Shown here piece after piece: positions 1-64,000 of a stretch of DNA of 64,000 bases. The notes beneath the pieces are model-generated. The model was not told the DNA's origin. It did not search any database and saw only the letters and a program-made list of their open reading frames with translations. Position 1 is the stretch's first letter. Each line of letters begins with the position of its first letter. The translations under genes and the position numbers were made by a program. The DNA comes from an uncultured Bacillota bacterium. Its GTDB lineage: Bacteria; Bacillota_I; Bacilli_A; RFN20; CAG-288. The stretch covers positions 1 through 64,000 of the forward strand of contig CASFYT010000017.1 in the NCBI GenBank assembly GCA_949299015.1. Direction: 5' to 3'.

Positions 1-15
1 CATCAAAGAAAAAAT

Positions 16-37
16 GCCCGAGAAATCGGGCTTTTTT
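16..37 (+). terminator. Intrinsic terminator of a gene left of the window
   Basis: Perfect 6-bp stem GCCCGA/TCGGGC with a GAAA loop followed by six T. It ends a transcript that begins outside the window. Confidence 0.85.
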
Positions 38-42
38 GTTCT

Positions 43-980
43 TGCCTCTCTCTTTGGTGCAGGGATCATGCCATTTTGGAATTTCCTTCTTGTTTTTCCT
101 TTATCTATGCTCCCTACGAAGAGACCGGATTGAAACTCTCCCTCAGAAAATGAATCGGATAAGTCAACTTGGTTCACATTCGTTTTGGTTCCTTATCTTC
201 TTTCGTCCCTCGTATCCGGGGACATTTTCATCGGTCTTCGAGCGCTTCAGAGAACCGTGGGGAAGTGGGGAAGTCCCCGACGGAGGCACGATGCGTTTGC
301 AAGCTACGCCAAGCGCTCAGGGCTGATAATAAGGAGTCAAAGCGGTCGAAGAAAGGCTCGAGCCTACGGAGAGCATCTAATCCTTGCGACAGGGACTTTG
401 TGAAGGAAGGGATGTGCCAATCAAGGGCGGCAAAGGTGTCAGGCTTGTTCAGAATCATCTATAGATACGAACGTGTAACGAAACAACATTCATGCCACAT
501 CCGGTTCGATACCTCTTCGACGTCTCCGAGATGTGGGATGTTCGGAAGGCTTCCGGAACAGAGTGGACAGATTATCAATGGCGACCACAAGGAAGAGAAT
601 GAACGTATTGCGCTCTTCGCAACAGGCTCCTCTCCACGTGCTCGACCTGTCTCCAGGAGGTCATCGAAGGTCTAAATTCTAGAATAGAGACTAAAGAGGA
701 TGGAAAGGAAATGTGAGCTTTCGCCAGTCTATTCCAAAGCGACTGAGAACCGCTGCCGATATACTATTTCGGATAATAGATTAGGCATTCAGTTTTATTC
801 GTTTGACCATAGGTGCTTTCGTGCCACCAATCGAAGCCGAAACGGACTCTTGTCGTTATTGGTACTGCTTTTTCCCTTCATTCGACTGCATGCATTGCCG
901 GAGAGAAAAAGAGGACGTGCCCCTGAAATCAAGCTGTCGCGAGGGCTGAAAGAAATCATGACCTCTTGCCTTGCGCGATT
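43..980. other. Gene-free region with one probable gene remnant
   Basis: No reading frame here has a start with a ribosome site, a recognisable domain or codon use like the neighbours. The only sign of former coding is near 440-475 on the plus strand, where SGLFRIIYR is encoded. A near-identical peptide, SGLFRILYR, is encoded on the minus strand near 5425-5460, on the other side of the restriction-modification genes. The DNA differs mainly at third codon positions, so both look like remnants of one former protein family. Confidence 0.45.
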
Positions 981-1033
981 TGCTAAAATACTTAAAGCTG
1001 TTGAGGCTTCTTTTCTTGTCGGAAATATGGAGG
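981..1033 (+). promoter_or_regulatory. Promoter and ribosome site of mod
   Basis: An extended -10 (TGC then TAAAAT at 984-989) lies upstream of mod. No good -35 is visible. GGAGG at 1029-1033 is 4 nt before the ATG at 1038 and supports that start. Confidence 0.5.
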
Positions 1034-1037
1034 TCTT

Positions 1038-2654
1038 ATGGATTCAAGACTCGAACTGAGATGGGTAGGAAAAGATGAGAAGGTAAGTCTCGAACCTCGG
1101 ATTTTAGTCAAGGATGAATCAAAATCTTTCTCTTATCAACCCGATCAATATGAGAGCATAGTCGAAAGGCGGGGGGGGACAAGAGATAACCTTTTGATCC
1201 ATGGAGATAACCTTCTTGCCTTGAAGGCGTTGGAGCAAAAGTTTTCTGGAAAAATAAAATGCATCTATATCGATCCACCTTATAACACTGGTTCAGCATT
1301 CTCTACCTATGATGATAACCTCGAGCATTCAACATGGCTGTCGTTGATGAAGCCTCGCATAGAAATATTAAGAAAACTTTTGACGAACGATGGAAGTATT
1401 TGGATTAGTATTGATTCTGAAGAATGTCATTACTTAAAAGTGATGGCGGATGAAATTTTAGGAAGAAACAATTTTGTAGAGGAAGTTATTTGGCAAAGGT
1501 CTTATGCGCCGATCAATCTTAAAAAAACATTTTCGCGAAATCATGACTCTATCCTCGTTTATGCAAAAGAGATCTCAGATTTTCAAATCAACTTGCTTCC
1601 AAGAACGGAAAAAGCGGATTCGAACTTTACCAATCCTGATCAAGATCCTAGGGGACCATGGGCTTCAGGGCCAATACAATGTGGGCCTCGTAACGAAAGC
1701 AGGGTCTATCCAATCAAGTGTCCAAGCGGAAAAGTTATTTTCCCTCCCCCGCAGTATTGTTGGAGATATTCCAAGGAAAAATATGAACAGCTAGTTCATG
1801 AAGGAAGAATTTATTTTGGACCGAACGGTGATAATGTGCCAAGGGTGAAACGGTTTTTAAGTGAAGTCAAAAAAGGCATCGTTCCCCTGTCATTGTGGCT
1901 AAGAGATGAGGTTGGAGACAATCAAGAAGCAAAAAAAGAAATTAAGACCCTTTTTGGAAAGAATGTCTTTGACACCCCTAAGCCCGAGAGGCTCATCAAA
2001 CGAATCCTTGACCTTGCCACCAAGCCCGGAGATTGGGTCTTGGATTCTTTCCTTGGCTCAGGAACCACAGCTGCCGTTGCCCAGAAGATGGGAAGACAAT
2101 GGATAGGAATCGAGCTTACGGATGCCGCCTACACTCATGATGTCCCCCGACTGAAGGCTGTCATTTACGGTGAAGATAAAGGAGGTATTACGAAGGAAAC
2201 CCAATATGGAGGTGGTGGAAGCTTTGATTTCTATGAGCTGGCCCCTTCGTTGATTCAATTCGATCAGTTCGATGAGCCCATCATCAGCAAGAAATACAAT
2301 GCTGACATGCTGGCCTCCGCTGTGGCACTACATGAGGGATTCGCCTACTGTCCAGACAAGGAGTGCTTCTGGAAGCAATCGAAGTCCACTGAGAACGCCT
2401 ATCTCTTTGTCACGACGATGCATGTGACCTCTGCTGTTCTGGATACCATCGCCAACCAGATGCAGCCGGAGGAATTCCTAATCATCGCCTGCAAGACGTT
2501 CGAATCCGAATGCGACGGGCTCTATCGGAACATCGCCATCAAAAAGATACCAGAGATGCTTCTTGGAAGGTGCGAGTTCGGGAAGGACAACTATGACCTC
2601 AACATCGTGAACCCGCCCGATTATACAGAGGATGAAGACGATGACAAGGAATAA
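1038..2654 (+). CDS. mod: Type III restriction-modification system DNA methyltransferase (Mod)
   Basis: Predicted N6-adenine DNA methyltransferase of 538 residues that would modify DNA and, in type III systems, supply sequence recognition for the Mod-Res complex. The catalytic motif DPPYNTG begins at Asp79 and the AdoMet-binding FLGSGTT motif at about Phe338. DPPY before FxGxG is the beta-class order typical of type III Mod. The region between them should hold the target recognition domain. The gene overlaps res by 14 nt, so the two are co-translated. Base composition is AT-richer than the downstream housekeeping genes, suggesting acquisition. An in-frame run of eight G (codons 45-47) makes it a candidate phase-variable gene. 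The specificity cannot be read from sequence alone. Confidence 0.93.
   Translation: MDSRLELRWVGKDEKVSLEPRILVKDESKSFSYQPDQYESIVERRGGTRDNLLIHGDNLLALKALEQKFSGKIKCIYIDPPYNTGSAFSTYDDNLEHSTWLSLMKPRIEILRKLLTNDGSIWISIDSEECHYLKVMADEILGRNNFVEEVIWQRSYAPINLKKTFSRNHDSILVYAKEISDFQINLLPRTEKADSNFTNPDQDPRGPWASGPIQCGPRNESRVYPIKCPSGKVIFPPPQYCWRYSKEKYEQLVHEGRIYFGPNGDNVPRVKRFLSEVKKGIVPLSLWLRDEVGDNQEAKKEIKTLFGKNVFDTPKPERLIKRILDLATKPGDWVLDSFLGSGTTAAVAQKMGRQWIGIELTDAAYTHDVPRLKAVIYGEDKGGITKETQYGGGGSFDFYELAPSLIQFDQFDEPIISKKYNADMLASAVALHEGFAYCPDKECFWKQSKSTENAYLFVTTMHVTSAVLDTIANQMQPEEFLIIACKTFESECDGLYRNIAIKKIPEMLLGRCEFGKDNYDLNIVNPPDYTEDEDDDKE
1171..1178 (+). repeat. Poly-G8 tract inside mod
   Basis: Eight consecutive G follow C1170 and form the last bases of codons 45-47 (Arg-Gly-Gly). 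With nine G the frame reads on to TAA four codons past the tract; with seven G it reads on to TGA about seven codons past it. Either slip would inactivate the methyltransferase. Confidence 0.95.
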
Positions 2655-5307
2655 CAAGTTTCCTCAATACACTACTGACTACATTTCACATGCCATGAGT
2701 CTTCGCAAACCGCAGAAGCGGGCATTGGAAATTTTGGATAGCATTGTCAGGGACCTCGACCTTAAGAAGGACATGAATCTTGACACTATTGCCTCGGACA
2801 TTCACGATGTCTACCCCACATTCAATGGATACGATCGTGGATTCATGAATCTTGCGTTTGCTTTGGCCACCGGAGTCGGCAAGACGAGGCTCATGGGTGT
2901 TTTCATAACGTATCTTTACACCAATTTTGGAATACATGATTTTCTTGTTGTCGCCCCATCCCTCACAATCTACAACAAGCTGATAAACGATCTTGGCAAT
3001 CCCGCAAGTTCAAAGTATGTATTCAATGGTCTTGGTTGCTTCAACGGAACACCGGACGTTTTCTCTGGCGATGACTATCTGGAAAAGTCCATAAATGCAT
3101 ATGGCGAAGTCAGAATCTTTGTCTTCAACGCCCAGAAATTCAACAGCGAGAACGAAAATCGAAAGATGAATCGTCTCAACGAAGGTCTTGGTCAAAGCTT
3201 CACCGATTTCCTTTCATCCATAGACGACCTTGTCGTCATCATGGATGAAGCCCACCACTATCGACACAACGAAACCGCCGAGGCCTTGGAGAGAATCCAT
3301 CCGCTATTGGGGCTGGAACTGACAGCCACTCCTTATATTGTTTCCAACAATAAGAAGAAAGGACCTGAGTACTTTGAAAATGTAGTCTATGACTACCCAT
3401 TGGCCAAGTCGATAAGGGACGGATATACCAGAACGCCTTACGTCATGACTCGTTCCGATTTGCTGAAGAGCAATCTAAGCGATGATGAAAAAGACCATAT
3501 GGCGTTGATCGACGGAATTAACTGGCATGAAGAGATGAAAAAGATACTGAGTGCCTACGCAACGGCCAACAACGTGAAGCCGGTGAAGCCGTTCATGCTG
3601 GTTGTCTGCTCGAATATAGATCATGCGAAATCAGTGCTCGATTTCATCAAATCCGATGCTTTTCATAACGGAGACTACAAGGAAAAAGTGATTGAAGTCG
3701 ACAGTGGGAAGAGTGGCATGGAGAAGGACGAAAACGTCCAACTGCTTTTGAACGTCGAGAATCCCGACAATAAGATAGAAATCGTCGTCCATGTGAACAT
3801 GCTCAAGGAGGGATGGGATGTCAGCAACCTCTATACCATCGTTCCCTTGCGAACGGCGAACAGCCGTTTGCTGATTGAACAGACCATCGGACGCGGTTTA
3901 CGTCTTCCTTATGGAAAGAGAACTGGAGAAAAGTGGGCGGATTCGGTGATGATGACGGCACATGAAAACTTCGAAGCAGTCGTTGCCGAGGCGAGGTCCG
4001 AAGACAGCATTCTCAGAAAAGAGAATATTATCGATGTGAAGGACCTTTCCATGTCACATCCAATTCAAGCTTCCGTAAACATAAAACTTTTTGACACCAC
4101 CAATGACGACTTCTATGAAAGAAATCCCGACATGGAAAAGAAGCCCGAACACAAGGACATGGCTAAGAAAATCATTGCGGCCTTCGAAAGCCATCCGCAG
4201 TTTGGCCCCATGATTCGTGGTGAGAAAGCGATTGACGAAATCGCCAAAGAAATTGTTGACAAAGAACCGGACTTAGCTAAGATTATCGATCCTGACAATG
4301 AAGAGTTTTATAAACGTTTCTTAGGCTATACGATAGATAAGTGTGAAGAAGAGAGCAAAAATGCAAAAATAGCGATTCCAAAACTTGAAGTAAGGTCGGA
4401 AGGGGAGGAGAAGCGTTTTATAGAGGACTTTGATTTGGATGTTTCCAACATGAATTACTCACCAATCCCTGACAGCGTTCTGATTCAGAATCTGCTCAAT
4501 AGCGCCGATCAGCTTGAACGCTCCACTATCGAAATCAATTTTCAAAAGGAAAAACCCATCAAGACACTGATTGACCTCCTAAGAGAGAAAAGCCTGATCG
4601 ATTATGATTCGATGGGCGAAACGATCGGCAAGCTGATTTTCCAATTCCTTTCACATCTTAAGGACAAGGGATTCGACAACAAACAAATCCGAAACATTGT
4701 TTTCGCCAACAAAAAGGACATCTCCAACAAAATCTACGACCAGATAGCAAGACATATAAAAATCCATAGTCCCGGACTCATTGAATATATTTCCGACATC
4801 GACACGAAACTAGTTCGGCCCACCTACAACATTGAGCCCGACGAGTCCAATCTGAAGAGTCTTTATGATCACGTTCAACCTAACGAAATCAAATCTTTGG
4901 TATTTAAAGACGGCAAAAAATCCACGCTCAACCTGAACAAGTTCGACAGCGATTCAGAGCACATTTTTGCCATAGTCTGCGATCGATCGGACGAGGTCAT
5001 CCAGTGGCTGCGCCCTGCCCCAACCCAATTCAACATCCATTACAACCATGGGAAAAGATATGAACCTGACTTTGTCGTTGAAACCGAAGATTGCTGTTAT
5101 CTCGTCGAGATTAAGGCCGTCCGGGATGAAAATGACGAAGCGGTGTTGGCCAAAAAGGCAATGGCAGTAAAATACTGTGAGCTGGCCACTGACTGGTGCG
5201 TAAAGAACGGCTACAAACCTTGGGCCTATCTCTTCATCCCACACGATCGAATCACTCTAGTCTCTTCTTTCGACAGTTTTCGCAAAGGCTTTGTTGTCAA
5301 GGATTGA
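2641..5307 (+). CDS. res: Type III restriction enzyme, Res subunit
   Basis: 888-residue superfamily 2 translocase/endonuclease that works with Mod. Walker A is ATGVGKT (residues 76-82), the Walker B box is DEAH (202-205), and TATP and GRGLR (from about 417) supply later helicase motifs. A C-terminal PD-(D/E)xK nuclease is visible as EPDFVVE (Asp about 810) and VEIKA (Glu about 823). The ATG at 2641 was chosen because AGAGG at 2627-2631 is correctly spaced; an ATG at 2632 lies directly on that site. It overlaps the end of mod. All catalytic motifs look intact, so the nuclease may become a liability when the mod poly-G tract slips, unless it needs Mod to cut, as type III enzymes do. Confidence 0.93.
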   Translation: MTRNNKFPQYTTDYISHAMSLRKPQKRALEILDSIVRDLDLKKDMNLDTIASDIHDVYPTFNGYDRGFMNLAFALATGVGKTRLMGVFITYLYTNFGIHDFLVVAPSLTIYNKLINDLGNPASSKYVFNGLGCFNGTPDVFSGDDYLEKSINAYGEVRIFVFNAQKFNSENENRKMNRLNEGLGQSFTDFLSSIDDLVVIMDEAHHYRHNETAEALERIHPLLGLELTATPYIVSNNKKKGPEYFENVVYDYPLAKSIRDGYTRTPYVMTRSDLLKSNLSDDEKDHMALIDGINWHEEMKKILSAYATANNVKPVKPFMLVVCSNIDHAKSVLDFIKSDAFHNGDYKEKVIEVDSGKSGMEKDENVQLLLNVENPDNKIEIVVHVNMLKEGWDVSNLYTIVPLRTANSRLLIEQTIGRGLRLPYGKRTGEKWADSVMMTAHENFEAVVAEARSEDSILRKENIIDVKDLSMSHPIQASVNIKLFDTTNDDFYERNPDMEKKPEHKDMAKKIIAAFESHPQFGPMIRGEKAIDEIAKEIVDKEPDLAKIIDPDNEEFYKRFLGYTIDKCEEESKNAKIAIPKLEVRSEGEEKRFIEDFDLDVSNMNYSPIPDSVLIQNLLNSADQLERSTIEINFQKEKPIKTLIDLLREKSLIDYDSMGETIGKLIFQFLSHLKDKGFDNKQIRNIVFANKKDISNKIYDQIARHIKIHSPGLIEYISDIDTKLVRPTYNIEPDESNLKSLYDHVQPNEIKSLVFKDGKKSTLNLNKFDSDSEHIFAIVCDRSDEVIQWLRPAPTQFNIHYNHGKRYEPDFVVETEDCCYLVEIKAVRDENDEAVLAKKAMAVKYCELATDWCVKNGYKPWAYLFIPHDRITLVSSFDSFRKGFVVKD

Positions 5308-5313
5308 TTTTGC

Positions 5314-5470
5314 TTATTCGGGACAAATTTTAACTGTTGAGAGTCCATTCTTTGTCTTGGCTAGCCTTGAATCGCTGAGCAAGGAAGTGCAGAGAGGCAT
5401 CGTATTGTTGGCATCGGTAGAGTCGTCAGAACGATAGAGAATCCTAAACAATCCACTTTCAGAACGGGAT
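5314..5470 (-). pseudogene. Possible 3' remnant of a gene encoding SGLFRILYR
   Basis: On the minus strand a frame runs from about 5470 to a stop at 5314 and encodes SGLFRILYR followed by a Ser/Asp/Thr-rich tail. The core peptide matches one on the plus strand near 440-475 with mostly synonymous DNA differences. No start codon or ribosome site is attached. It is probably a truncated relic beside the restriction island; the family is not recognised. Confidence 0.3.
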
Positions 5471-5494
5471 CTTTTTTGGAGAAAGGACGTGTAA

Positions 5495-5500
5495 TATACT
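5495..5500 (+). promoter_or_regulatory. -10 box of the helicase/NUDIX operon
   Basis: TATACT ends 10 nt before ATG 5511, so transcription should start about 4 nt before that ATG. There is no Shine-Dalgarno, so the message looks leaderless. A TTG at 5502 in the same frame would lie upstream of the predicted transcript start and was rejected. Confidence 0.55.
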
Positions 5501-5510
5501 GTTGAAGACC

Positions 5511-8429
5511 ATGAAAGATCATAATGTCGATGACATCGACCGCGTCTATGCCGATATCGACAAAGCCTTGAGAAAGGCCTTCCTCGACCGGACGATCGAG
5601 AGCCGGCAGGCGGCAGAACCGGCCTTTCTTTCCAATGATGCAAAGAAGAATCGAAAGGTGATCAACGCCCTTCGGGAAGAGCTGTACAAGGCGGATTCTT
5701 TTGCCATCTCTGTCGCCTTCATCACGAAGGAGGGACTCCAGCTCTTCAAGGAGGTTTTCTTCGAATTGCAGAAGAGAGGTGTCCAGGGGCGCATCTTGAC
5801 GACGGACTATCTCTGCTTCACGGATCCGGAAGCTCTGAAGGACATCCGAGACCATCTCCCGAACATCGAGGTCCGCATGTACAAGACGGCCTCTTCCCAT
5901 GGCGAAGGCTTTCATACTAAGGGCTACTTGATTCGACAGGGAGAGGTCTACAAGCTGATCATCGGCTCCAGCAACATGACGGCCTCCGCTCTTTCGACCA
6001 ACAAGGAATGGAACACGAAGCTCGTCTCGACGCGTAAAGGGCAGTTTGGCGCGGAGGTCCTGGAGGAATTCGAGTCCCTGTGGAACGAAGCGACGCCTCT
6101 TGGGGAATACCTTTCGACCTACGAGAACATCTATGGAAAGCAAAAGGAAAGGGAGAAAAGACAAGAAGGACTTCCGAATCAGGAAGAGACCCTTAGGCCA
6201 AACCATATGCAGATCGAGTTCTGTCAGCGTCTCCGAAAGATGATAGAGGATGGGAACCGGAAGGGGCTGCTCATCTCGGCAACAGGGACGGGAAAGACCT
6301 ATGCTTCCGCCTTCGCCCTTCGCGAGCTTCGGGCCCGTCGCGTCCTCTTTCTCGCGCATAGGACACCATTGCTTGGTCAGGCCATCCGTTCCTATCGCCG
6401 CATCATGCCCTTGGAGGCGACCTTTGGGATCCTTACGGGCGACAAATCCATTGTTCGGAACCTCCCTTCCGTTGAGGAATATCGACCGGGGAAGGAATAC
6501 GACTTTCTCTATTCTACATGCGAGATGATGGCCAAGGAGTGCCAGCGGAATAGCTTTTCTCGGGAGGCCTTCGACTATATCGTCATCGACGAAGTCCACC
6601 GTGCCGGTTCACCCACCTACCGGAAGATCATCGAACATTTCCGACCGAAGTTTCTTCTTGGCATGACGGCGACGCCGGAACGAACGGAAGACGAATCGAT
6701 GATATATCGCATGTTCGATCATAACATCATCTTTGAAATTCGTTTACAGGATGCCATTGAATATGAACTTCTTTGCCCTTTCCACTATTACGGAATCACC
6801 GATTTGGTTGGAATCGACGACCATTCTTACGACCCATCTCGCTTTCCCTCTCTTTTTTCGGATCAGCGCGTGGACTTCATCCTTCAGAAGAGTGCCGACT
6901 ACGGCTATAGCGGAGATCGTTTGCGCGGCCTGATCTTCACCTCGTGCAAACGCGACGGAAAGGAATTGGAAGGGCAGTTGAGAAGAAGGGGATTTCGCGC
7001 TCGTTTCCTTTCTGGGGAAGACGATTCAAGGACGCGGGAGGAGACGATACGCCAGCTCGAGGAAACCGACGGCTCTCGCCCCTGCCTTGACTACATCATC
7101 ACGGTCGACATCTTCAACGAGGGCGTCGACATTCCGGAGGCGAACCAGATCATCCTTCTGCGCCCGACAGTCTCGACGATCGTCTTTGTCCAGCAGCTTG
7201 GAAGGGGCCTTCGCAAGTGGAAGGGAAAGGACTACGTCGTCATCCTCGACTTCATCGGAAACTATGCCAACAACTACATGATTCCTCAGGCCTTTGCCTC
7301 TTCGGGGGACAAGGAAGCCGCGAGAATGGTCGTCGCCTCGGGTTACCTGCCGGGAGTCTCGACGATTGAGTTCGACGAAATCGCTCGGGGAAGGATCTTC
7401 GATTCCATCCGAAAGGCGAACTTCGACAGCCTGAAAGGATACCGAGCGGAGTACCTTCACCTCAAGAACAAGCTCAATCGAATTCCATCTCTGGTCGACT
7501 TCCTGCAGTATACCGACTTCGATCCCGTGCGAATCTTCCTGAATCAGGCCACCTCCTATCCGGCATTTCTGAGGAAAATCAACGAAAAGAGCTTTTCCGA
7601 TGCCGAGCTCGGCTACCTGGAGACTTTGACCCGCGCCCTTGGCAAGGGACTTCGTCTTGACGAGGGGAACGTGATGGAGAGCCTGCTCCAGAGAAAGGGA
7701 TTTTCCGATGTCGAACAGGAGCTTTCGCTATCTTCCGCTCGGAGGACGGCCCTCCTGCACCTTTTCCAGGATTCCTATTTTCCAGGGCAGAGGGGAAAGT
7801 TCCCCATTGTCGACGAAGACGGAAAACTGACATTGGAGTTTCGGAGATTGTGCCAGGAAAGGGAATTCCGGCGCGAGGTCGACGACCTCCTGCTCTTTTC
7901 GCGGATGCGCCACGAACGAAAGTATGGAAGGAACTATCGCGAGACCGGGTTCACCCTGTTCGAACGCTATTCGCGCGATGACGTCTCGCAGCTCCTCGAC
8001 CTCCCTAAGAGCCATTCCTCGACGCTCTACGGCTACCAGTTCCTCAAGGAAAGCAGGACGTTTCCCATCTTCGTCAACTACCTCAAGGAGCCCGGCATCT
8101 CCGACCTGATCCGTTATGAGGACCGGTTCGACGGCCCACAGGTTTTTTCCTGGAATTCGCGCCATGGAGAAAGGGAGGATTCCAAGAACATGGAAGCCTT
8201 GATCCACCACCAGGAGCGGGGGACGAAGGTCTATCTCTTCGTCCGCAAGAGCACGAAGGACCGGGGAGAGCGGGCCCTGCACTATTTTCTCGGGGAGATG
8301 AAGGTCCGCGACCATCATCCCTTCGTCCGGAGCGGTGCGAACTACGTCCATTTCACCTTCGAGCTGATGGATGAGGTCCGCCAGGACATCTTCGACTATC
8401 TAAGGTCGGACATCGAGGGCAGCCGATGA
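5511..8429 (+). CDS. PLD-nuclease / SF2 helicase / DUF3427 protein
   Basis: 972-residue multidomain protein. The N-terminal part is a phospholipase-D-type (HKD) nuclease with HTK at 135-137 and GSSNMT around Asn155. A superfamily 2 helicase follows: Walker A ATGTGKT (257-263), box DEVH (from 360), TATPE, and GRGLRKW near 564. The remaining C-terminal 350 or so residues resemble the DUF3427 domain usually found on such helicases. Family members are commonly regarded as DNA-processing or defence proteins, but no reaction is firmly assigned. Its stop overlaps the NUDIX gene start by 4 nt (ATGA), so the two are probably co-translated and act together. It sits directly after the type III system, reinforcing the idea of a defence island. 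The single HKD motif suggests a dimeric nuclease. Confidence 0.85.
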   Translation: MKDHNVDDIDRVYADIDKALRKAFLDRTIESRQAAEPAFLSNDAKKNRKVINALREELYKADSFAISVAFITKEGLQLFKEVFFELQKRGVQGRILTTDYLCFTDPEALKDIRDHLPNIEVRMYKTASSHGEGFHTKGYLIRQGEVYKLIIGSSNMTASALSTNKEWNTKLVSTRKGQFGAEVLEEFESLWNEATPLGEYLSTYENIYGKQKEREKRQEGLPNQEETLRPNHMQIEFCQRLRKMIEDGNRKGLLISATGTGKTYASAFALRELRARRVLFLAHRTPLLGQAIRSYRRIMPLEATFGILTGDKSIVRNLPSVEEYRPGKEYDFLYSTCEMMAKECQRNSFSREAFDYIVIDEVHRAGSPTYRKIIEHFRPKFLLGMTATPERTEDESMIYRMFDHNIIFEIRLQDAIEYELLCPFHYYGITDLVGIDDHSYDPSRFPSLFSDQRVDFILQKSADYGYSGDRLRGLIFTSCKRDGKELEGQLRRRGFRARFLSGEDDSRTREETIRQLEETDGSRPCLDYIITVDIFNEGVDIPEANQIILLRPTVSTIVFVQQLGRGLRKWKGKDYVVILDFIGNYANNYMIPQAFASSGDKEAARMVVASGYLPGVSTIEFDEIARGRIFDSIRKANFDSLKGYRAEYLHLKNKLNRIPSLVDFLQYTDFDPVRIFLNQATSYPAFLRKINEKSFSDAELGYLETLTRALGKGLRLDEGNVMESLLQRKGFSDVEQELSLSSARRTALLHLFQDSYFPGQRGKFPIVDEDGKLTLEFRRLCQEREFRREVDDLLLFSRMRHERKYGRNYRETGFTLFERYSRDDVSQLLDLPKSHSSTLYGYQFLKESRTFPIFVNYLKEPGISDLIRYEDRFDGPQVFSWNSRHGEREDSKNMEALIHHQERGTKVYLFVRKSTKDRGERALHYFLGEMKVRDHHPFVRSGANYVHFTFELMDEVRQDIFDYLRSDIEGSR

Positions 8430-8842
8430 GAAAGATCCGAGTCGTCGGTGCCGTCATCCGCCGGGATAGACAAGTCTTCGTGACGCAGAGAGGTCTTGGG
8501 GAATTCAAGGACCGATGGGAATTTCCCGGTGGAAAGATCGAACCGGGCGAGACGCCCGAGCAGGCCCTGATCCGGGAAATCCGGGAGGAGCTCGATGCGG
8601 AAATCGAGATCGATGCCTATCTGAACACCGTCGAATACGACGATCCGGGCTTCCACCTCACGATGAGTCTCTACCTCTGCCACCTTCGTCGTCCTCATCT
8701 CGAGCTATTGGAACACGAAAGCGCGAAGTGGATCGAAGTCGGCGAGCTGGAAACCGTCGACTTCCTTCCGGCCGATCGGATCGTGCTGGATGCCTTACGG
8801 AAGGCCCTTCTAGCTGCCGGCAGCAACTTTGAGTCGCCCTAA
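8426..8842 (+). CDS. NUDIX (deoxy)nucleoside triphosphate pyrophosphohydrolase, MutT-like
   Basis: 138-residue NUDIX hydrolase, near the normal size for MutT. The Nudix box starts at about Gly36 (GGKIEPGETPEQ) and continues to REIREEL, giving the G-x5-E-x7-RE-x2-EE metal-binding pattern. The family hydrolyses (d)NTPs or related nucleotides to the monophosphate and pyrophosphate. Overlap by ATGA with the helicase gene means it is translationally coupled to it, unlike a stand-alone sanitising MutT. It may remove or produce a nucleotide signal for the helicase-nuclease (inference), or may simply be a sanitising enzyme caught in the operon. Confidence 0.88.
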   Translation: MRKIRVVGAVIRRDRQVFVTQRGLGEFKDRWEFPGGKIEPGETPEQALIREIREELDAEIEIDAYLNTVEYDDPGFHLTMSLYLCHLRRPHLELLEHESAKWIEVGELETVDFLPADRIVLDALRKALLAAGSNFESP

Positions 8843-8853
8843 TCTCTCAAGAA

Positions 8854-8878
8854 TTGACAATTGGCGGGGGGGTATATT
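8854..8878 (+). promoter_or_regulatory. Promoter with poly-G7 in the spacer (candidate phase-variable)
   Basis: Consensus -35 TTGACA (8854-8859) and -10 TATATT (8873-8878) are separated by only 13 nt, of which seven are an unbroken G run (8866-8872). Four more G would give the optimal 17-nt spacer. The layout matches the promoter at 18815-18840. Confidence 0.6.
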
Positions 8879-8902
8879 AGCGGTGAATGGAGGGAAGAAT
8901 TC

Positions 8903-9133
8903 GTGAAACTGGCCGCTTTTATTTTCTGCCTCATCTCGACGATCGTGATGGGGTGCCTGCTTTTCCCACTTCTATGGTGCGTTCCTGCGACAATCGCCGT
9001 CTGGCATTACTACAACGGGGAGAGAAATCTTTCTGTTGGATTCAAAGTGTTCATTCTCCTCTTTGTGAATGCTATTGCAGGCATCTTGCTCCTTTGCACA
9101 GAAGATTATAAGTATTATAAACACATTAATTGA
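8903..9133 (+). CDS. Small two-helix membrane protein
   Basis: 76 residues starting at GTG 8903, chosen because GGAGGG at 8889-8894 is well placed and the promoter lies just upstream. Two hydrophobic stretches (about residues 2-30 and 45-62) are split by a short charged loop around NGERN; the tail is Lys/Tyr-rich. No family is recognised. It could be a single-gene unit switched by the poly-G tract in its promoter. The short length keeps the coding call moderate. Confidence 0.6.
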   Translation: MKLAAFIFCLISTIVMGCLLFPLLWCVPATIAVWHYYNGERNLSVGFKVFILLFVNAIAGILLLCTEDYKYYKHIN

Positions 9134-9312
9134 AGATGTCTGAAGATGATGGATTGTCGCTGATGGACATTACGGTTTTAGTGGCATGCAATTGAGGCGG
9201 AGTTTTCGTTGTGCTCCCTTCCTGTTCTCCAAACGTCCTCTTCCTTCTCCGTCGCCACCGGCGCGAAAAGAATCTTTTCGCTATATATGTCCCAATAGTC
9301 TAGGAAAGAGTG
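9134..9312. other. Short intergenic stretch, nothing seen
   Basis: No open frame with a ribosome site, no hairpin terminator and no RNA gene were recognised between the small membrane protein and the next promoter. Confidence 0.5.
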
Positions 9313-9358
9313 ACTCTTTTTCGTGTGAAAGAGTAGAATAATCGATAAGAAAGGAGAG
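9313..9358 (+). promoter_or_regulatory. Promoter with a 7-bp inverted repeat, and ribosome site
   Basis: TAGAAT (9334-9339) is a likely -10. ACTCTTT (9313-9319) and AAAGAGT (9328-9334) form a perfect inverted repeat over the spacer and could be an operator. AAGGAGAG at 9351-9358 is the ribosome site for ATG 9367. Confidence 0.45.
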
Positions 9359-9366
9359 GCATCATC

Positions 9367-10743
9367 ATGAAATGTCCCTATTGTGGCGCTGAGAATCCGG
9401 AAGGCGCCACCTTTTGCAAGAGCTGCGGCAGGCGAATGGATGGCATGGCCCTGTGCCCGAACTGCCAAAGGCTGACGCCCGCGGATGGAATCTTCTGCAT
9501 CCACTGCGGCTCCAATCGGAACGCTCTGCCGCTGAAGATACCCACCCCTGCTTCGAGGGTATCTTCCCCGAAGAAGGTCGAAAGGAAGGAAGAGGCGCGT
9601 GAAGAAACCGTCTTCGTCCCGGATGAGAGCAAGGCGCACAAGATCCTCGGCATCGTCGCCTTCGCCCTCAGCTGTCTGACGATCCTCGTCAGCGTCGTCT
9701 TCACCTTCCTGATCGGTGCGACGCCCCAGATTGGCGTCGGGGGCGGGGACTATCCGACGGAGGTCGCCGGTTTCAATCTCTATTATTACTTTGGCGACGT
9801 CTTCACCCTGTTCAATGAGTCGGCGTCGGAAGCGACGGCGATGTACGGCATGGTCGGCCCCGTCATGGGAACGCTCTCTGTCACCCTTTCCCTCATCGGC
9901 ATCCTTGTCGTCCTCGGGTTTTCCGTCAAGGCCATCGTCGGCTACGTCCAAAAGAAGGAAGAGTCCGTCACGAAGTATGCCGCCCTCTCCTATTTCGTCT
10001 ATCTTGCCGCGGCCGTCCTCTTCATGCTCAACATCTTCACGAATGTGACGAGTCAGGGAGTCTCCATCGGACTGGGTCTCGACGGCGCGACGATCGCCGG
10101 ACTGGTCCTTGGCGGCGTCTTCCTTCTGGCGAACGTTGTCCTCGACGCCGTCCGGAGGGGCATCGTGGGGGATGTGCGTTCCTATGGCCTCCAGTCCGGT
10201 CTTTCCTCCGGATTGCTCGTCTTGGGCATCGTCGCCCTCGCCTTCGTGGGAGGCCCCCTCTTCACGATCGCTTCCGGTGAGATTGCGACCAGCTATGGCA
10301 TCACGGAGTTCTTCGGCCTCCTGCTGACGTTTGCGGCGCGGTACTATCCGCTTTCGGCGGACCTCTGGAGCGAATTCGTCGTCAACTACGTCGGTTCCCT
10401 CATCATGGTCATCCTCTCCCTCCTTTGCCTCATCGCCTTCCTCGTCTGCTTCGCCTTCCTGGCGAAGGAATTGCTGGGAGACTTCGGCTTCGGACTTCGG
10501 AAGAAGGCTCCTCTCTACGGAATCCTTGCGGGCTCCTACGCCCTTCTTGCCGGAATCTTCGAGTTGGTCCTCGCTCTCCTCTTCGTTCCTTTCTTCACTT
10601 GGAGCGAATCGGCAACCATTGGAATGTCGTCTTCCATCGTCCTGCTTGTCATGGGCGCCTTGATTCTTGGCGTCTCGATCGTGGGAAAGCTTCTCTGCAC
10701 AAAGCGTGAGGAGCATCCGGCCGAGGAAGAAGCGGCGGCCTAG
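9367..10743 (+). CDS. Zinc-ribbon polytopic membrane protein
   Basis: 458 residues. The N-terminus holds two zinc ribbons (CPYC/CKSC from residue 3, then CPNC/CIHC near 38-55). A basic linker rich in Lys/Arg/Glu precedes about eight predicted membrane helices between residues 90 and 445. The charged C-terminus ends in Glu/Ala. This ribbon-plus-membrane layout is widespread in Bacillota with no defined function. Its own promoter and a strong ribosome site mark the start. The HEPN-like gene follows after 20 nt and may share the transcript. Confidence 0.8.
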   Translation: MKCPYCGAENPEGATFCKSCGRRMDGMALCPNCQRLTPADGIFCIHCGSNRNALPLKIPTPASRVSSPKKVERKEEAREETVFVPDESKAHKILGIVAFALSCLTILVSVVFTFLIGATPQIGVGGGDYPTEVAGFNLYYYFGDVFTLFNESASEATAMYGMVGPVMGTLSVTLSLIGILVVLGFSVKAIVGYVQKKEESVTKYAALSYFVYLAAAVLFMLNIFTNVTSQGVSIGLGLDGATIAGLVLGGVFLLANVVLDAVRRGIVGDVRSYGLQSGLSSGLLVLGIVALAFVGGPLFTIASGEIATSYGITEFFGLLLTFAARYYPLSADLWSEFVVNYVGSLIMVILSLLCLIAFLVCFAFLAKELLGDFGFGLRKKAPLYGILAGSYALLAGIFELVLALLFVPFFTWSESATIGMSSSIVLLVMGALILGVSIVGKLLCTKREEHPAEEEAAA

Positions 10744-10763
10744 GAACGAAGACGATTCGGACG

Positions 10764-11180
10764 ATGGACATCGACCGCCTCTACTGGATGACAGGCAAGT
10801 GCCTGGACTACTGCCAGCGCATCGAACATGACGTCTACCTCCTGCTTTCCCTCCTCTCCCTGCGAAACGGGATGTTGCTTCCCGAGGAGAGAAGGACACT
10901 TGGCCAGGACATCCGTCTTTTGCAGGAGGCGGACGTCTCGCACTTCCTGAGCGACCGCGACTATGGCCTGCTGAGGTCTTTGCGCAACCGTCGTAACCAT
11001 CTCGTCCACGAGCTCTACGCTTCGTTTCGCTATGCGGAGGATGCGGAAGTCGAAGGAAGGCTTTCCGCATCCTTTTCCTTTGCCGAAGAATTCCTCGCGG
11101 ACCTTTCCCTCCTCTGGAAGGCCGTCGAGGATGCCCGAATCCAGGCCTACGAAGCGATGGTCGAGGAGAAAAAGGAATGA
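10764..11180 (+). CDS. HEPN-like helical protein
   Basis: 138 residues, predicted all-helical. RNHLVH at residues 77-82 fits the R-N-x-x-x-H signature of HEPN proteins, many of which are RNases or toxins while others are inactive partners. No nucleotidyltransferase (MNT) antitoxin gene is adjacent, so this is not an ordinary HEPN-MNT module. Its stop overlaps the mutY start (ATGA), implying coupled translation with a DNA-repair glycosylase. The ribosome site is weak. The HEPN assignment rests on one motif and predicted helices. Confidence 0.6.
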   Translation: MDIDRLYWMTGKCLDYCQRIEHDVYLLLSLLSLRNGMLLPEERRTLGQDIRLLQEADVSHFLSDRDYGLLRSLRNRRNHLVHELYASFRYAEDAEVEGRLSASFSFAEEFLADLSLLWKAVEDARIQAYEAMVEEKKE

Positions 11181-12202
11181 TGGAAAGCTTTGCCCGACTC
11201 CTCCTTGCCTGGTACCGCGAACACGGACGGTCCCTTCCCTGGAGGAAGGAGAATCCATCCTTCTACGAGGTGCTGGTGAGCGAGACGATGCTCCAGCAGA
11301 CGCGGGTCGACAAGGTCCTTTCCTACTACGCGCGTTTCCTCCAGCGCTTTCCGACGCTCCAGGCCCTCGCCTCGTCCTCGGAGGAGGACGTCCTTCGGCT
11401 CTGGGAGGGACTGGGGTACTATTCCCGCGCCCGGAACCTGCGCCGGGCCGCCCTCGCCCTCGCGCCGATGGATCCTCTTCCTTCCACGCTGGAGGAACTG
11501 ATGGCTTTGCCCGGAATCGGGGAGTACACGGCCAAGGCGCTTCTCTCCATCCACTACCACCGTCCGGCCTTCGCCGTCGACGGAAACCTGCTTCGCGTCC
11601 ATGGCAGGCTGCAGATGTCCGACGCTCCCCTTTCTCTCCGCCGGAAGGAGGCGGAGTCCTTCTTCCAGGAAAGGCTGGGAAAAGTTGACCCCAGCGACGC
11701 CAACCAGGCACTGATGGACCTCGGGGAGCTCGTCTGCCTTCCCCACGGGAAGCCACTCTGCTCCCTCTGTCCCCTTTCCCCGTTCTGCAGGGCCCACCGG
11801 GAGGGAAGGGAGAGGGACTACCCTCCGCGCCAGGAGAAGAAAGCGCCCCGCCTTGTCTTCCTGACGGTCTTCCTTCTCGTCCATGACGGGAAGGTCGCAC
11901 TCCGGAAGAGGGACGGAAAGGGACTCCTGTCCGCGCTCTACGAGTTCCCCAACGTCGAGGGAAGGGCCGAGGACGAAAAGACCCTCGCTCGGATATTTCG
12001 CGAGTGGGGCCTCGACGTGGAGCAGGTGGAGCTTCTTCCTTCCAGCCGCCACCGCTTCTCCCACCTGGTCTGGGAGATGACCAACGTCCGCGTCGTCCTG
12101 CGGTCGCTGCCGCAGGATCCCAGCCTCCTCTTCGTGGAGCGGGAAAGGATCGCGGACTATCCGATTCCATCGGCCTTTTGCGAGATTCGGCGGCATCGAT
12201 AA
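11177..12202 (+). CDS. mutY: A/G-specific adenine DNA glycosylase
   Basis: 341 residues. It removes adenine mispaired with 8-oxoguanine in base-excision repair. The helix-hairpin-helix LPGIGEYTAKAL is followed by the catalytic Asp in AFAVDGN. Four cysteines for a [4Fe-4S] cluster are present (CLPHGKPLCSLC, then PLSPFC), but the first gap is seven residues rather than the usual six. The C-terminal third is the MutT-like domain that recognises 8-oxoguanine (RKRDGKGLLSALYEFP). It overlaps the HEPN-like gene by 4 nt and ends at a strong terminator. Confidence 0.95.
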   Translation: MMESFARLLLAWYREHGRSLPWRKENPSFYEVLVSETMLQQTRVDKVLSYYARFLQRFPTLQALASSSEEDVLRLWEGLGYYSRARNLRRAALALAPMDPLPSTLEELMALPGIGEYTAKALLSIHYHRPAFAVDGNLLRVHGRLQMSDAPLSLRRKEAESFFQERLGKVDPSDANQALMDLGELVCLPHGKPLCSLCPLSPFCRAHREGRERDYPPRQEKKAPRLVFLTVFLLVHDGKVALRKRDGKGLLSALYEFPNVEGRAEDEKTLARIFREWGLDVEQVELLPSSRHRFSHLVWEMTNVRVVLRSLPQDPSLLFVERERIADYPIPSAFCEIRRHR

Positions 12203-12230
12203 CGAAAAAGGGGCTTTCGCCCCTTTTCGT
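12202..12230 (+). terminator. Terminator after mutY
   Basis: Long stem ACGAAAA..GGGGC / GCCCC..TTTTCGT with a short TTTC-type loop, starting right at the mutY stop. The A/T arms make it usable in either direction. Confidence 0.8.
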
Positions 12231-12324
12231 GTTCCCGGAAGATTATCGACGTCCCAGGGAGATTCCTGTCGTCGACGACGAAGACAGGATACGATAAATG
12301 TTAGCTATAGTCAACAAAAATCTG

Positions 12325-12333
12325 TGATAAACT
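12325..12333 (+). promoter_or_regulatory. Extended -10 promoter of tag
   Basis: TGA followed by TAAACT (12328-12333), ending 6 nt before ATG 12340. No ribosome site fits in the gap, so the transcript appears leaderless. Confidence 0.55.
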
Positions 12334-12339
12334 CGGATC

Positions 12340-12927
12340 ATGGAAGAAAAGATCTGCCCCTGGGCCCTGAAGGACCCCGACAGCCGAAAGTATCATGACG
12401 AACGCTGGTGCCGCCTCGTCCTGGAGGACCGGGAACTCTTCGCCCTCTTGGAGCTGGAGAGCTTTTCCGTGGGCCTCTCCTGGCGCCTGATCCTGAAGAA
12501 GGAGGCGCTCCTTCGCGCCGCCTTCGACTCCTTCGATCCCGTCCTTTGTGCCCAATACGGTCCCGAGAAGGTCGAGAAGCTCCTCGCCTTGCCGGGGATG
12601 ATCCATAGCCGGGGGAAGGTCGAGTCCGTGATCAAGAACGCGAAGGCCTTCCTCGCCGTCCAGGAGGAATGCGGGACGTTCCTTTCCTATCTCCGTTCCT
12701 TTGCAAAGGGAGATAGGATCGACCATCGGCTTTCCCGCGAAGAGGACAGGCCTACGGTCGATTCTCTCTCGAGGGCGCTGGCGAAGGACATGAAGAAGAG
12801 GCACTTTTCCTATCTCGGACCGGTCATCCTCTATTCCTACCTGCAGGCCGTCGGGATCGTCGACGACCACCTCGTCACCTGTCCCTTCCACGACAAGTCG
12901 GAGTTCGAAGGAAGCGGAAGGGACTGA
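12340..12927 (+). CDS. tag: DNA-3-methyladenine glycosylase I
   Basis: 195 residues, standard family length. It excises 3-methyladenine from alkylated DNA. Family signatures are visible: CPW near the N-terminus, YHDERW (about residues 19-24), GLSWRLILKK and AAFDSFDP. The structural zinc ligands are conserved as Cys6, His20 and a C-terminal H-x3-C (DHLVTC). It follows mutY, so two base-excision glycosylases are neighbours although separated by a terminator and a separate leaderless promoter. It converges on the NACHT gene with 34 nt between stops and no clear hairpin. Confidence 0.95.
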   Translation: MEEKICPWALKDPDSRKYHDERWCRLVLEDRELFALLELESFSVGLSWRLILKKEALLRAAFDSFDPVLCAQYGPEKVEKLLALPGMIHSRGKVESVIKNAKAFLAVQEECGTFLSYLRSFAKGDRIDHRLSREEDRPTVDSLSRALAKDMKKRHFSYLGPVILYSYLQAVGIVDDHLVTCPFHDKSEFEGSGRD

Positions 12928-12961
12928 AGGGGGGACGGCCGACGCCCTCGCTCCGCCTCCG

Positions 12962-15900
12962 CTAGGGACCGACGGTCAGCTCGACGTCCTTGTCCCCGAA
13001 AAGGACGTGGCGGATCTCGTCAAGGCGGAGAGGTCCTTCCTCTCCGACGATGCGGACGCCCTTCCGGAAATCAATTCGTTCCAGGCGGTGCATGCGGCGG
13101 AAGGAATCCGGATGGACGAGGACCTCCTCGAGGAAGGTGAGGCTGCGGATCTTGTTGGCGTTCCAGAAGGCGCGCGGGCCGACGGTGCGGACGGCAAAGG
13201 CGTTGTCGCCCTCGTCGGAGGAGAGACCCTGGCAGCGGATGCTCTCGAGCCGGAAGCAGTCCTCGAAGCAGCTCTCCTCGAGCGTCTCGACGGCGGGAAG
13301 GGTGACCTTGGCGAGGCTGCGGCACTTCTCGAACATGTGGGCGGGCGCCGAGGAAAAGCGGGCGTCGCGGAAATGGACCTGCTTGAGCCTTCCGCAGCGC
13401 TCGAAGAGCCAATCGCCGACCTGTTCGATCCCGGTAAGTTCGAAGGATTTCAGGTTGGGCATCGTCTCGAAGAGGTAGGCGTGGATCTCCGTGACGCTTC
13501 CGCCGGCGGCGAAGGTCTTGTCCGTGACCTGCACGATTCCGTCCTTGTGGAAGAGATGGTCGAGGCGATAGGTCCCGTCCTGACGACGGACGAGGATGGC
13601 GCAGTTGCACTTCTCCTCGTCCTGCTTGATCCGGAAGTGCGGATCGGCGAGGATTTCCCTTCCTTCCTCCCGGCCCTCGAAGGCCCACTGGGAGCAGAGG
13701 ACTTGTCCTTCCGGACGGAAGCGGAAGGCGAAGGGGGAGGAGGGATCCTCCTTTTCCTCGAGGAGGGCGAAGGCAAAGTAGTCGATCTGCTCGACGCTGG
13801 GCGGAAGCGTCAGCTGCAGGCCCGGAATGTCGCTGAAGGCGAGGCGGGCGATGTGCCGAAGGGAGGAGAAGGAGGAGAGGTCCATCTTCCGGAGGGAACG
13901 CATTCCGGAGAAGAAGAAGGGAAGGATTTCCGTCATCTCCGGGGAGAGGTGCAGGTCGTCGAGGCTTGTGACGCTCTTGCAGCGGAGGAACATGCCTTCG
14001 GAGAATTCGCCGTGGACCTTTCCGTCGGGATCGCGGACGTCGATGCGCTGGAGGCTGGCGTCGCTCTCGAAGAGGAAGGGACCGATCTTCAGCGGGTGGC
14101 TGGTGGGCAGGGTGACGTGCGTCAGCAGGAAGTTGTCCTCGAAGACGCTCTCGCCGAGGATGACGACGGACTCCGGGACGTTGATCTCCTCGAGACGGTT
14201 GAGGTCGTAGAAGGCGAACTCCTGGATCTCCACAAGGCCCTCGAAGAGCTGGACGTTCCTCAGCGCGTCGAGCTTGGAGAAGAGCTCGGCCGGAACGGTG
14301 GTCGGATTCCTCTTCCCGGGGTGGACTTCCAGGGTCCTCAGGTTCATGAAGCTCTCCATGTCCTGGCGGGGGATGTCCGTGTCGACGACAAGGGAGAGGA
14401 CCTTCGCCCTCCTCTCTCTTTCGAGCGAGGGCGAGAAGGACGTGAAGGCGAGGCTTTCGTCTTCCCCGCAGGGATAGTCATAGGCGGTCGAAGACGAAGG
14501 GACTTCCTTATTGGCGATGAAGTTGGTCAAATCGAAGATATCGGAGAAGCCAATCATCTTTTTGAGTTCGCTAGGAGAAAGAGAGAGAGGTTCTTCGCTC
14601 AGGATGGAAAGGTTGAGGAGGTCGCGGTACGTCCTCTCTCCGCGTGAGAAGAGCTCGAGGAGATGCGGAATTTGCCAAGGGGCAAAGCGGGGAGTCCGGC
14701 CGTCGCTGGAAAGGCCACGGTGGAGGATGCGGAGGTTTTCTTCCAGGGAACGGTCCTTGTTCCAGCGGTTGTTGACCAAGGCGTCCCGAAGCGCAGAGAG
14801 GGGAAGCCGGAGGTCTTCCAGCAAGACTTCGTCCTTTCTATCGGAAAGGATTCTCTCCATGGAATGGAGGATCAATGACGGATCCTCCGTGAGGGAGGAA
14901 AGCCGATAGAAGAAGTCGTAGTCGAAGGCGGATTTCTCCTCTAAGGAGAATTCGATCGCCCGGCGGTGGAGGAAGGCGATGAGCTCCCTTCCGGAATAGG
15001 TCAGGGTGAGGCTTTCCCCCTTCTCGTCCTCGACGATGCGGGTGCAGTCGGTGTTGCGGGCGAGCTCCTCCAGGAAGAACAGGAGGACGTCCTTCAGGAG
15101 CGACGGATCGCGCTGGGCGAAGGAGCGGAGCAGGAGGTCGAGGCTTGTCCCATCCTCGTCTCCCCGGTTCCCGTTGCGGTTCTCCTCCCAGTCGAAGAGG
15201 AGGATGAAGCGCTTGAGCAGGGTGGGGACCTTCTCCCCGCGAAGGGTCTTCTCGTTGAAGAGCAGGGAAAGCAGGTTCCGGTATTCCTCCTTGGCCAGGT
15301 TCGCCTTCGTCAGGGTATTGTAGAGGTAGGCGGCAGCGAAGAACTCGGTGAAGATCTCGTGGTAGAAGCGCCCCTGGCTGTCGAGCAGGTATTTTTCGTC
15401 CTTGAAGTAGCGAAGGCGGTCGTAGAACTGGGAGGAGAGGCCCTGGTTGAGATAGGAGGTCAGGTCGAGCCAGTCGATCCTCTCTCCGCTCTCCCGGGTC
15501 AGGACGGCGTAGAATCCGAGGACTTCCAGGAAGCAGACGTCCCTTTCCAGGAGAAGGTTGAAGCGCTTGGGGCAGGTCCTTCCGAGGAACGTGTAGAAGA
15601 TCGCGTCGGAGATGAGCTCCATGATCTTGAGGCTTTCCGTCTCCTCCTTCCTCTCGAGGAAGGAGGGGTTGGTCATCGTGCTGGCGAAGAAGGGGTTGAC
15701 GTTTCCGTAGAAGGCCTGGAGGACGTCGAGCTTGCGCTCGATCTCCTGGATCTTCCGGTCGCATTCCCCTTCGTCGAGAATCCTCTCGGTGAGGATGGAG
15801 GAGCGGACCTTCCTGAGGAACGCCTGGCATTCGCCCTCGTCGAACTCATGGATGTCGAACAGGACGACGGGGATGCGGGAATCCGCCTTCTTCTCCTCCG

Positions 15901-17509
15901 CCCGCATTCTCCCGGCCGCGGAGAGGGCGTCCTTCAGGAGGAAATGGTCCTTGTCGGTCTTGATGAACTCGACGGCGTTCTGGCGGGAGGTGATGGCCAC
16001 GTAGCTCTCCCCCTCCCTCCGGGGCTGCTTCTTGAGGAACTTCCGGATCGAGAGCAGGAGCGGAAGGCTGTCCATGCTGTTCTCGTCGACGGCGTCGAAG
16101 AGGAAGAAGGGAGTATACCCTTCCTGGAGCAGGTGGCCGAAGAAGTCGGAAGCGCAAAAGGACGTCTTCGACCCGAGGAGCTCGAGTTCCTTGCGGCACT
16201 CGCCGTCCGTCGTGTCCTCGGGACGAAGCTCGAGGAAGGCGGAGAAGTTCGACTCAAGGACGTCGTGCCGCCTTGTTCCCGTGTCGTCCTCGAGATTGTT
16301 GAGGTCGATGAAGATGGGGAAGGCCTTTGGCAGGGTCAGATCCTTCTTCTCCGTCGGATGGAGAAGGGCCTTCCGCAGATAGCAGAAGAGGGAGAGGAGG
16401 AGGGTCGACTTTCCGGCCCCGGCGGGCCCGACGAAGAGATGGAAGTCCCCCTTGGAGAAGGCGTTGAGAAGCGCGCCGGTCTCCTGGTAGAGGTCGATGG
16501 TCTGGTTGTCGATGCAACGGCTGACTTCCTTCTCGATGTATTCGTCCTCGAAGTTCTCCAGGAGGTCTCGGTCCTCGGTTCGGAACTTCATGAGGTGGAT
16601 CTTTCCCTGGGGAAGGATCTTCTTGACGCGGGACTCCTCGTAGTAGGCCCGAAGGAGGACGTCCGTCAACTCCCGCCTCGTCAGACGGGAAAGGGCGCCC
16701 TTGGGGCGCTGGCAGGCCTGCCAGAGGGAATCGAAGCATTGGACGGAGCGGGAAGGCGAATGCCTCCCTGGCCGTTTCTTCTTCGCGTCGGATCCTCCCT
16801 CATCCGTCCTTGTCCTTTGTTCTTCGTCCTGGCGGTTCGACCGGAGGTCATAGAAGAGGACAGGGCCCTTTCCGCAGCGGAGATAGGCCTTGAGGCGATG
16901 GGAGGCAAGAAGGCGCTGATAGAACGTTCCGCCGTTGACCAGGACCGAGAGGGCTCCCTCCGGCTTCTTGACCTTCTCCTTGGCGACGATGAGATAGATG
17001 GTATTGAAGTTCTTCTTCCCGTCGTCGGCCTCGGCCATCCGCTCCTTTTCCAAGAGCAGGACGTGGACTTCCGGCATGGTCTTCAGGATCGAACGCACCA
17101 GGAAGCAGTGGAAGAGAAGGTATCCCAGTCCCAGGAGGACGTAGAGCAGGAAGAGGAAGACGATGGAGACGATGAGGTGTTCGCTGTCCAGCCCGAAGAG
17201 GACGGAGAGGGTATCCAGGGGGACGAGGCCGAAGCTGTTGAAGAAGTCCTCGAAGATGCTGACGGAGGTGTCGAAGCTGCTTTGGTCGTGAATGCCGATC
17301 ACCAGCAGGATGACGGTCATGAGCAGGAAGGGAATGAAGCCCAGCATGAGCTTGGAGACGACGGAACGAAGCTTCACGAGCCTTTCGGGCTTCTCTAAGT
17401 TCCCTCGCTTCTCCATGACGAAGATCGTGACAAAGGCCGTGACGCCGAACGCGAAAAGAAGCGCGGAGACGATTGAGAGAAAGAACGTAAAGCTCGTGAT
17501 GTTTTCCAT
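12962..17509 (-). CDS. Membrane-anchored NACHT-type STAND ATPase with BspA-like LRRs
   Basis: 1515 residues. Three hydrophobic helices lie at the N-terminus (about 5-30, 52-72, 108-132). A charged linker leads to a NACHT-type NTPase: Walker A GPAGAGKST (361-369), Walker B FFLFDAVDE (about 465-475), an ITSRQN sensor-like motif, and EFFAAAYLY about 270 residues later, a hallmark of the NACHT C-terminal helical part. A long helical region follows. From about 1050 to the end, repeats of the type LEEINVPESVVILGESVF resemble BspA-family leucine-rich repeats. The N-terminal helices, NACHT and LRR order mirrors NLR immune sensors; several bacterial NACHT proteins are known phage-defence proteins. Function here is inferred. 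It has its own leaderless-type promoter and stands alone between tag and a bile salt hydrolase. Confidence 0.85.
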   Translation of the reverse strand: MENITSFTFFLSIVSALLFAFGVTAFVTIFVMEKRGNLEKPERLVKLRSVVSKLMLGFIPFLLMTVILLVIGIHDQSSFDTSVSIFEDFFNSFGLVPLDTLSVLFGLDSEHLIVSIVFLFLLYVLLGLGYLLFHCFLVRSILKTMPEVHVLLLEKERMAEADDGKKNFNTIYLIVAKEKVKKPEGALSVLVNGGTFYQRLLASHRLKAYLRCGKGPVLFYDLRSNRQDEEQRTRTDEGGSDAKKKRPGRHSPSRSVQCFDSLWQACQRPKGALSRLTRRELTDVLLRAYYEESRVKKILPQGKIHLMKFRTEDRDLLENFEDEYIEKEVSRCIDNQTIDLYQETGALLNAFSKGDFHLFVGPAGAGKSTLLLSLFCYLRKALLHPTEKKDLTLPKAFPIFIDLNNLEDDTGTRRHDVLESNFSAFLELRPEDTTDGECRKELELLGSKTSFCASDFFGHLLQEGYTPFFLFDAVDENSMDSLPLLLSIRKFLKKQPRREGESYVAITSRQNAVEFIKTDKDHFLLKDALSAAGRMRAEEKKADSRIPVVLFDIHEFDEGECQAFLRKVRSSILTERILDEGECDRKIQEIERKLDVLQAFYGNVNPFFASTMTNPSFLERKEETESLKIMELISDAIFYTFLGRTCPKRFNLLLERDVCFLEVLGFYAVLTRESGERIDWLDLTSYLNQGLSSQFYDRLRYFKDEKYLLDSQGRFYHEIFTEFFAAAYLYNTLTKANLAKEEYRNLLSLLFNEKTLRGEKVPTLLKRFILLFDWEENRNGNRGDEDGTSLDLLLRSFAQRDPSLLKDVLLFFLEELARNTDCTRIVEDEKGESLTLTYSGRELIAFLHRRAIEFSLEEKSAFDYDFFYRLSSLTEDPSLILHSMERILSDRKDEVLLEDLRLPLSALRDALVNNRWNKDRSLEENLRILHRGLSSDGRTPRFAPWQIPHLLELFSRGERTYRDLLNLSILSEEPLSLSPSELKKMIGFSDIFDLTNFIANKEVPSSSTAYDYPCGEDESLAFTSFSPSLERERRAKVLSLVVDTDIPRQDMESFMNLRTLEVHPGKRNPTTVPAELFSKLDALRNVQLFEGLVEIQEFAFYDLNRLEEINVPESVVILGESVFEDNFLLTHVTLPTSHPLKIGPFLFESDASLQRIDVRDPDGKVHGEFSEGMFLRCKSVTSLDDLHLSPEMTEILPFFFSGMRSLRKMDLSSFSSLRHIARLAFSDIPGLQLTLPPSVEQIDYFAFALLEEKEDPSSPFAFRFRPEGQVLCSQWAFEGREEGREILADPHFRIKQDEEKCNCAILVRRQDGTYRLDHLFHKDGIVQVTDKTFAAGGSVTEIHAYLFETMPNLKSFELTGIEQVGDWLFERCGRLKQVHFRDARFSSAPAHMFEKCRSLAKVTLPAVETLEESCFEDCFRLESIRCQGLSSDEGDNAFAVRTVGPRAFWNANKIRSLTFLEEVLVHPDSFRRMHRLERIDFRKGVRIVGEEGPLRLDEIRHVLFGDKDVELTVGP

Positions 17510-17515
17510 AGTTCC

Positions 17516-17524
17516 AATTTACCA
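17516..17524 (-). promoter_or_regulatory. Extended -10 promoter of the NACHT gene
   Basis: On the minus strand TGG then TAAATT (17516-17521) ends 6 nt before ATG 17509. No ribosome site is present, consistent with a leaderless message. Confidence 0.5.
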
Positions 17525-17600
17525 CACGCGCTGCAGACGAAAAAGAAGAAAGTCCCTCCGAGGACGATCCCAGTCCTTCGGGCGGAAGGTCGCCGAGGAA

Positions 17601-18599
17601 TCAGCCTTTCGTGACGGGAGAGAGGGTCTGAAGGACGACATCCTCCTCCCTCCGGAGCGGGCTTCCTCTCAATTCTTGACCATCCAGCGAGCTGTCCTCC
17701 ATCTGGACCATGGTTAGCGACGCGTTGGCCTCGGTCTTGTAGCAATAGGTCCTCCGGTCGAGATTCATGCAGGAGGAATAGATCGTGGTCTCGAAGCTTC
17801 CGTCCGGATTGTGGACGGAGCCTTTCGGGAAGGAAACGCTGTCTAGGATGCGGAAGAACGCCCTCCGCGCTTCCGCATCCGATTCCTCGTCGAAGACAGC
17901 GTGATGGACCAGGTAGAAGGCCTTGACGAAGCGCGACGGACTCGTGTAGTCCCCCGGAAGGAACATCGAGCCGAAGCCGACGGAAAAGGGCTTCAGGTCG
18001 ATTCCCTCGGCAATCCTTCCTTCGCCTTCCTGGTTGGAAAGCATCCGATAGCGCTTGATGTTTTCTCTGTGGAAGGGGAAGGAAGGATTGTTCGTGAGGA
18101 CATCGTAAGGATCGTCATAGACGCGTAAGCCATCCGAATTCGATTCCAAGACGATGCTTCTTTCCTTGTCCGCGATGATCCAGTGGAGGGGAGCGAGAGG
18201 AATCTGCGGAGCAAAGGGGACGTCGACAAGGTTGAGATGCTCCAGGAAGGGTCTTGCCTCATCGACGCTGGAGAACTTCGTAAGGAGATACGGAATCAGT
18301 TCAAAGGGGGAGACGTTGCTCCTTCCTTCGACTCTTTCGAAGTAGCGGGCATTGCCGGGATAGTTAAGCCCCGCCATCGCAAGGCCCCTTTCGTTGAATG
18401 CGTCGGCATAGAGGGGATAGCCTTTGGCAATCGTTGCCATTCCAAGGATGGCATAGTGGGAGTCCGACCTCTCCCCATCCGTAAAGGAGAAAGGATAGTT
18501 CCTTGGCGTCAGGACGACCTGCTCGCCAAAGGAAGCGTTCAGGTCCAGGTTTCTTCCAAAATAGGTGTTCTGGCCTTTCAGTCGAATCGCAGTGCACAT
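17601..18599 (-). CDS. Bile salt hydrolase / choloylglycine hydrolase family
   Basis: 332-residue Ntn-hydrolase. The start at 18599 is chosen because Met removal exposes catalytic Cys2 (MCTAI) and AAAGGAG lies just upstream; an upstream in-frame Met would bury the nucleophile. YFGRNLD supplies Arg and Asp, LAMAGLNYPGNA is the bile-salt-hydrolase signature, and LTNNPSFPFH gives another conserved Asn. The family cleaves glycine- or taurine-conjugated bile acids or, in relatives, penicillin V. The close motif match favours bile salt hydrolase and fits a gut habitat. No signal peptide, so cytoplasmic. Confidence 0.88.
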   Translation of the reverse strand: MCTAIRLKGQNTYFGRNLDLNASFGEQVVLTPRNYPFSFTDGERSDSHYAILGMATIAKGYPLYADAFNERGLAMAGLNYPGNARYFERVEGRSNVSPFELIPYLLTKFSSVDEARPFLEHLNLVDVPFAPQIPLAPLHWIIADKERSIVLESNSDGLRVYDDPYDVLTNNPSFPFHRENIKRYRMLSNQEGEGRIAEGIDLKPFSVGFGSMFLPGDYTSPSRFVKAFYLVHHAVFDEESDAEARRAFFRILDSVSFPKGSVHNPDGSFETTIYSSCMNLDRRTYCYKTEANASLTMVQMEDSSLDGQELRGSPLRREEDVVLQTLSPVTKG

Positions 18600-18627
18600 G
18601 CTTGTCTCCTTTCGGGAATCTGGCCCT

Positions 18628-18636
18628 ATCATACCA
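18628..18636 (-). promoter_or_regulatory. Promoter of the bile salt hydrolase gene
   Basis: Extended -10: TGG then TATGAT (18628-18633) on the minus strand, with AAAGGAG between it and the ATG, so this gene has a conventional leader. Confidence 0.55.
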
Positions 18637-18814
18637 CAGGCCCGGGTTCCACGTCTCTGAAGGAATCAATCCCAATACGACACAAGAGGGACACTGTCCT
18701 TGTGGCGTCAAGACTCGCAAGGCAGACTCTTCCTCGGGCTGTGTCCTTCTTTGACCGGTCACATCGCCTCCTTCGCCTCGACTGGGAGGGACCATGGATG
18801 CGTTGGAGAAGGTC

Positions 18815-18840
18815 TTGAATTAAATCGGGGGGGGTATAAT
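18815..18840 (+). promoter_or_regulatory. Promoter with poly-G8 in the spacer (candidate phase-variable)
   Basis: TTGAAT (18815-18820) and a perfect TATAAT (18835-18840) are 14 nt apart; the last eight spacer bases are all G (18827-18834). Three more G would give 17 nt. It drives the large lipoprotein gene. Confidence 0.65.
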
Positions 18841-18917
18841 TAATGTCAAGATTTGCATTTTGGCCGAACGCCACATTCGAAGGCGGCAATGACCCGTCTT
18901 CAAGAAAAGGAGAAACG

Positions 18918-21900
18918 ATGAAATTGAAAAGAAAGATCCTCTGCCCTCTATTCCTGATCTCGCTCTTCCTTCCCTCCTGCAGCTCGATTGGAACGACGTC
19001 GTCCATCCAAAACATCGGCCAGACGAGCACGCCCGTTGAATCCAGCGACACGTCCTCCTCCTCTTTCTCCTCATCCAGCTCCTATCCCTATGTGACCGAG
19101 ACGCTCCGGGAAGGATTCCATGTCCAGCCGGGCATCCCTGATCGCAACGGGACGATCGACACCACGGCCTTGTCTGGGCTTCTCGATACGATCGAGGACC
19201 GATTGGACCTTGGTTCCGTCTTCTCGAAGTACCGATCGAATCTGTCGGAGGCCACTCCCCTGCTTCGTCAGGGAGGATGGACGACACAAACGATAAAGGA
19301 AATCAGGGACGTTCTCTCTTCGGAGAGCCTCTTCCACGCCGCCCACTCAGGCAAGGGGTTTCGCGACGCCGTCGAGCTCTCGGAGAGTGAGATTCACGCA
19401 ATCTACGGCAAGGCGATTCAGGACATCATCCATCTCTTGGACGACGATCAGCTTTCCTCCCTTCTTTTCGCCATGACAAGGGTGGGGATCCTCAGTCAGT
19501 CGAACATCGTCCTCTCCTTCTCGTTGCTGGAAAGCGTCTCTCTTTCGATGATTGAATCCATCGCGTCCTCCAAGGAGGTTCAATCGGACTTCATGGCCAA
19601 CCAGTATTGGCAGGGGATGCTTTCGTCCACTCCTCTCTCCTCGACGTTCCTGACCTTCCTTCAAAGCGACGAGTTCAATGAGATATCCTGGTACATCTTC
19701 CGGATCGTGGCCAATGTCGTTCGTGAGATCGCGGAAAAGATTCCTGTCGAGGACGTCATTGCCTTTATCCAGAACATGCGGGAGCTTTCCTCGGGCCCCG
19801 AGGAGTTGACTCCCGAAATGCTTGCCGCCATCTTTCCGATGTTTGGCCGTATCTTCGACGAGTGCTTCTGCGATCGTCAGTCTTTTGCGACGCTTGCCGA
19901 AATGATGCGGGATGCCCTGATTGAGGCGAAAGGATCGGCCAGCACCCTTGATTTCGTATCGAATGCGGGGTCGGACAACATCGTCACGGTTTCCCAGGAA
20001 GGCGAAGATACCGACGGCATCCTTGAGATTCTGAAGAAGTCCGACGACTTGTTCAATGTCTTGAAGTTTGCGGCTCTTTTGGTCAGGAACATGACGACGG
20101 AGGATTTCCGTTCCCTGATTGAAATCGATAGGCTGGACGATTCCGACGAGGAAGTGACGATGCAAAACGGGCGTCTGATCGTTCTTTTCAGCAAGATGTA
20201 CGTCACGAACATGACTCGCTTCGGGGCCGATTCGAATCAGGTCATCTCCAGCATCGAAGATCTGATTCCGGATTTCCTGTCCGTTGTCATGGGTACAAAG
20301 ATCTCCCTGAGCGAGGTTCGGGATGAATCCAACGTCTACCTTGCCGAATTCCGAAGCGATTCCGTCAATATCAATTCTCGATTAGCTGAAGATGTGGTGA
20401 ATCTCATCGAATCGTCGGCTCAACATGAACTGGAGAGCCTGAGCCTGGCGGATTGTGAAGAGATTGTGGGAGAATTTACCTCGATTGGCGAAAGATTTGG
20501 TCTCGACGATTGGAATTCGTATCGATATCGAATCGAAATCCGCCATCAATACCAAGTCGGGGAAGCCCCCGTGGTGAACGTATGGTCCGACCAGGAATCC
20601 ATCGAGCCGATTCTTTCCGACCTGGAGGGCTTTTCGTCGGTTCAGCCGCATGTCGGAATGGCGTCCGTGAGCTTTTATCAGTACTCCGTTTCCTTCTCCT
20701 ATTCCGTCTACAACGAAGTCTCTCCCGAACTCGTGCAGGACATCTACTTTGCCCGCACGACGAAAACGGAAAACTATTTCGAGCAGCATAGCACCTTGCC
20801 CGACGTCAGGGTCCAGATCGATGGAGAGCTCATCACTGTTCCGCGCCCCGAGATTTTGAACTATTCTTCGACGACGCCCGGACAATACTATGCGACGTTT
20901 CCAATCGGAGAGGAAAAGAAGGACTATCTCGGCTTCACGTACTACATCTATTCGGAAAAGGATTACCAGAAGACCATCGAAATCACGACGCCTCTCTACG
21001 AAGGCCAATGGATAGGCAAGAGGACCGGATTCCAATCGGTGAATACCACGTCGATTACCGTGAACGGAAAGACGAAGGAGTTCGTTGAGGAAGAATACTA
21101 TACCTATCAGAACCAGGGGCTTGTCTTGGATGCCTCGACCGCAGGTAGGAAGGAGTATTATTGGGACGAATCGCAGGCGACGGTCCGTTACGAAGTCCTG
21201 GAATGCGAGAGCATCGAATATGTCTGTGAGTTCAATCCATCCTACACGACTGGATTTTTTGGAATGCCCTTCTTCTTCCCTGGAATGAGAAATGATTTTG
21301 CCTGGGACATGTTCTCCTATTACCCCTATGGAGACGTGGTCGAGACGATTCGGCTGAAGGACGGCACGGTGATTTCAGGGGCCTGCTCGCTGGATGCGGT
21401 CGAGGAGGAAGAACAGGAGCGCTATCCGCTTTCCTTCTTCGGCTTGGAGCCGGAGGACTTCGATGTCGTCGGCGAGCATCGCACTCCCTTTGACGGCCTC
21501 ACGGCAACGATTGAGGACGTGTCGGGCCGCCAGATGCAGATTCCTTTCGAAATCTGCTACACGGTCTTGCCCGGATACTATGAGCAAAGCGGCTCCGGTT
21601 CCGGGGAACTGAAGCTTTATGTCGACGAAGCCGGAAATCTGCTTCGCTACCTCATCAGCTTCGACATCGACATGCACGTGGAGGTGGAATACTACGATGC
21701 GTCCATCGGGATGGCCTATATGAACAAATCCGACAGTAATCTTTCTATCGAAAACGAAGACGACATTTCCTTTGGAACCTTCGACCAAATTTACGTCTAC
21801 GATTATCCCGCCATCAGGGCTCTCGGATCCAGTTCGGGGACCTATGATTTCCGTCTGAACGCCGAAGGCTATCTGTGTTCGCAAATTCCGATGCACTACG

Positions 21901-21920
21901 AAATCCTTCTTCAGGAATGA
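18918..21920 (+). CDS. Large secreted lipoprotein, function unknown
   Basis: 1000 residues from ATG 18918, preceded by AAAAGGAG. The signal peptide has a basic N-region, a hydrophobic core and lipobox L-P-S-C with Cys21 as lipid anchor, followed by a Ser/Thr-rich linker typical of cell-surface lipoproteins. The rest is acidic and Tyr-rich with no recognisable enzyme motif: residues about 60-500 look helical, and 500-1000 look beta-rich. An in-frame start 25 codons upstream overlaps the promoter and was rejected. Expression is probably governed by the poly-G promoter, so it could be an on/off surface antigen. Confidence 0.82.
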   Translation: MKLKRKILCPLFLISLFLPSCSSIGTTSSIQNIGQTSTPVESSDTSSSSFSSSSSYPYVTETLREGFHVQPGIPDRNGTIDTTALSGLLDTIEDRLDLGSVFSKYRSNLSEATPLLRQGGWTTQTIKEIRDVLSSESLFHAAHSGKGFRDAVELSESEIHAIYGKAIQDIIHLLDDDQLSSLLFAMTRVGILSQSNIVLSFSLLESVSLSMIESIASSKEVQSDFMANQYWQGMLSSTPLSSTFLTFLQSDEFNEISWYIFRIVANVVREIAEKIPVEDVIAFIQNMRELSSGPEELTPEMLAAIFPMFGRIFDECFCDRQSFATLAEMMRDALIEAKGSASTLDFVSNAGSDNIVTVSQEGEDTDGILEILKKSDDLFNVLKFAALLVRNMTTEDFRSLIEIDRLDDSDEEVTMQNGRLIVLFSKMYVTNMTRFGADSNQVISSIEDLIPDFLSVVMGTKISLSEVRDESNVYLAEFRSDSVNINSRLAEDVVNLIESSAQHELESLSLADCEEIVGEFTSIGERFGLDDWNSYRYRIEIRHQYQVGEAPVVNVWSDQESIEPILSDLEGFSSVQPHVGMASVSFYQYSVSFSYSVYNEVSPELVQDIYFARTTKTENYFEQHSTLPDVRVQIDGELITVPRPEILNYSSTTPGQYYATFPIGEEKKDYLGFTYYIYSEKDYQKTIEITTPLYEGQWIGKRTGFQSVNTTSITVNGKTKEFVEEEYYTYQNQGLVLDASTAGRKEYYWDESQATVRYEVLECESIEYVCEFNPSYTTGFFGMPFFFPGMRNDFAWDMFSYYPYGDVVETIRLKDGTVISGACSLDAVEEEEQERYPLSFFGLEPEDFDVVGEHRTPFDGLTATIEDVSGRQMQIPFEICYTVLPGYYEQSGSGSGELKLYVDEAGNLLRYLISFDIDMHVEVEYYDASIGMAYMNKSDSNLSIENEDDISFGTFDQIYVYDYPAIRALGSSSGTYDFRLNAEGYLCSQIPMHYEILLQE

Positions 21921-22487
21921 GTTCCACGCCACCGCCAAACGGATAATGGAAAGTAGGGCACTCCGTCCAGATCGAGCTCGTTCGTCTGTCCTGATTCGTG
22001 CTGAGTCGGTTTGGAATCCGAATCCTCGTCGACAGGGACACAGGTGCCATCGTTTCCTGGTTGAAACGAAGGGATTTCATCGAGGGCGGAATCCATCCTT
22101 TCTCCATTTCTTCCGATTCAGAAACGGCATTCCGATGCAGCGAATTGCAATCGCGGACGGAAGAGGAGAAGCGTTCGCTGGTGCTGGTCTTGTGTCATTC
22201 GAATCCGGCAGGAAGGCTCTTTTGATTCCAGGCTCTTCGTTGCCCCCTTCTTACCTTTACCGTGATTGTCGGATGGACATATCGATGGTGGTGAATCCCC
22301 GCTCCCGGACCGCCTTGCCCGTTCCGGGCAGGGGGAGAGGCCTGGCAACGCGGGCCTCATTCTTCGAGAACCGACCTTTTGCAGCGTGGGGCGATATGGA
22401 GATAGGCGAAAAGGAATCGGTGCCGCCCTGCAGGCAGAGCAAAGGATAAGGGCTTGGCTAGGAGTTCTTCGTAATTTCGCAAGGAGA
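21921..22487. other. 567-nt gap without a convincing gene
   Basis: Frames exist on both strands but lack ribosome sites, domains and typical codon use. No RNA gene or terminator was recognised. Confidence 0.5.
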
Positions 22488-22757
22488 TTATTCGGCTAGC
22501 CTTGAGTTGATCCACTCATAGTCGAGACCTTGGTCGAAATGGTCGTTCAAGTCGTCGACCGCCTCTTCGTAGACATCGTACTTGGCGAGTTCCTCCTTCG
22601 GAAGACGGTCTTCGTTCTCTATGGCGACTCCTGAAATTTCTCCAAGAAGAATGTCAATGACATCCTCAAAATTATCTTCGGAAATGTTCTTGATGCCTAG
22701 GTCTTTGAGAATATGTATCGTCTGCTCGTTCAATCGCCATTTCTGTTGAACTTTCAT
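22488..22757 (-). CDS. Small acidic protein, second gene of the DUF4258 operon
   Basis: 89 residues, strongly acidic (EDNFEDVIDILLGE, EEAVDDLNDHFDQG), no membrane helix, no DNA-binding motif seen. The start at 22757 is supported by AAAGGAAG upstream. It begins 1 nt after the TAA that ends the interrupted DUF4258 frame, so the two were an operon. An acidic partner of a toxin-like gene could be an antitoxin or immunity protein, but no family is recognised and no similarity to barstar is visible. Confidence 0.65.
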   Translation of the reverse strand: MKVQQKWRLNEQTIHILKDLGIKNISEDNFEDVIDILLGEISGVAIENEDRLPKEELAKYDVYEEAVDDLNDHFDQGLDYEWINSRLAE

Positions 22758-22758
22758 T

Positions 22759-23055
22759 TTAATTTCTTCCTTTCTTCGTCCGTTCATGATTTCTTCGGAC
22801 TTTGGAATGAGTCCTCATCATGGTTTTGATCAGATTTTCTGATGGTTTGATGATCGTGGTGATCCTTTTTCCGATTCGTCTGTACTAAAAGGAACCATCC
22901 TTCTCCCGTCTTGGCCGCGTCTTCGCCAATGGGCGGGTGAAACAATGCCCAACCACCTCCCCCTTCCGGATGTTTCTTTCGACCATACGCTTCATCGCAT
23001 GCTTGGATACGATAAACTTGCCTAATCTGATCTGCGGCGAATGGTAGGAACTCAT
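22759..23055 (-). pseudogene. DUF4258-like small protein interrupted by an in-frame TAG
   Basis: From ATG 23055 the frame encodes KHAMKRMVERNIRKGEV, the core of DUF4258-type proteins, then a TAG at codon 57 (22887-22885). Read through the TAG, the same frame continues with RRIGKRITTIIKPS, which looks like the missing C-terminal strand of the domain, and ends at TAA 22761-22759. No frameshift is needed; one amber codon alone breaks the gene. DUF4258 proteins occur in toxin-like contexts. It may be a recent inactivation, a sequencing error or, less likely, amber readthrough. A TGC/TAACAT -10-like element lies just before the ATG. Confidence 0.65.
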
Positions 23056-23165
23056 CTTCTTTTTTGATGTTAGCATAAATCGAAATAGACTCATTTGTGA
23101 AATCCTTTCTCGGCTTGCGGATTCTCTCCTGCCAGGATGAAGTATAACCCCTGTTTCTTCCACTG

Positions 23166-23238
23166 CTTTATAGGTGTGTACCTAGTACACATCCTATAAA
23201 AGCATGTGGGAAACGACGTGCAGCACATGCTTTTATAG
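23166..23238. repeat. Three-arm nested inverted repeats (mutually exclusive hairpins)
   Basis: Arm B (23185-23208) can pair leftward with arm A (23166-23181) through GTACAC and CCTATAAAAG, with two bulges, or rightward with arm C (23224-23238), where CTATAAAAGCATGTG and CACATGCTTTTATAG form a perfect 15-bp repeat with a 15-nt loop. The array lies about 110 nt upstream of the broken DUF4258 operon. It could be an operator array, an attenuator or a recombination site. Confidence 0.8.
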
Positions 23239-23514
23239 AAAAAACCGAATGGACTCTTGACAAATTTGTGTGCCACGAAAGCTCGGCCCGGATTCTGTCT
23301 TCGTTTCGAGCGATTGTCCTTCGGACGGATAGGCAGGGGAAAGGGATGTGGAATTCCGCTTTCCATCCTTTCCTTCCATCCCCTCTTGTTGTTCCTCGAA
23401 GGCAATCAAACAAGCTTTCTTTTCGGGAATGAGCCTGTCCCTCTTTCCGAGGGGGCACGGCCCGGCGCCTGTCCTGTCTTATGCAAACTCCATACCAAAT
23501 CATGGGAGAGATAT

Positions 23515-23544
23515 AAAAAGGGCTGATGCACATCGCATCAGCCC
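23515..23544 (-). terminator. Terminator of tRNA-Leu
   Basis: On the minus strand a 10-bp perfect stem (GGGCTGATGC / GCATCAGCCC, 5-nt loop) is followed by TTTTTATA, just past the tRNA 3' end. Confidence 0.88.
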
Positions 23545-23557
23545 TCCGTTTTCCCAA

Positions 23558-23641
<84 letters not shown>

Positions 23642-23655
23642 AATACAGCTTGAAA

Positions 23656-23684
23656 AGTATATCAGCTCTTTTTTTGGAAAGCAA
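23656..23684 (-). promoter_or_regulatory. Promoter of tRNA-Leu
   Basis: Minus strand: -35 TTGCTT (23684-23679), 17-nt spacer, -10 TATACT (23661-23656), 14 nt before the mature 5' end. Confidence 0.7.
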
Positions 23685-23691
23685 GAGAAAT

Positions 23692-23697
23692 TAGAAT
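23692..23697 (+). promoter_or_regulatory. -10 box of the YgjP-like peptidase gene
   Basis: TAGAAT ends 8 nt before ATG 23706 with no ribosome site between, so the mRNA is probably leaderless. No good -35 is visible. Confidence 0.45.
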
Positions 23698-23705
23698 AAT
23701 GGGGT

Positions 23706-24398
23706 ATGCAACGAAAGCTTCTCGGCATTCTTTCCTATTCCGATCGCAACGGCGCTTCCTTCCCCGTGAAGGTCTACCTTTCCTCGCGCAGGACGCGAAG
23801 CATCCGTGCTTCCGTCAGCCACGGCGAGACGTTCCTCGTCGTCCCGGGGAAGGTCCGGACGGAGGACCTCATTGCCTTTCTCGACCGGGTGGTGCGGCTG
23901 CGAAAGGGCTCCTTCTTCGACAGGCCCTTCTATCGCGAGGGGGAATACCTCTTCCTCCTGGGGCGGAAGAGGCCCCTGACGCAGGATCCTTCCCGGAAGG
24001 GAGACGAGTCCTTCTTCTACTATCCCCCAAACGCCCGTTCCCCCCTTGCCCGCTATCGGCGGATGTTTCTTTCCTATCTTTCGAGGCGCCTGGTCGAGAT
24101 CGGCCGGGAATACGACTTCGACCTCTCGGAATATCGGATCGGGACGGGATGCTTCGATTCATACTATGGGTGCTGCTATCGGACGAAGAAGAAGTTCAAG
24201 TTCGACATCCGGCTGTTCGCCTATCGCAAGGAAATCCTCGACTCGGTCCTCTACCACGAGGTGACGCACCTCCTGGTCCCGGGGCACGGGGACCGCTTCT
24301 ATGCGATCCTCCGCCTCCATTGTCCCGACTACGATCGGCTGACGAAGCTTCTCAGGCGCGGCGCCTTTCAAGGAGAACAAGATGAAGAGAACGATTGA
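23706..24398 (+). CDS. YgjP/DUF45-type metallopeptidase-like protein
   Basis: 230 residues. The zinc signature YHEVTHL with a downstream His (GHGDRFY) gives HExxH plus a third ligand, as in the YgjP/SprT-related 'M48-like' family. RSIRASV near the N-terminus and IGTGCFDSYYGCCYR in the middle also fit the family. Substrate unknown; cytoplasmic, with no signal peptide. The 3' end overlaps the SpoU methylase gene by 17 nt, indicating an operon. Confidence 0.82.
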   Translation: MQRKLLGILSYSDRNGASFPVKVYLSSRRTRSIRASVSHGETFLVVPGKVRTEDLIAFLDRVVRLRKGSFFDRPFYREGEYLFLLGRKRPLTQDPSRKGDESFFYYPPNARSPLARYRRMFLSYLSRRLVEIGREYDFDLSEYRIGTGCFDSYYGCCYRTKKKFKFDIRLFAYRKEILDSVLYHEVTHLLVPGHGDRFYAILRLHCPDYDRLTKLLRRGAFQGEQDEEND

Positions 24399-25095
24399 CA
24401 GCAAGGAAAACGCCTATTACAAGGACCTGGTCCGCCTTCAGAAGGGGGACTACGAGAGGGGACTCTTCCTCGCCGAGGGCGAGGACCTCTATCAGGAGGC
24501 GCGGAAGAACGATGCCCTGCTGGAGGTCCTCCTTCCGACGGACTCAACCTTCGAGACGGACTTCCCCGACGTCACCTTCCTCAGGCCTTCCCTCTATCGG
24601 TCCCTCTCCTCCTATCGTTCCCTGCCGCCCTGCATGGTCCTCTGCCGCCTTCGGGAGAGCCGGGACCTCGGCGAGAAGGTCGTCTACCTCGACGGCATCC
24701 AGGATCCCGGAAACCTCGGAACGATCTTCCGCACCGCCCTGGCCTTCTCTTTCACGGGCGTCGCCCTTTCCGAGGACTGCGTTTCGATTTATAATAGAAA
24801 AGCCATCCAAAGCACGAAGGGCGCCCTGTTTTCGATACCGTTCCGCAAGGTCTCCCTGTCGCAGCTCTGCCAGGAAGGCTACCACGCCTACCTGACGACT
24901 TTGGACGGGCAGGACATGGAGGAAGTCCCGACCCTGGAAAAGCCCTTCGCCCTGGCCTTCGGAAACGAAGGGCACGGCATCCGCAAGGAGAACCTCGGCC
25001 TCGGGAAGAAGCTTCGCATCGCGATGAAGAACATCGATTCCCTCAACGTCGCCATCGCCTGCTCCCTCTTCCTCTACCGCTACGGGAAGGAGTGA
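24382..25095 (+). CDS. SpoU/TrmH-family RNA 2'-O-methyltransferase
   Basis: 237 residues. The three SPOUT motifs are clear: DPGNLGTIFRT (about 109-119), LAFGNEGHGI and DSLNVAIA near the C-terminus, which form the knotted AdoMet site. The N-terminal domain is an RNA-binding substrate domain of TrmH/YsgA style. The target nucleotide (rRNA or tRNA) cannot be read. AAGGAGAA precedes the ATG inside the upstream gene. Confidence 0.93.
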   Translation: MKRTIDSKENAYYKDLVRLQKGDYERGLFLAEGEDLYQEARKNDALLEVLLPTDSTFETDFPDVTFLRPSLYRSLSSYRSLPPCMVLCRLRESRDLGEKVVYLDGIQDPGNLGTIFRTALAFSFTGVALSEDCVSIYNRKAIQSTKGALFSIPFRKVSLSQLCQEGYHAYLTTLDGQDMEEVPTLEKPFALAFGNEGHGIRKENLGLGKKLRIAMKNIDSLNVAIACSLFLYRYGKE

Positions 25096-25099
25096 TCCC

Positions 25100-26020
25100 A
25101 TGGAAAGAAAAGTGATCAAGGAAAAGGATCCCGGATTCGACTTCCGCCCTCCGACGAAGAAGACCGTGCTCCTTTGCACCAACGGATTCCAGAACGCCGA
25201 CATCCACGACTCGACCGCCATGCGCGAATATTTCGAGCAGAGCTTTGCCAAGGACTTTCCCCTCTGCGAGATCGTCCCGGTCCAGCTCTTCCTGCCGGCC
25301 GTGCCGAAGACCCACCATTCCCGCCTCTACGAGAAGATCCTCGAGGAGAAGATCTCCGAGTACGAGAAGAAGGGCTACGACATCGTCCTGATGGGATATT
25401 CCTTCTCCGCCGCCCTCGCCTCCAAGCTTCAGGTCCGCCATGGCCAAAGCATCCGCAAGCTCATCCTGGTGGCCCCGGTCTACGACACGGTGGTCAACAA
25501 CATGATCGCCGGCTACATCCAGTACGTCCTCAAGTTCCGCCGCCTGGTCAAGAAGTACGGTCCCGCCATCGCCAAGGCGATGGGAAGGGAGACGACCAAG
25601 GGCATGATCGGACTCCTGCTCTCCATCCTCCGCTCCGTGCTCGGCTGCCGCGGCTTTTATCGGAAGGTGACCTGCGACACGTTGATCATCCACGGCGAGG
25701 AGGACGAGCTTTCGACGGTCCATTCCCTCAAGAAGATCCGCTCCAGGATGAAGGGAAGGAGCCTTCTCTACGTCTACCCGGGGATGAACCACGGCATCCT
25801 CAAGACGGTCCGCGACAACGGCATCGTCTTCGAGGACATCCTCTCCTATGCCTTCGGCACGCCGCACCTGCTTGAGGCGGACGTCGAGACGAAGAAGGAG
25901 GAGGAGAAGAAGGTCGCCCTCGACGAGGAAGGGGAACCTATCCCCACCTTCTCCGAGATCTTCCAGGAGCTCGATCCCGACTTCGAGAGCGAGCGGAAGG
26001 AAGACCAAGGGGCGCTCTGA
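25100..26020 (+). CDS. Alpha/beta-hydrolase fold protein
   Basis: 306 residues. The nucleophile elbow GYSFSAAL (Ser about 101), acid HGEEDEL and catalytic His in GMNHGI occur in the correct order for a serine alpha/beta hydrolase. A helical cap lies between them. The C-terminus is a charged tail (Lys/Glu run, then Asp/Glu-rich). Likely an esterase or acyl hydrolase of unknown substrate. It starts 4 nt after the SpoU methylase stop. Confidence 0.8.
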   Translation: MERKVIKEKDPGFDFRPPTKKTVLLCTNGFQNADIHDSTAMREYFEQSFAKDFPLCEIVPVQLFLPAVPKTHHSRLYEKILEEKISEYEKKGYDIVLMGYSFSAALASKLQVRHGQSIRKLILVAPVYDTVVNNMIAGYIQYVLKFRRLVKKYGPAIAKAMGRETTKGMIGLLLSILRSVLGCRGFYRKVTCDTLIIHGEEDELSTVHSLKKIRSRMKGRSLLYVYPGMNHGILKTVRDNGIVFEDILSYAFGTPHLLEADVETKKEEEKKVALDEEGEPIPTFSEIFQELDPDFESERKEDQGAL

Positions 26021-26049
26021 TTTCCTTTCCATTCCTGCGCGCGTTCTCC

Positions 26050-26055
26050 TATAAT
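26050..26055 (+). promoter_or_regulatory. -10 box of ileS
   Basis: TATAAT sits 56 nt before ileS. The predicted transcript start falls in the left arm of the following hairpin. The leader is too short for a T-box. Confidence 0.6.
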
Positions 26056-26057
26056 AG

Positions 26058-26083
26058 ACAGGCAGCTTTCGCTGCCTGTTTTC
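26058..26083 (+). terminator. Hairpin ending the hydrolase transcript, overlapping the ileS promoter
   Basis: Perfect 9-bp stem ACAGGCAGC/GCTGCCTGT with a TTTC loop followed by TTTC. It probably terminates the upstream operon. Transcripts starting at the ileS -10 would lose part of the left arm. Confidence 0.65.
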
Positions 26084-26111
26084 GTATGTCATCCACAAGG
26101 GAGGCACAACC

Positions 26112-28838
26112 ATGGAACTCAAGAAGACGCTCACCATGCCCAAGGGAAGCTTTCCGATGCGGGCCAACCTGCCCCAGAAGGAACCCCTGCTCGTCGAGAA
26201 GTGGCAGAAGATGCACCTCTACGAGAAGCTGAGAGAGAAGAACGCGGGGAAGAGGCCGTTCTACCTTCACGACGGCCCGCCCTATGCCAATAACGAAATC
26301 CACGCCGGCCACGCCCTGAACAAGATCCTCAAGGACATGATCGTCCGCTATCGGAACCTTGCCGGCTTCGACGTCCCCTACACGCCGGGATGGGACTGCC
26401 ACGGCCTTCCCATCGAGCTCTGCGTCACGAAGGGTGGCGTCGACCCGCGGAAGACGGCACCGGCCGAGTTTCGTCGCCAGTGCCGCCAGTACGCCCTCGG
26501 ACAGGTCGACCGCCAGCGTCGGCAGATGCTCTCCCTCGGCCTCGTCGGGGACTACGAGCATCCCTATCTCACGCTCGACAAGGAGTATGAATCCCACCAG
26601 CTGGAGATCTTCCGCGACATGGCCCTCCAGGGCCTGATCTACAAGGGCCTCAAGCCCGTCAACTGGTCGCCCTCCAGCGAGTCGGCCCTGGCCGAGGCCG
26701 AGATCGAGTACCGGGACGTGGAGGCCAAGACCGTCTACGTCCGCTTTCCCGTACGCGACGGAAGGAACGTCGTCCCGGAGGAAGCGAGCTTCGTCATCTG
26801 GACCACGACGCCCTGGACGTTGCCCGCCAACCTGGCGATCTGCGTCCATCCGCGCCTGACCTACGCCCTCTACCGGACGGACAGGGGCCTCTTCGTCTTC
26901 CTCAAGGACCTTGCCGATACCCTGATGATGAAGCTTTCCCTCTCCCGGATGGAAGAAGTGCGTTCCTTCCAGGGACAGGAACTCGAAGGCATCCGCTGCC
27001 GCCATCCCTTCTACGACCGCGATTCCGTCGTCATCTGCGACGAGTACGTCACCAGCGACTCCGGAACCGGCTGCGTCCATATCGCGCCGGGCCACGGCGA
27101 GGATGACTACCGGGTCGGAAAGAAGTATGGGCTGCCGCCGCTGTGCCCCGTCGACGAGCGCGGCTACATGACGAAGGAGGCGGGGCCGGAGCTGGAAGGC
27201 CTCTTCTACGAGGAATGCAACGAGAAGGTCCTTTCGATCCTGAAGGAGAAGGACTGCCTCCTGCGGGAGGAGGACATCGTCCATTCCTATCCCCACGACT
27301 GGCGCACGAAGAAGCCGACGATCTTCCGGGCGACCAAGCAGTGGTTCTGCTCCATCGACCGCATCAAGGGCCAGTTGGTCGCGGAAGCGGAGAAGGTCTC
27401 CTTCCTTCCGACCTGGGGAAAGGCGAGGCTTGTCAACATGCTTTCCAACCGCGACGACTGGTGCATTTCCCGCCAGCGTCTCTGGGGCGTTCCGATCCCG
27501 ATCTTCTACGGAGAGGACGGGGAGCCCCTGCTCGACAAGGAACTCTTCGACCACGTCATCGAACTGGTCCGGGAGCACGGGAGCGACATCTGGTACGAAT
27601 GGGACGTCCGTGACCTGATGCCGGAAGGCTATTCCTCTCCGCACTCGCCCCATGGCCTCTTCACCAAGGAGAAGGACATCATGGACGTCTGGTTCGATTC
27701 CGGTTCCTCCTTCCTCGGCTCGGGCATCGCCCTGAACCACCCCTTCCCGGCCGACCTTTACCTGGAGGGCAACGACCAATACCGCGGCTGGTACAACTCC
27801 TCGATGATCCTGTCGGTCGCGACGAGAGGCCTTTCCCCCTACAAGGCCGTCGTCACGCACGGATTCCTCGTCGACCAGAACGGCGAGAAGTTCTCCAAGA
27901 GCAAGAAGAACGGCATCGATCCCGAGACGATCTGCTGGAACTTCGGGGCCGACATCCTGCGCCTCTGGGCGACGACGATCGACTACTCGACGGCCGAGAT
28001 CAAGCTGTCCAACGAGCTGCTCAAGATCGTCGGCGAGGAATACCGCAAGATCCGTAATACCTTCAAGTTCCTGCTCTCCAACCTGCTCGACGATGACGAA
28101 GGACATGGCTTCGATCCGTCCTACGTTCCGCACTATTCGCCCGTAGAGGAGCTCCTCCTCAACCGGCTGAAGGAAGTCCTTGTCGAGATGAAGAGCGGAT
28201 ACGAGAGCTATAACTTCTCCAAGAGCTGTAACGCCTTGACGAACTACCTCATCAACGATTTGTCGTCCTTTGCGCTCGACTTCGGAAAAGACATCCTCTA
28301 TTGCGAGAAGAAGGATTCCGAGAAGCGGAGGAACTTCCAGTCGCTCCTCTACACCATCACGAAGTCCCTGACGATCGCCCTCTCGCCCATCCTTCCCTTC
28401 ACCACGGAGGAAATCTATCAGACGCTTTGCGTTCCCGACAGGAAGGAGAGCGTCGCCCTGGAAGACTATCCCGAGCTCGGCGAGCCCGATCCGGAGCTCT
28501 CCAAGGAGTACCAGACGCTTCTGGAAATGCGGAGCCATGTCAACAGCCTTCTCGAGCCCTTGCGGCAGCAGGGGACCATCGGCTCCTCCAGCGAGGCCCA
28601 GGTCTTTTACGCCCCGGCCTCCGAGGCGGAGAAGGAACTGATCGACAGGCTCGGCGAAAGTTCCCTCGCCCTGGTCTTCCTCGTCTCTTCCTTCCAACGG
28701 AGCGACAGCTCGCGGGCCCAAAGGCATCCGGGGCATCGCTGCGAGCGCTGCTGGAACTACTTCGACGAGGTGACGGAGCGGGAAGGCCATTCCCTCTGTA
28801 CCCGCTGCCTTGACGCCATCGGAGGAGAGGGACGGTGA
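26112..28838 (+). CDS. ileS: Isoleucyl-tRNA synthetase
   Basis: 908 residues, normal length. It charges tRNA-Ile. The class I HIGH motif appears as HAGH (about residue 66) after DGPPYANNEI, the KMSKS loop as KFSKS (about 594), and the editing domain carries WTTTPWTLPANL. The C-terminal zinc finger (CERCWNYF and CTRCLDA) matches the bacterial type that uses four Cys. The ribosome site is GGGAGG. It overlaps lspA by 4 nt (ATGA). Confidence 0.97.
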   Translation: MELKKTLTMPKGSFPMRANLPQKEPLLVEKWQKMHLYEKLREKNAGKRPFYLHDGPPYANNEIHAGHALNKILKDMIVRYRNLAGFDVPYTPGWDCHGLPIELCVTKGGVDPRKTAPAEFRRQCRQYALGQVDRQRRQMLSLGLVGDYEHPYLTLDKEYESHQLEIFRDMALQGLIYKGLKPVNWSPSSESALAEAEIEYRDVEAKTVYVRFPVRDGRNVVPEEASFVIWTTTPWTLPANLAICVHPRLTYALYRTDRGLFVFLKDLADTLMMKLSLSRMEEVRSFQGQELEGIRCRHPFYDRDSVVICDEYVTSDSGTGCVHIAPGHGEDDYRVGKKYGLPPLCPVDERGYMTKEAGPELEGLFYEECNEKVLSILKEKDCLLREEDIVHSYPHDWRTKKPTIFRATKQWFCSIDRIKGQLVAEAEKVSFLPTWGKARLVNMLSNRDDWCISRQRLWGVPIPIFYGEDGEPLLDKELFDHVIELVREHGSDIWYEWDVRDLMPEGYSSPHSPHGLFTKEKDIMDVWFDSGSSFLGSGIALNHPFPADLYLEGNDQYRGWYNSSMILSVATRGLSPYKAVVTHGFLVDQNGEKFSKSKKNGIDPETICWNFGADILRLWATTIDYSTAEIKLSNELLKIVGEEYRKIRNTFKFLLSNLLDDDEGHGFDPSYVPHYSPVEELLLNRLKEVLVEMKSGYESYNFSKSCNALTNYLINDLSSFALDFGKDILYCEKKDSEKRRNFQSLLYTITKSLTIALSPILPFTTEEIYQTLCVPDRKESVALEDYPELGEPDPELSKEYQTLLEMRSHVNSLLEPLRQQGTIGSSSEAQVFYAPASEAEKELIDRLGESSLALVFLVSSFQRSDSSRAQRHPGHRCERCWNYFDEVTEREGHSLCTRCLDAIGGEGR

Positions 28839-29488
28839 AGAAGTTCCTTCTGGGAATTCGCGACAGCGTCTCACGGAAGGAGCTTCCCTACTTCCTCGCC
28901 TTCACCATCGGCATCGTCGTCCTGATCATCCTGGACGTGCTCACCAAGTACTTCGCCTACTGGAACCTCTCGTCCTACGGAAACGTCATGGACGCGGTCC
29001 CGGGCCTGTTCAACTTCGTCCTCGCCTTCAACAACGGTGCGGCCTGGGGCATCATGGCCGACCTGAAGTGGCTTCTGACCCTGCTTTCCCTCTTCGTCGG
29101 CACGGGAATCTTCGTCTTCTACCTCTGCCGTTTCTCGAAGATGCCCAAGGTCTATGCGCTGAGCCTGGCCCTGATCGTCGCCGGCGCCTACGGGAACCTC
29201 GTCGACCGCATCGGTTACTGGGCCGGCCTTGGCATCTACCAGAACGGCGTCATCGACTTCCTGCAGTTCGCGTTCTGGACGTCCTTCCCTGTCTTCAACC
29301 TCGCCGACAGCTACCTGACGATCGGCGTCTTCCTCCTTCTCGTCGCCTTCATCGTCTCCTTCCTGCGCGGACGGATGCAGAGGAAGGATGCCGCTGAGGC
29401 CGAGATCGACGTGGAAAACCTGACGCAGAAGGTGCTGCGGGAACAATCCAAGGAGACCGAAAATGGAGAAGAAAGTCGTTCCGATTGA
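28835..29488 (+). CDS. lspA: Lipoprotein signal peptidase
   Basis: 217 residues. The aspartic peptidase cleaves prolipoproteins before the lipidated Cys and should process the lipoproteins in this window. Four membrane helices, NNGAAWGI, the catalytic Asp in GNLVDRIGY and the second Asp in FNLADSYLTIG are present. It is 40-50 residues longer than usual because of a charged cytoplasmic tail after the last helix. It lies between ileS and rluD, a common arrangement. Confidence 0.96.
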   Translation: MKKFLLGIRDSVSRKELPYFLAFTIGIVVLIILDVLTKYFAYWNLSSYGNVMDAVPGLFNFVLAFNNGAAWGIMADLKWLLTLLSLFVGTGIFVFYLCRFSKMPKVYALSLALIVAGAYGNLVDRIGYWAGLGIYQNGVIDFLQFAFWTSFPVFNLADSYLTIGVFLLLVAFIVSFLRGRMQRKDAAEAEIDVENLTQKVLREQSKETENGEESRSD

Positions 29489-30383
29489 GGAGAGCGGCCG
29501 CCTCGACGTCGTCCTCAGCCGCGCCTTGGGCCTCTCCCGGAGCCAGGTCTCGAAGGAAATCCGTGCCGGACGCGTCCTCGTCGGGGAGAAAGCCGTCACG
29601 AGCGGTTCCTTCGCCCTGAAGGGTGGAGAGGAGGTCACCCTCCTTCCCGGAGAGGAAAAGTCCCAGAAACCTGCGGTCTGCAAGGCCCCGGGGGAGGAGA
29701 CGCTCGACTTCGTCTACCGGGACGAGGACATCGCCGTCATCAACAAGCGCCGCGGCGTCGTCGTCCATCCGGCGCCGGGGCACTACGACGACACGCTCGT
29801 CAACTACCTGGCCCGGGAAGGAGACTTCGACTTCGATATCGATTCCGGGAAGGACGTCCGGCCCGGCATCGTCCATCGCATCGACAAGGACACCTCCGGC
29901 CTTCTGGTCGTCGCCCTCCATCCCGAGAGCCAGAGCGTCCTGCAGGAGGAGATCCGCTCTCACGAGTTCGAAAGGCTCTACCTTGCCCTGGTCCAGGGCC
30001 GGGTCCCGGACGCCCGCTTCTGCGTCAATGCGCCCCTGACGCGTCCCAACCACAGCCAGCGCCGCGCCGTCGTCGATCCGATCCACGGAAGGGAGGCCAT
30101 CACCCATTGCGTCCTCCTCTCCGCCACCGACAAGGTCTCCCTCCTGCGCTGCCGGCTCGACACGGGAAGGACGCACCAGATCCGCTCCCACCTCAGCTAC
30201 ATCAACCATCCTCTCGTCGGCGATCCGCTCTACGGCCGCAACCCTTCCCCGGTTGCCGACAGGGGACAGGCGCTCCACGCCTACTCCCTCTCCTTCCTCC
30301 ATCCGCGGACGATGAAGCGGATGACGTTCTTCGCTCCCCTGGACGACTATTTCCTCGACCTGCTCCGCTTCTATTACCGATAG
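29463..30383 (+). CDS. rluD: RluD-type 23S rRNA pseudouridine synthase
   Basis: 306 residues. An N-terminal S4 RNA-binding domain (LDVVLSRALGLSRSQV) precedes the pseudouridine synthase domain with the catalytic Asp in HRIDKDTSGLL. The RluA/RluD family modifies uridines in 23S rRNA or tRNA; which site is not readable. It overlaps the lspA tail by 26 nt and ends at a strong terminator. Confidence 0.93.
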   Translation: MEKKVVPIEESGRLDVVLSRALGLSRSQVSKEIRAGRVLVGEKAVTSGSFALKGGEEVTLLPGEEKSQKPAVCKAPGEETLDFVYRDEDIAVINKRRGVVVHPAPGHYDDTLVNYLAREGDFDFDIDSGKDVRPGIVHRIDKDTSGLLVVALHPESQSVLQEEIRSHEFERLYLALVQGRVPDARFCVNAPLTRPNHSQRRAVVDPIHGREAITHCVLLSATDKVSLLRCRLDTGRTHQIRSHLSYINHPLVGDPLYGRNPSPVADRGQALHAYSLSFLHPRTMKRMTFFAPLDDYFLDLLRFYYR

Positions 30384-30390
30384 AAAAGAA

Positions 30391-30412
30391 AAGGACCCCG
30401 AGGGGTCCTTTT
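30391..30412 (+). terminator. Terminator of the ileS-lspA-rluD operon
   Basis: AAGGACCCC / GGGGTCCTT stem followed by a T run. Confidence 0.9.
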
Positions 30413-30496
30413 TTCGCGCGTCCGTCCTTTGCCGCCTTCCCTTCTGAAACGGAAGGGAGAGAAAAGAAAAAGGGGACGATTCGTGGAACCTTCCCC

Positions 30497-30865
30497 TTAC
30501 TTCGGATCCTTTTCCTCTTCCAGGACCTCGATCTTCGAGACGTTGTTGAGCCGAGGCGGATACTCGAGGGCGATCGTCCCGTCGTAGGTGATGCGGAGCA
30601 GCTCTCCGTCCCGGACTTCGTCGATGGAGATGGGCTCCTTGTTGCGATAGACCGTCTTCGCCTGCTGTCCGTCGAACGTATAGAGGTAGTCCTCGGTTCC
30701 CGTGTCGCGGACGGAGAGGGTGCAGAGGTTGTTGACGAGGGCGTAGCGTCCTTCGATGATCTGTTCGCTGCTCTTCTCGATCTCGAGGTTGTGGATGCCT
30801 TCCTGTTCGGAGTCCTTTCCGAAGCCGGAGACGAGGCTCAGGGCCGCAAAGAGAAAGGATTTCAT
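30497..30865 (-). CDS. Hypothetical protein downstream of rnhC
   Basis: 122 residues from ATG 30865, which overlaps the rnhC stop as ATGA and follows AAAGGAGG. A short hydrophobic N-terminus (MKSFLFAALSLVSG) could be a weak signal peptide without a lipobox. The rest is acidic and beta-strand-like (EDYLYTFDGQQAKTVY). No family recognised. Co-translated with RNase HIII. Confidence 0.72.
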   Translation of the reverse strand: MKSFLFAALSLVSGFGKDSEQEGIHNLEIEKSSEQIIEGRYALVNNLCTLSVRDTGTEDYLYTFDGQQAKTVYRNKEPISIDEVRDGELLRITYDGTIALEYPPRLNNVSKIEVLEEEKDPK

Positions 30866-31812
30866 CGTTCCCCTCCTTTCGGGATGATTATACGGGATGA
30901 GAAGTCGTCCTGGTAGTTGCGAAAATACTTCTTGACGTACGAGCCGACCTTCTCCGCGGGCCACTTCTTGCACAGCTTCTGGTAGCAGTGGTCGACAAGG
31001 GCGGAGGCTCCCTTGGGGATCTCCGCTTCGAGGTCTTCCTCCATCTTTTTCCAGTAGATCAGGAAGTGGTATCGGGCAAGGACGGAAGAGAGGGCGACGG
31101 AAGGATAGAAGGTTTCTCCTCTTGTCCGGAAATAGAGAGGGTTGGAGATCCGATCGCTTCCGACGTGCCGGAGATAGAGGTCCTCGCCTTCGAACTGGTC
31201 GACGTAGCAGACGACGTCCCGGCCGAGACGGTAGCGCTCCTTGAGTCGGGATTGGGCGTGGTTGTGGAGGATGGCCATCACCTTGTGGACGTTCTGGCCC
31301 CTCGTGACGAGCTCGGAGAGCTTCCTGGGCGAAAGCAGGCAGGAGTAGGAACGCGTTTTCTCCTTCAGGAGCTCCCCGACCTCGAGGATGTAGTCGTCCT
31401 TCATCTTCTTGGAATCCTCGATGCGAAGCCGGAAGAGGAGGTCCAGGTCCGTCTCGTCGACGTAGCTGGCGACGACGACCAGGGGGCCGAAGAAGTCTCC
31501 GACTCCGACCTCGTCGCTCCCCATCTGGCGGGAGAGGTCCTCGAACCCCTCCTCCCTCCTCTGGGCGGGGTTGCTCTCGCTGACGGTGACGTCCCGGGAG
31601 AAGAACTCGGCCTCCTCGACGGCGTCCTTGGAACCGGCGAAGACGATGGTATAGACTTCCTTCCGGTTGCGGTAGGCCTTGATGTCGATGCCGTCCTTCC
31701 GGACCTGGAAGTAATCGTAGGGACGCCGGGGATCGTCGATTTCCTCGGCACGGTAGAAATCGCGGATTTCTTCGGCTTTCTCGGGCGTCACCTTGATCTT
31801 GGCGTAGGTCAA
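30862..31812 (-). CDS. rnhC: Ribonuclease HIII
   Basis: 316 residues. It cleaves RNA in RNA-DNA hybrids. An N-terminal TBP-like substrate-binding domain (residues 1-90) precedes the RNase H fold with GSDEVGVGDFFGPL carrying the first catalytic acids, VCYVDQFEG the third, and YPSVALSSVLARY near the end. The start is TTG 31812, supported by GGAGGAAGGAG just upstream. Divergent from mutS2. Confidence 0.93.
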   Translation of the reverse strand: MTYAKIKVTPEKAEEIRDFYRAEEIDDPRRPYDYFQVRKDGIDIKAYRNRKEVYTIVFAGSKDAVEEAEFFSRDVTVSESNPAQRREEGFEDLSRQMGSDEVGVGDFFGPLVVVASYVDETDLDLLFRLRIEDSKKMKDDYILEVGELLKEKTRSYSCLLSPRKLSELVTRGQNVHKVMAILHNHAQSRLKERYRLGRDVVCYVDQFEGEDLYLRHVGSDRISNPLYFRTRGETFYPSVALSSVLARYHFLIYWKKMEEDLEAEIPKGASALVDHCYQKLCKKWPAEKVGSYVKKYFRNYQDDFSSRIIIPKGGER

Positions 31813-31834
31813 ATCGCGTTCTCCTTCCTCCCCT

Positions 31835-31840
31835 AATATA
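31835..31840 (-). promoter_or_regulatory. -10 box of rnhC
   Basis: TATATT on the minus strand, with a purine-rich ribosome site between it and TTG 31812. Back-to-back with the mutS2 promoter. Confidence 0.5.
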
Positions 31841-31864
31841 TAGCACAGAATCCCCTTTTGGATG

Positions 31865-31873
31865 TGATAAAAT
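31865..31873 (+). promoter_or_regulatory. Extended -10 promoter of mutS2
   Basis: TGA then TAAAAT (31868-31873), ending 10 nt before ATG 31884 with no ribosome site; leaderless or nearly so. Confidence 0.55.
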
Positions 31874-31883
31874 CTCTACGGAC

Positions 31884-34199
31884 ATGGAAACGAACAAGCT
31901 ACAGGAAGAAATCCAGGCCGTCCTGGAACGATGGAAGGCCTTCCTCGCGACGGAAGGCATGAAGAAGGAGGCGACCTTCGAGAACCTGCTCTGCAAGGAC
32001 AGGGACGAGCTTCTCTACGATCACGCCTATCTTCGGGAATGCGAATCCTTCCTCCGCAGCGGACACCGCCTCTCCCTTCCCAACCTTCCGGACCTGGAGG
32101 GGACCTTTTCGGACCTGGACAGGGGAAGGACGATCGACGGAGCTTCCCTCCTGGCCCTGAGGGACCTTCTCTCCTCCGTCCAGGACATCGTCAGGGAGCT
32201 CTCTACCCTGGAGGGGAGCGAGATCCTTCTGGACGAGGCTTATCTTCTCAACGGGATGCCGGCTCTCCTGCGCCTTCTCGTCCAGAGCCTGGAGGACGAC
32301 GGCTCCGTCGCCGACACGGCCACGGCCAAGCTCGCCTCGATCCGGAGGGAGGAGAAGAAGCGGGAAGCCGAGATTCAGGGGGCGATGGAAGGCTACCGCC
32401 GCCGCTACGCCCGCTTCCTCTCCGTCGACGGGGTGACGATCAAGTCGGGGATGGAATGCCTTCCGGTCCGCCTGGCCGACAAGGGCCAGGTCTCCGGCAC
32501 GGTCCTCTCCTATTCCAAGACGGGAGAGACGGTCTACATGGTCCCCTACGCGGTCCTTGAGCAGAAGAACGCCCTGATCGCCCTTCGCCAGGAAGAGCAG
32601 GAGGAGGTGCTCCGGATCCTCGCCGACCTCTCGCAGGAGGCGCGGAAGGGACTCTCTTCCCTGCGGCAGGACTATACGGTCCTCCTGCGTCTCGACCGCT
32701 TCTTCGGTGCCACGGACTTCGGCCATTCCTACGACGGCTCGATCGCCGAGCTCTCGGACGACGGACTGGTCCTGGAAGCGTTCTTCCACCCCCTCCTGAA
32801 CGCCAGGAAGGTGGTCGACAACACGCTCTCCCTGGGAGCGGGAAAGCCGCGCGTCCTTCTGATCACGGGGCCCAATGCCGGCGGAAAGTCCATCCTCATC
32901 CGGGCGGTCGGGCTCGCGGTCCTGATGGACAAGCTCGGCCTCTTCCTCCCGGCCCATCGGGGCGGACGGATTCCCTTCCGGAAGGACGTCCTCTTCCTGG
33001 GAGGGGACAACCAGTCGGTCATGGACAACCTCTCGACCTTCTCGGGGCACCTCCTGGGCCTCAAGGAGATCGTCGAAAGGGCTACGAAGGAGAGCCTCGT
33101 CATCGTCGACGAGGTCGGAGAGGGGACCTCCCCCAAGGACGGAGAGGCCCTGGGCGTCGCCCTCCTCTCCTACTTCGAGTCGCTCTCCTGCCTGACGCTG
33201 ATGACGTCGCACTTCGACGGCATGAAGAACTACGCCCTGCAGGACAGGGACGTCCTTTCGGCAGCGATGGAATTTCAGAAGGAGACGCTCTCGCCGACCT
33301 ATCGGCTGCTCCTGGGCGTCTCGGGCAACTCCTACGGCCTGCTTCTGGCCCGGAGGATCGGCCTTCCCGAGTCGATCCTGGAGCGGGCGGAGGAATACAA
33401 CCGCAACCGCCAGGAGATCGACGTCGACAGCATCGTCGACGACCTCAACGCCCAGAAGAGGAGGCTCGAGGAGAAGGAGCGGAAGATCGACAACCGCCTC
33501 CGGGACCTGGAGCGCCTGGAGGAGAAGAGGAAGAAGCAGCTCGAGGCCATCAACCTCGAGAAGAGCCAGATTCATCTCAAGGCGCAGGAGAAGGTCGAAC
33601 GGATCGTCGAGCAGAAGGTCCAGGAACTCGACCGCATCTGGCAGCAGAGCGGAAAGAAGGAGATGGCCTTCAACGAACTGAGCAAGGTCAAGGGCGAGAT
33701 GCATCGCTTCGTCCAGCAGGGACAGGAGACGAAGGAGCAGGCGACGGAAGTGCCCCAGCTCCAGGAGGGAGACGACGTCCTCGACGAGGACCAGAGGCGG
33801 GGGACGATCCTGGAAGTGAGGAAGAACATGGCGCTCATCGACTACGACGGACTTCGCATTCGCCGTCCGCTCTCCGGGCTGAGGAAGGCCAAGAAGGAGA
33901 AAAGGGCCCCGAAGACCTACGTCGAGAGCGTCCATCTCGACCTCAACCCCTCCCAGGGAATGGAGCTCAACGTCATCGGCCTCCACGTCGACGAGGCGAT
34001 GCGGAAGGTCGTATCCTTCCTCGATTCCGCCCGCGTCCGCCGTCTTTCCTTCGTCCGGATCATCCACGGGGCCGGCACCTTCGCCCTGAAGAACGCCGTC
34101 TGGAAGTATCTTCAGAACCATTCCGAGTTCGTCAAGGACTACCGCCTGGGCGGAGAAGGAGAAGGGGGCCTTGGCGCCACCGTCGTCCATCTGAGATGA
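31884..34199 (+). CDS. mutS2: MutS2 endonuclease / ribosome-rescue ATPase
   Basis: 771 residues. The MutS-type ATPase has Walker A GPNAGGKS (about 328-335), a DNQS motif and Walker B VIVDEVGEGTSP. A coiled coil (about 500-600, Lys/Glu/Arg-rich) leads to a KOW-like segment and a C-terminal Smr domain with RIIHGAGTFALK. MutS2 proteins limit recombination and, in Bacillus, act on collided ribosomes. The Smr LDLHG-type motif is replaced by NVIGLHVDEA, so nuclease activity is uncertain. It overlaps uvrC by ATGA. Confidence 0.95.
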   Translation: METNKLQEEIQAVLERWKAFLATEGMKKEATFENLLCKDRDELLYDHAYLRECESFLRSGHRLSLPNLPDLEGTFSDLDRGRTIDGASLLALRDLLSSVQDIVRELSTLEGSEILLDEAYLLNGMPALLRLLVQSLEDDGSVADTATAKLASIRREEKKREAEIQGAMEGYRRRYARFLSVDGVTIKSGMECLPVRLADKGQVSGTVLSYSKTGETVYMVPYAVLEQKNALIALRQEEQEEVLRILADLSQEARKGLSSLRQDYTVLLRLDRFFGATDFGHSYDGSIAELSDDGLVLEAFFHPLLNARKVVDNTLSLGAGKPRVLLITGPNAGGKSILIRAVGLAVLMDKLGLFLPAHRGGRIPFRKDVLFLGGDNQSVMDNLSTFSGHLLGLKEIVERATKESLVIVDEVGEGTSPKDGEALGVALLSYFESLSCLTLMTSHFDGMKNYALQDRDVLSAAMEFQKETLSPTYRLLLGVSGNSYGLLLARRIGLPESILERAEEYNRNRQEIDVDSIVDDLNAQKRRLEEKERKIDNRLRDLERLEEKRKKQLEAINLEKSQIHLKAQEKVERIVEQKVQELDRIWQQSGKKEMAFNELSKVKGEMHRFVQQGQETKEQATEVPQLQEGDDVLDEDQRRGTILEVRKNMALIDYDGLRIRRPLSGLRKAKKEKRAPKTYVESVHLDLNPSQGMELNVIGLHVDEAMRKVVSFLDSARVRRLSFVRIIHGAGTFALKNAVWKYLQNHSEFVKDYRLGGEGEGGLGATVVHLR

Positions 34200-35998
34200 A
34201 TCCCCTCGAGATTCCCCTGATCCGGGAGAAGATTGCCCTCCTCCCCGACCGTCCGGGTTCCTACCAGATGAAGGACAAGGACGGGACGATCATCTACGTC
34301 GGAAAGGCGAAGTCCCTCCTCAAGAGGGTGAAGCAGTATTTCACGCGTCCCCAGTCGGGAAAGGTCTTTCGGATGGTCTGCGAGATCCGAGACTTCGATA
34401 TCATCGAGACACAGACGGAAAAGGAAGCCCTTCTTCTCGAAATTTCACTGATTCATCAATATTATCCGAAATACAATATTATGTTGATGGACGACAAGAT
34501 GTATCCGTACATCGCCTTGCGCAAGGGCTCGGATCCCTTCCTCAAGATCAGTCGGAGCGACAAGGAGAAGGGCTATCTCTTCTTCGGTCCCTACCCCAAT
34601 TCCTCGATGGCCTACAAGACGATCGACCTCCTCAACAAGATCTATCCGCTGCGCAAATGCCGGACCCTGCCCAAAAGGCCCTGCCTCTACTACCACCTCG
34701 GCCAATGCCTCGCCCCCTGCGTCCGGAAGGTCCCACAGGAGGACTACGACCGGATGGTCCACGACATCGCCCTCTTCCTCAAGGGGGAGACCCGCGACGT
34801 GGTCTCCCGCCTTGAGTCCGAGATGAAGGAGCGGGCCAGGAACCTGGAATTCGAACGGGCGAAGGAGCTCCACGACCTCCTTTTGGCCATCGAGAACATC
34901 ACGACGAAGCAGAAGGTGATGTTCGAGGACCACGTCGACCGCGACGTGGTGGGCTATTCGGTCCGGGAAGGCTATCTCTGCGTGGTCTTCCTCCTCTACC
35001 GCAAGGGCGTTCTCCTCGGGAAGAACGTCTACGTGGAGGAGCTGGAGGACGACATCGACGACGTCCTCGAGAGCCTGGTCGTCCAGTTCTACCAGAACCA
35101 CCCGCGTCCAAAGGAACTGATCGTGCCGCACGAAAGCCTCTGCTCCGTCCTGACCTCGGCCCTGGGATTCCCCTGCTCCTCCCCGACCCGAGGGAAGAGG
35201 AAGGACCTTCTGGCGATGGCCCTGGAGAACAGCCGCCAGATGCTCGACGAGCACTTCCAGACCGCAAGGCTCAAGGACGACGTCCTCGTCCTTCTGGAGG
35301 AGCTCCAGAAGAAGCTGGGCCTTTCCAGGACCCCGCTGGACATCGAGCTCTACGACAATTCCCACACCCAGGGCGCGGAGTGCGTCGGTGCCATGGTCAA
35401 GTTCATCAACGGCGAGAAGGCCCCCTCCCTCTATCGGAAGTACCGCATCCGTCAGGAGAACAGCCAGGACGACCTCGCCTCGATGCGGGAAGTCCTCTCG
35501 CGGCGCTTCGCCCGCCTGGTCTCCGACCGCCAGAAGCTTCCGGACCTGATCGTCGTCGACGGCGGGGAGAACCAGTGCCAGGTCGCCCTCGAATGCAAGG
35601 CCGAGGCCGGGGTCGACATCCCAATCTGCGGCCTGAAGAAGAACGAGCGGCACGAGACCGACAGCCTCCTCAACGCCGATACCGGCGAGATCATCCCCCT
35701 GGACCGGAAGAGCCCCCTCTTCTTCCTCCTGATGCGGATGCAGGACGAGGTCCACCGCTATGCCATCTCCTACCATCGGTCCCTGAGGGGGAAGAGCGCC
35801 TACCGGACGCTCTACGACGACATCCCCGGAATCGGGCGGAAGCGGAAGGAGACGCTTTTGAGCCTCTATCCGACCGTCGACGCCCTCGAAGACGTCACGG
35901 AGAAGGAGCTGAGCCAGGTCGTTCCCTCGTCGGTCGCCGAGGCGATATTGAAGCGAAGGGACGAATTCTTCCAGTCCCGGAAAGGAGATCGTGAATGA
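34196..35998 (+). CDS. uvrC: UvrABC system subunit C
   Basis: 600 residues, usual length. It makes both incisions in nucleotide excision repair. The GIY-YIG nuclease begins with PGSYQMKD and IIYVGKAKSL. The Cys-containing region LPKRPCLYYHLGQC, the UVR motif around FERAKELHDLL, the RNase H-like domain with VVDGGENQ, and the helix-hairpin-helix IPGIGRKRKETLL are present in order. Overlaps both neighbours by ATGA. Confidence 0.97.
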   Translation: MNPLEIPLIREKIALLPDRPGSYQMKDKDGTIIYVGKAKSLLKRVKQYFTRPQSGKVFRMVCEIRDFDIIETQTEKEALLLEISLIHQYYPKYNIMLMDDKMYPYIALRKGSDPFLKISRSDKEKGYLFFGPYPNSSMAYKTIDLLNKIYPLRKCRTLPKRPCLYYHLGQCLAPCVRKVPQEDYDRMVHDIALFLKGETRDVVSRLESEMKERARNLEFERAKELHDLLLAIENITTKQKVMFEDHVDRDVVGYSVREGYLCVVFLLYRKGVLLGKNVYVEELEDDIDDVLESLVVQFYQNHPRPKELIVPHESLCSVLTSALGFPCSSPTRGKRKDLLAMALENSRQMLDEHFQTARLKDDVLVLLEELQKKLGLSRTPLDIELYDNSHTQGAECVGAMVKFINGEKAPSLYRKYRIRQENSQDDLASMREVLSRRFARLVSDRQKLPDLIVVDGGENQCQVALECKAEAGVDIPICGLKKNERHETDSLLNADTGEIIPLDRKSPLFFLLMRMQDEVHRYAISYHRSLRGKSAYRTLYDDIPGIGRKRKETLLSLYPTVDALEDVTEKELSQVVPSSVAEAILKRRDEFFQSRKGDRE

Positions 35999-36609
35999 AG
36001 AAGGAAAGGCGTCGCTACCTCCCCGGAATCCTGCTCCTCGTCCTCGTCCCCCTGCTTCTGGGCCTGCTCGCCCTGGGAAACGGACTCTATTCGATCCTGC
36101 CTTCCTTCTCCACGCTCGGGGAGGAGAGCCTCTTTGCCCTCCTCTGCGGGATCTTCGGCATCCTCTGCCTCCTGCTCTTGGGCCTGTCCTTCGTCCTCGC
36201 CCTGCTCTCCCTTCTTCCCGCCTCGCTCTACTCCGTCCGGAACACGACGCTCTTCGCCGGAATCCTCTTCCTCCTCTCCGTCCTCTCCGCCGTCCTCTTC
36301 CATTCCTTCGGCTTCGCCGCGGGCCTGCTTTGCCCCCTCTCGTCCCTTTCCCTGGCATCCTTCCTGCTCGGCGGGTTCCTCTTCGTCCTTTCGGACATCC
36401 TCTTCCTGGAGCGGGACTACCTCCGTCAGCGCCGGGAACTCCAGGAGGCCGGCGACGAGGTGCGGGAAGAGGAGGCGCGTTTTTCAGGGAGGGAGGAGCG
36501 GAAGGAGGCGCTGCGCGCAAGGATCGAGCAGGCCTATCGGGAAGGAAGGATCGGCCGGAAGACCCGGGATGACCTCCTTTTCGAGCTCGAGGAAGGGGAG
36601 GACGCTTGA
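35995..36609 (+). CDS. Membrane protein with C-terminal SHOCT-like segment
   Basis: 204 residues. Four membrane helices (about 8-30, 45-75, 82-105, 108-132) are followed by a charged coiled-coil stretch and a short EGRIGRKTRDDLLFELEE tail resembling SHOCT oligomerisation domains. Start overlaps the uvrC stop (ATGA). Function unknown. Its TGA lies inside the -35 of the tRNA-Pro promoter. Confidence 0.78.
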   Translation: MKKERRRYLPGILLLVLVPLLLGLLALGNGLYSILPSFSTLGEESLFALLCGIFGILCLLLLGLSFVLALLSLLPASLYSVRNTTLFAGILFLLSVLSAVLFHSFGFAAGLLCPLSSLSLASFLLGGFLFVLSDILFLERDYLRQRRELQEAGDEVREEEARFSGREERKEALRARIEQAYREGRIGRKTRDDLLFELEEGEDA

Positions 36610-36634
36610 AATGGATACCGTCTGGGGGTATAAT
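36606..36634 (+). promoter_or_regulatory. Promoter of tRNA-Pro
   Basis: TTGAAA (36606-36611), 17-nt spacer, TATAAT (36629-36634). The spacer ends in five G but already has optimal length. Confidence 0.8.
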
Positions 36635-36659
36635 TCTCTTCGCCTCGAAAGAGGAATGC

Positions 36660-36736
36660 CGGGACATAGCGCAGCTTGGTAGCGCACTTCCTTGGGGTGG
36701 AAGGGGTCATGAGTTCAAATCTCATTGTTCCGACCA
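36660..36736 (+). tRNA. tRNA-Pro (anticodon GGG)
   Basis: 77 nt with encoded CCA. Acceptor CGGGACA/TGTTCCG, anticodon loop TTGGGGT giving GGG, T-loop GTTCAAATC. It reads CCU/CCC. Confidence 0.95.
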
Positions 36737-36747
36737 TTGAAGAAAAC

Positions 36748-36787
36748 GCCTGGGACGTCTCCTTGGGAGGCGGTCCCGGGCTTTTTT
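36748..36787 (+). terminator. Terminator of tRNA-Pro
   Basis: GC-rich stem (GCCTGGGAC with GTCCCGGGC, an inner GTCTCC/GGAGGC part) followed by six T. Confidence 0.85.
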
Positions 36788-36820
36788 CGTTTCTTAGGAG
36801 CCTCGGGCGGGGCGAAGTTG

Positions 36821-36826
36821 TATAAT
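36821..36826 (+). promoter_or_regulatory. -10 box of the RNase lipoprotein gene
   Basis: Perfect TATAAT ends 6 nt before ATG 36833. The signal peptide fixes that ATG as the start, so this is the clearest leaderless case. Confidence 0.65.
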
Positions 36827-36832
36827 GTCCGC

Positions 36833-38776
36833 ATGAAACAGAGAAAACACTCCCGCTTCCTTTTTGCGGCCCCCATCCTCCTGACGAGCCTCCTCCTTTC
36901 CTGCGGCACCTCGAGCTCGACGGTCTCCTCGACGGACTCTTCGACGTCCACCCTCCCGCCGTCCGAAGGCAGCTCTTCCTCCTCTTCGACGGATATGAGC
37001 CGCGTGGAAATCCTCAACGGCGACGAATGCGTCCTCTACCAGGAAGACGAGCTGACGCTCGAGGTCGAGGTCGAGAACAGCTCCTCCCCGATCTACTTCC
37101 TTTCGTTCGACCCCAGCGTCGCCACCGTCTCCGAGGTCGGGACCATCCACGCCCTGGAACCGGGGACGACCCTTGTCACGGTCCGTTCCGGAACGGCCCA
37201 GGATCAGATCCTGGTCCGCGTCCAAGAGGGGCTGAGGCCCGAGATCGTCCTCTCCGCGGAGCGCGTGGAGATGGATCCCCGCACGACGACGACGATCGCC
37301 TATCGCGTCACCAACGACGGCGGCGACCTCTCCGCCCGAAGCTCGGACGAATCCGTCGTGACGGCGGAAGTGATTTCCGCGAGCGCCCTGGAACTGACCG
37401 CCGATCTTCCCGGGGAAGCCGAAATCACCCTTTCCCTGGAGAGCGGAGTGACGAAGACCATCCTCGTCATCGTGAAGGAAGAAAGCATCAAATCGTTTAG
37501 CATCTCCGTTGACTTCGATGAAATCGCCGTCTCCGAGAAAGGAGAGGTCCACATCGACATCCTTCCGGCGTATCGAGAGGAGGACGTGGAGCTCCGCATC
37601 CTTTCCGGGAGCGACTGCCTGACGCTGGATGGAACGTCCTTCCTCGCCGTCAAGGCAGGCGAGGTCCGCCTCCAGGCCTTTGTCGACGACTATTCCTCCA
37701 ACGTCCTTGAGCTGTCGATCTACGAGTTCGACGCGGTCCTGACGAAGAACCCGCTCTTCGTCGGCGAGGTGGCGGAGGTCGTCCTCTCCTACTACGACGG
37801 AACGCCTCAGGAGCTCTCCTGGCAGATCGAGGACGAGGAGGTCTTCTTCCTTCGCCTGCAGGACGGACGTCTCTTCCTCGAGGCGCTCCGGGTGGGAAGC
37901 AGCACCCTGACCCTTTTTGACGCCCATGGCCACCGGGCGATTCCGATCCTGGTGGAGGTGATCGGCGGCAATCCCTATGAGGGCGTCGACCCGAGCGACT
38001 TCTATCGGGACTATTCGCCGGCGCGCAACGCCCGGGATGCCGAGAACCGCAGCGACTGCTTCCTGATGTCGGGAGACCTCCAGGTGCCCGACCAGGAGCC
38101 GGAGGTCGCGCCGGACCAGCCCACGCGCGACGGGCTGCTGATCCACAACACGACGTCCCTCTACTCGGAGGACGGCGATACCTATTCGGTCCTCGACGCC
38201 GACGGCGAGGTCGCCTTCGAGGTCTACCGCGGCGGAGCCTACGTCACCCTGGAGGAGGTGGCGGCCTACGTCTATGCCTTCGGCGACGTCCCTCCGAACT
38301 ACGATGCCGACACCGACCTGGAGCCCTACCAGTCCCCCTGGGAGGAATACCTTCGCGTCAACAACAACTTCTTCTCGGGCAAGGTCTCCGACTATCCCTA
38401 CGAACCGGAGCTTCCGGGAATCTCCGGCTGCGGCGGAAACCTGGCCTACTACGAGATCGACATCGGCACGACGGGCACCGACTGCGACCCTTCCTTTCCC
38501 GACCGGATCTACAACGACGGTTCGCGCATCACGCGCGGGGCGGCCAGGATCGTCTACTCCTCGTACTATATCGATACGGGCGAACCGGTCCGAAGCGAGG
38601 ACCGCTACGTCTTCTACACCTACAACCATTACAACGACTTCCAGGAATACCTGAACTATGAGAACGGCTGGGGCGAGATGTTCGGCAACGTGACGGGAGG
38701 CGGGGTCCTCTCGAGCAAGAATCCCTCCCTATGCCACCCGACGCCCTACGTGGAGACGATCCGTTCCCCCTTCTGA
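36833..38776 (+). CDS. Lipoprotein with Ig-like domains and a barnase-type ribonuclease domain
   Basis: 647 residues. The signal peptide ends in lipobox L-L-S-C (Cys24), followed by a Ser/Thr-rich linker. A bacterial Ig-like (BIG2) module follows (VATVSEVGTIHALEPGTT, about 100-120), then further beta-rich modules to about 400. The last 190 residues resemble barnase/RNase Sa: EVAAYVYAFGDVPPNY, then YYEIDIG (Glu541), AARIVYSS (Arg572) and FYTYNHYNDF (His599), equivalents of the catalytic Glu, Arg and His of guanyl-specific RNases, with two insertions. The enzyme would face outside the cell. It may degrade environmental RNA or attack neighbours (inference). No barstar-like inhibitor is recognisable nearby. 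Confidence 0.75.
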   Translation: MKQRKHSRFLFAAPILLTSLLLSCGTSSSTVSSTDSSTSTLPPSEGSSSSSSTDMSRVEILNGDECVLYQEDELTLEVEVENSSSPIYFLSFDPSVATVSEVGTIHALEPGTTLVTVRSGTAQDQILVRVQEGLRPEIVLSAERVEMDPRTTTTIAYRVTNDGGDLSARSSDESVVTAEVISASALELTADLPGEAEITLSLESGVTKTILVIVKEESIKSFSISVDFDEIAVSEKGEVHIDILPAYREEDVELRILSGSDCLTLDGTSFLAVKAGEVRLQAFVDDYSSNVLELSIYEFDAVLTKNPLFVGEVAEVVLSYYDGTPQELSWQIEDEEVFFLRLQDGRLFLEALRVGSSTLTLFDAHGHRAIPILVEVIGGNPYEGVDPSDFYRDYSPARNARDAENRSDCFLMSGDLQVPDQEPEVAPDQPTRDGLLIHNTTSLYSEDGDTYSVLDADGEVAFEVYRGGAYVTLEEVAAYVYAFGDVPPNYDADTDLEPYQSPWEEYLRVNNNFFSGKVSDYPYEPELPGISGCGGNLAYYEIDIGTTGTDCDPSFPDRIYNDGSRITRGAARIVYSSYYIDTGEPVRSEDRYVFYTYNHYNDFQEYLNYENGWGEMFGNVTGGGVLSSKNPSLCHPTPYVETIRSPF

Positions 38777-38842
38777 CCCCTCGTCTTTGCAATAAAACGC
38801 TTACTCGGTCCTCGTTCTCTAGGATTCCCTTTCCTTTGGCCT

Positions 38843-38848
38843 TAAAAT
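38843..38848 (+). promoter_or_regulatory. -10 box of the ABC-F operon
   Basis: TAAAAT about 28 nt before ATG 38876; no strong -35 or ribosome site seen. Confidence 0.4.
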
Positions 38849-38875
38849 AGTGGGGAAAGTGCGAGAACAAACGAA

Positions 38876-40471
38876 ATGCTGAAAATCAACGACCTGTCGA
38901 TGCAGTTTGGAGGAAGGGTCCTCTTCAAGGACGTCAACGTCAGCTTCACACCGGGCGAATGCTATGGAATCATCGGGGCCAACGGCGCCGGAAAGTCGAC
39001 CCTGCTTCGCATCATCTCCGGCGAGCTGGAGCCGACCTCGGGAACGGTGACGAAGGATCCCAAGGAACGGATGTCGATCCTCAAGCAGGACCACGAGGCC
39101 TATGACGACGTCGAGGTCCTGCGGACGGTCCTCTTGGGGTATCCGCGCCTGGTCGAGGTGATGGACGAGAAGGAAAGGCTCTATGCCAAGAGCGACTTCA
39201 CCGAGGCGGACGGGAACCGCGCCGCGGAGCTGGAGACGGAATTCGCGGAGATGGACGGCTGGAACGCCGAGACCGACGCGACCCAGCTTCTGGTCTCCCT
39301 GGGCATCGACGCCTCCCTCCTCCACCACCGGATGAAGGAGCTCGACCATCGGATGAAGGTCAAGGTCCTCCTGGCCCAGGCCCTGTTCGGAAACCCCGAC
39401 ATCCTCGTCCTGGACGAACCGACCAACGATCTGGACGCCCGCGCCTCCTCGTGGCTGGAGGAATATCTGATGGACTTCCCCAACACGATCCTCATCGTCT
39501 CCCACGACCGCTACTTCCTCAACCGCGTCTGCACGCGGATCCTCGACGTGGACTACAAGGCAATCAACCTCTTCGTCGGGAACTACGACTTCTGGTACGA
39601 ATCCAGCCAGCTGATCCAGAGCCAGATGCGCGACCAGAACAAGAAGAAGGAGGAGAAGATCCGCGAGCTCAAGGAGTTCATCGCCCGCTTCTCGGCCAAC
39701 GCCTCGAAGTCGCGACAGGCGACCTCCCGCAAGAAGGCCCTGGACAAGATCGTCCTGGAGGACATCAAGCCTTCCAGCCGCAAGTATCCCTTCCTCTCCT
39801 TCCGCTCCCAGTATCCCCTGGGCAACGACGTCCTCGAGGTCCACGACCTCAGCAAGGAAGGATACTTCCGCTCCCTTTCCTTTACGCTCCGAAACACGGA
39901 CAAGGTCGCCTTCCTCGCCGACAACTCCCTCTCCGTGACGAAGCTCTTCGACGTCCTCTCCGGGCGCGACGAGGACTACGAGGGAAGGTTCAAGTACGGC
40001 ATCACGGTCCACCGCCAGTACATCCCCTCCTCCTTCCAGGAGTTCGAGGGGGTCAAGGAGAACCTGGTCAACTTCCTCCGCCCCTTCTCCCTGGACGATT
40101 CCGACACCTACATCCGCGGCTTCCTCGGAAGGATGCTCTTCTCCGGGGACGAGGCCCTCAAGCCCGTGAGCGTCCTCTCCGGCGGCGAGAAGGTCCGCCT
40201 GCGCTTCTCCAAGAGCATGCTCGACCCCGGCAACGTCATCCTCCTGGACGAGCCGACCAACCACCTCGACCTCGAGAGCATCGAGGCCCTCAACCGCGCC
40301 CTCATCGACACGAAGTCGGTCCTGCTCCTGACCTCCCACGACCGCCAGCTCCTCAACTCCATCTGCAACCGCATCATCTACCTGCGCCAGGACGGAAGCT
40401 ATGTCGACCGCTACCTGACGTATGACGAATTCGAGGAATATCTGAGAAACACGGAGGAAAGGGGAAGATGA
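38876..40471 (+). CDS. ABC-F ATPase, YkpA/YbiT type
   Basis: 531 residues with two ABC domains and no membrane part; ABC-F proteins act on the ribosome. Domain 1 has Walker A GANGAGKST and Walker B LVLDEPTND. Its signature motif is degenerate: LDHRMKVKV stands where YkpA relatives read LGGSEKVKV. The linker (FIARFSANASKSRQATSRKK) is characteristic of the YkpA subgroup. Domain 2 lacks a Walker A (ADNSLSVTK), which is usual in this subgroup, but keeps LSGGEKVR and LLDEPTNHLD. First gene of an operon with the next three, all joined by 4-nt overlaps. Confidence 0.92.
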   Translation: MLKINDLSMQFGGRVLFKDVNVSFTPGECYGIIGANGAGKSTLLRIISGELEPTSGTVTKDPKERMSILKQDHEAYDDVEVLRTVLLGYPRLVEVMDEKERLYAKSDFTEADGNRAAELETEFAEMDGWNAETDATQLLVSLGIDASLLHHRMKELDHRMKVKVLLAQALFGNPDILVLDEPTNDLDARASSWLEEYLMDFPNTILIVSHDRYFLNRVCTRILDVDYKAINLFVGNYDFWYESSQLIQSQMRDQNKKKEEKIRELKEFIARFSANASKSRQATSRKKALDKIVLEDIKPSSRKYPFLSFRSQYPLGNDVLEVHDLSKEGYFRSLSFTLRNTDKVAFLADNSLSVTKLFDVLSGRDEDYEGRFKYGITVHRQYIPSSFQEFEGVKENLVNFLRPFSLDDSDTYIRGFLGRMLFSGDEALKPVSVLSGGEKVRLRFSKSMLDPGNVILLDEPTNHLDLESIEALNRALIDTKSVLLLTSHDRQLLNSICNRIIYLRQDGSYVDRYLTYDEFEEYLRNTEERGR

Positions 40472-41088
40472 AGGTCCTGTTGATCAACGGAAGCCCGAAG
40501 GCCGACGGCGTCTGCGCCCTGGCCCTGGAGGTCTTCGCCTCCGTCCTGCGGGAGGAGGGGATCGAGGCCGAGACGGTCCAGGTGGGAAATCGAAACGTCC
40601 CGGGCTGCAAGGCCTGCTCGTTCTGCCTCAAGGGGGAAGGGTGCGTCTACCACGACCTGGTCGACGACGTCGCCCGGAAGCTCGACGAGGCGGCGGGTAT
40701 CGTCGTCGCCTCCCCGGTCTACTACGCCTCCCCCAACGGCACCCTCGTCAGCTTCCTCGACCGTCTCTTCTATTCCAGCCGCAGGATCGACAAGAGGATG
40801 AAGGTGGGGTGCAGCATCGTCTCCTGTCGGCGGGGCGGGGCCTCGGCCACCTTCGACATGCTCAACAAGTATTTCACGATCTCGGAGATGCCCGTCGTCT
40901 CCTCTCGGTACTGGAATTCCATCCACGGCAACACGGCCGAGGAAGCCCGGCAGGACGCGGAAGGCCTTCAGACGATGCGGACCCTGGCGCGGAACATGGC
41001 CTTCCTGGTCAAGGCCATCCAGTCCCAGAAGGAAAGGGAGGGCCTTCCCCCTTCCGAGCCGAAGGCGATGACGAACTTCATCCGATGA
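40468..41088 (+). CDS. Flavodoxin-fold NAD(P)H-dependent oxidoreductase
   Basis: 206 residues. LLINGSPKADG is the FMN phosphate-binding loop, CKACSFC resembles the Cys pair seen in iron-sulfur or redox-active family members, and SPVYYASPNG is the flavin-contacting loop. Likely an FMN reductase. It overlaps both neighbours by ATGA, so it belongs to the ABC operon. Confidence 0.88.
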   Translation: MKVLLINGSPKADGVCALALEVFASVLREEGIEAETVQVGNRNVPGCKACSFCLKGEGCVYHDLVDDVARKLDEAAGIVVASPVYYASPNGTLVSFLDRLFYSSRRIDKRMKVGCSIVSCRRGGASATFDMLNKYFTISEMPVVSSRYWNSIHGNTAEEARQDAEGLQTMRTLARNMAFLVKAIQSQKEREGLPPSEPKAMTNFIR

Positions 41089-41789
41089 GCGAGACCCTGA
41101 TCTGCTGTCGCGACCTGAGGAAGGACTACGGCGAGAAGGAGACCCTCGTCCACGCCCTGGACGTCTCCTTCTCCCTGGAAAGGGGCGAGTTCGGTGTCAT
41201 CCTCGGCCCCTCGGGAGCGGGAAAGACGACCCTGCTCAACCTTCTGGGCGGGATGGATACGGCGACCTCCGGACACTACTTCTTCGATGGTCGGGACGTC
41301 TGCCATTTTCGACCAAAGGAGATGGAGACGTTTCGTCGCGTCGAGATCGGATTCGTCTTTCAGTTTTATAATTTGATCGAGAACCTGACGGCGTACGAGA
41401 ACGTCGCCATCACCGCCAGTCTCTCCGCCTCGCCTCTCGACGCGAGGAAGGTTCTGGAGGACGTCGGCCTGAAGGAGCGGATGAACTATTTTCCCAGCCA
41501 GCTCTCCGGCGGCGAGCAGCAGCGCGTCTCCATCGCCCGGGCCATGGTCAAGAATCCCAAGCTCCTCCTCTGCGACGAGCCCACGGGAGCCCTGGACAGC
41601 CAGACCGGACGGCAGATCCTTCGGCTGCTCTACGACCTGAGCCAGAAGGAGAGGACGACGGTGCTCATCGTGACCCACAACCAGGAGCTGTCCAAGGTCG
41701 CGACCCATCTCTTCCGGATCAACGACGGGCGGATGGTCGAGGATCGGATCCTACCGCCGATTTCTTCTTGGGACGAGGTGGACTGGTGA
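41085..41789 (+). CDS. ABC transporter ATP-binding protein, MacB/LolD type
   Basis: 234 residues from ATG 41085. Walker [11 protein letters not shown]-loop VFQFYNL, signature LSGGEQQR and Walker [12 protein letters not shown] are intact. The sequence style ([13 protein letters not shown]) is that of MacB/FtsE-like ATPases that pair with FtsX-type permeases, and the next gene is one. Joined to it by a GTGA overlap. Confidence 0.95.
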
Positions 41790-44206
41790 GGACCCTTCCC
41801 TTCCTCCTGCGCCTTCTCATGCGTTCGTTTCGCCAGAACGTCAAGCAGTTCCTAGCGGTCATCCTGATCACCTTCCTCTCGACGTGCCTTTTCTGCGGCC
41901 TGACCGCCAACGCCGCGAACGTCGCAGCCCGTCAGCAGCTTCTTTTCGAACGGACGGACCTCGCCGACCTCTACGTCACCGGCGGCCAGGTCGACCCTTC
42001 GTCCCTGAGGAACGTCAACGGCGTCGAGAAGGCGGAGTCCCGCCTGTCCCTTCCGGTCTTCGTCGATTCCTCCCCGGTCTATCTCCTCTCCTCGGATTCC
42101 TTTCCGTCCCTTTCGCATCCCCTGATCCGCCAGGGAGAGTGGGGCGTCGTGCTGACGGAGTCCTTCCTGGAGTCCAAGGGGCTTGAGGTGGGCGGGACGA
42201 TCGAGCTGGGCTTCCGCCCCGCCCTCCTGGGCCTTTCCGACTCTTCCCTGACCCGCCTCCTGGAACCCTATCTCCTTCCTGGGGCGACCTCGCCCTTCGA
42301 CGAGGAGGAATTCACCCTGAGCTTCCCGGTCACGGGCACCATGTACCATCCCGAGGCGGTCCAGAACTCGGCCTTTTCCCCTTCCTCGCTCGCCATCGAC
42401 GAAGGCTTTCTCTCCACGGCGCTTTCGGACCTTTTTGCCCAGCGCTACGACGTCGACGCCCTCGACCGTCTCCTCTCCGTCTTCCAGAGCGACCTGGAGG
42501 AGGTGACGCGGTCGTTCCTTAGGGGAATGCACAACCAGGTCCTGATCGAGAGCGAGGATCCGGAGGGGACGAAGGAGAGGCTGGAACGGCTTCTTTCCGA
42601 AGCGGAGGGCGTCTTGGTCTCCCTTGCGGAGGAGATGTCCTTCGCCGCGGGACTCCAGCAGGAGGTCGACCAGTCCTACCAGCTGACCCTGATCTTTCCG
42701 GTCTTCTTCTTCCTCGTCTCCCTCCTCGTCATCCTGACGACCCTGAGCCAGCTCATCCTCCGGGAGAGGAAGGACATCGGGGCGCTCAAGGCCCTGGGCG
42801 TCCCCCGGAGGCTGATCTCCCTCCACTACGCGCTCTACGGCTTCCTGCTGACCTTCCTCGGGACGGTCCTGGGCTTCGTCGCGGGACCGCTGTTCCTCCC
42901 GAAGGTCCTCAAGATCAAGTACGACCTCCTCTGGGACCTGCCCGAGGCGCCTCTCTCCTTCTTCCACGTCCTCTCCTTCTCCCTCTGCCTGTCCCTGCTC
43001 CTTTTGAGCGTGCTCTGCGCCTTCCTCGTCTCCTTCCGTGTGATCCGGGAAAAGCCGGTCGAGACGCTGCGCCCGAAGCCGGAAAGGGGAAGGAGACGGA
43101 AACCCCGGAGGCTTTCCCTGGCGAAGGAATCCCTCCTTCCCCTCCGGCTGGCGATGCGCAACCTATCCAAGGACAAGGGGAAGACGGCGATGGCCTTCCT
43201 GGGGACGATGGGGTGCACGGCCCTGCTCGTCTGCGGCTTCGGCATCCTGGATACGATCCGCTACGACGTCGCCCTCGACTACGGGACGAACCGGAACGTC
43301 GAGGTCCTGGCGACGCCGCTGGAGGATTCCGAGGCGGCCAGGGAAGTCCTGGCTTCGAATCCGAACGTCCTGCGCAGCGAGGAATCCCTGACGATTCCCC
43401 TCTCCTTCCGGGCGGAGGAGACCCTCTCGGCCGACCTGATCCTGGTGGAGGCGGATTCCCTCTCCTTCCAGGTTCCCGTCGGCATCGACGGCGGCGTCAC
43501 CCTCGACGAGAAGACCGCGGCGGACCTGGGCGTCTCCCTGGGCGAGGAGCTCTCCTTCGAGTACGGCGGCCGGCGGATGAGCCGCGTCGTCACGCACCTC
43601 TTCCCGTCCTCCTTCCTGCTGGGAGTCTACGGCCTTTTCGACGACTTCCCCGAGATCGACCTCTCGCCGACGGGCTTTTACGTCTTCCTCCGCCCCGGAG
43701 TCGATTCTTCCGCCTTCGCGGCCCGCCTTCGCGAAAGCGGCCTCTTCCTCTCCGTCGTCACCTACGAGGACCTGATGGATCAGGTGGACGACATCCTCTC
43801 CTCCATCGAGACGATGACGACGGTCGTCAAGGCCTTCGCCATCCTCCTCTGCGTCGTGGTCGTCTACAACCTCGTCGCCCTCAACCTCGCCCAGCGTCGG
43901 CGCGAGGTCGCCACGCTGAAGGTCCTCGGCTTCCGCTTCCGCGAGATCTCGGGGATGCTCTGCGCGGAGATCCTCGTCGATGCCTTCCTCGGCTCGCTCG
44001 TGGGCCTCCTCTGGGGCTATCCGCTGACGGTCCTCGTCCTCTCCGTCAACCGCACGGACCTGCTCCACTACGTCTTCCACGTGGACGTCGGGACCTATTT
44101 CTTCGCCCTTTTGCTCTCCCTCGCCTCCACCCTCCTGGTCTCCCTCTTCCTCAACCTCCGGATCCGGAGGGTCTCGATGAGCGAGTCCCTCAAGTCGGTC
44201 GAGTGA
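41786..44206 (+). CDS. FtsX-family ABC transporter permease
   Basis: 806 residues from GTG 41786, which overlaps the ATPase stop and follows GAGGTGG. One N-terminal helix (about 18-38), a large extracellular region to about 285, three helices (to about 400), a second anchor helix (about 455), another extracellular region, and three C-terminal helices: the duplicated FtsX layout of MacB-like exporters or mechanotransmission complexes. The lipoprotein encoded next may be a partner. Confidence 0.93.
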   Translation: MRTLPFLLRLLMRSFRQNVKQFLAVILITFLSTCLFCGLTANAANVAARQQLLFERTDLADLYVTGGQVDPSSLRNVNGVEKAESRLSLPVFVDSSPVYLLSSDSFPSLSHPLIRQGEWGVVLTESFLESKGLEVGGTIELGFRPALLGLSDSSLTRLLEPYLLPGATSPFDEEEFTLSFPVTGTMYHPEAVQNSAFSPSSLAIDEGFLSTALSDLFAQRYDVDALDRLLSVFQSDLEEVTRSFLRGMHNQVLIESEDPEGTKERLERLLSEAEGVLVSLAEEMSFAAGLQQEVDQSYQLTLIFPVFFFLVSLLVILTTLSQLILRERKDIGALKALGVPRRLISLHYALYGFLLTFLGTVLGFVAGPLFLPKVLKIKYDLLWDLPEAPLSFFHVLSFSLCLSLLLLSVLCAFLVSFRVIREKPVETLRPKPERGRRRKPRRLSLAKESLLPLRLAMRNLSKDKGKTAMAFLGTMGCTALLVCGFGILDTIRYDVALDYGTNRNVEVLATPLEDSEAAREVLASNPNVLRSEESLTIPLSFRAEETLSADLILVEADSLSFQVPVGIDGGVTLDEKTAADLGVSLGEELSFEYGGRRMSRVVTHLFPSSFLLGVYGLFDDFPEIDLSPTGFYVFLRPGVDSSAFAARLRESGLFLSVVTYEDLMDQVDDILSSIETMTTVVKAFAILLCVVVVYNLVALNLAQRRREVATLKVLGFRFREISGMLCAEILVDAFLGSLVGLLWGYPLTVLVLSVNRTDLLHYVFHVDVGTYFFALLLSLASTLLVSLFLNLRIRRVSMSESLKSVE

Positions 44207-44239
44207 GGGGAAGAGATTTCAAAGTCGCGACGATTCCTG

Positions 44240-44272
44240 TAGAATAGGGTTAACGAAAATCGGAAAGGATTT
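44240..44272 (+). promoter_or_regulatory. Promoter and ribosome site of the 400-residue lipoprotein
   Basis: TAGAAT (44240-44245) and GGAAAGGA before ATG 44278 give a conventional leader of about 26 nt. Confidence 0.5.
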
Positions 44273-44277
44273 CACAA

Positions 44278-45480
44278 ATGAACAAAAAGATCATTCTTCC
44301 GCTCTCCTCCCTGCTGCTCCTCGCTTCCTGTGCGACGGCCCAGGAGGTGACCAACAGCGACTACCTCACGGCGAAGGTCCTGGCGGAGGCCCGGAGGAAC
44401 GCGGACGCCCTGACGTTGGTTTCGGGCCAGTCCACTTCCCTGGACGACCGGAGCGTCATCTATCCCCGCAACGTCGCCTCCTTTGTCGACTACAGCAGCG
44501 CGGAGACCCGCCTGGAAGTCCATCGCTACGACGGAAGCCTCTGGGTCAAGGCGGAGGAGGAACGGGAAACGGGGACGAAGGCGAACCGCTATCACGGGCA
44601 GCAGAGCCTCTCCACGCTCGTCGACGTGGCTTCGCAGGACGGCATCACCTATCTCCTCGCCTCCAACGTCCTTTCCCGCGCCGGCTCGGAGGCGGTCTAC
44701 GACACGGTCCTCACCTCCCAGGTGGGCGCGACGGAAGACGAGCTCCTGACGGCCTGCTTCGAGACCCTCTCGAGCATCGTCTGGGCCGCCGTCGCCTCGG
44801 CGGAGGACTGCACCTACGTCGTCAAGGACGGGGACGACGTCCTCTTCACGGACTCGACGACCTCGACGTCCACGGTCAGCAACCCGCTCTACCCCAACGA
44901 CAGCGAGAAGGCCCTGGTCGCCGGACGGCGCCTGGACACGACGGTCCGCTTCTCTCCTTCGGAGGACGGATACCGGCTCGTCTCCTACGAGACGAAGGAT
45001 CAGACGCAGTTCTTCCAGGACACGGAGCTGAAGAGCATCGAAAACGGCATCGTCGCCTCGACGGTGGAGAGCTACACGTTCTCCTATGGAGAAGCGACGT
45101 CCTACGACGGATCCCAGGACCTGCCCAGCCTGAATAACGCCCTCGCCGCCCAGTCCGCCCCCTCCTACCTGCTGATGAATTCGGGCACTCAGCTCCAGGG
45201 CGAGCTGGAAGACGAGACGGTCGGCTATCAGCTCGAGACGGGCGAGAGGAAGCTCTGCTTCGCGACCACGATCGACCTTGTGGGCAATGGTCTTAGCGGA
45301 GGAACCCTCTCCTTCGCATACCAGGGGGAGAAGCTCGACAGCGCCGCCTTCACGATCGCTCCGTCCCTGGACTACAGCCTTGTCACGAACGGGGAGTACC
45401 GCTTCGAGAACGTCGAATCGCTCTACGTCGAGATGGTCTGCGACCTCGACGGCAGCAATCCAATGGTGACGATTTCCTGA
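44278..45480 (+). CDS. Lipoprotein, function unknown
   Basis: 400 residues. Lipobox L-A-S-C with Cys18. No Ser-rich linker. The body is beta-rich with many Thr/Ser/Glu and Tyr, like LolA/LppX-type or other uncharacterised surface lipoproteins, but no motif proves that. It lies right after the FtsX exporter with its own promoter and could be its substrate-binding or accessory lipoprotein. Confidence 0.82.
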   Translation: MNKKIILPLSSLLLLASCATAQEVTNSDYLTAKVLAEARRNADALTLVSGQSTSLDDRSVIYPRNVASFVDYSSAETRLEVHRYDGSLWVKAEEERETGTKANRYHGQQSLSTLVDVASQDGITYLLASNVLSRAGSEAVYDTVLTSQVGATEDELLTACFETLSSIVWAAVASAEDCTYVVKDGDDVLFTDSTTSTSTVSNPLYPNDSEKALVAGRRLDTTVRFSPSEDGYRLVSYETKDQTQFFQDTELKSIENGIVASTVESYTFSYGEATSYDGSQDLPSLNNALAAQSAPSYLLMNSGTQLQGELEDETVGYQLETGERKLCFATTIDLVGNGLSGGTLSFAYQGEKLDSAAFTIAPSLDYSLVTNGEYRFENVESLYVEMVCDLDGSNPMVTIS

Positions 45481-45512
45481 CGAACCTTCTCCCTCTCCCT
45501 TCCCGAAAAGAG

Positions 45513-45543
45513 TATAATTGTCTCGCTGTTTTTCACGAGGAGA
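45513..45543 (+). promoter_or_regulatory. Promoter and ribosome site of alaS
   Basis: TATAAT at 45513-45518 and GAGGAGA before ATG 45551. The leader is about 26 nt, too short for a T-box. Confidence 0.65.
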
Positions 45544-45550
45544 TTTTCCT

Positions 45551-48151
45551 ATGCGCTACATGACATCGGACGAGATTCGCGACACCTGGCTCCGCTTCTT
45601 CCAGGAGCACGGCCACTACGTCGAGCCTTCCGCCTCCCTCATCCCCCAGAACGACCCCACCCTGCTCTGGATCAACGCGGGCGTCGCCGCGCTCAAGAAG
45701 TATTTCGACGGGACCCTGACCCCCAAGCACCGGCGCATCACCAACGCCCAGAAGTGCATCCGCACCAACGACATCGAGAACGTGGGTCACACGGCGCGCC
45801 ACCACACCTTCTTCGAGATGATGGGAAACTTCTCCATCGGAGACTATTTCCGGCATGAGGTGATTCCCTGGGCCTTCGAGCTTTTGACCTCGGAGAAGTA
45901 CTTCGGACTTCCCAAGGAGCGGCTCTACGTCACCTACTATCCCGACGACCGGGACACCTTCGACTGCTGGGTCAAGGCGGGACTTGACGAAGACCATTTG
46001 ATTCCCTGCCGAAACAACTTCTGGGAGATCGGCGAAGGTCCCTGCGGCCCCGACACGGAGATCAACTTCGACCGCGGGGAGAAGTACGATCCCGAGGGAT
46101 TGGGCCTGCGCCTGCTTCAGGACGACCTGGACAACGACCGCTACATCGAGCTGTGGAACATCGTCTTCTCCCAGTTCAACGCCCTCCCCGGCGTGGACCG
46201 GAAGGACTACAAGCCCCTGCCTCAGAAGAACATCGATACCGGCGCCGGCCTCGAGCGCTTCGCCTGCATCCTGCAGGGGGCGGAGACCAACTTCGAGACC
46301 GACCTCTTCCTTCCCTACATCCAGGCCCTCGAGAAGGAGGCCAAGGTCCCCTATTCCGAGAACCGGCTTGCCTATCGCGTCATCGCCGACCACATCCGTT
46401 CGATCACCTTCGCCCTGGCCGACGGCGCCATCTTCTCCAACGACGGACGGGGCTACGTCCTCAAGAGGCTGCTCCGTCGCGCCTCGCGCTATGCCCAGAA
46501 GATCGGCCTGGAGACGGGGGCCCTCTCGCGCCTTGTCCCCCTGGTCGATCGCAACATGTCCCACTTCTATCCCTACCTGAAGGACCATGAGGAGAAGAGC
46601 GCGAAGATGATCGAGAGCGAGGAGAGGAAGTTCTCCTCGACCCTCCGCAACGGGGAGAAGATCCTCGGCGAGATGCTTCAGAAGGACGAGGCGGTCCTTT
46701 CGGCCGAGGACTGCTTCAAGCTCATGGATACCTACGGCTTCCCCTTCGAGCTGACCAAGGAAATCGCCTCGGACAACGGCAGGGCGGTCGACGAAAAGGG
46801 CTACCTCGCCCTCCTGGAGAAGTCCAAGGAGCTGGCACGCACGAGCCGCGGGGCGAGGGAATCCTTCGGACTGCAGAGCAAGGACCTGCTCGCCTTCCGC
46901 CAGGAAAGCGAGTTCACCTACGAGGAGGAGGACCTCGAATCCGACGTCCTCGCCCTCTTCCAGGAGGGGAACCGGGTCGAGAGCCTCGACGACGAGGGAG
47001 ACGTCGTCCTCCGTCGGACGAACTTCTATGCCGAGAGCGGCGGACAGGTCTCCGACCGGGGCCGTCTCCTGGGCAAGGACTTCGAGGCCGAGGTCCTCTC
47101 GGTCGGAAAGTGCCCCAACGGGGCGAACCTGCTCCACGTCAAGGTCCTCTACGGAGCGCTCCGGCCCGGCGACGTCCTCCTCGAGAAGGTCGACTGGGAA
47201 CGCCGGCACCGCATCGCCCGCAACCATTCCGCGACGCACCTCCTCCAGAAGGCCCTCCAGGACATCGTCAGTCCGGACATCCACCAGGAAGGCGCCTACT
47301 ACGACGACGAGCAGCTGCGCTTCGACTTCGCCTATGAGAAGAAGGTCGATTCCGATCTCCTCGACCAGGTCGAAAGGCGCGTCAACGAGGAGATCTTCCA
47401 GGGCCGGAAGGTCCGCACGGAAGTCCTCGACAAGGAGGAGGCCCTTCGGCGCAACGCGATGCACCTCTTCAACGAGAAGTACGGGGACAAGGTCCGCGTC
47501 GTCTCGATGGGCGATTCGGTGGAGTTCTGCGGCGGGACGCACGTCGGCTCGACGTCGGAGATCGGCCTCTTCGTCATCGTGAGCGAGTCCGCCGTCGCCT
47601 CGGGAATCCGTCGCATCACGGCCTATACGGGACTCAAGGCCTACGACGACCTCAAGGACAAGGAAAGGCAGCTCTGGGACCTCTCCGCCCTGCTGCGCCT
47701 CACGTCCATCAAGGGCCTGCGGAGCAAGCTCGAGGACCTGCTGTCCGACGACGAGGAGAAGAAGAAGGTGATCCTCTCGCTTCGCGAGAAGATCGCCGAC
47801 GGAAAGCTGGACGAGCTCCGGAAGAAGATCCAGCCCTATGCGGGACACGAGATCCTCGTCGAGAGGACGAAGGGGCTCACCCACGAGCAGCTCGACTCGC
47901 TGGCGCACAAGCTGATCGACCAGCATCCGGGCCTCGCCCTCTTCCTGGCCAACGAGAGCCTCTCGGGCCGCGTCGACCTGGTCGCCGGCCGCGGCAGGTC
48001 CCTCTCCCTGAAGGCGGGCCTCCTCATGAGGGAGATCAGCCGCCTGGTCGGCGGTTCGGGCGGTGGCCGGGACGACGTCGCCTTCGGCGGAAGCAAGGGC
48101 GAGGTCGACCTTTCCCTGGTCCTCAGGCGCCTCCAGGAATTCCTTTCGTGA
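45551..48151 (+). CDS. alaS: Alanyl-tRNA synthetase
   Basis: 866 residues from ATG 45551, chosen over an in-frame start inside the promoter. The N-terminal class II core (TSDEIRDTWLRFF, HTFFEMMGNF), the editing domain with HSATHLLQ and CGGTHV zinc ligands, and the C-terminal DHHA1-like part with GGSGGGRDDVAFGG are all present. GTGA overlap with ruvX. Confidence 0.97.
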   Translation: MRYMTSDEIRDTWLRFFQEHGHYVEPSASLIPQNDPTLLWINAGVAALKKYFDGTLTPKHRRITNAQKCIRTNDIENVGHTARHHTFFEMMGNFSIGDYFRHEVIPWAFELLTSEKYFGLPKERLYVTYYPDDRDTFDCWVKAGLDEDHLIPCRNNFWEIGEGPCGPDTEINFDRGEKYDPEGLGLRLLQDDLDNDRYIELWNIVFSQFNALPGVDRKDYKPLPQKNIDTGAGLERFACILQGAETNFETDLFLPYIQALEKEAKVPYSENRLAYRVIADHIRSITFALADGAIFSNDGRGYVLKRLLRRASRYAQKIGLETGALSRLVPLVDRNMSHFYPYLKDHEEKSAKMIESEERKFSSTLRNGEKILGEMLQKDEAVLSAEDCFKLMDTYGFPFELTKEIASDNGRAVDEKGYLALLEKSKELARTSRGARESFGLQSKDLLAFRQESEFTYEEEDLESDVLALFQEGNRVESLDDEGDVVLRRTNFYAESGGQVSDRGRLLGKDFEAEVLSVGKCPNGANLLHVKVLYGALRPGDVLLEKVDWERRHRIARNHSATHLLQKALQDIVSPDIHQEGAYYDDEQLRFDFAYEKKVDSDLLDQVERRVNEEIFQGRKVRTEVLDKEEALRRNAMHLFNEKYGDKVRVVSMGDSVEFCGGTHVGSTSEIGLFVIVSESAVASGIRRITAYTGLKAYDDLKDKERQLWDLSALLRLTSIKGLRSKLEDLLSDDEEKKKVILSLREKIADGKLDELRKKIQPYAGHEILVERTKGLTHEQLDSLAHKLIDQHPGLALFLANESLSGRVDLVAGRGRSLSLKAGLLMREISRLVGGSGGGRDDVAFGGSKGEVDLSLVLRRLQEFLS

Positions 48152-48579
48152 TCAAGAACATCCTGGCCCTCGACCTCGGCCGCGGCAGCCTCGGCGTGGC
48201 GATCTCGCGCAGCGGCTTCCTGGTGACGCCGCTGGAGAACATCCGCTTCCCCATGGGGGACTATCCGCGGGCGATCGAGCTCCTGAGGCAGGTCGTCCGG
48301 AACGAGCGCGTCGAGTCGATCGTCATTGGCTATCCCTCCTACCCCTCGGGCGACCCCTGCCCGATGAGCCGCGTGGTCGACGCCTTCCTTCCTCTCCTCT
48401 CCCAGGCCTTCCCCGGCGTCGCGATCGCCAAGCAGGACGAGCGCTACTCGACCCTGGAAGCTTCCGCGGAGATGACCGCCCTGGGACAGAGCAGCCGGCG
48501 TCAGCGCCAGTCGATCGACAGCAAGGCCGCGTGCGTGATCCTGGAGCGATACCTTCGTCACCTCCATCAGATCGACTAG
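48148..48579 (+). CDS. ruvX: RuvX/YqgF-family Holliday junction resolvase-like nuclease
   Basis: 143 residues from GTG 48148, overlapping the alaS stop. RNase H-like fold with LALDLGRG (first catalytic Asp), IVIGYP, DERYST and DSKAACVILE. The usual G-x-K-R-I-G after the first Asp reads GRGSLG here. Family members process 16S rRNA ends or Holliday junctions. alaS-ruvX order is typical of Bacillota. Confidence 0.92.
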   Translation: MIKNILALDLGRGSLGVAISRSGFLVTPLENIRFPMGDYPRAIELLRQVVRNERVESIVIGYPSYPSGDPCPMSRVVDAFLPLLSQAFPGVAIAKQDERYSTLEASAEMTALGQSSRRQRQSIDSKAACVILERYLRHLHQID

Positions 48580-48598
48580 GCCTTCGATTCCATTCCAT

Positions 48599-48624
48599 GG
48601 CACCGCCTCGGCGGTGCCTTTTTT
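48599..48624 (+). terminator. Terminator of alaS-ruvX
   Basis: GGCACCGCC/GGCGGTGCC stem followed by six T. Confidence 0.9.
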
Positions 48625-48650
48625 GTCGCCTCCGGTTCCTTTCGCACCAC

Positions 48651-48676
48651 GGAAAAAGCCGCCGGAGGGCGGCTTT
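48651..48676 (-). terminator. Terminator of the ABC exporter operon
   Basis: Minus strand: AAAGCCGCC/GGCGGCTTT stem with CTCC loop followed by TT; converges with the alaS-ruvX terminator. Confidence 0.85.
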
Positions 48677-48700
48677 GGAAGAACTTCGGCGATTGAGGGG

Positions 48701-50448
<1,748 letters not shown>

Positions 50449-50452
<4 letters not shown>

Positions 50453-52281
50453 TCCAGGGCCTCCTTCTGCATCTGGGACTCATAGGTCTCGCGATAGACC
50501 TCCGACGTCCGGAGGAGCGAGGCGTGATCGCCCATCGCCAGGACCTTTCCTCCCTCGAGGACCAGGATCAGGTCGCAGTCCTTGATCGTGGAGACGCGCT
50601 GGGAGATGAAGACCTTCGTCGCTCCCGGAAGGAAGTCCCTGAGGTTGTCGCGGACTCTCTTGTCGGTCAGCAGGTCGAGGGCCGAGGTCGAGTCGTCCAG
50701 GATGAGGACCTCGGGGCGACGTAGGAAGGTCCTCGCCATCGCCAGCCTCTGCCTTTGGCCGCCGGAGAAGTTCTTTCCTCCTTCCTCGACTTCATGGTCG
50801 AGACGGTCGGGATAGCTTTCGACAAAATCGCGGGCGCAGCTGACGGAGAGGCAGCGAAGGATCTCCTCGTCGGTGACGTCTTCCTTCGCCATCTGCATGT
50901 TGGAACGGATCGTTCCCTTGAAAAGAATGGATTTTTGCGGAACAAAGGCTATCTCCCTTCGCAAAGCCTTCAGGGAATAGTCCCGAAGGTCGACGCCCTT
51001 GTAGAGGATCGTTCCCTCAGTGGGATCGAGGAGGCGCTCGAGAAGACGGATCAGGGTCGTCTTTCCCGAACCGGTTCCGCCGATGATGCCGAGGCTCTCC
51101 CCCTTTCGAAGGGTGAAGGAGACGTCCTGAAGCGCCTTGTTTCCTCCTTCTTCATAGGCGAAGGAGACGTCCGAGAGGGCGAAGAGGTCCTGATTCTCGC
51201 CGATGGAACGGACGAGCCCCTTCGGAGAATCGGCGATCGCGGGGGAAAGGGCGAGCAGGCTGTTGCACCTCTTCCACGAGACGATGGTCTTGGTGAAGAT
51301 CGTGACCAGGTTCGTCAGGAGAATCAGGGTCTGGAAGATCTGGCTCAGGTAGCTGACAAGGGTCAGGATCGTCGACGGGAGGACCTTCTGCCCCATCATC
51401 TCGACGCCGCTTGCCATGTCGAAGCTTCCCAGGAAGACGACCAAGATCGTCGCCAGGGAGACGATGGCGAAGGTGAGCGGGTTGATGAGGGCGTTGATCC
51501 GGCTGACGCGGATGCTCTCGTCCTGATAGGTCGAGGTTCGCGCGGCAAATTTCTTTCTCTCCTCTTCCATCGTGGAAAAGGCGCGGATGACGCGGGCGCC
51601 CTCGAGGCTGTCGGATGTCGCCACGGAGAGCTGGTCGAGACGGCCCTGGATGACGAGGTATTGCCTCGAGGCCCGGCGCATGACCAGGAAGACGATCAGC
51701 AGGATGACCGGGATGATGGCCAGGAAGACGAGGCCGATCGGCCAGTTGAGGACCAGGGAGAGGACCAGGCTTCCCAGGATGATGAAGGGGGCGCGGACGC
51801 CGAGGCGGATGAAGAAGAGAACCCCCTGCTGGACCTGGAAGGAATCCGAGTTGAGGACGGTCATCAGCTTTCCCTCTCCGAAGCCTTCCCTCTCCTTCTT
51901 CCCGAGGGAGAGGATCTTGCGGTAGAGTCGGTCGCGAAGGTCCGTTCCCGTCCGCGTGGCGGAGAGGGCGGCGATGTACTGGCAGACCATGGTCGTCGCG
52001 AGGCCGACGATGCCCATCAGCAGGATCAGCGTCCCGCCGATCAGGGCGTAGTTGAGGGGATCGTTTCCTTCGACCCAGGTTCCGAAGAGGCGGAGGAAGT
52101 CCCCGAAGGCATGCGAGACTGTGTCCACGGACGAGGGATCGCTGGAGAAGGATAGGTCGAGGACGGCCTTCATGACCAGCGGAATCAGGAGGTCGAAGAC
52201 GGCTTCGATCATCTTGAAGGCGGGCCCGACGAGGAAGGTCCATCCGTTCTTCTTGACGACGGAAAAAACTGTTTCTTTCAT
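50449..52281 (-). CDS. Heterodimeric ABC exporter, half A (MdlA-like)
   Basis: 610 residues from ATG 52281 (an in-frame start 16 codons upstream lies before the -10 and was rejected). Six helices, then Walker A GGTGSGKTT and signature FSGGQRQ. The Walker B is VLILDDSTSALD, with Asp in place of the catalytic Glu, and the switch region reads ISQRVST, lacking His. One degenerate ATP site is typical of heterodimeric exporters. The promoter is leaderless-type. Confidence 0.94.
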
Positions 52282-52290
52282 AGCGAAAAC

Positions 52291-52296
52291 ATTATA
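52291..52296 (-). promoter_or_regulatory. -10 box of the ABC exporter operon
   Basis: Perfect TATAAT on the minus strand ending 9 nt before ATG 52281, no ribosome site: leaderless. Confidence 0.6.
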
Positions 52297-52322
52297 ACGA
52301 TGTCCGGGAGGATTTCCTACAC

Positions 52323-52351
52323 TTGACAAACCCTGTATCTATAAATATAAT
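52323..52351 (+). promoter_or_regulatory. Promoter of the rimP-nusA-infB operon
   Basis: TTGACA (52323-52328), 17-nt spacer, TATAAT (52346-52351): full consensus, fitting a highly expressed operon. Confidence 0.88.
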
Positions 52352-52401
52352 TCAAATTGTCTCGGGGAGACTTGAGACGCCTTCTTAATCGTGAAATGGT
52401 T

Positions 52402-52431
52402 GAGAGTGGGCTTCGGCTCACTCTTTCTTTT
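52402..52431 (+). terminator. Attenuator-like terminator in the rimP leader
   Basis: Stem from 52402/52404 to 52411 pairing with 52416-52424 (GAGTGGGC with GCTCACTC, one G-T pair), a TTCG tetraloop, then TTTCTTTTTA. It lies about 45 nt after the transcript start and just before the ribosome site GGAGGTG of rimP, so it can only act as a regulatory terminator. rimP leaders with attenuators are known elsewhere. Confidence 0.75.
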
Positions 52432-52445
52432 TACGGAGGTGAGCC

Positions 52446-52904
52446 ATGGATCAAAAGACGATCGACGAAGTCCGGGGGAGAGCCCAGGAGGAATGCGAAA
52501 GGGAAGGGCTGGAGCTGGTCTCCGTCCGCTATTTCGTCGATTCCCTCAACGGGCCGACGCTGGAGGTCCTCGTCGACCACGACTACCAGATTTCGATGGA
52601 GGAAATCTCCCGCTTTACCGCCGCCTTCTCGCCGCAGCTGGACGACATCGAGGGGCTCTCGGAGAGCTATATCCTCGACATCTCCTCGGGCGGCGGCGAA
52701 AAGGACATTCCCTTCCGGGATCTCCCCAAGCTGACGGGGAGGTATCTGGACGTGACGGAAAGAGGCAAGGAGAAGGTCACGATGCGCCTGGAGAAGGTGG
52801 AGGAGGGAAAGGCCTCCTTCGTTTATTTCATCAAGGGGCGGCCGAAGAAGGTCGTCTTCGAAGAGTCGCAAGTCGAGAAGATCAAGATGGGGTACAAGGC
52901 CTAG
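52446..52904 (+). CDS. rimP: Ribosome maturation factor RimP
   Basis: 152 residues. It assists 30S assembly. N-terminal alpha/beta domain with LEVLVDHDYQISMEEI, then YILDISSGGGEKDIPF, the equivalent of the family's SSPG loop, and a C-terminal SH3-like barrel. First gene of the operon with nusA and infB, the standard order. Confidence 0.94.
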   Translation: MDQKTIDEVRGRAQEECEREGLELVSVRYFVDSLNGPTLEVLVDHDYQISMEEISRFTAAFSPQLDDIEGLSESYILDISSGGGEKDIPFRDLPKLTGRYLDVTERGKEKVTMRLEKVEEGKASFVYFIKGRPKKVVFEESQVEKIKMGYKA

Positions 52905-52925
52905 GCCGAGTGGAGGAAAGAAAGA

Positions 52926-54791
52926 ATGCCCGAAGAAGTCAAGGAAATGGAAGAGAAGAAAGTCGTTCGTCGCCGCGGGAGGAAGCCCAAGTACATGGAG
53001 GAGCCCAAGAAGCTCACCGGCATCATCGACGGCAACGCCTTCCTGAAGGCGACGGTGGACATCGAGAAGGAGAGCCTCGTCCGCACGGACATGGTCCAGG
53101 ACATCCTGATCAAGAGCATGGAACAGGCCTATCTCGAATGGTCCTATCCCGGCCTCTACCGCGACCGCGACAATCCCGATCCGGCGAAGTCCCTGATCCA
53201 GTGCCGCGTGGACTTCGTCCAGGACGAAGGCGATTCGTCCCGCTCATCCTTCAAGATCTATGACATCAAGACGGTGACGGAGGAGGACGACATCATCGAC
53301 GACTCCTACCAGATTTCGCCCGAAGACGCCAGCGCCTACAAGGAAAACCCGCAGGTCGGCGAGCAGATCGAGATTCCCTTCGACGTCACGACGCTCGACA
53401 AGTCCTACGTCCGCCGCGTCAAGCAGCTCTTCCAGTCGCACCTGAAGGATGCCTCGCGCTCCGCGATCCTTTCGGTCTACTCCGACCGCATCGGACAGCT
53501 GATCGAGGGAACGGTCGTCCGCTTCGACGCCATCGGAAATTCCTATGAAATCAACTTCGGAAAGGCCGAAGGATTCCTTCGCCGGAACGGCACCCTTCCC
53601 CAGGATCGCTTCGTGACCGGAGACCGCGTCCTCGTCTATCTCAGCGACGTCTCGGAGAAGAGCAATCCGCCCAGCCTCGTCATCTCCCGGACCGACGAAC
53701 GCTTCGTCCGTCGGCTGATGGAACGCGCGATTCCGGAACTCACGACGGGCGAGGTCGTCCTCTGCTCCATCGCCCGCGAAGCGGGAAGGAGGACCAAGGT
53801 CTTCGTCGAGAGCACGAATCCCAACGTGGATCCGATCGGAACGTGCCTTGGCATCGAATCCAATCGTATCCGCAGCGTCATCAACGAGGTCCGAGGAGAG
53901 AAGATCGACGTCCTCCAGTATCATCGCAACAAGGCGCAGCAGATCGTCGAGGCGATGAAGCCGGCACAGGTCATCGGCCTCTCCTGCCCGGAGAACTTCT
54001 TCGATCCGAGCGTCGACATCGCCGCCCTCGAGAAGGATCCGAGCTACGAGTTCCCACACATCGTCGCGGTCGTCCAGAACGGCAATCAGGGCGTGGCCAT
54101 CGGCACGGCGGGCGTCAACGTCCGTCTGGCCAGCCAGATCACCCAGTGCACGATCTCGGTCTATCAGGCCGACCAGGCCATCACGGAGGGGCTGAAGTAC
54201 TACAGCCTTGCCGACATCGAACAGATGGCTGCGGCCTGGGAGCAGAAGCAGCATCCGTCCGCCGAGGCTCCCGTCGTCGAAGAAAAGGTTGAAGAGGTGG
54301 AAGCGACTCCGGTCATCGATGAGGCTCCGGAAGAAGCGAAGGCGGAAGAAGCGATTCCTGTCGTCGAAGAGAAGACCGAAGTCGTCGAAACTCCGGCGGT
54401 TCCTTCCGAGCCGGAAGCTTCGGAAGTCCCGCAGACCCCTTCCACGACTTCGGAGATCAAGGAACAGCCCATCGAGCACGTCGAGATCCGCAACAAGCCG
54501 CGCATTTCGCTGGAAGAGCTCGAGGAGGCGCTGACGCAGAAGAAGGGACCCAGCGAGACGCGCTCCTACCGCAAGCGTTTCGATCGCGGCAAGTTCGAGA
54601 AGGAGAACAAGACGGAAGAGCCCAGCAAGGCATCGACCGCCACGGCCATGCCGATCTATACCGAAGAAGAGCTCCGTGCCCTGGAAGAGCAGGAGATCGA
54701 CGGCGGCCAGTCGGACTACGACAACTACGACGAGGAGCTCGACGAGCAGTACGACTACTATGACGACGACGAGGGAATGAAGAGGAACTGA
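52926..54791 (+). CDS. nusA: Transcription termination/antitermination factor NusA
   Basis: 621 residues, far longer than the 350-400 usual in Bacillota. The N-terminal RNA-polymerase-binding domain, an S1 domain (about 175-260) and two KH domains (about 260-430, with GTAGVNVRLASQ) are conserved. Extra parts: about 35 residues at the N-terminus containing RRRGRKPKY, an AT-hook-like basic patch, and about 190 residues at the C-terminus, first Glu/Val/Pro/Ala-rich, then basic, then an Asp/Tyr-rich acidic end. Essential elongation factor that also tunes attenuators. Confidence 0.95.
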   Translation: MPEEVKEMEEKKVVRRRGRKPKYMEEPKKLTGIIDGNAFLKATVDIEKESLVRTDMVQDILIKSMEQAYLEWSYPGLYRDRDNPDPAKSLIQCRVDFVQDEGDSSRSSFKIYDIKTVTEEDDIIDDSYQISPEDASAYKENPQVGEQIEIPFDVTTLDKSYVRRVKQLFQSHLKDASRSAILSVYSDRIGQLIEGTVVRFDAIGNSYEINFGKAEGFLRRNGTLPQDRFVTGDRVLVYLSDVSEKSNPPSLVISRTDERFVRRLMERAIPELTTGEVVLCSIAREAGRRTKVFVESTNPNVDPIGTCLGIESNRIRSVINEVRGEKIDVLQYHRNKAQQIVEAMKPAQVIGLSCPENFFDPSVDIAALEKDPSYEFPHIVAVVQNGNQGVAIGTAGVNVRLASQITQCTISVYQADQAITEGLKYYSLADIEQMAAAWEQKQHPSAEAPVVEEKVEEVEATPVIDEAPEEAKAEEAIPVVEEKTEVVETPAVPSEPEASEVPQTPSTTSEIKEQPIEHVEIRNKPRISLEELEEALTQKKGPSETRSYRKRFDRGKFEKENKTEEPSKASTATAMPIYTEEELRALEEQEIDGGQSDYDNYDEELDEQYDYYDDDEGMKRN

Positions 54792-55039
54792 TGGCGAACG
54801 TTCCGATCCGAATGGACCTTCTGACGAGAAAGAGGGGCCCGAAGGCGGATTTCTTCCGCCTTTGCCTTGTCGACGGCATCTTCCGCCTGGACGAATCGGG
54901 AACGATGCCGGGAAGAGGCTATTACGTCCTCCGGGACCGCGACGTCCTGCTGCGGATGCGGAAGAAGAATCCTCTTCTTCGTTTCTCGAAGTCGACGGAC
55001 TACGAAAGTCTCTTCCGGCAGATGGAGGATCGACTATGA
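54791..55039 (+). CDS. ylxR: YlxR-family protein
   Basis: 82 residues. GRGYYVLRD matches the conserved GRGAYV of YlxR (DUF448), a small RNA-binding protein between nusA and infB. The usual N-terminal R-x-C signature is missing; the start reads NVPIRMDLLTRKRG. The ATG shares a base with the nusA stop (TGATG). Confidence 0.82.
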   Translation: MANVPIRMDLLTRKRGPKADFFRLCLVDGIFRLDESGTMPGRGYYVLRDRDVLLRMRKKNPLLRFSKSTDYESLFRQMEDRL

Positions 55040-55344
55040 GCGAGAATGAAAAGAAGCTTCTCGGGTATCTCGGCCTCTGCCGCCGGATGAAGGCCCTGAA
55101 GACGGGCGAGAGCCTCCAGGAAGCGTTGGCGAGGAAGGCCGTCTTCCTCCTGATTCTCTTCCCCGAGCTGAGTTCCCGGCATCGCGAGAGGATCCTTCGC
55201 CAGGGGGCGGACGTCGAGACGTTGGAGCTGGAGTCCCTGGACTTCGGCGCGCTGAAGATGAAGAAGGCTCATGCCCTGGGCATCTGCAATCCAGGCCTTG
55301 CCCAGGCCATCGTGGCCCTGTATCGAAAGGAGGAAGAACGATGA
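55036..55344 (+). CDS. ylxQ: L7Ae-family ribosomal protein YlxQ
   Basis: 102 residues from ATG 55036. L7Ae/L30e fold: LGLCRRMKALKTGESL at the N-terminus and KAHALGICNPGLAQAI at the C-terminus. Probably binds kink-turn RNA. ATGA overlaps on both sides. Confidence 0.88.
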   Translation: MSENEKKLLGYLGLCRRMKALKTGESLQEALARKAVFLLILFPELSSRHRERILRQGADVETLELESLDFGALKMKKAHALGICNPGLAQAIVALYRKEEER

Positions 55345-57164
55345 GCGACAAGAGACATCGAAGAGACATGCGAGGCGGAAAGGCGGGCTTTGCCAAGAAG
55401 AACCGTTCCGAAGTCGAGAACGGGGTCTTCGTCTACTCGGGGCCGATCACCCTCGACCAGCTCTGCAAGCGAATCGGCATTCCTGCCGTCGACGTCATCA
55501 AGGGCTTCCTGATGCAGGGGAAGATGATTTCCCTCAACACCGTCCTGTCCGACGAGCTGATCGCCGAGGTCTGCCTCGAGCACGACCTGGACTTCCGCAA
55601 GGAAGAGGCGGGGCTTCCCGACGACTTCACCAAGGCGAAGATCTTCGACAAGGAGAGGGACCACGACGAGAGGCCGCCGGTCGTCACCATCATGGGACAC
55701 GTCGACCACGGAAAGACGACCTTGATCGACACGATCCGTCACTCCACGATCGCGGCGGGTGAGCATGGTGGCATCACCCAGGAAATCGGCGCCTACCAGA
55801 AGGCCATCAACGGCAGGAAGATCACCTTCATCGACACTCCGGGGCACGAGGCCTTTACGGCCATGCGTGCCCGCGGCGCCTCCGTGACGGACATCGTCGT
55901 CCTCGTGGTCGCCGCCGACGACGGCGTCAAGCCGCAGACGGTCGAGGCCATCGACCATGCCCGGGCCGCGAAGGTTCCGATCATCGTCGCCATCAACAAG
56001 ATCGACAAGCCCGGGGTCAACGTCGAGAAGGTCAAGAGCGAGCTCTCCAGCCATGGCCTGCTCTGCGAGGAATGGGGCGGCGATACCTTGATGTACGAGA
56101 TCTCCGCCAAGAAGAACCAGGGGGTCGACAAGCTTCTGGAAGGCATCCTGGAGCTGGCGGAGCTGCTGGAGCTTCGCGCCAACGCCGAGGGACCGGCGGT
56201 CGGTTCGGTCATCGAGGCTCGCCTCGACAAGAAGGAAGGAAGCAAGGCCACGCTCCTGGTCCAGAACGGAACCCTCCACGTCGGCGACTACCTCGCCGTC
56301 GGCGAATACTATTGCAAGGTCCGCAAGATGGTCAACGAATACGACAACGTCCTTAAGGACGCCCTCCCTTCGACGCCGGTGGCGGTCACGGGCCTCTCCG
56401 GCGTCCCGGTTGCCGGAGACCGCTTCATGGCCTTCAAGACGGAGAAGGAGGCTCGTGAGGCGGCGGCACGAAAGGCCCACGCTTCGATCGGAAGCAACGA
56501 ACGCGGCGCGAGCCTTGCCGACATCGCCTCCGATGTCGCCAGCGGCGAGACGCCGCTCATCAATCTCATCGTCAAGGCCGACACGCAGGGATCCTGCGAG
56601 GCGATCAAGTCCTCGCTGGAGAAGATCGAGGTCCCCGGAACCAAGCTCCAGATCATCCATTGCGCCTCGGGGGACGTCAACCAAGGCGACATCGTCCTCG
56701 CCCACGCCTCCCACGCCGTCGTCATCGCCTTCTCCGTCAAGGTCTCTTCCTCGGTCAAGGACGATGCCAAGCAGAAGAAGGTCGAGATCCGCGACTACAA
56801 CATCATCTACCATCTGACCGAGGACATCGAGGCTGCGCTCCGCGGCAAGCTGGGGCCGGTCTACGAGGAGGTCGTCTACGGGCATGCGGAGGTCCGCAGC
56901 CTCTTCAAGGCAAGTCACGTCGGTCAGATCCTGGGCCTCTACGTCACGGAAGGAAAGCTCAAGAGCAACTGCTCGATCCGCCTGAGCCGCGGAAAGGAGA
57001 TGATCCTCGACACCAAGCTGACCAGCCTCAAGCGCTTCAAGGACGATGCCAAGGAGGTCGTCCAGGGCTTCGAATGCGGTGCGACCATCGCCGACAAGTT
57101 CAACTGTGAGATCGGAGATGTCCTTGAGGCCTATGGACAGGAGGAGGTCAAGACGAATGGCTGA
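55341..57164 (+). CDS. infB: Translation initiation factor IF-2
   Basis: 607 residues; the N-terminal extension is short. GTPase motifs: GHVDHGKT (from about 119), DTPGHEAF, NKIDKP. Domains II-IV follow normally to the fMet-tRNA-binding C-terminus. Overlaps rbfA by 8 nt. Confidence 0.97.
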   Translation: MSDKRHRRDMRGGKAGFAKKNRSEVENGVFVYSGPITLDQLCKRIGIPAVDVIKGFLMQGKMISLNTVLSDELIAEVCLEHDLDFRKEEAGLPDDFTKAKIFDKERDHDERPPVVTIMGHVDHGKTTLIDTIRHSTIAAGEHGGITQEIGAYQKAINGRKITFIDTPGHEAFTAMRARGASVTDIVVLVVAADDGVKPQTVEAIDHARAAKVPIIVAINKIDKPGVNVEKVKSELSSHGLLCEEWGGDTLMYEISAKKNQGVDKLLEGILELAELLELRANAEGPAVGSVIEARLDKKEGSKATLLVQNGTLHVGDYLAVGEYYCKVRKMVNEYDNVLKDALPSTPVAVTGLSGVPVAGDRFMAFKTEKEAREAAARKAHASIGSNERGASLADIASDVASGETPLINLIVKADTQGSCEAIKSSLEKIEVPGTKLQIIHCASGDVNQGDIVLAHASHAVVIAFSVKVSSSVKDDAKQKKVEIRDYNIIYHLTEDIEAALRGKLGPVYEEVVYGHAEVRSLFKASHVGQILGLYVTEGKLKSNCSIRLSRGKEMILDTKLTSLKRFKDDAKEVVQGFECGATIADKFNCEIGDVLEAYGQEEVKTNG

Positions 57165-57552
57165 CAAGAAGGGACGCATCCAGGAACTCATCCAGAGGAA
57201 CGTCTCCGAGATCATCCTCTTTGAGCTCAAGAGTCCGCTCTGTCAGTACGCCTCGGTGAACGAGGTCCGGATGTCGAAGGACTATTCCTACTGCAAGATC
57301 TACGTCTCGCACCTCCGCCCGGAAGCGGGCGATGCCTTGGTCAGCTTCCTCAACACCAACGCCAAGAAGATCCGCTCCCTGCTCGCCCAGAAGCTTTCCA
57401 TCTACAAGACGCCGGAGCTCGCCTTCTACAAGGACGAAGTCTACGAAAAGGCCCGCCACATCGACCAGGTCATCGAAAAGGCCTTGGCCAGCAAGCCCAA
57501 GACCCTGAAGGATCTCGAGGAAGAGAAGTCCTCGGGCACGAAGAAGAAATGA
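57157..57552 (+). CDS. rbfA: Ribosome-binding factor A
   Basis: 131 residues from ATG 57157, after GGAGGAGG. KH-type fold with ISEIILFEL-like start, VRMSKDYSYCKIYVS and PELAFYKDE. It matures the 16S 5' end. The Lys-rich tail is unremarkable. Last gene of the rimP operon. Confidence 0.93.
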   Translation: MADKKGRIQELIQRNVSEIILFELKSPLCQYASVNEVRMSKDYSYCKIYVSHLRPEAGDALVSFLNTNAKKIRSLLAQKLSIYKTPELAFYKDEVYEKARHIDQVIEKALASKPKTLKDLEEEKSSGTKKK

Positions 57553-57578
57553 AAAGGGCGCCTACCGGCGCCTTTTTT
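57552..57578. terminator. Shared terminator between rbfA and ribF
   Basis: AAAAGGGCGCC/GGCGCCTTTTTT: A run, stem, T run, so it serves both converging transcripts. Its right end touches the ribF stop. Confidence 0.88.
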
Positions 57579-58420
57579 CATCGGTCGACTTCCTCCCGGT
57601 CAAGCAGCAGCTGCTCCCGGAGTTCTTCCAGGGAGGAAAACTTCCTCTGCGGCCGAAGGAAGCGCTCGAAGCCGACGACGATCGACCTTCCATAGAGGTC
57701 CCCCTGGAAGGAGAGGACGTGGGTCTCGATCGTCCGGCGGTCCAGCCGGTCAACGGTCGGATGGGATCCGATGTTGGTCATCGAGCGATATTCGCGCCCC
57801 TCGATGAGGCACCTCGTCCCATAGACGCCCGTCGGGAGGGCGATCTTGTCCCGGCGCTGCTCGAGGTTGGCGGTCGGGAATCCGATCCTCCTCCCGTTCT
57901 CCTTGCCGTGAAGCACCTTGCCCAGGACGAAGAAGGGATAGCCCAAGAGCGCGTTGGCCTCTTCGATCCTTCCCTCGGAGAGGAGAAGGCGGATCCGGGC
58001 CGAGGAAACCTTATCCCCGCCCTGCGACAGGAGCGGGACGATCTCGACGGGAATTCCGTCCAGCAGGTTCCTCAGGTCGGAGGCCGAGCCTCTGCGGTCC
58101 TTTCCGAAGCGGAAGTCTTCCCCGACGACGATCTTTCGAGGCTCGGCGCTTTTGAGAAGGGACGCAAAGGTCGAGGCGTCCATCTCCTTGACGAGCGAGA
58201 AGGGAAGGGCGAGGGATGGAATGCGCCATCGCCGGAGGAGAAACTCCTTTTCTTCCGCGGTCAAAAGAGGAACGGTCTTCTTCGTGAGGGCGAGGTCGGC
58301 CGAAAAGGTGAGGAGGAAGGGCTTGCGGGCATGGCGCAGAAGTTCCTGGTGCCCGCGGTGGAGACCGTCGAAGAAGCCCAGGCAGGCATCCTGCCCACGG
58401 AGGAGGGAAAGGTCAACCAT
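57578..58420 (-). CDS. ribF: Bifunctional riboflavin kinase / FAD synthetase
   Basis: 280 residues from ATG 58420. The N-terminal adenylyltransferase carries GFFDGLHRGH, and the C-terminal flavokinase RRIGFPTANL. Converts riboflavin to FMN and FAD. It overlaps the truB end by 8 nt. Slightly short at the N-terminus, but motifs are intact. Confidence 0.94.
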   Translation of the reverse strand: MVDLSLLRGQDACLGFFDGLHRGHQELLRHARKPFLLTFSADLALTKKTVPLLTAEEKEFLLRRWRIPSLALPFSLVKEMDASTFASLLKSAEPRKIVVGEDFRFGKDRRGSASDLRNLLDGIPVEIVPLLSQGGDKVSSARIRLLLSEGRIEEANALLGYPFFVLGKVLHGKENGRRIGFPTANLEQRRDKIALPTGVYGTRCLIEGREYRSMTNIGSHPTVDRLDRRTIETHVLSFQGDLYGRSIVVGFERFLRPQRKFSSLEELREQLLLDREEVDR

Positions 58421-59288
58421 GGGAAAAGCCTCGATAGCAGGCGTACCCGTCGGCCGTCCGGCGGTAGAGGGCGACGTCCCTGCCGTCCTCGTCGCGGACG
58501 AGCAGGAAGTCCTTCGTGGAAAGGGGAGGGAGGAGGTGGCCGTTCTTGGCACGACGGAGCAGTTCCCCGCGGAGGGCGGCATTCTCGCAGGAGGGAAGGA
58601 TTTCTTCCAGGGGGAGCAGGTCGTCGGCGGTGGCCGCGTCGATGTCCACGGCCCTTTCGACCCGATAGGGTCCGACCTGCGTCCTCCGCAGCGCGGTGAG
58701 CGTCCCGAGGGTGCCCAGTCTTAGGGCGATGTCGACTCCCAAGGTGCGGAGATAGGTCCCTTTCGAGACGACGGCCGAGAACTGCAGCGTTCCCTCGCGA
58801 GGATCGTATTTTTCGAGGGTCAGGCAATCGATGACGACCTCCTGTGGAGCAAGATGGACTTCCTGACCGGATCTGGCAAGGTCGTAGGCTCTCTTTCCAT
58901 CAATTCTTTTTGCAGAAAAAATCGGCGGTTGCTGATAGGAAATGCCGATGAAAGACTGAAGGACTTCCTGGATTTTCGAGGCATCGAGGGATGGAAGGGG
59001 AACCTGGGAAACGAGGTCTCCGGTCTTGTCGTACGTCGTCGTTTCGAATCCGAGTTGGAGCGTTGCACGATAGGACTTCCACCTGTCGTCGAGCAGAGGA
59101 AGGAACTTCGTCGCTTCCCCGATGGCGACGATCAGAAGGCCGGTCGCAAAGGGATCGAGCGTTCCGAGGTGGCCGACGCGCCTCGTCCGAAAGAGGGCCT
59201 TGGCCTTTCGGTCGACGGCAATCGATGTGCTCCCTTCTCTTTTGTCGACGAGGAGGAAGCCGCAGGTGGATTTCTCCATTTCTTTCAT
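58413..59288 (-). CDS. truB: tRNA pseudouridine-55 synthase
   Basis: 291 residues from ATG 59288. Catalytic Asp in HLGTLDPFATGLL (about residues 41-53), YQQPPIFSAKRIDG, and a PUA-like C-terminal domain. truB-ribF order is typical of Bacillota, though here it faces away from rbfA. The ATG is 8 nt after a -10 shared with the divergent TtcA-like gene. Confidence 0.95.
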   Translation of the reverse strand: MKEMEKSTCGFLLVDKREGSTSIAVDRKAKALFRTRRVGHLGTLDPFATGLLIVAIGEATKFLPLLDDRWKSYRATLQLGFETTTYDKTGDLVSQVPLPSLDASKIQEVLQSFIGISYQQPPIFSAKRIDGKRAYDLARSGQEVHLAPQEVVIDCLTLEKYDPREGTLQFSAVVSKGTYLRTLGVDIALRLGTLGTLTALRRTQVGPYRVERAVDIDAATADDLLPLEEILPSCENAALRGELLRRAKNGHLLPPLSTKDFLLVRDEDGRDVALYRRTADGYACYRGFSHG

Positions 59289-59296
59289 AGGGATAT

Positions 59297-59304
59297 AGTA
59301 TAAT
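59297..59304. promoter_or_regulatory. Bidirectional shared -10 for truB and the TtcA-like gene
   Basis: AGTATAAT reads TATAAT rightward (59299-59304) and TATACT leftward (59302-59297). The start codons are 9 nt right (59314) and 8 nt left (59288), with no ribosome sites, so both messages look leaderless and the two polymerases would compete for the same bases. Confidence 0.65.
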
Positions 59305-59313
59305 TCATCTGCT

Positions 59314-60459
59314 ATGGACAGCAACAACACGCTTCGGAAGAAGATGCTCGCCGCGCTGAGGAAGGCCGACTACGACTTCGGCCTCTTCGAGCGTGGGGAC
59401 AAGGTCCTCCTCGGTCTCTCCGGGGGCAAGGATTCGATGGTCCTTCTGGATCTTCTTTCCCTCTACCGGAAGTTTCGGGACAAGGATTTCGAATTGGTCG
59501 CCGTGCACCTGGACTTCGGCTTTCCGCCCGTCGATTTCAGCCAGGTCGAAGAATACGTCCGTTCCCTCTCCGTCCCCTACGTCCTGGTCGAGGAGAAGGA
59601 AGTCTATTCCGTGCTCCAGCAGCATCGCAACGAGAAGACGGGGCTCCTCCCCTGCTCCATCTGCTCGCGGATGCGGAAGGCCATCGTCAACAAGACAGCC
59701 AGGAGGCTCGGCTTTTCCAAGGTGGCCTTCGCCCACCATATGGACGACGCGATCGAGACCCTCTTCCTGAACATGGCCTATGGCGGAAGAGTGGCGACCT
59801 TCGAGCCGAAGATGTATCTCGAGAATTCCGAAATCGAGTTCGTCCGCCCCCTGATCTACGCCAGGGAAAAGGATATCGAGCGCTATTGCCGGGCCTTCTC
59901 TCTTCCCGTGGCCAAGAATCTCTGCGGGAACGACAAGAGGACGCAGCGTGAGTTCATGAAGGAGGAGCTCGCGACGATCTATCGGCAGATTCCCGATGCC
60001 CGCAACAACTTTGCCGCCATGCTCTCGAACGACGAATCGTTCCAGCTCTTCTTCGACAGGAAGGGGGCAACGCCCTCGGACGGACTCCAGGTCAAGCGAT
60101 GCTCGACCTTCCGGGATATGAAGGACGTCGCCCGACTCGCCCATGCGCTGGAATCGGAAGAGGACTTTCTCCCTTCCGACGCCATCTATTACCTCCTGCG
60201 GAAGGAGGGGAGTCCCGTCGCCTATCTGCGGGCGAAGGAAGGGGAGGACTTCTCCGTCGTCGTCGAACTCCTGGAGACGAGCGACGAGACCCTCTCCCGC
60301 TTCCTGGTCGACGTCTTCGAGAAGAATCTCTCGATGAGGCACGTTCCGCGCCGGATCTCCTACCGCGGAAGGAAGCACGCTTCCGTCTTCCTCTCCCTGG
60401 GCTATGCCCCGGAGGATGGGAAACTGTCCAAGACGGTCACGCGTGCTCTGAAGATTTAG
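59314..60459 (+). CDS. TtcA-like tRNA thiolase with an extra C-terminal domain
   Basis: 381 residues, over 100 more than typical TtcA-like proteins of Gram-positives. The PP-loop SGGKDS (about 36-41), Cys114 and Cys117 (CSICSRM) and Cys204 (NLCGND) match the ATP site and [4Fe-4S] ligands of TtcA, which makes 2-thiocytidine in tRNA. From about residue 255 to the end the sequence is not part of TtcA; DAIYYLLRKEGSPVAYLRA and SVFLSLGYAPED look like a GNAT acetyltransferase fold. That domain assignment is tentative. Confidence 0.85.
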   Translation: MDSNNTLRKKMLAALRKADYDFGLFERGDKVLLGLSGGKDSMVLLDLLSLYRKFRDKDFELVAVHLDFGFPPVDFSQVEEYVRSLSVPYVLVEEKEVYSVLQQHRNEKTGLLPCSICSRMRKAIVNKTARRLGFSKVAFAHHMDDAIETLFLNMAYGGRVATFEPKMYLENSEIEFVRPLIYAREKDIERYCRAFSLPVAKNLCGNDKRTQREFMKEELATIYRQIPDARNNFAAMLSNDESFQLFFDRKGATPSDGLQVKRCSTFRDMKDVARLAHALESEEDFLPSDAIYYLLRKEGSPVAYLRAKEGEDFSVVVELLETSDETLSRFLVDVFEKNLSMRHVPRRISYRGRKHASVFLSLGYAPEDGKLSKTVTRALKI

Positions 60460-60485
60460 TTCTTCCCTTCTGGATGGGAAGTGTG

Positions 60486-60570
60486 TATAATTCTTTATTG
60501 CACGTCGACTGGGTGGTGGCCTGTGTCAAGCACCTCCACTCGGTGAACGCGCAGAAAGAGAGTTAAGACC
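60486..60570 (+). promoter_or_regulatory. Promoter and structured leader of rpsO
   Basis: TATAAT (60486-60491) and a leader of about 73 nt, unusually long for this window. GTGGTG near 60512-60518 can pair with CACCTCCAC (60531-60539). Ribosomal protein S15 often represses its own mRNA through leader structure, so this is a candidate autoregulatory site. Purine-rich AGAAAGAGAG precedes the ATG. Confidence 0.5.
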
Positions 60571-60837
60571 ATGGCACTCACGAAGGAAGAGAAGACGACG
60601 GCGATTGCTTCGTTCCGCCGCGACGAGAAGGACACCGGTTCTGCCGAGGTGCAGATCGCGCTCCTCACCGCGAAGATCAAGAAGCTGACGGTCCACATGA
60701 CCAACAACACCCACGACTACTCCAGCAAGCGCGGCATGGACATCATCATCGCCCGCCGCAAGAAGCTCCTCAGCTATCTCAAGCGGACGGATCCGGCGAA
60801 GTACGAAGAAGTCTATCGTTCGATCAAAGGAAAGTGA
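60571..60837 (+). CDS. rpsO: 30S ribosomal protein S15
   Basis: 88 residues, exact family size. DTGSAEVQIALLTAKI, THDYSSKRG and RKKLLSYLK are S15 landmarks that bind 16S rRNA helix 22 junction. Single-gene transcript with its own promoter and terminator. Confidence 0.97.
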   Translation: MALTKEEKTTAIASFRRDEKDTGSAEVQIALLTAKIKKLTVHMTNNTHDYSSKRGMDIIIARRKKLLSYLKRTDPAKYEEVYRSIKGK

Positions 60838-60840
60838 TCA

Positions 60841-60864
60841 GGCGGCCCTCGGGCCGTCTTTTCG
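60841..60864 (+). terminator. Terminator of rpsO
   Basis: GGCGGCC/GGCCGTC stem followed by TTTT. Confidence 0.82.
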
Positions 60865-60871
60865 TTACAGA

Positions 60872-61747
60872 ATGAACAAATCGATTCATCGCTATCTCCG
60901 ACATCTTCCCTCGCTGTCCGGGAAGACCTGCGTCGTCACCGGAGGGACCGGTTCGATTGCGAAGGCGCTGGTCGAAGACCTCCTCTTTCTTGGCGCGGAC
61001 GTCGTCCTGACCTATCGGAGCGAGGACAAGGCCCGCCGCCTCGTCTCGGAGCTCGGAGGTCTTTCGGACAGGATCCACGCCGTCTTTCTCGACCTGTCTT
61101 CGAAGGACAGCGTCCTTTCCTTTCTCCAGGGCCTTCCGCGACGCATCGATCTCTTCTTCCACGTCGCCGGGACCTACCACCGTCCGATGGAGTTCACTCC
61201 CGAGGGTCGGGAGGTGACCTATCAGACGGACTTCCTTGCGCCGGCGTGGATCGACGGGTTTCTCCTGCGCGAGCATCCGGAAGCGCGCATCATCCATACC
61301 GGAAGCGTCTCGATGTATTATTCGAAGGTGGATTTCCAGGATCCCATGTCCCTGAAGGTCGGAAAGACGATTCGCTATGGACGAGACAAAAGGCTTCTTG
61401 CCCTCTACGTCCTCTTTCTGCAGGAAAGATATCCGGATGGATCCTATGTCCTTGCCCATCCTGGTGTCAGTGCAACGTCCTTGTTCCAAAGCGAAAAGGG
61501 CGGTTTTTCGAAGACGTTCGAACGGCTTCTCGTCCCGGTGATGAAAAGGGTCTTCATGAAGCCGGAGAAGGCGGCGCTGTGCCTGGTCCTTGCGGCCTTC
61601 TCGGGGGAAGGCCGGGGCGAGCTCGTCGCACCGCGCGGGTTCCTCCATTCCTGGGGAAAGCCCAGGGTCCTTCGCCTGAGGAAGTCGCTTTTGGAAAGCG
61701 ACGAGCGGCTTCTCTTCCCCGGCCTTTGGGAAAGGGAGAAGCTCTAG
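60872..61747 (+). CDS. SDR-family NAD(P)-dependent oxidoreductase
   Basis: 291 residues. TGGTGSIAKAL is the dinucleotide-binding loop, HVAGTY stands for the NAG motif, Ser is in TGSVSMYY, and YGRDK is the catalytic Y-x3-K. Substrate unknown; the sequence resembles the light-dependent protochlorophyllide reductase/retinol-dehydrogenase-like branch. No ribosome site is visible before the ATG. Its stop and that of the opposing gene share the palindrome CTAG. Confidence 0.85.
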   Translation: MNKSIHRYLRHLPSLSGKTCVVTGGTGSIAKALVEDLLFLGADVVLTYRSEDKARRLVSELGGLSDRIHAVFLDLSSKDSVLSFLQGLPRRIDLFFHVAGTYHRPMEFTPEGREVTYQTDFLAPAWIDGFLLREHPEARIIHTGSVSMYYSKVDFQDPMSLKVGKTIRYGRDKRLLALYVLFLQERYPDGSYVLAHPGVSATSLFQSEKGGFSKTFERLLVPVMKRVFMKPEKAALCLVLAAFSGEGRGELVAPRGFLHSWGKPRVLRLRKSLLESDERLLFPGLWEREKL

Positions 61748-64000
61748 AGCGGAAGGTCCTTCTTCTCGAAGACGAGGAAGGAGAGGCCGTAGGTCACCAG
61801 TCCGATGCCCAGAAGGGCGATGAGCTTGTAGTAGAAGACCGGATCGTTGTTCATCGCCGCCGAGGCGTCGTAGAACGAGAGGATCGTCAGGTAGTTGAAG
61901 AAGTTCATGGAATCGATGCGGATGGTCGAGGGCATGGCCGGTCCTCCGAAGAGCCCAAGGATGGCGCAGACGAGGAAGAAGATGGTGATGCCCCCGCCGA
62001 TGCCGAGGGCATATTTCGTCTTGGAGAAGGAAGAGGAGGAGAGGAAGCAGATTCCCGAGATGGCGAACATGCAGAAGAAGTTTCCGAGGACGAAGCGCAG
62101 CAGCATGTCGAGGGAGAAGGCTTGTTCGAAGTCCTCTCCGCCGATCGAGATGCCAATGGCCCGTGCGGCCAGGGAACCCAGAAGCAGGACCAGGGACATC
62201 GAGGCGACGGCGAGGAAGAGGCTGAAGGCCTTGGAGAAGAGGACCGTGCTTCGCTTCAGGGGGGCGGAGAGGGTGAAGGCCAGGGATCCGTTCTCGACCT
62301 TCTGCGCGACCAGCTCGTTCGAGGTCAGAATCAGGAAGACCATCGGAAGGAGCAGGCCGGCCAGGCCGAAGAACATGATGCCGATGAAGATGCCGTACAT
62401 GTTCATCTCGCTGAGCTCGAGGAAGCTTTCCTCGACGGAGGTGGGAAGGTTGTCGAGGATGCCCTGGCTCGCCTTGACCATCGCCGCCATCGTCTGATCG
62501 AGGGTGGATCCGCCCAGGAGCGAGCCGTCGCCCAGGTAGAGCTCGAAGGACCCGATCGCGCCGACGCATTGGTTCTGAACGAATTCGAGGAGCTGGGTGC
62601 CGGAGACGCCTTCGTCGTCCCTTCCGACTTCCTCGATGTCGTCGACTCCGAAGGCGGAGAGGATCGCCTCGGTCGCCCGCTTCTCCAGGGCCTCCAGGAT
62701 CGAGGGCAGGATCTTGTCTCCGTCGACCTCGCCGAAGGCGCCGTCCTGGGAAGGAAGGTAGTAGCCGAGGTCCTCCCCCTGTCCTTCCCTTCGCACCATG
62801 TCCTTGAGGAAGAGGTCCACGTCGTGGACGAGGCTTTGGACTTCCTGAAGTCCTTCCTCGCGGGCGAGGGCGATCTCTTCCTCCGTATAGTCGGTTCCTG
62901 TCAGCTCGAGCTTGTGCATCTTCTCGAGGAGGTTGGCGTGGACGTACATTCCGTCGGCCACGGGGATCATCCGCGAAGGGTCGTAGGTGGTCAGGACGAC
63001 CTTTTCGCCGTCCTCGATGGCATAGGGACGGCCGAGGTCGTCCGTCAGATATCCGACGGTGAAGTCCGGAAGCGCCGCCAGGTAGGAATAGCTTCCGAGC
63101 AGATCGGAGAGGAGTTCCTCGATGGCGGCGAAGAGCGATTCGTCGGCATAGCCGAATTCATGTCCGGAAAGGGCCGTGTTGTTCCGGTATTCCTCGGGAT
63201 GCCGGTCCCGGGCTTCCAGCAGGGAGGTGGCAAAGCAGGATAGGGCGGACTCCATTCCGGTCGGCGCGATGGCCTCGACGCCGAAGAGGAAGAGCGACCG
63301 GATCTGTTCCTCGCTCAGCCGTCCGCTCTCTTCGTAGATGACCTTGCATTCGTCCATGCGAGCAAGGAAGTCCTCGATCTTTCCCTCCGTCGCCCCATAG
63401 CTCAGCAGGAGGGTGCGGATGCCACGGTCCATTCCGGCCTCGACGACCGCCGGGATGTCGAGCTCGTCGGCCGAGAAGCTTGCGCTGGAAAGGAGAACGT
63501 CGTGTCCCTCGTCGAGGCATGAGGTGAGGAAGAGGGTGGTCGTCTCTTCCGAAAGGCCGGAAAGGGAGGGGACGAGGGCCGTGAGGGTGGAGAGGAGCTC
63601 CGCGTTCAGGGTCTCATCGACCGCCTGCCGGTGCCGTTCCTCGTCCGTCCCTTCGGCCTGCTCGTAATGGGTGACGTAGGGATCGAAGAGGAGGCTTCGG
63701 ACCGTCTCCTGGAGGAGACGGCTCTCCGACAGGTTCTGCTCGAACTCCATGCTCACGGGGATCAGCTCCGAGAATTCCTCCTCGAATTCGGTGACGAAGG
63801 GACCCGACCCCTTGTGGAGCTCGACGGCGTTGGAATAGGCGAGGTAATAGGAGATGCTCCCCTGGCCGACCAGGGAAAGCATGTCCGCGCTGGAAAAGAG
63901 CTGGGAGAGGGAATCCTGAAGCGTGTTGAGGCCAAGCGTTGAGAGAATCAGGATGACGACGATGCCGATGACCACGTTTCCGAAGGATGTGATGAGGAAG
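61744..64000 (-). CDS. ABC-2-type transporter permease, 5' end cut by the window edge
   Basis: At least 750 residues; the frame stays open through base 64000, and the visible N-terminus (VVIGIVVILILSTLGL) is already in a membrane helix, so the true start lies outside. A very large extracellular region of about 500 residues, acidic and helical, separates the first helix from five C-terminal helices that contain LVAQKVENGSLAFTLSAP, the typical ABC-2 cytoplasmic-loop motif. Likely the permease of an exporter whose ATPase gene lies to the right. Confidence 0.85.
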   Translation of the reverse strand, partial: FLITSFGNVVIGIVVILILSTLGLNTLQDSLSQLFSSADMLSLVGQGSISYYLAYSNAVELHKGSGPFVTEFEEEFSELIPVSMEFEQNLSESRLLQETVRSLLFDPYVTHYEQAEGTDEERHRQAVDETLNAELLSTLTALVPSLSGLSEETTTLFLTSCLDEGHDVLLSSASFSADELDIPAVVEAGMDRGIRTLLLSYGATEGKIEDFLARMDECKVIYEESGRLSEEQIRSLFLFGVEAIAPTGMESALSCFATSLLEARDRHPEEYRNNTALSGHEFGYADESLFAAIEELLSDLLGSYSYLAALPDFTVGYLTDDLGRPYAIEDGEKVVLTTYDPSRMIPVADGMYVHANLLEKMHKLELTGTDYTEEEIALAREEGLQEVQSLVHDVDLFLKDMVRREGQGEDLGYYLPSQDGAFGEVDGDKILPSILEALEKRATEAILSAFGVDDIEEVGRDDEGVSGTQLLEFVQNQCVGAIGSFELYLGDGSLLGGSTLDQTMAAMVKASQGILDNLPTSVEESFLELSEMNMYGIFIGIMFFGLAGLLLPMVFLILTSNELVAQKVENGSLAFTLSAPLKRSTVLFSKAFSLFLAVASMSLVLLLGSLAARAIGISIGGEDFEQAFSLDMLLRFVLGNFFCMFAISGICFLSSSSFSKTKYALGIGGGITIFFLVCAILGLFGGPAMPSTIRIDSMNFFNYLTILSFYDASAAMNNDPVFYYKLIALLGIGLVTYGLSFLVFEKKDLPL

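Follow-up and report, generated by a model that had tools for sequence, protein, structure and literature searches.

A probable membrane-tethered NACHT-LRR immune sensor of the NLR type in an uncultured Bacillota bacterium

Domain architecture of a 1515-residue membrane NACHT-LRR protein

The window, that is, the whole 64,000-nucleotide stretch analyzed here (positions 1 to 64,000 of contig CASFYT010000017.1, from a gut-type bacterium), carries on its reverse strand a complete gene for a 1515-residue protein in which an N-terminal membrane block, a NACHT ATPase, a helical region and a leucine-rich repeat (LRR) tail follow one another (Table 1). The intact frame spans precisely the interval of the original prediction, opens with ATG and contains no internal stop codon. 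Within the genus, one other genome (G006; an uncultured Firmicutes bacterium, contig CASDOO010000009.1) carries a 1509-residue homologue, the sole close one of full length, which has the same start methionine (MENIT/MDNIT) and is 55% identical across residues 1-1514. Identity between the two genes at codon positions 1, 2 and 3 is 64, 74 and 42%, indicating that the gene is genuinely coding and that purifying selection acts on it. At 0.85, its GC3 is that of housekeeping genes (0.86 for ileS), which marks it as a long-term resident of the genome. Scans for promoters and terminators at the gene returned nothing above chance.

Table 1. Features of the 1515-residue protein and its gene in the window
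Feature	Residues	Coordinates	Strand	Evidence
TM3-NACHT-LRR_5 gene, complete	1515 aa	12962..17509	(-)	ORF list; full-length homologue P0001, 55% identity
N-terminal membrane block	1-145	17075..17509	(-)	hydropathy and charge in the window, G006 and G153 proteins
NACHT P-loop ATPase domain	~300-560	15830..16612	(-)	motifs; Pfam NACHT in relatives; profile match to 5irm/5irn/5irl
Walker A, GPAGAGKST (K367)	361-369	16403..16429	(-)	G-x-A-G-x-GKS invariant in four aligned members
Walker B / NACHT signature, FLFDAVDE	469-476	16082..16105	(-)	D472, D475 and E476 invariant in four members
Sensor-1-like motif, AITSR	505-509	15983..15997	(-)	R509 invariant in four members
NACHT winged-helix/HD-end motif, FYHEIFTEFFAAAYLY	715-730	15320..15367	(-)	matches FIHRSFQEFFVADYL of an independent NACHT protein
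Alpha-helical region between NACHT and LRR	561-1040	14390..15829	(-)	58% identity to G006; helical in low-confidence model
BspA-type LRR region	~1041-1510	12980..14389	(-)	LRR_5, LRR_8; BspA-like LRR structures in PDB

Three N-terminal helices had been proposed, and hydropathy peaks at residues 13-31, 55-73 and 112-130 bear this out. The loop between the first two helices is basic (+7/-3) and the next is acidic (+0/-7), placing the former inside and the latter outside, and this pattern is common to the window protein and its G006 and G153 homologues. By the positive-inside rule, all three are predicted to be N-out/C-in, so that the NACHT domain and the LRRs would face the cytosol. Compared with G006, the membrane block is the most conserved part of the protein (67% identity), followed by the helical region (58%), the LRRs (57%), the NACHT domain (52%) and the linker (38%). 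The N-termini of the window and G153 proteins align weakly (z=3.2), and common descent of their membrane blocks is thus likely, though unproven. No recognised effector family was found in the N-terminus, and the predicted topology fits a membrane effector and a simple anchor equally well.

The center of the protein contains the classic NACHT set: Walker A, a Walker B of the D-A-V-D-E form, T-S-R and FYHEIFTEFFAAAYL. The combination of Walker A with a D[GAS]hDE Walker B, by which NACHT STAND NTPases are recognised, is therefore present. The motifs named in the original prediction all lie where it had placed them, including EFFAAAYLY at residues 722-730, and the Walker A lysine is invariant. Within the family, FY..IF and one alanine of the winged-helix/HD-end motif do not vary, and the Walker A and B residues, the sensor arginine and the HD-end residues are unchanged in four members of just 22-56% identity. 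The Pfam NACHT model (PF05729; cut-off 26.7 bits) scores below significance on the window protein core (13.1 bits, E=0.085), 19.7 bits on the G580 homologue (E=8e-4) and 27.5 bits, above the cut-off, on the G153 homologue (E=3.2e-6). A profile built from the four family cores had as its best PDB match 5irm/5irn/5irl (E=0.0022), in an alignment that spans Walker A, Walker B and the sensor arginine; 5irm, whose molecule name in the PDB file is 'Uncharacterized protein', we take to be rabbit NOD2. Aligned with hhalign, the core profile gave 70.5% probability against an independent NACHT protein, compared with 4.7% for an FtsK control. Taken together, the relatives, the PDB profile match, hhalign and the motifs give good support to the NACHT assignment originally proposed.

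Consistent with the BspA-like LRR C-terminus that had been predicted, LRR_5 matches the protein at 5.2e-36 in three stretches and LRR_8 at 1.4e-7. An LRR_5 tail is found in the scanned full-length members, and the placement of LRRs C-terminal to NACHT within one ORF is that of a bacterial NLR (NACHT-LRR). LRR identity to G006 (57%, against 55% overall) indicates that this region has not evolved faster than the rest of the protein, whereas a sensor engaged in an arms race would be expected to do so. Two AF2 models were of low confidence (pLDDT 46.5 and 42.4), too low to show the winged-helix/HD arrangement. Foldseek searches with these models returned STAND/AAA+ matches including NLRP7 (the top match of the longer model), CED-4, RdrA and Avs3, with query TM-scores of 0.29 or less; they agree with a STAND reading and we give them little weight.

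Relatives, N-terminal exchange and genomic setting

Four relatives were found (G006, G153, G580 and G524). The same TM3-NACHT-LRR_5 order, which the original prediction had suggested looking for, recurs in the 1315-residue G153 protein (L039:7022-10966), in addition to the full-length G006 homologue. The 1388-residue G580 protein (L032:5610-9773) has the NACHT-LRR chassis with another N-terminus; NACHT, helical region and LRR are retained at 23% identity to the window protein over ~1200 aligned residues. From G524 we recovered a NACHT-LRR_5 fragment whose N-terminal part is lost at the contig start (L040; G524:C39:1-2148). This protein family is rare: it was found in 2 of the 23 genomes sampled at the rank of taxonomic family, in 3 of 279 across the order and in 4 of 395 in a class sample. 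Searches of phages, plasmids and IMG/VR contigs returned LRR-only matches and no homologue, and GTDB contig scans for relatives returned the G006 contig as their sole hit. Weak matches were discarded in G417 (which reads as an AAA/OLD-like nuclease), G443 (a locus with ABC transporters) and G550 (a SNF2-type helicase), and at least two weak Pfam NACHT matches in the order were rejected as FtsK/SpoIIIE-like.

The first ~200 residues of the G580 protein are soluble: they lack a TM helix and bear no resemblance to the membrane block of the window protein (z=-0.8). This N-terminus looks TIR-like: it has KIFICYR near its start, a resemblance at the level of the motif alone. It gave no TIR match in Pfam or the PDB and aligned weakly with a TIR-looking protein (z=1.2). 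With a membrane block in three members and an unrelated soluble N-terminus in G580, the N-terminus behaves as an exchangeable effector position. STAND proteins have a tripartite layout (PMC12169576, PMC12931631), and it is the hallmark of STAND immune receptors that different N-termini are joined to one shared switch and sensor. Another STAND protein of these bacteria, at L024 (G036:C20), has a TIR/SEFIR-looking N-terminus, NACHT and TPR-like repeats in the same order.

When the genomic context of the relatives was examined, defence or conflict genes were found near several of them, as individual loci. The G153 gene has an MvaI/BcnI restriction-modification (RM) system ~1.3 kb to one side, a DpnII-type RM system ~3.6 kb to the other, and glyA adjacent. 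The wider locus (L039, G153:C1:328000-347000) is defence-rich and comprises the DpnII system with two methyltransferases, the TM-NACHT-LRR gene, and the MvaI/BcnI restriction enzyme with a C5 methyltransferase. Located 3' of the G580 gene are a RyR-domain gene, a Nuc_deoxyrib_tr gene and then another membrane gene; the second product, which has a nucleoside-deoxyribosyltransferase-like end, matches the PADLOC 'Effector/TIR' model (4.9e-14). The locus as a whole (L032, G580:C63, 78-9773) is a putative conflict operon encoding the TIR-looking NACHT-LRR_5 protein, the RyR protein (717 aa), the kinase-like and nucleoside-deoxyribosyltransferase/TIR-effector-like protein (373 aa) and the membrane protein (686 aa), and PADLOC named no system there for the NACHT-LRR_5, RyR or 686-residue membrane proteins. 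A RelB/YafQ toxin-antitoxin pair lies immediately downstream of the G006 gene.

In the window, the NACHT gene is immediately flanked by genes for a choloylglycine-hydrolase-family protein and a DNA glycosylase. At a distance of 4.5-12 kb are a type III RM pair (1038-5307) and a type IV restriction enzyme (5502-8429; PLD/ResIII/DUF3427). Together they occupy 1038-8429 (+), with a GC content (0.44-0.54) far below that of the rest of the contig, and, judging by composition, this defence cluster at the start of the contig was probably acquired recently. Between them and the NACHT gene lie mutT, a gene for a zinc-ribbon membrane protein, mutY and tag, and GC3 differs (0.47-0.70 for the RM genes versus 0.85), so that the two are probably separate arrivals. 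The mutY-tag base-excision-repair pair (11177-12927, +) is kept in G010, and the gene 3' of tag varies between genomes; no clean empty site was found, the pair being followed by other genes in G010. We detected no shared synteny between G006 and the window immediately around the NACHT gene, and no conserved partner gene beside the TM members. Further along the window, 18843-21920 (+) encodes a predicted lipoprotein of 1025 residues with no match in Pfam, NCBIfam or PADLOC.

A probable immune sensor and the alternatives

The sequences show directly the order of the domains, conservation of the catalytic motifs, signals of membrane topology, membership of a family and an exchange of N-termini. 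Judged from sequence, the protein is a probable membrane-tethered bacterial NLR-like immune sensor, and the NLR-like reading of the original prediction is well supported by the relatives' shared chassis, the N-terminal swapping and the nearby defence and conflict genes. It probably disables or kills its own cell upon sensing a virus. We give a probability of roughly 0.6 to the following course of events. The protein would act as a stand-alone NLR, anchored by its three helices in the cytoplasmic membrane with NACHT and LRR in the cytosol. At rest, the LRR and helical region would keep the NACHT switch closed and ADP-bound. Contact of the BspA-type LRR region with a molecule that derives from an invader, or that infection has altered, would lead the NACHT domain to open, exchange nucleotide and oligomerise at the membrane, where the clustered three-helix bundles may disrupt the bilayer and so abort the infection. 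Autoinhibition, oligomerisation, membrane damage and the phage trigger are modeled here on established STAND/NLR biology.

The helices might instead merely tether a receptor that watches the inner membrane for phage injection, holin or membrane stress. No pore would then form, and the NACHT/helical region or some recruited partner would provide the output. Consistent with such a sentinel, the membrane block is short and simple, three helices with a charged cytosolic loop, it is well conserved in the TM members, and it belongs to no recognised effector family. However, it is exactly this block that the TIR-looking soluble domain replaces in G580, in what is the effector slot of STAND proteins, and the TM members have no adjoining partner in common; we regard a pure tether as unlikely. 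About as unlikely, in our estimate, is a STAND regulator outside immunity, with a role such as signalling envelope stress or recognising kin in a bacterium that lives with a host. The housekeeping-level GC3 of the gene, the lack of copies on the phages, plasmids and IMG/VR contigs searched, and the choloylglycine-hydrolase and DNA glycosylase neighbors would suit such a role, whereas the very patchy distribution (already within the taxonomic family) and the RM-flanked and RyR/TIR-effector loci of the relatives speak against it. A surface protein or adhesin with a chance P-loop might also be considered, given that most BspA LRR_5 domains belong to surface proteins and that these make up the bulk of the PDB matches. 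This we find very improbable: the ATPase and HD-end residues are invariant among such divergent members, and the charge distribution puts the LRRs in the cytosol.

Relation to known systems and significance

The protein identified here as a probable immune sensor resembles several described systems. NACHT and LRR in one ORF have already been reported in bacteria, according to PMC12169576, which cites Kibby et al. 2023; the bNACHTs characterised there (02, 12, 25 and 32) have N-termini that are nucleases or unassigned, and C-termini of the SNaCT/NCH1 type. Like these, the window protein has an N-terminal effector slot, a central NACHT and a C-terminal sensor, but a membrane block of three helices forms its N-terminus and BspA-type LRRs (LRR_5) its sensor. 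Animal NLRs (NOD2, NLRP7) also join NACHT to LRR, with adaptor domains (such as CARD or PYD) in place of TM helices and LRRs of a different class. The tripartite effector-STAND-sensor layout is common to Avs/AVAST proteins, to which the low-confidence model has a weak fold match (Avs3), whereas the sensor here is LRR_5 rather than TPR-like repeats. No PADLOC Avs model matched, the matches being mad8 (6e-5) and PtuA (1e-3), at the level of the P-loop. KAP P-loop NTPases are likewise membrane-associated STAND-like ATPases. Their TM helices are located within the P-loop domain, whereas those of the window protein (13-130) lie more than 230 residues ahead of Walker A (361).

Because bacterial NACHT-LRR proteins have been described, the window protein is not a new kind. 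The original suggestion of an uncharacterised type thus stands for the combination of TM helices, NACHT and BspA-LRR and falls for bacterial NACHT-LRR as such. Neither the TM3-NACHT-BspA-LRR order nor the replacement of a membrane block by a TIR-looking domain on one chassis was found in the literature searched, which covered the main papers of the subject to a limited extent. It is possible, and we offer it as a tentative idea, that one NACHT and cytosolic BspA-LRR chassis carrying either a built-in three-helix membrane killer (a 'resistosome' that resides permanently in the membrane) or a TIR-like enzyme constitutes a distinct bacterial NLR class, a counterpart of the split between CC-type and TIR-type NLRs in plants.

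If the proposed reading is true, these bacteria would offer a testable single-protein NLR that combines genuine LRRs with a membrane output and whose layout comes near that of the receptors of plants and animals. A further consequence would be that BspA-type LRRs, usually found at the cell surface, can do duty as immune sensors inside the cell, and that one receptor can be fitted with either a membrane or a TIR-like output.
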